Shown here: piece after piece, positions 1 to 11,063 of the stretch
Layout: each line of letters starts with the position of its first letter
How positions within the stretch are numbered: position 1 is the first letter of the stretch
Source: Methanobacteriota archaeon
GTDB taxonomy: Archaea; Hydrothermarchaeota; Hydrothermarchaeia; Hydrothermarchaeales; SZUA-236
DNA length: 11,063 bases
NCBI GenBank assembly: GCA_003230355.1
Contig: QIDD01000044.1
Span: 1-11,063, forward strand
Direction: 5' to 3'
Position numbers and translations under genes: made by a program
Notes under the pieces: model-generated
Seen by the model: only the letters and a program-made list of their open reading frames with translations
What the model was told of the DNA's origin: nothing
Databases searched by the model: none

Positions 1-1143
1 CAATCGGCTCAGGCGCAGCAGATTATACATGGCCGCCGAGTTACCCGATGGAACCGCGCCGTCATAAACCTCTTTTTTACGCAGTATCAGTTCCTCACCG
101 TCATCAGGTGTGTGATAGAAGCCACCCTCCTTTTCGTCCCAGAAATGCAGAATCATCCTGTTTGTGAGGCTCACAGCACTGCTCAGATATTTAACATCAA
201 AGGTAGTCTCATAAAGTTCAAGCAGACCCCAGCAGAAAAAGGCGTAGTCCTCGAGAAAACCCTGTATCCCTGCCTCACCGTCCTTGTAACGATGCAGAAG
301 CCTGCCATCATCGGTTCTCATCTCATCGAGCACGAAGTCTGCAGCCTTTTTCGCAGCGTCAATGTAGAGTTCGCGCCCTGCAACCGAGAGAGCCGCAATC
401 ATCAGCCCGTTCCAATCACAGAGGATCTTATCATCCAAACTAGGCCTCACACGCTTAGAGCGCGCCTGAAAAAGGATTTCCCGAATTTCCCTGAGACCTG
501 CTGCCACATCGTCAACAGACAGCCCCATATCTCCTGCAAGCACGTCCAAAGGTTTAGCCAGATAAAGGATGTTTTCGCCTGTGCGCCACCGCGTGGCCTC
601 GTCAATATAGTTACCCTCTATATCGATGTTAAAAGCCCTGGTTGCAAGCTCCATCTTCTCCCGGCCAAGTATTGTGAAAAGCTCGTCAAAGCTCCATAGG
701 TAATATTTACCCTCCACTCCCTCGCTGTCCGCATCCTCAGCCGAGTAAAACCCACCCTCTGAAGAGCGTATATCTCGGAGGACATAGGCTAAAACCTCAT
801 CAGCCGTTTCTCTATATTCCTCTTTTTTTGTGGCTTGATAAGCCGCAGTGTACGCGACTGCAAGCAGCGCCTGATCATAAAGCATCTTCTCAAAATGCGG
901 CACTAGCCATCGCTCATCCGTGCTGTACCTGTGAAAGCCGCCTCCAAGGTGGTCGTATATCCCGCCGAGGCGCATGTTTTCAAGCGTAGTCTCAGCCATT
1001 CGAAGTGCCCAACTGCTCCCGCTTTTTCTATTGTGCCTGAGCAGGAAAAGTATGTTGTGGGGTGTCGGGAACTTGGGCCTGTCTGAAAATCCGCCGTATT
1101 GCTTGTCAAAACGTTCTGAAAGCAGTCTAACTGCCTTTTCAAC
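1..1143 (-). pseudogene. DUF255 protein, C-terminal part in shifted frame, cut by window edge
   Basis: Reading the minus strand from 1143 to the window edge, the frame is open with no stop for about 380 codons and encodes the (alpha/alpha) barrel half of the DUF255 protein. Recognisable segments are KFPTPHNILFLLRH, GGIYDHLGGGFHRYSTD, PHFEKMLYDQALL, FYSAEDADSEG, DDKILCDWNGLMIAAL and GAVPSGNSAAM. It directly continues the thioredoxin-domain fragment: removing one 4-bp unit of the tandem repeat at 1140-1150 joins the two frames as ...[13 protein letters not shown].... An in-frame TTG at 1146 and an ATG at 999 could permit independent translation, but no ribosome site convinces me. About 90-120 residues of the usual C-terminus lie beyond the window. 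Either the gene is a recent pseudogene or the site is a sequence error or slippage site. The long intact frame argues that the lesion is recent. Confidence 0.8.
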
Positions 1144-1684
1144 CAACCAATGCTTCGTCGAGGGCGCCGCCCGGAGCCTGTGTGCCAATGTTTTTCAGCT
1201 GCCTTGTAAGATCCTCCGCAGTTTTAATCGCGCCCTCCCTCTGAGTGGTCCAGAGCTCTTTAACACGCGGTATGAGATCAATCATCCCCACGCGCCCCTG
1301 CCTGCTTTCTTTTGGAAGATATGTGGCTGCGAAAAAGGGTTTTTTATCAGGCGTCATGATGATTGTCAGCGGCCAACCCCCCGCGCCGGTCATGAGCTGT
1401 GCAGCCGTCATATATGCGCTGTCAATGTCAGGGCGCTCCTCCCGATCCACTTTGACCGAGACAAAGGCATCGTTCATCAAGCGCGCTACATCAGTGTCTT
1501 CAAAGCTTTCATGGGCCATTACATGACACCAATGACAGGTGGAGTAGCCGATGGACAAAAAGATTGGCTTGTCCTCCAATCGAGCTTTTTCAAAGGCCGC
1601 GTCGCCCCAGGGATACCAGTCCACAGGGTTGTCTGCGTGCTGCCTTAGATAAGGGCTTTTTTCATCTTTCAGCTTGTTTTTCAT
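1139..1684 (-). CDS. Thioredoxin-domain protein (DUF255/YyaL type), N-terminal fragment before frameshift
   Basis: This is the N-terminal thioredoxin-like half of a DUF255 (YyaL / spermatogenesis-associated protein 20-like) protein. I see the family signature [19 protein letters not shown] at residues 8-26 and a redox-type CHWC motif (C50, C53) in [11 protein letters not shown], followed by [12 protein letters not shown] and GGWPLTI. The frame is open up to 1780, but I place the start at 1684 ([11 protein letters not shown]), because family members begin a few residues before EKSPYL and the longer start would overlap the upstream transporter gene. A GGAG lies just before this ATG. The frame ends at a TGA (1141-1139) after 181 residues, whereas the family usually runs to about 650-700. 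The missing part continues without interruption in another frame (see the entry at 1-1143). The family's physiological role is poorly known. It is probably cotranscribed with the EamA gene, 76 nt upstream. Confidence 0.85.
1140..1150. repeat. 4-bp tandem repeat (CAAC, 2.75 copies) at frameshift
   Basis: Plus-strand CAACCAACCAA sits exactly where the DUF255 reading frame breaks. Loss of one unit restores a continuous, family-like protein. This is the classic substrate for slipped-strand mutation. Confidence 0.8.
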
Positions 1685-1760
1685 CTGCTCCACTCTGCTC
1701 CCGTAGATTTTTTTATCCCGAAATCCAGCTCCATAGCAGGTAATATGTAAAAGCTCCTTA

Positions 1761-2624
1761 TTAAAATAGGAGTATGGCAACCGATCCTAAAACCATGACC
1801 CCTGCTCCGGCGATTCTCTTCTTGAAATCGTCTTCATTGAAGAGAAAGACGCCGTAGAAAACGCTGAAGAGAACGCTCAGCCGCTTGATTGAGACAACAT
1901 AGGATACTATCTGCATTGTGAAGGCTATGTTTGTGAAAACCGCTGAAAGGGATACTGCGAGTCCTGCGATGAAAAAAGACCTGCCATGTCTGCGAAAACC
2001 GCTGATTATAGGTTCACCCTTCACATAGGCGAGTGTGAGAAACGCGGCTCCAAGGACGAGTGAAAAGGCGGCGGCCGTGAAATAAGGGTCTGAGTTGAGA
2101 ACAGCTACTTTGATGAAATTCGTCTCCACACCCCAGATTATGGCGACGCCAAGCATCATCCGAGTCCCCTGATTTTTAAACAGCACCTTAAAAGGATGGA
2201 GCACGCTTCTGCTGCCCTTGTCAAGGTTTAGGATATATGAGCCTGCAACAACAAGCAAAATACCCATAAGCCCAACTATTGTGGGAGCCTCGCCAAGGAT
2301 ATAAAAAGATGTTACAACTAGAAAGACCGGCGTAAAAGAGAGAATCGGCATTGTAAGCGACATATCATGAGATTCAAGCACCTTGAAATAAAGGATCATC
2401 GCCACTATTTCAAAGCCAGATGAAGCCAGAAAATAAGGGAGAAAATCAGCTCCAATTTCGGGCAGGCCGTGCCAGAGCGAAACCGACATCGTGACCAAGA
2501 ATGAAAAGATTGAAACCCCTGCCGCGAGGAGATAGAAATCAGCGGTCTTCAAATATCGCTTGATAAGCATAAAATATGTTGCGTCAAAGAACGCAGATCC
2601 AAGGGAAAGGATAAACCAGAGCAC
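1761..2624 (-). CDS. EamA/DMT-family membrane transporter
   Basis: A 287-residue protein made almost entirely of hydrophobic segments, consistent with the ten-helix drug/metabolite transporter (EamA) fold. The first helix is [21 protein letters not shown]. An internal duplication is visible as two five-helix halves joined by a basic linker near residues 135-155 ([19 protein letters not shown]). The substrate cannot be read from the sequence. I use a GTG start at 2624, 8 nt after the TAG of the PDCD5 gene, so translation is probably coupled to it. Finding a transporter right behind pdcd5, where many euryarchaea carry rpl39e-rpl31e-eif6, is notable. The family assignment is fairly secure, the start less so. 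Confidence 0.8.
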
Positions 2625-2632
2625 AGCCTACC

Positions 2633-2956
2633 CTAAACCCTTCGAATATTAAAATCCTTCTTCGGCTTGGAAATCTTGGCTAGAAGCGCCTTGAACTGAG
2701 CGTCAGAAATCTTGCCCTGAATCTGACCTGACCTGGCAAGCTGGATAAGAAGCATCTCAACCTGCGAGGCAAACTCAGGCTTCGCCATCTTAATCGTCGC
2801 AAGCCTAGAGCGAGACTCCGGTGTTAGAATCTGAGAAAGAATCTGTTTGATCTGTGCATCTGCCTGTTCAACCTGCTCCTTTTGCACATGCTCAGACTCA
2901 GCCTGTGCCTGCAGCTCAGCAAGCCTCTTCTTCCTCAGTGCATCAAGCTCATCCAT
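2633..2956 (-). CDS. PDCD5/TFAR19-family DNA-binding protein
   Basis: A 107-residue, highly charged helical protein matching the archaeal PDCD5 (TFAR19) family. The N-terminus MDELDALRKKRLAELQ and the long acidic/glutamine-rich helix precede the conserved core ILTPESRSRLATIKMAKPEFASQVE (residues 44-68, about), the segment LLIQLARSGQIQGKISDAQ, and a basic tail KPKKDFNIRRV. Archaeal members are small helical-bundle proteins reported to bind DNA; their exact role is unsettled. A strong GGGAGGTG lies 11 nt before the ATG. The gene follows rps19e by 25 nt, the conserved archaeal pairing, which supports both assignments. Length is normal for the family. Confidence 0.93.
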   Translation of the reverse strand: MDELDALRKKRLAELQAQAESEHVQKEQVEQADAQIKQILSQILTPESRSRLATIKMAKPEFASQVEMLLIQLARSGQIQGKISDAQFKALLAKISKPKKDFNIRRV

Positions 2957-2981
2957 AGGCCGCTAAACACCTCCCAGCGAT

Positions 2982-3419
2982 TTAATACTTCGAAAGCTCA
3001 GGAATACCCTTCTTGACCTCGTGAGCAGACTTATCCATTAGAGACACACCCTTCTGTGTGAGCTCCCTGCCCCTCTTCGTAGTAGCCACAAGCTCAATTG
3101 CCTCAAGCTGAATTAAAGCATCCTGAACAATGGAGCTGCTCCCCTTCCTGCGCTTCTCAGGCCTCATACCACGGTTCTTCTTTGAACCATAAAGCTTGGA
3201 AAGCCTGTTAACACCAATAGGGCCATTATCATAAACCCGTCTGAGAATGGAGGCGCACCGTGTGTACCACCAGTCATCCTGCGTGGGCTGCATCTCCCTG
3301 CTCACTCCGGTCTTAGCATACTTCATGTATTCGGGCGGAGTAATCTGCTTCACCTTCTTGAGCTTGCCTGAAACCTTCATAATAAGCTCTGAACTGGGCA
3401 CGTCGTAAACTGTTGTCAT
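2982..3419 (-). CDS. rps19e: Small ribosomal subunit protein eS19 (S19e)
   Basis: A 145-residue S19e, a protein of the 30S subunit shared by archaea and eukaryotes but absent from bacteria. Characteristic segments are TTVYDVPSSELI at the N-terminus, the aromatic DDWWYTRCASILRRVY, GPIGVNRLSKLYGSKKNRGMRPEKRRKGSSSIVQDALIQLE and LTQKG near the C-terminus. I chose the ATG at 3419 because family members begin M-x-T-V-Y-D-V-P and because GGTG (AAGGTG) lies 8 nt before it. An ATG two codons upstream (3425) is only 3 nt from that GGTG. It lies 18 nt after the stop of the Rpp21 gene and clearly shares its transcript. Confidence 0.96.
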   Translation of the reverse strand: MTTVYDVPSSELIMKVSGKLKKVKQITPPEYMKYAKTGVSREMQPTQDDWWYTRCASILRRVYDNGPIGVNRLSKLYGSKKNRGMRPEKRRKGSSSIVQDALIQLEAIELVATTKRGRELTQKGVSLMDKSAHEVKKGIPELSKY

Positions 3420-3437
3420 AATCATTTCACCTTTAGT

Positions 3438-3797
3438 TTAGCCAGTGTTTACAAGTGGAGCTTTATTAAGTTTACCCCTGCGTTCCCTTGTCACAGGCAC
3501 TCTTCGCACTCCTCCGCAGTCAAGGCATGTGACAACCACCCGCCGGGCATGGGTGCGCACCCGGCAGTTCACACCAGGCACGAGTAAAGCATTGCAATTT
3601 CTGCACACACTGAGCTTATCACCAGGGGTGAGGCGCACATTACAGCGAGAACCAATCCTTCGGGCGAGCACAACATAACGCCTGGCAAGCTCTGGTTCAG
3701 AGGCAAAAACCTCTCTGGCAAGGCCAAACAAAATATCCATACGCTCCCGCGCAAGCTTCTTCGCCCGCCGTTTGTCAATCACCCGCCTCTTCGCCAT
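3438..3797 (-). CDS. rnp4: Ribonuclease P protein component 4 (Rpp21/Rpr2 family)
   Basis: A 119-residue, very basic protein of the Rpp21/Rpr2/Snm1 family, one of the archaeal RNase P proteins that assist the catalytic RNA in 5'-maturation of pre-tRNA. Visible features are a lysine/arginine-rich N-terminal helix region (MAKRRVIDKRRAKKLARERM), the helical ARRYVVLARRIGSRCNVRL, and a zinc ribbon with CRNC (C65, C68) and CLDC (C91, C94) as likely ligands. There is no ribosome-binding motif before the ATG, and a TATA-like box sits about 32 nt upstream, so the message is probably leaderless. It heads the operon with rps19e and pdcd5. An RNase P gene divergent from an intron-bearing tRNA gene is a neat neighbour, but may be coincidental. 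Confidence 0.92.
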   Translation of the reverse strand: MAKRRVIDKRRAKKLARERMDILFGLAREVFASEPELARRYVVLARRIGSRCNVRLTPGDKLSVCRNCNALLVPGVNCRVRTHARRVVVTCLDCGGVRRVPVTRERRGKLNKAPLVNTG

Positions 3798-3821
3798 ATA
3801 AAAACAATTTGAAAGAAGACA

Positions 3822-3834
3822 AAGATAAAAAGCT
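3822..3834 (-). promoter_or_regulatory. TATA box for rnp4-rps19e-pdcd5 operon
   Basis: Minus-strand GCTTTTTATCTTT is centred about 32 nt upstream of the rnp4 ATG at 3797. That spacing places the transcription start a few nucleotides before the ATG, which fits the missing ribosome-binding site. Confidence 0.5.
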
Positions 3835-3866
3835 ATCCCCCACTCTCACAGCCGTATGCAAAAAGG

Positions 3867-3880
3867 GGAAAGTTTAAAAT
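3867..3880 (+). promoter_or_regulatory. BRE/TATA promoter of tRNA-Met
   Basis: The purine-rich GGGAAAG is followed by TTTAAAAT (3873-3880), centred about 41 nt upstream of the tRNA 5' end. Initiation is expected near 3902, leaving a 5' leader of about 15 nt for RNase P. Confidence 0.6.
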
Positions 3881-3916
3881 AGACAAGACAAGTTATAGGA
3901 GCCAAACCAAAAACAC

Positions 3917-4062
3917 GCCGGGGTAACTCAGCCTGGTTAGAGTGCCACGCTCATAGGGTTTATTTTTCCAACCAAAAAAAAAGAGGAGAAATAGAAACAA
4001 AAGAGCACTCAAAATCAACCTGGGAAACGTGGAAGTCGCGGGTTCGGATCCCGTCCCCGGCA
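3917..4062 (+). tRNA. tRNA-Met (CAU), elongator, intron-containing
   Basis: The mature exons are 3917-3955 and 4027-4062. The acceptor stem is GCCGGGG/CCCCGGC (7 bp), followed by U8-A9, D stem ACTC/GAGT with loop AGCCTGGTTA, anticodon stem CCACG/CGTGG, loop C-T-CAT-A-A after splicing, variable AAGTC, T stem GCGGG/CCCGT with loop TTCGGAT, and discriminator A. No CCA is encoded. Anticodon CAU with a G1-C72 pair and a GCCGGGG acceptor fits elongator tRNA-Met. The archaeal initiator normally starts AGC, and tRNA-Ile2 has a different acceptor; I judge Ile2 unlikely but cannot exclude it. The intron follows position 37, the canonical site. All stems pair apart from one G-U in the T stem. Confidence 0.95.
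3956..4026 (+). other. tRNA-Met intron (71 nt) with canonical bulge-helix-bulge
   Basis: The central 4-bp helix is CTCA (3950-3953) with TGGG (4021-4024), including one U-G pair. On one side is the 3-nt bulge TAG (3954-3956), on the other AAA (4025-4027). The inner helix is GGTT (3957-3960) with AACC (4017-4020), and the outer helix is the anticodon stem. Cutting each bulge after its second base gives exactly 3955/3956 and 4026/4027. The intron body is A-rich and I see no ORF or snoRNA boxes in it. Confidence 0.93.
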
Positions 4063-4064
4063 TC

Positions 4065-4083
4065 TTTTTCTTATGCAAGAAAA
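4065..4083 (+). terminator. U-run and stem-loop just 3' of tRNA-Met
   Basis: The run TTTTT (4065-4069) begins 3 nt after the discriminator and opens a perfect 7-bp stem TTTTCTT (4066-4072)/AAGAAAA (4077-4083) with loop ATGC. The same stem follows tRNA-Asn. Archaeal termination needs mainly the U-run, so whether the hairpin has its own role is open. Confidence 0.55.
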
Positions 4084-4087
4084 ATAT

Positions 4088-4132
4088 GCATCAAAAAGAA
4101 CCCAAATTTCGCTATCACGAAATTCTCCAATG
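4088..4132 (+). repeat. tRNA-linked palindromic repeat, copy 1
   Basis: GCATCAAAAAGAACCC (4088-4103) is followed by a perfect 7-bp palindrome AATTTCG/CGAAATT with loop CTATCA, then CTCCAATG (4125-4132). The left 16-mer and right 8-mer are identical in copy 2, while the palindrome between them differs but stays paired. Confidence 0.8.
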
Positions 4133-4147
4133 GAGTGATATTGGTCG

Positions 4148-4162
4148 CTCGACACCGAAAAT
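4148..4162 (+). repeat. 15-bp block shared with tRNA-Asn flank (inverted copy at 7654-7668)
   Basis: CTCGACACCGAAAAT occurs here and, as its exact reverse complement, at 7654-7668. Relative to the neighbouring tRNA both copies have the same orientation, and both lie between two palindromic repeats. Confidence 0.8.
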
Positions 4163-4165
4163 GCC

Positions 4166-4211
4166 GCATCAAAAAGAACCCGAAATTTGCTCGTCGCAAA
4201 TTTCTCCAATG
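4166..4211 (+). repeat. tRNA-linked palindromic repeat, copy 2
   Basis: GCATCAAAAAGAACCC (4166-4181) is followed by a perfect 9-bp palindrome GAAATTTGC/GCAAATTTC with loop TCGTC, then TCCAATG. The copy begins 78 bp after copy 1. Confidence 0.8.
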
Positions 4212-4353
4212 ATTGTTCTATGATAAAACCAATCGAACGTTTCTGTTCGATTGCTGGGAGTAGAACTCACATGTATTAGTATTCACAACTACTAAGGTGT
4301 TTTAGTCGATTTTTCTAATTATAGCATGTTTTTTGAGGGGGCCATGAAAAAGG
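4212..4353. other. Non-coding stretch upstream of the haem-domain gene
   Basis: No coding sequence is supported here. It contains two inverted repeats (8 bp at 4231-4252; TTAGTA/TACTAA at 4276-4281 and 4290-4295) and T-rich DNA. The whole of 4063-4416 between tRNA-Met and the next gene appears non-coding. Confidence 0.6.
4231..4252. repeat. 8-bp inverted repeat, 5' of haem-domain gene
   Basis: AATCGAAC (4231-4238) and GTTCGATT (4245-4252) flank the 6-nt loop GTTTCT. It is about 100 bp upstream of the TATA box of the next gene. It may be the last member of the tRNA-flank hairpin series or a regulator site. Confidence 0.6.
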
Positions 4354-4365
4354 TTTTTATAAAAG
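4353..4365 (+). promoter_or_regulatory. TATA box of haem-domain gene
   Basis: GTTTTTATAAAAG, preceded by purine-rich AAAAAG, would initiate near 4384 and leave a leader of about 33 nt that includes the AAGGTGG ribosome site. A second TATA-like stretch (4390-4396) lies too close to the start codon. Confidence 0.5.
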
Positions 4366-4405
4366 GGAAAAGTATATCATACTAGAACCATATATAATGG
4401 AAACT

Positions 4406-4412
4406 AAGGTGG
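4406..4412 (+). promoter_or_regulatory. Ribosome-binding site deciding a TTG start
   Basis: AAGGTGG ends 4 nt before the TTG at 4417. No in-frame ATG follows until deep in the mature domain, so this site supports TTG as initiator, ahead of a clean signal-anchor segment. Confidence 0.65.
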
Positions 4413-4416
4413 AAGA

Positions 4417-6351
4417 TTGCTCTTTACCGAAAAATCGAGGTTTTTTCATGGATGGGTTGATAAAAAAGCCAGCATTATTCGGCTTTTTATAGTTCTATTT
4501 TTTATTTTTTCCACCATATCCATCGCTGCAGGGGCAGAGGAAAAAAGTACCATTTTAACGGCGGAGAGAATAAGCGAGCCCCTTACTATTGATGGTTACT
4601 CGAATGAATCCGCCTGGGAGAACGCAAAAGTGCTTCATGTTCCGGTTTTTGATGGAAAGGTAGGAAACGTGGATGTGCTCATCAAAGCGTTATATGATGA
4701 CGAAGACATTTACCTATACATCAATTGGCCTGACAAGAGCCAGAGTGACAAGCTTCTTTGGAGTTACAACGGCACCTCCTGGATCCCTCCGAAAAGCAGT
4801 GCCCAGGACATCTTTACCCTCTTCTTCAACATTGCCGACAGTGTGAAAGGTTTTGACATCGCCGGCTGTGCTATTACATGCCACGCAGACAGAATGCATA
4901 CAAACGGGCCTAATGAGAGCGTTGACATGTGGAAGTGGCATGCCGCATATGACAATGCCGCCGGCTACATGAGCGACAAATATCTTGACGACACCTTAAT
5001 TATAGGCGAAAAGATAAAACCGGGTTACTCAAAATTCGAGATTAATAAGACCTGGCAGTCTTCCAAGCTAGATGCAGCGGCCCCAGGTTATGTTCCAGAG
5101 AGGAAGAACACAAAAACAGACAAAGAGGGCAACTACATCGGACCACTTTACTACGAGCCTGATGCCGTGGGCGATGACACCCAATATCTAACGGCAGGGG
5201 AGATAGAGGAAGGCGAAGCAGTGGAGCTTTCAACTCTCGACCAGTTGAACGACGGTAGTGAGATTCCTGTGAACTACACTGTACCAGGTTATATCCAGCA
5301 AAAGCCTTTTGGCAGCGCCGGCGACATAGATGCAAAGGGCGTGTATATAGATGGAGAGTGGCATCTCGAGATTAGGAGAAAACTGGTTACAGAAAACCCA
5401 GATGATATCCAGTTTGACACAGCAAAGACCTACCGCTTTAGTATCGCTGTTAATGACGATTCAAGAGGTTCTGCAAATACTGGAATCGGCCATGGCCACA
5501 GCATAAGCCTCATTGCCAAGACATTGGAATTCGGTGGTAAAGGTTCGGCCGAGATAGTTCAGCTTGCTTTAGTCAGGGACTATGTTGTAAGTGCTAAAGC
5601 TTATGTAAACCAGGGTCAATCGGGACTGGCCTTATCAACGATAAGTGACGCACTTGTTGTGTTCAATCAGATCAGAGACACTGTTGCAGATGCTGACCCT
5701 GAACTATTCATAATCATAAGAAACAGCTTTGTTGACTCCCGGAGAAATCCCACTCTTGAGAATTTGGACAGCCTCATTGAAAACGTGGATCTTGCGGTCC
5801 TGACACTGCAGGGAAAGCGGGAGCCTGCCGAGGCCACTCTTTGGCTGAAGATACTTGTCATATGGGGTAAATTCGGAATCTACGCATTCGTTGCACTTTC
5901 ATTACTCGCCCTCTACCCTATCTACCGTATGCTGAAGATCATAGCAAAACCTCAGTTCCGAAACCTCGGACTTTTTATGTTGATCATCATATCACCGATA
6001 TTATTAGAGGGTGTGGGCAGATTAAGCGCATTATTAAAGATTCCTTTTCTACAAAACTTCAGCTTCACAACATCTGAATCTGTCACCATTTTCTGGGTTG
6101 CCGGAATGTCCATAGCCCTTTTCTTAGGCAGGATAGGCTTCAACGAAATAGATCAACTATTAAAATCCCTTGAACACTCCAAAGAAGAGCTGGAAATACG
6201 CGTAGATGAACGTACCAGTGATTTAAAGCAAAAGGTTAATGAACTTGAAAGATGGCAAAAGCGAACTGTGGGGCGAGAACTGAGGATGGTTGAGCTTAAA
6301 GAAGAAATAAACGAGCTTAAAGAAAAACTCAGTAAATACGAAGGTACTTGA
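4417..6351 (+). CDS. Membrane-anchored haem-binding (EB_dh / cytochrome c-552-like) domain protein with C-terminal coiled coil
   Basis: A 644-residue protein. Residues 20-39 form a signal or anchor helix (IIRLFIVLFFIFSTISIAAG). Residues about 45-390 resemble the ethylbenzene dehydrogenase gamma / DMSO reductase-type haem-binding domain: LTIDG near the start, YDDEDIYLYINWPD, then GCAITCH (C151, C155, H156), MHTNGPNESVDMWKWHA and a late RFSIAVNDD. The C-x3-C-H motif is not the standard CxxCH, but a similar form occurs in this family. A helical spacer precedes three membrane helices (about 475-506, 516-537, 554-573) and a charged coiled coil (576-640) with ELEIRVDERTSDLKQKVNELE and VGRELRMVELKEEI, a sequence style seen at the ends of sensor modules. 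No kinase domain follows. I infer an extracytoplasmic haem/redox domain signalling or anchored across the membrane. No partner genes are adjacent. Confidence 0.75.
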   Translation: MLFTEKSRFFHGWVDKKASIIRLFIVLFFIFSTISIAAGAEEKSTILTAERISEPLTIDGYSNESAWENAKVLHVPVFDGKVGNVDVLIKALYDDEDIYLYINWPDKSQSDKLLWSYNGTSWIPPKSSAQDIFTLFFNIADSVKGFDIAGCAITCHADRMHTNGPNESVDMWKWHAAYDNAAGYMSDKYLDDTLIIGEKIKPGYSKFEINKTWQSSKLDAAAPGYVPERKNTKTDKEGNYIGPLYYEPDAVGDDTQYLTAGEIEEGEAVELSTLDQLNDGSEIPVNYTVPGYIQQKPFGSAGDIDAKGVYIDGEWHLEIRRKLVTENPDDIQFDTAKTYRFSIAVNDDSRGSANTGIGHGHSISLIAKTLEFGGKGSAEIVQLALVRDYVVSAKAYVNQGQSGLALSTISDALVVFNQIRDTVADADPELFIIIRNSFVDSRRNPTLENLDSLIENVDLAVLTLQGKREPAEATLWLKILVIWGKFGIYAFVALSLLALYPIYRMLKIIAKPQFRNLGLFMLIIISPILLEGVGRLSALLKIPFLQNFSFTTSESVTIFWVAGMSIALFLGRIGFNEIDQLLKSLEHSKEELEIRVDERTSDLKQKVNELERWQKRTVGRELRMVELKEEINELKEKLSKYEGT

Positions 6352-6406
6352 CGAATAGGGGCACAACAATTCTGGGGTGAGGGCGCACGGTTTTCAAGAA
6401 TCCATG

Positions 6407-7048
6407 TTATATAGCCTTTAGCATTGATATTACATCGTCAATTGCTTTTTTGAGCAGCCGGCGCCCAAGCTCAATATCGACTTGCACGCCTTCATCCGCC
6501 GTTTTTTCAGCTAGCTTTTTTATCTTTGGGTTGACATGAGCTTCTCGCATGGCTACAAACCCGACTTCAGGGTATTTTTCAAAGTTATCCTGGCCTGCGA
6601 GATTAGCTATACCAACCACATCTGCAGCAACTGCCATTGAGCACTCGCCAGATCCGGCGTGCGCTCCCTCAAACTTCACAATCGCATTGTTAAAGGCGAT
6701 TTTCACGTCCAATTGTTCTGCGAGTTTTGGCAGGTGCCCGGCAATGAGCGTGTTTCCGCCGTGGCCGTTTACAACCACGAATTTTTCGATTCCAAGCCGT
6801 TCTATCGCGGTTTCAACAACGCATTTCAGGTCGTGAACAACAACTGGAATTGGAAAGTGCCGGCCATGTTTTATGTAATCATATTCGGCTGCCGAGTTCA
6901 CAATCCCCACGAGCTTTGCACCAGTTTGAGCCGCGGCCTTAAATGCAACATGGACTGTGAGCTTGGTGTCAGTGTCGGCGGGGAGGAGGCCGTGGCGTTC
7001 TTCCTGCGAGCCCAGGACAACTATTCCCACGTCTGAGCAGCAGTTCAT
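6407..7048 (-). CDS. arfB: Creatininase-family FAPy deformylase, ArfB type (riboflavin/F420 biosynthesis)
   Basis: A 213-residue protein of the creatininase family, closest in pattern to archaeal ArfB, which removes formate from 2-amino-5-formylamino-6-ribosylamino-pyrimidinone 5'-phosphate. This is the second step of the archaeal riboflavin and F420 (deazaflavin) route from GTP. Likely metal ligands are E17 and H19 in SQEERHG, D27 in LPADTDTKL, and H130/E135 in GAHAGSGECS. NGHGGNT (94-100) is the family loop. IVNSAAEYDYIKHGRH and NFEKYPEVGFV match what I recall of methanogen ArfB, rather than creatininase proper. The ATG follows the TAA of ribH with no gap, so translation is almost certainly coupled. 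Pairing with lumazine synthase strongly supports the role. It ends 55 nt from the converging haem-domain gene. Confidence 0.88.
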   Translation of the reverse strand: MNCCSDVGIVVLGSQEERHGLLPADTDTKLTVHVAFKAAAQTGAKLVGIVNSAAEYDYIKHGRHFPIPVVVHDLKCVVETAIERLGIEKFVVVNGHGGNTLIAGHLPKLAEQLDVKIAFNNAIVKFEGAHAGSGECSMAVAADVVGIANLAGQDNFEKYPEVGFVAMREAHVNPKIKKLAEKTADEGVQVDIELGRRLLKKAIDDVISMLKAI

Positions 7049-7465
7049 TTACTCATCGAGTTCTTTGAGTTTTTTCACCATTTTGACGACTGTTTCAACG
7101 GCTCGCTTTGCATATCCCACGCGTTGAAGCGCTTCAAGCCTTGTGAGCCCTGGGCCTGATATGCCGAGTGACACGGGTTTGTTGAATTCCAGTGAGAGGT
7201 CGGTTATCTTTCGCGAGGCGTGCTGCACCACGATGTCGTCGTGGTCTGTCTCCCCTTCGATTACTGCTCCCAGTGTGACTACGCCGTCGATGTCTTTTTT
7301 TTCGAGGAGTTTTTTTACTGCAAGCGGCATGTCATAGACTCCGGGCACTGTGACAATTTTTATAATCTTTGCCTCTAAAAACTCTGCGTGCTCTTTTGCC
7401 AGTCCAAGCATTGCTGTTGTTACTTCATAGTTGAATTCTGATACTACAATTCCAAGATTTACCAT
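7049..7465 (-). CDS. ribH: 6,7-dimethyl-8-ribityllumazine synthase
   Basis: A 138-residue lumazine synthase, which condenses 5-amino-6-ribitylamino-uracil with 3,4-dihydroxy-2-butanone 4-phosphate in the penultimate step of riboflavin synthesis. Seen here are the N-terminal strand MVNLGIVVSEFNYEVT with the ring-stacking FN (F11), VPGVYDMP (40-47), the catalytic loop GAVIEGETDHDD (67-78) and GISGPGLTRLEAL in the phosphate-binding region. Length matches the short archaeal forms. The frame is open to 7528, but I place the start at 7465 because GAGGT lies 7 nt upstream, the family begins here, and the longer version would run through the TATA box. It is followed without gap by arfB. The operator-like repeats upstream suggest flavin-responsive control. 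Confidence 0.94.
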   Translation of the reverse strand: MVNLGIVVSEFNYEVTTAMLGLAKEHAEFLEAKIIKIVTVPGVYDMPLAVKKLLEKKDIDGVVTLGAVIEGETDHDDIVVQHASRKITDLSLEFNKPVSLGISGPGLTRLEALQRVGYAKRAVETVVKMVKKLKELDE

Positions 7466-7497
7466 ATTAATTACCTCAATGCGATTTTGTTCCGCAG

Positions 7498-7511
7498 TGG
7501 TATATATAATT
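7498..7511 (-). promoter_or_regulatory. TATA box of ribH-arfB operon
   Basis: Minus-strand AATTATATATACCA has its core TTATATATA at 7509-7501. Initiation is expected near 7478-7482, giving a leader of about 15 nt with the GAGGT site, consistent with the ATG at 7465. Confidence 0.75.
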
Positions 7512-7538
7512 TTTGAGTAGCAACTCAATTTTGAGTAG
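7511..7538. promoter_or_regulatory. Candidate operator: three alternating TTGAGT half-sites upstream of ribH TATA box
   Basis: The plus strand holds two exact copies of TTTTGAGTAG (7511-7520, 7529-7538). Between them lies an inverted half-site ACTCAA (7523-7528), which forms a palindrome with either neighbour (TTGAGT-4 nt-ACTCAA and ACTCAA-2 nt-TTGAGT). The array abuts the TATA box on its upstream side. Archaeal riboflavin genes are known to be controlled by the RbkR regulator, but I cannot confirm that this matches its motif. Confidence 0.6.
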
Positions 7539-7592
7539 AAAACACTGGATTACACTAAATCGCTGGATGAGGAGTGATAGCAAGCGAGTGAA

Positions 7593-7614
7593 CCCATTGT
7601 CGAGCAATGTGGGG
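7593..7614. repeat. Palindrome CCCATTG/CAATG-T-GGGG
   Basis: CCCATTG (7593-7599) and CAATG (7605-7609) plus GGG (7611-7613) pair with one T bulge around loop TCGAG. It is the tRNA-distal member of the hairpin series 3' of tRNA-Asn. Confidence 0.55.
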
Positions 7615-7651
7615 AGAAATTTAAGTCCAGCTTAAATTTCGGGTTTTGGGG
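7611..7651 (-). repeat. tRNA-linked palindromic repeat, copy 4
   Basis: On the minus strand CCCCAAAACCC (7651-7641) is followed by a perfect 10-bp palindrome GAAATTTAAG/CTTAAATTTC with loop CTGGA, then TCCCC. It has the same design as copies 1-3 (left CCC, A/T-rich palindrome, right TCC), with more diverged flanks. Confidence 0.7.
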
Positions 7652-7653
7652 TA

Positions 7654-7668
7654 ATTTTCGGTGTCGAG
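7654..7668 (-). repeat. 15-bp block shared with tRNA-Met flank
   Basis: The minus strand reads CTCGACACCGAAAAT, identical to 4148-4162. It lies between copies 3 and 4, just as the other lies between copies 1 and 2. Confidence 0.8.
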
Positions 7669-7687
7669 AGATTAAAGAACATCCTAT

Positions 7688-7728
7688 GGAGAATTTTGCA
7701 CAAGCAAAATTTGGGTTCTTTTTGGCGC
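7688..7728 (-). repeat. tRNA-linked palindromic repeat, copy 3
   Basis: On the minus strand GCGCCAAAAAGAACCCA (7728-7712) precedes a perfect 8-bp palindrome AATTTTGC/GCAAAATT with loop TTGT, then CTCC. Twelve bases, CAAAAAGAACCC, are identical to copies 1 and 2, while the palindrome is different. Confidence 0.8.
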
Positions 7729-7730
7729 TC

Positions 7731-7761
7731 TAAAGCTCTGCTTTAAATTTCGTGACACGAA
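7731..7761. repeat. Two short palindromes between copy 3 and the tRNA-Asn trailer
   Basis: TAAAGC (7731-7736)/GCTTTA (7740-7745) has loop TCT. TTCGTG (7749-7754)/CACGAA (7756-7761) has a 1-nt centre. Between them lies AAATTTCGTG-like sequence recalling the core of copy 1, so this may be a decayed copy. Confidence 0.5.
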
Positions 7762-7765
7762 GTGG

Positions 7766-7785
7766 TTTTTCTTACAGAAGAAAAA
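7766..7785 (-). terminator. U-run and stem-loop just 3' of tRNA-Asn
   Basis: On the minus strand TTTTTCTT/AAGAAAAA form a perfect 8-bp stem with loop CTGT, starting 8 nt after the tRNA. The arms match those after tRNA-Met except for one extra pair, while the loop differs. Confidence 0.55.
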
Positions 7786-7792
7786 TGTGCAG

Positions 7793-7865
7793 CGCTGTCG
7801 GCGGGACTCGAACCTGCGACCACGTGGTTAACAGCCACGCGCTCTACCTACTGAGCTACGACAGC
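7793..7865 (-). tRNA. tRNA-Asn (GUU)
   Basis: A 73-nt tRNA without an intron. The acceptor is GCTGTCG/CGACAGC, then TA, D stem GCTC/GAGC, anticodon stem CGTGG/CCACG with loop CTGTTAA (anticodon GTT), variable TGGTC, T arm GCAGG-TTCGAGT-CCCGC and discriminator G. No CCA is encoded. The T stem has an A-C mismatch at 51-63. Every other stem is fully paired and the anticodon is unambiguous. Confidence 0.96.
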
Positions 7866-7898
7866 AAATATGTTGAACGTATGTGTCATCCTATCATT

Positions 7899-7907
7899 CT
7901 TTATGAA
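7899..7907 (-). promoter_or_regulatory. Possible TATA box of tRNA-Asn
   Basis: Minus-strand TTCATAAAG is centred 38 nt upstream of the tRNA 5' end, close to the spacing seen at tRNA-Met. The match is weak. Confidence 0.35.
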
Positions 7908-7975
7908 GTTTTCTGTGTTGGTTTGGCTTGGGTTTATTTTGGGCTGATGAATCTGGCTTGGACTGTGTGGAATGG

Positions 7976-7983
7976 TTTATATG
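7976..7983 (+). promoter_or_regulatory. TATA box for the small ORF at 8010
   Basis: TTTATATG is centred about 30 nt before the ATG at 8010, with no ribosome site between, as expected for a leaderless message. Confidence 0.45.
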
Positions 7984-8009
7984 GGCGATTGCTCTGTTAA
8001 GTTGAGTTT

Positions 8010-8162
8010 ATGGAATTGACTCTGTCTGTTTCGGATGATTCTGATCATTTACGTGTTCAGACGGCTGTGAACATTCTTCGAAATCATCATTTGGCGCGGA
8101 TTAAAAAGGAGGATGCAGGTGTTGTTCAGCTTATTTATCACCGGATCGTTCGCCACACATAA
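8010..8162 (+). CDS. Candidate small protein, 50 residues, leaderless
   Basis: I do not recognise this protein. The frame encodes MELTLSVSDDSDHLRVQT, then AVNILRNHHLARIKKED and AGVVQLIYHRIVRHT: a short beta-like start, an acidic loop, an amphipathic helix and a basic second half, with a net positive C-terminus rich in histidine. The composition looks protein-like rather than random. A TATA-like box at the leaderless spacing points to the ATG. It converges on trpS with 5 nt between the stop codons and diverges from tRNA-Asn. No signal peptide, cysteine pair or membrane helix is present. Nothing here fixes a function, and chance cannot be excluded at this length. Confidence 0.45.
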   Translation: MELTLSVSDDSDHLRVQTAVNILRNHHLARIKKEDAGVVQLIYHRIVRHT

Positions 8163-8167
8163 CTTTG

Positions 8168-9271
8168 TTAGTCTTTTTCCTTTGCTTTCTCCCGTTTTTG
8201 CTGATGTGATTTTAGGAAGGCTGCTACTTTTTCTGCAAGGATTTGTTTATGTTCGCCGCAGAGTAGCTCGCCCGCCTTGCACCGCGCGTATTGTTCTTTC
8301 AGCTTTGTGTCGTCGTCTTCAAAGAGAAATGTCATGTAATGATAGACCGGGCAGATATCAGGATTTGCGCCGAGCCTTTTTTGCTCTGCAACAGTTGCCT
8401 GCCCACCGGTAAATGCGTTCATCACCTTTTTCTTCGCTGTTTTCTCAGTGTCTGTTGTGAAGATCGCAGATTCAGGGATTGAAGCTGACATCTTGCCGCC
8501 CTCCGCAAGACCTGGGAGAAATCTCCCTTGAATCGACGCCGGTTTAAAATATCCGAGCCTGGGGAGTACGTCGCGGGCCACACGAAAATATGGGTCCTGG
8601 TCGATTGCGTGGGGGATGAGGCAGGGGATGTTTCGCCCTTGTCTAACCGATTCAAGAAAGGCCGGAACTGCCTGCACACTGCTGAAAAATATCTGACCGA
8701 TGTTTGAGTCATTTCGCATGCCGAAAACCGCTTTCGTAGTTGAATAAGTGATCTTCTTTGCAACACCCAAGGCAAGAGGATAAAGAGTCTTACAGTAATC
8801 GATGTCAGAAAAAATCTCAGTCTTATTTGGATTGAATCCAAGAGCAATTACGTCAAGCGCGTTTTCATAGGCAAAGCTGTTCGTCTCCTCCAGACTAAGC
8901 CCAGGGTTGAAGAGGAATTTTTCATCATCTGTCATCTGGAAAAGGAGTTTAGACCCGAACTTTTCCTGAAGCCAACGTGTGAACATCCAGGGCACGAGGT
9001 GTCCGAGATGAGTGTGGCCTGACGGTCCTCTGCCTGTGTAGAGATAAAAAGGGTTGCCCCTTTCATATTCGTCAAGTATCCAGCCCAAGTCACGATGTGC
9101 AAAAAACAGACCACGGCGCAGAAGGGTGTGCAGAGTGCCGGTGTGCCCTTCCAACCGCTTCATAAGCTCAGGCGTGATTCGGTCCACACCAAAATCATTA
9201 ATCAGCTTCTCATAGTCTATCTCCCCTGAAACCTCCCAGGGAGTTACCACAAAATCGTTGTGCTCTGCCAT
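8168..9271 (-). CDS. trpS: Tryptophanyl-tRNA synthetase (archaeal/eukaryotic type)
   Basis: A 367-residue class I aminoacyl-tRNA synthetase charging tRNA-Trp. The N-terminal extension TPWEVSGEIDYEKLINDFG is typical of the archaeal/eukaryotic TrpRS. The HIGH-equivalent motif is GPSGHTHLGH (82-91), the KMSKS-equivalent is GKMSAS (259-264), and FQMTDDEKF, IPHAIDQDPYFRVARD and QGRFLPGL are strongly characteristic. The C-terminus ends in a lysine-rich tail (SHQQKREKAKEKD). Length is normal. The ATG lies 13 nt after the secY stop and is preceded by AAGGAG, so it is the third gene of rpl15-secY-trpS. In many euryarchaea adk occupies this place. Confidence 0.96.
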   Translation of the reverse strand: MAEHNDFVVTPWEVSGEIDYEKLINDFGVDRITPELMKRLEGHTGTLHTLLRRGLFFAHRDLGWILDEYERGNPFYLYTGRGPSGHTHLGHLVPWMFTRWLQEKFGSKLLFQMTDDEKFLFNPGLSLEETNSFAYENALDVIALGFNPNKTEIFSDIDYCKTLYPLALGVAKKITYSTTKAVFGMRNDSNIGQIFFSSVQAVPAFLESVRQGRNIPCLIPHAIDQDPYFRVARDVLPRLGYFKPASIQGRFLPGLAEGGKMSASIPESAIFTTDTEKTAKKKVMNAFTGGQATVAEQKRLGANPDICPVYHYMTFLFEDDDTKLKEQYARCKAGELLCGEHKQILAEKVAAFLKSHQQKREKAKEKD

Positions 9272-9284
9272 GAATTATGGCTCC

Positions 9285-10655
9285 TTAGCCTAAAATCCCC
9301 TTAAGCATGGGGTGGATTTCCATGAGCTGGTCTTTTGCCATCTGCTCATACATCTGATAGACTATACCCACGGTGAGTAGAACACCCATGCCTCCGCCAA
9401 GAGCGCCCAAAATATCTGCAAAGGCTGCGAGAAGCCCTACAACCAAGCCGCCGACAATTGTAAGAGGAGGGATGTATTTATCCAATACTTTTTCGATGAT
9501 TCTGATGTCACCTCTGAAGCCGGGGATATGCATTCCCCCGTCTTGAAGCTGTTTTGCAACCGTCTTAGAATCCATGCTCGCTGTTTCAACCCAAAACTTT
9601 GAAAACATTGCTGAAAGAATCAATAGAATAACGGTGTAAATGAGTGCGTGGACGATTGAAAACTCTGCCTGTCCAATGGGTTGGGGGCGTCGCATATAAA
9701 ATGCCAATCCGTTAATAGGGCTGCCAGCCACGAAAGTGCCGAGATAAGGACGGTTGATCTTATCCAGCAGCGTTGCCCAGAGCTGGACATTGGCCATGAG
9801 AATGCTTGCAAAGATTACCGGGATGTTGCTTGCATATATGAATTTAAGCGGATACCGGCCGCGGGCGCCGCGGAATCTGCCGTAGGTGAGAGGTATCTCC
9901 ACTCGCATAGTCTCAAAATATACGACAATCGCAAAGACAATGAGTGTTCCGGCGATTGGGATAAGAGTTGTAACATCACCTCTGCCCTTCGTGATGAGAA
10001 AGATGAACTTCGGTATAAGCCCTGCCGGCTCGGTTGCTCCTACAGCGGCTGGGAAGGGGTTGAAGGCACCGATGATGATTGACGACGACACACCAGCCAC
10101 GATGAAAAGCCCGATGCCTGAGCCAAAGCCCCATTTAGAAACAACTTCATCCATGAACAGTATGAGAACGCCCCCTATTGTGAGCTGGGCTATGAGGAGC
10201 AGAACCATCGGAAGATATCCATTTGTGGCCACCAATGCCGGGTCAGGCGCCAGCGCCCCCATAAGGACCATGACAATCGCTTCAAAGACCGTAAATAATA
10301 TGGCAAGCGTCTTCTGAGTGCCCTGAAATATCGCCTGATCCTTGGGATTTGACAGATCGAGGTCGATGAGTTTTCCGCCTACGAGTATTTGAAGGATGAT
10401 GGAGCCTGTGACAATCGGCCCGATGCCGAGTGTGATGATTGAACCAAAGCTTCCTGCAAGTACAGCGCGAAGGTTTGCGAAGAGATCGATTGTATCAGGA
10501 TTCAGACCATAAAGCGCGGTTTCAGAAAGTACGAAATATGTGACAAGCATAAGCGCTGTCCACTTAAGCTTATCATTGAAGGAAAGAGAATATCTAGGCT
10601 TTTCAACTTCAGGAAGGTTTGTAAGGATTCCTTCAAAGTTGTGCAGAAAACCCAT
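9285..10655 (-). CDS. secY: Preprotein translocase subunit SecY (Sec61 alpha)
   Basis: A 456-residue channel subunit of the SecYE-beta translocon, which moves unfolded proteins across, and membrane proteins into, the cytoplasmic membrane. The cytosolic N-terminal helix (LPEVEKPRYSLSFNDKLKW) leads to TM1, a plug region (about 55-72), the glycine-rich TM2b TLGIGPIVTGSIILQILVG (75-93), MDEVVSKWGFGSGIGLFI, the ribosome-binding loop around YFETMRVEIPLTYGRFRGARGRYP (246-269), FWVETASMDSKTVAKQL, and the last helices IPPLTIVGGLVVG and LGGGMGVLLTVGIVYQMYEQ. Ten membrane segments fit. GAGGGT precedes the ATG, 12 nt after the rpl15 stop. Length is near that of other archaeal SecY proteins. Confidence 0.97.
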   Translation of the reverse strand: MGFLHNFEGILTNLPEVEKPRYSLSFNDKLKWTALMLVTYFVLSETALYGLNPDTIDLFANLRAVLAGSFGSIITLGIGPIVTGSIILQILVGGKLIDLDLSNPKDQAIFQGTQKTLAILFTVFEAIVMVLMGALAPDPALVATNGYLPMVLLLIAQLTIGGVLILFMDEVVSKWGFGSGIGLFIVAGVSSSIIIGAFNPFPAAVGATEPAGLIPKFIFLITKGRGDVTTLIPIAGTLIVFAIVVYFETMRVEIPLTYGRFRGARGRYPLKFIYASNIPVIFASILMANVQLWATLLDKINRPYLGTFVAGSPINGLAFYMRRPQPIGQAEFSIVHALIYTVILLILSAMFSKFWVETASMDSKTVAKQLQDGGMHIPGFRGDIRIIEKVLDKYIPPLTIVGGLVVGLLAAFADILGALGGGMGVLLTVGIVYQMYEQMAKDQLMEIHPMLKGILG

Positions 10656-10667
10656 TATGTACCCTCG

Positions 10668-11063
10668 TCACTCCATTCCATCAGATACAGACACTGCCTT
10701 ACCGCCTGCAGCCTCAATCTTTTCTACAGCGCGCGGAGAAAAGGACTCAGCAGTAACCATCAGATTCTTTGTTACCTTGCCGGATCCAAGCACCTTTGAA
10801 TAATCAGTCTTCGTAAGATCAACTTCAAATTTCCCGGCTTTTTCGGTTGCCACGCCCTCAGTTACAAGGACAGCGATAAACTCGTCGAGAATACCTACAT
10901 TTATAGACTGGTAGATGTTTTTCGCTTCAACCGGCACCTTGAAACCATGCCTGCCAAAGTAATTGGGGGCGAATTTAACAATCCACGTCCATTTGCCCTT
11001 GTGGCCGCCCGCCATTCCAACACCGCCCCTGTTACCAGCTCCACGGTTCTTGTTGTGATGACC
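10668..11063 (-). CDS. rpl15: Large ribosomal subunit protein uL15, partial (N-terminus off window)
   Basis: The frame is open from the right edge to the TGA at 10668, giving 131 residues. The visible N-terminal part is the glycine-rich, rRNA-threading segment (HHNKNRGAGNRGGVGMAGGH), followed by KGKWTWIVKFAPNYFGRHGF, hallmark archaeal/eukaryotic L15 sequence. The globular end contains KVLGSGKVTKNLMVTAESFSPRAVEKI and AAGGKAVSV. The ATG at 11015 is internal: the frame and the conserved glycine-rich sequence continue upstream of it. Roughly 20-30 N-terminal residues should lie beyond the window. It is immediately upstream of secY, the universal end of the spc-type ribosomal cluster. Confidence 0.96.
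   Translation of the reverse strand, partial: GHHNKNRGAGNRGGVGMAGGHKGKWTWIVKFAPNYFGRHGFKVPVEAKNIYQSINVGILDEFIAVLVTEGVATEKAGKFEVDLTKTDYSKVLGSGKVTKNLMVTAESFSPRAVEKIEAAGGKAVSVSDGME

Follow-up and report, generated by a model that had tools for sequence, protein, structure and literature searches.

Why do a tRNA-Met gene and a tRNA-Asn gene on opposite strands of one contig carry the same ordered set of short hairpins beyond their 3' ends? Both genes lie in a window of 11,063 nt (the whole stretch of DNA analysed), which is contig C44 of an archaeal MAG (G000; 1.27 Mb, 221 contigs, 80.9% complete). The TrpRS of this genome is 89% identical to that of its nearest named relative, Archaeon BMS3Abin16, which an excerpt of one published account assigns to Ca. 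Hydrothermarchaeota, subgroup MBGE-D (PMC6759336). The sister genome G001 is taken to be the Archaeon BMS3Abin16 MAG, in part because its contig C165 carries the same tRNA-Asn flank as that archaeon. Elsewhere in the window, the minus-strand ORFs 1-1188 and 1139-1780 overlap at 1139-1188 and read like a single frameshift-split protein. Between the tRNA-Met cassette and a creatininase gene lies an ORF with an ethylbenzene-dehydrogenase domain (PF09459; 4417-6351); the corresponding gap in BMS3Abin16 is ~144 bp long and holds no PF09459 ORF.

The first cassette is anchored by an intron-bearing tRNA-Met (CAU) gene on the plus strand (3917..4062; Rfam RF00005, 47.7 bits). Its parts are called modules here; the letters are our own and the borders were drawn by eye. 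Reading away from the tRNA along the plus strand, the first is module A, a T-rich trailer hairpin of the form T1-loop-R1 (4065..4084, seen in the sequence and in a structural-model match at 4059-4128), with T1, TTTTTCTT, at 4065-4072 and R1, AAGAAAAA, at 4077-4084. A purine lead, R2 (AAAAAGAA, 4093..4100), follows; in the sequence, and in the rule tests described below, it is the parallel complement of T1 and the mirror of R1. R2 is joined to module B, which has the general form CC[CT]-hairpin-CTCC and here reads CCC-hairpin-CTCC (4101..4128; sequence and structural model). Then come module C (CTCGACACCGA, 4148..4158, found again in other flanks), a second lead with its module B (4171..4207; structural-model match 4148-4207) and module D (CAATCGAAC-GTTTCT-GTTCGATTG, 4230..4253), from the D-E family, which has 19 matches in G000. 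Folded as RNA, the Met flank is more stable than dinucleotide shuffles (z -3.5, with 0 of 200 shuffles as good).

The second cassette is anchored by tRNA-Asn (GTT) on the minus strand (7792..7865; ARAGORN and Rfam). Down from 7791 it has the order that a sequence-only reading of this DNA had described: a TTTTTCTT/AAGAAAAA stem, two short palindromes, CAAAAAGAACCC-palindrome-CTCC, then CTCGACACCGAAAAT, a second CCC-palindrome-CTCC unit and a last palindrome. In module terms, and always on the minus strand, module A lies at 7766..7785 (sequence, fold and a structural-model match at 7688-7791), with T1 TTTTTCTT at 7785-7778 and R1 AAGAAAAA at 7773-7766. Module G, the two short palindromes, separates R1 from R2 (7728..7765) and recurs at L040, L042, L050 and other loci. 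On the far side of module G lies R2 (AAAAAGAA, 7716..7723), again the parallel complement of T1, as the rule tests also find. Module B (CCC-hairpin-CTCC, 7688..7715; sequence and structural model), module C (CTCGACACCGA, 7658..7668), a second CCC-hairpin-CTCC module B (7613..7643; DNA match 7613-7724) and the final palindrome CATTG-CTCGA-CAATG (7595..7609; sequence and fold) complete the cassette. This flank, too, is more stable as RNA than dinucleotide shuffles (z -2.3, 4 of 200 as good). The two flanks had been said to share module order and orientation; an alignment agrees on both, except that the Met flank lacks module G. When the whole MAG is searched, they match each other at E = 2.1e-12, which excludes chance.

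The wider inventory is larger than these two flanks suggest. Module G is optional and follows module A, module F is a form of module B with two inner hairpins, and module C is usually CTCGACACCGA. Module H reads TGTC...hairpin... with a final C, module D is CAATCGAA..TTCGATTG, and module E is a long hairpin that follows a T-run and terminates in AAAAAGGTGGA. Modules I and J are pieces similar to the middle of a tRNA. T-runs occur on both strands of module A and on the tRNA strand of D-E. Two-sided changes (covariation) are found at 8 of 10 predicted pairs. The module B unit list still holds a few wrong units (e.g., the L214 rows and L200 at 28). At L033, L212 and L144, E hairpins are nested within E hairpins, as if modules enter each other's loops.

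Is this a feature of two tRNA genes only? A DNA search of G000 with one flank as the query gave 35 matches at E <= 10, and most of the strong ones lie directly 3' of other tRNA genes. This genome-wide recurrence does away with the notion of a two-copy feature and rules out a one-off local duplication, which the sequence-only reading had kept in view. A covariance model of A-B, built from 26 units, gave 45 matches in G000, 39 in G001 and 19 in G002 at E <= 1. At E <= 1e-3, G000 has 27 matches. Of these, 18 begin no farther than 10 nt from a tRNA 3' end and another four lie within 250 nt of a tRNA, a share that is biased upward because the training units were taken from tRNA flanks. The other five are not within 250 nt of any tRNA: one lies 1.2 kb away, behind a truncated tRNA-Arg, and for four no tRNA was found. 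In the D-E search of G000, with matches placed by eye, 10 of 19 have a listed tRNA no more than about 450 nt away; nine are not near one, and five of those nine are near a contig end. The ends of contigs C84, C128, C132, C167, C177 and C96 of G000 lie inside or close to cassettes, so the repeats probably break the assembly. Two tRNA-less cassette copies, L279 (G000 C99) and L291 (G001 C120), adjoin TTTGTCACCCTC, the other strand of which, GAGGGTGACAAATG, looks like a ribosome-binding site with an ORF start codon.

A rule-based scan, which counts any of modules A, B, C, D and H in a tRNA 3' flank, found modules in 24 of 30 flanks in G000, 22 of 25 in G001 and 11 of 17 in G002. Other members of the order gave 11/24 (G005), 13/25 (G007), 4/16 (G008) and 3/13 (G011), and three genomes of the order are low (G003 2/14, G006 2/20, G013 0/8). 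Shuffles, which preserve base content only, scored 0 to 4 in 80 to 300. These counts cover the flanks left after removing duplicates, tRNAs not listed or not fetched, and flanks shorter than 60 nt (rule scan, second three-strand test and tRNA-end copies) or 100 nt (T-run count). Flanks used relative to tRNA matches were 30 of 32 known in G000, 25/35 in G001, 17/31 in G002, 14/41 in G003, 24/35 in G005, 20/47 in G006, 25/32 in G007, 16/30 in G008, 13/22 in G011 and 8/47 in G013.

How far do the cassettes extend beyond these close relatives? At E <= 1e-3 the structural model matched 7 of 23 genomes of the class, in families f1, f4, f5, f6 and f7 of one order; it matched none of the 10 genomes of f2, and gave no match at that threshold in G006, which shares family f5 with G011. 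Among 150 relatives, at E <= 1e-4 and with stricter filters, the same seven genomes matched, all in this order. In the five genomes beyond G000 and G001 the cassettes after tRNAs are diverged and sparser, making five families in all. Seven of nine model matches in G005, G007, G008 and G011 touch a tRNA 3' end, and two (one in G005, one in G011) lie away from one. A first DNA search (4 of 61 genomes) had suggested restriction to one genus, which was dropped when the structural model reached four more families. One of those four genomes had just a lone weak DNA match and lies outside the order (G027:C2:33760-33785, E = 0.008); this match is probably chance. The proposal of a family of elements beside tRNA 3' ends thus gains support both genome-wide and order-wide, with the five G000 matches that are not tRNA-adjacent as exceptions.

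What holds the modules together? T1 and R1 are reverse complements, and R2 is the parallel complement of T1. Examples of T1/R2 pairs are TTTTTCTT/AAAAAGAA, TTTCTTTTT/AAAGAAAAA, TTTTCT/AAAAGA, TTTTTCTTTT/AAAAAGAAAA and TTTCT/AAAGA. Three tests bear on this rule. First, the parallel complement is exact in 32 of 40 units and the reverse complement in 11 of 40; 20,000 shuffles reached at most 18. Second, 192 flanks contain 61 A hairpins within 40 nt, 35 of them with an asymmetric arm, and the parallel complement lies within 75 nt for 31 of these 35, as against 1 of 35 for the reverse (swap maximum, 26). Third, 35 of 37 TnCTm arms come with a purine run containing one G; of these 35, 30 agree in both run lengths (re-pairing swaps: mean 5.6, maximum 13), 34 in the first and 2 in the reversed order. 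Counting one entry per distinct type and genome, which controls in part for kinship among copies, gives 18 of 23 (maximum 9). Units with module G, where the spacers measure 42 to 49 nt, also obey the rule, as do those of G005, G008 and G011. At three orthologous pairs with unchanged modules (L034/L196, L037/L199 and L060/L285), all three strands changed together. The run-length rule is broken in 5 of 35 cases, and for the G002 leads CCCCC-TAAA it fits the A/T part alone.

A purine-motif triplex on the tRNA strand would require just such a parallel complement, and so, on the opposite strand, would a pyrimidine-motif triplex or H-DNA. A mirror-symmetric purine/pyrimidine tract kept by coupled change, one feature of a triplex or H-DNA element, is present in these units; in the D-E module, mirror symmetry judged by eye is not clean. 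Could the stems instead come from template switching in the course of replication, as palindromes that drift yet stay perfect in the absence of selection? They do vary in sequence and remain paired. However, template switching yields inverted rather than mirror repeats and so cannot make R2 track T1 in parallel, and we regard this origin as highly improbable. Another rival is a trailer RNA that toggles like an attenuator, with T1 pairing either with R1 or, in a shifted antiparallel register, with R2. When the Met flank is folded as RNA, UCUUUUU of T1 pairs in just this register with AAAAAGA of R2 in the best structure, which offers a two-strand alternative to the triplex. The best fold of the Asn flank, however, keeps the T1-R1 pairing, and a switch requires a match of the first T1 run only, yet both runs match in 30 of 35. 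Such a switch seems very unlikely.

The best reading of these patterns is that the cassettes are structured trailers or terminators that selection on a three-strand fold maintains and that recombination at tRNA 3' ends replaces over time. More fully, they would be old, lineage-specific, non-coding hairpin trailer modules at tRNA 3' ends, with a three-strand fold that ends or blocks transcription and with recombination spreading them; we put the probability of this at roughly 45%. Module A, a hairpin with T-runs on both strands, would join the lead R2 in a putative three-stranded fold. On the tRNA strand this would be a purine-motif triplex, and its equivalent on the opposite strand a pyrimidine-motif triplex or H-DNA. 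Together with hairpin B, this fold may end or block transcription at the tRNA 3' end, and the block would insulate the tRNA gene from its neighbour. Recombination using the tRNA 3' end, from T-arm to acceptor, and perhaps module C would spread and swap the cassettes and leave tandem units of trailer plus truncated tRNA 3' end. We infer the fold, the transcription role and the recombination route from what can be observed directly: position, recurrence, structure-preserving variation, the three-strand rule, the differing strings at orthologous tRNAs and the truncated tRNA-end copies. The suggestion that the cassette is a trailer RNA finds support for its structure in pair covariation and the three-strand rule; the RNA itself is a prediction.

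Why would the cassettes act on transcription? The parallel complement and a T-run after many tRNAs suggest, as the likeliest job, that the cassettes stop or block transcription where the tRNA ends. Five consecutive T residues occur no more than 40 nt from the tRNA in 18 of 29 flanks of G000, in 11 of 25 of G001 and in 8 of 17 of G002; the controls gave 0/14, 5/20 and 1/8, the 5/20 coming from G006, a genome that lacks the cassette family. At 300-340 nt in G000 the count is 4. At three G000 tRNA genes with no cassette, a gene on the same strand starts within about 40 nt downstream; these genes presumably encode rpoH, rpoK and L18e, judging by how they read, and a terminator would be harmful there. 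Two observations count against this line of argument: tRNA-Ser at L060 keeps its cassette despite a close downstream S13-like gene, and H-first flanks have no immediate T-run. The T-run counts and the T-runs on both strands of module A and on the tRNA strand of D-E would also suit bidirectional terminators of an ordinary kind, in which T-rich hairpins separate a tRNA gene from its neighbour, are homogenised by gene conversion and involve no third strand. That simpler account leaves the parallel-complement rule, modules C and H and the tRNA 3'-end copies unexplained, and the H-first flanks tell against it as well; we consider it decidedly unlikely.

How are the cassettes exchanged? At the tRNA-Asn locus of G000 and G001, the tRNA is identical and the flanking DNA 85-88% identical, and the cassettes are different. 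Across 18 orthologous tRNAs of these genomes, compared by eye, the module string differs at 13 and is unchanged at 5 (Ile, one Ser, Leu-TAA up to the contig limit, and Lys and initiator Met, both of which have no cassette). For example, the stretch from the end of tRNA-Met to module C holds A-B in G000 and a piece of H in G001, with identical sequence after C. tRNA-Thr(TGT) has one additional A-B unit in G001, and both G001 hairpins at tRNA-Leu(GAG) are absent in G000. A search for empty sites gave no clean one, tRNA-Leu(GAG) in G000 being the nearest. These swapped modules at orthologous tRNAs support the exchange between tRNA flanks that had been proposed from the sequence as gene conversion; the process would be recombination.

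Truncated copies of the 3' end of the upstream tRNA itself, 17 to 28 nt long and exact, occur in 7 of 192 flanks from five genomes: L054 (G000), L205 (G001), L215 (G002), L331 and L351 (G005), and L309 and L378 (G008). In five of the seven, a sequence beginning like module A comes next, degenerate in two of those five. Some ends come from another tRNA: L195 (G001) has a tRNA-Cys 3' end behind tRNA-Thr, and L049 (G000) a tRNA-Thr-like end behind tRNA-Cys. Further tRNA ends beyond the seven-flank count occur at L006, L049, L294, L295 and L321; three candidates (L311, L352 and L353) were dropped, being the next complete tRNA. At L006, a 290-aa ORF (460-1332) separates tRNA-Arg(TCG) from a truncated tRNA-Arg and a new cassette; in G001 the cassette directly follows tRNA-Arg, with no gap. 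Module C resembles the T-loop consensus and is placed where a tRNA end would precede the next unit; these points are no more than a lead.

Several of these features are what non-autonomous integrative elements would leave behind. An integrase, resident or borne by a helper, would insert small circles at the T-arm or acceptor of the tRNA, and the modules would be arms of attachment sites with no job for the host. The truncated own 3' ends after seven tRNAs in five genomes, the foreign tRNA ends, the ORF between the two tRNA-Arg copies at L006 and the differing module strings of orthologous tRNAs all fit. Tyrosine integrases are scarce, however. The tyrosine integrase model PF00589 has one match in G000, none in G001 and none in G002, and a resident tyrosine integrase was accordingly rejected as the mover. 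Two scans of viral contigs gave two and one contigs, none of them a cassette, the matches having neither a tRNA nor neighbouring modules; a viral source was rejected too. Moreover, persistence over five families with compensated sequence remodelling suggests selection. Overall, integrative elements with no host function strike us as rather unlikely.

Do the cassettes belong to a known family? Searches of the window and 20 loci against Rfam returned tRNA alone at the gathering cut-off, and a search of two stretches at E <= 10 gave nothing convincing; a known Rfam RNA was rejected on both results. Archaeal integrative elements target the tRNA 3' end and produce direct repeats of that end, a feature shared here (7 of 192 flanks with their own end and one with that of another tRNA); unlike such tyrosine-integrase elements, most cassettes have no genes, and PF00589 is absent in two of the three genomes searched. 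In the rtT repeats of the E. coli tyrT operon, tandem trailer units are each closed by a repeat of the 3' end of the tRNA itself, a feature shared by seven flanks here (at least 17 nt, exact); the Rfam searches above gave no match to the rtT model. The rtT repeats are found in one operon of one bacterium, whereas the cassettes follow many tRNAs in seven genomes and carry hairpins and modules. Nested palindromic repeats of organelles and bacteria (double-hairpin elements, REP) are short, with varying and sometimes nested stems; the cassettes differ in the strict placement of most copies 3' of a tRNA and in the three-strand rule. Triplex-forming RNAs and H-DNA elements have mirror-symmetric purine/pyrimidine tracts, but we know of none at tRNA 3' ends and of none coupled likewise to a hairpin and lead. 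The nearest described feature is in M. kandleri, where, in an excerpt of the source, roughly half of the tRNA genes have a palindrome, CGTTA(N)9TAACG, ~10 bp beyond their 3' end that is proposed to mark tRNA 3' maturation (PMC5217627). Many tRNA genes here likewise have a palindrome at about that distance. As that excerpt presents it, the M. kandleri palindrome is a single short motif in one species, with no modules, parallel rule or tRNA-end copies; the flanks here have other sequences and several modules in place of its single-unit consensus.

A literature search of one open library found no description of such a layout, in line with the sequence-only reading. Each compared family fails at least one defining feature or lacks the parallel rule, and by that comparison, made against this one library, the cassettes are new. 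Their swapping between genes and their three-strand rule point to a hitherto undescribed type of non-coding element associated with tRNA ends. A more ambitious claim, that they form a new class of tRNA-anchored element with a three-stranded core, three-way covariation in at least five archaeal families and movement via T-arm recombination, is possible, and we hold it only tentatively; on that claim, they would be the first tRNA trailer known to require a triple helix.

What would the cassettes mean for these little-known, uncultured archaea? To our knowledge, the terminators of archaeal tRNA genes are poorly known. If the preferred reading of selected trailers is true, the cassettes would be a lineage-specific, genome-wide way of finishing and insulating archaeal tRNA genes, as well as an exchange route for tRNA 3' flanks. 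Three strands changing in step would be rare evidence for a triple helix selected in living cells, and the family offers dozens of natural variants for testing it. If the cassettes are selfish instead, they would stand out among the passengers of tRNA genes as unusually small and regular.
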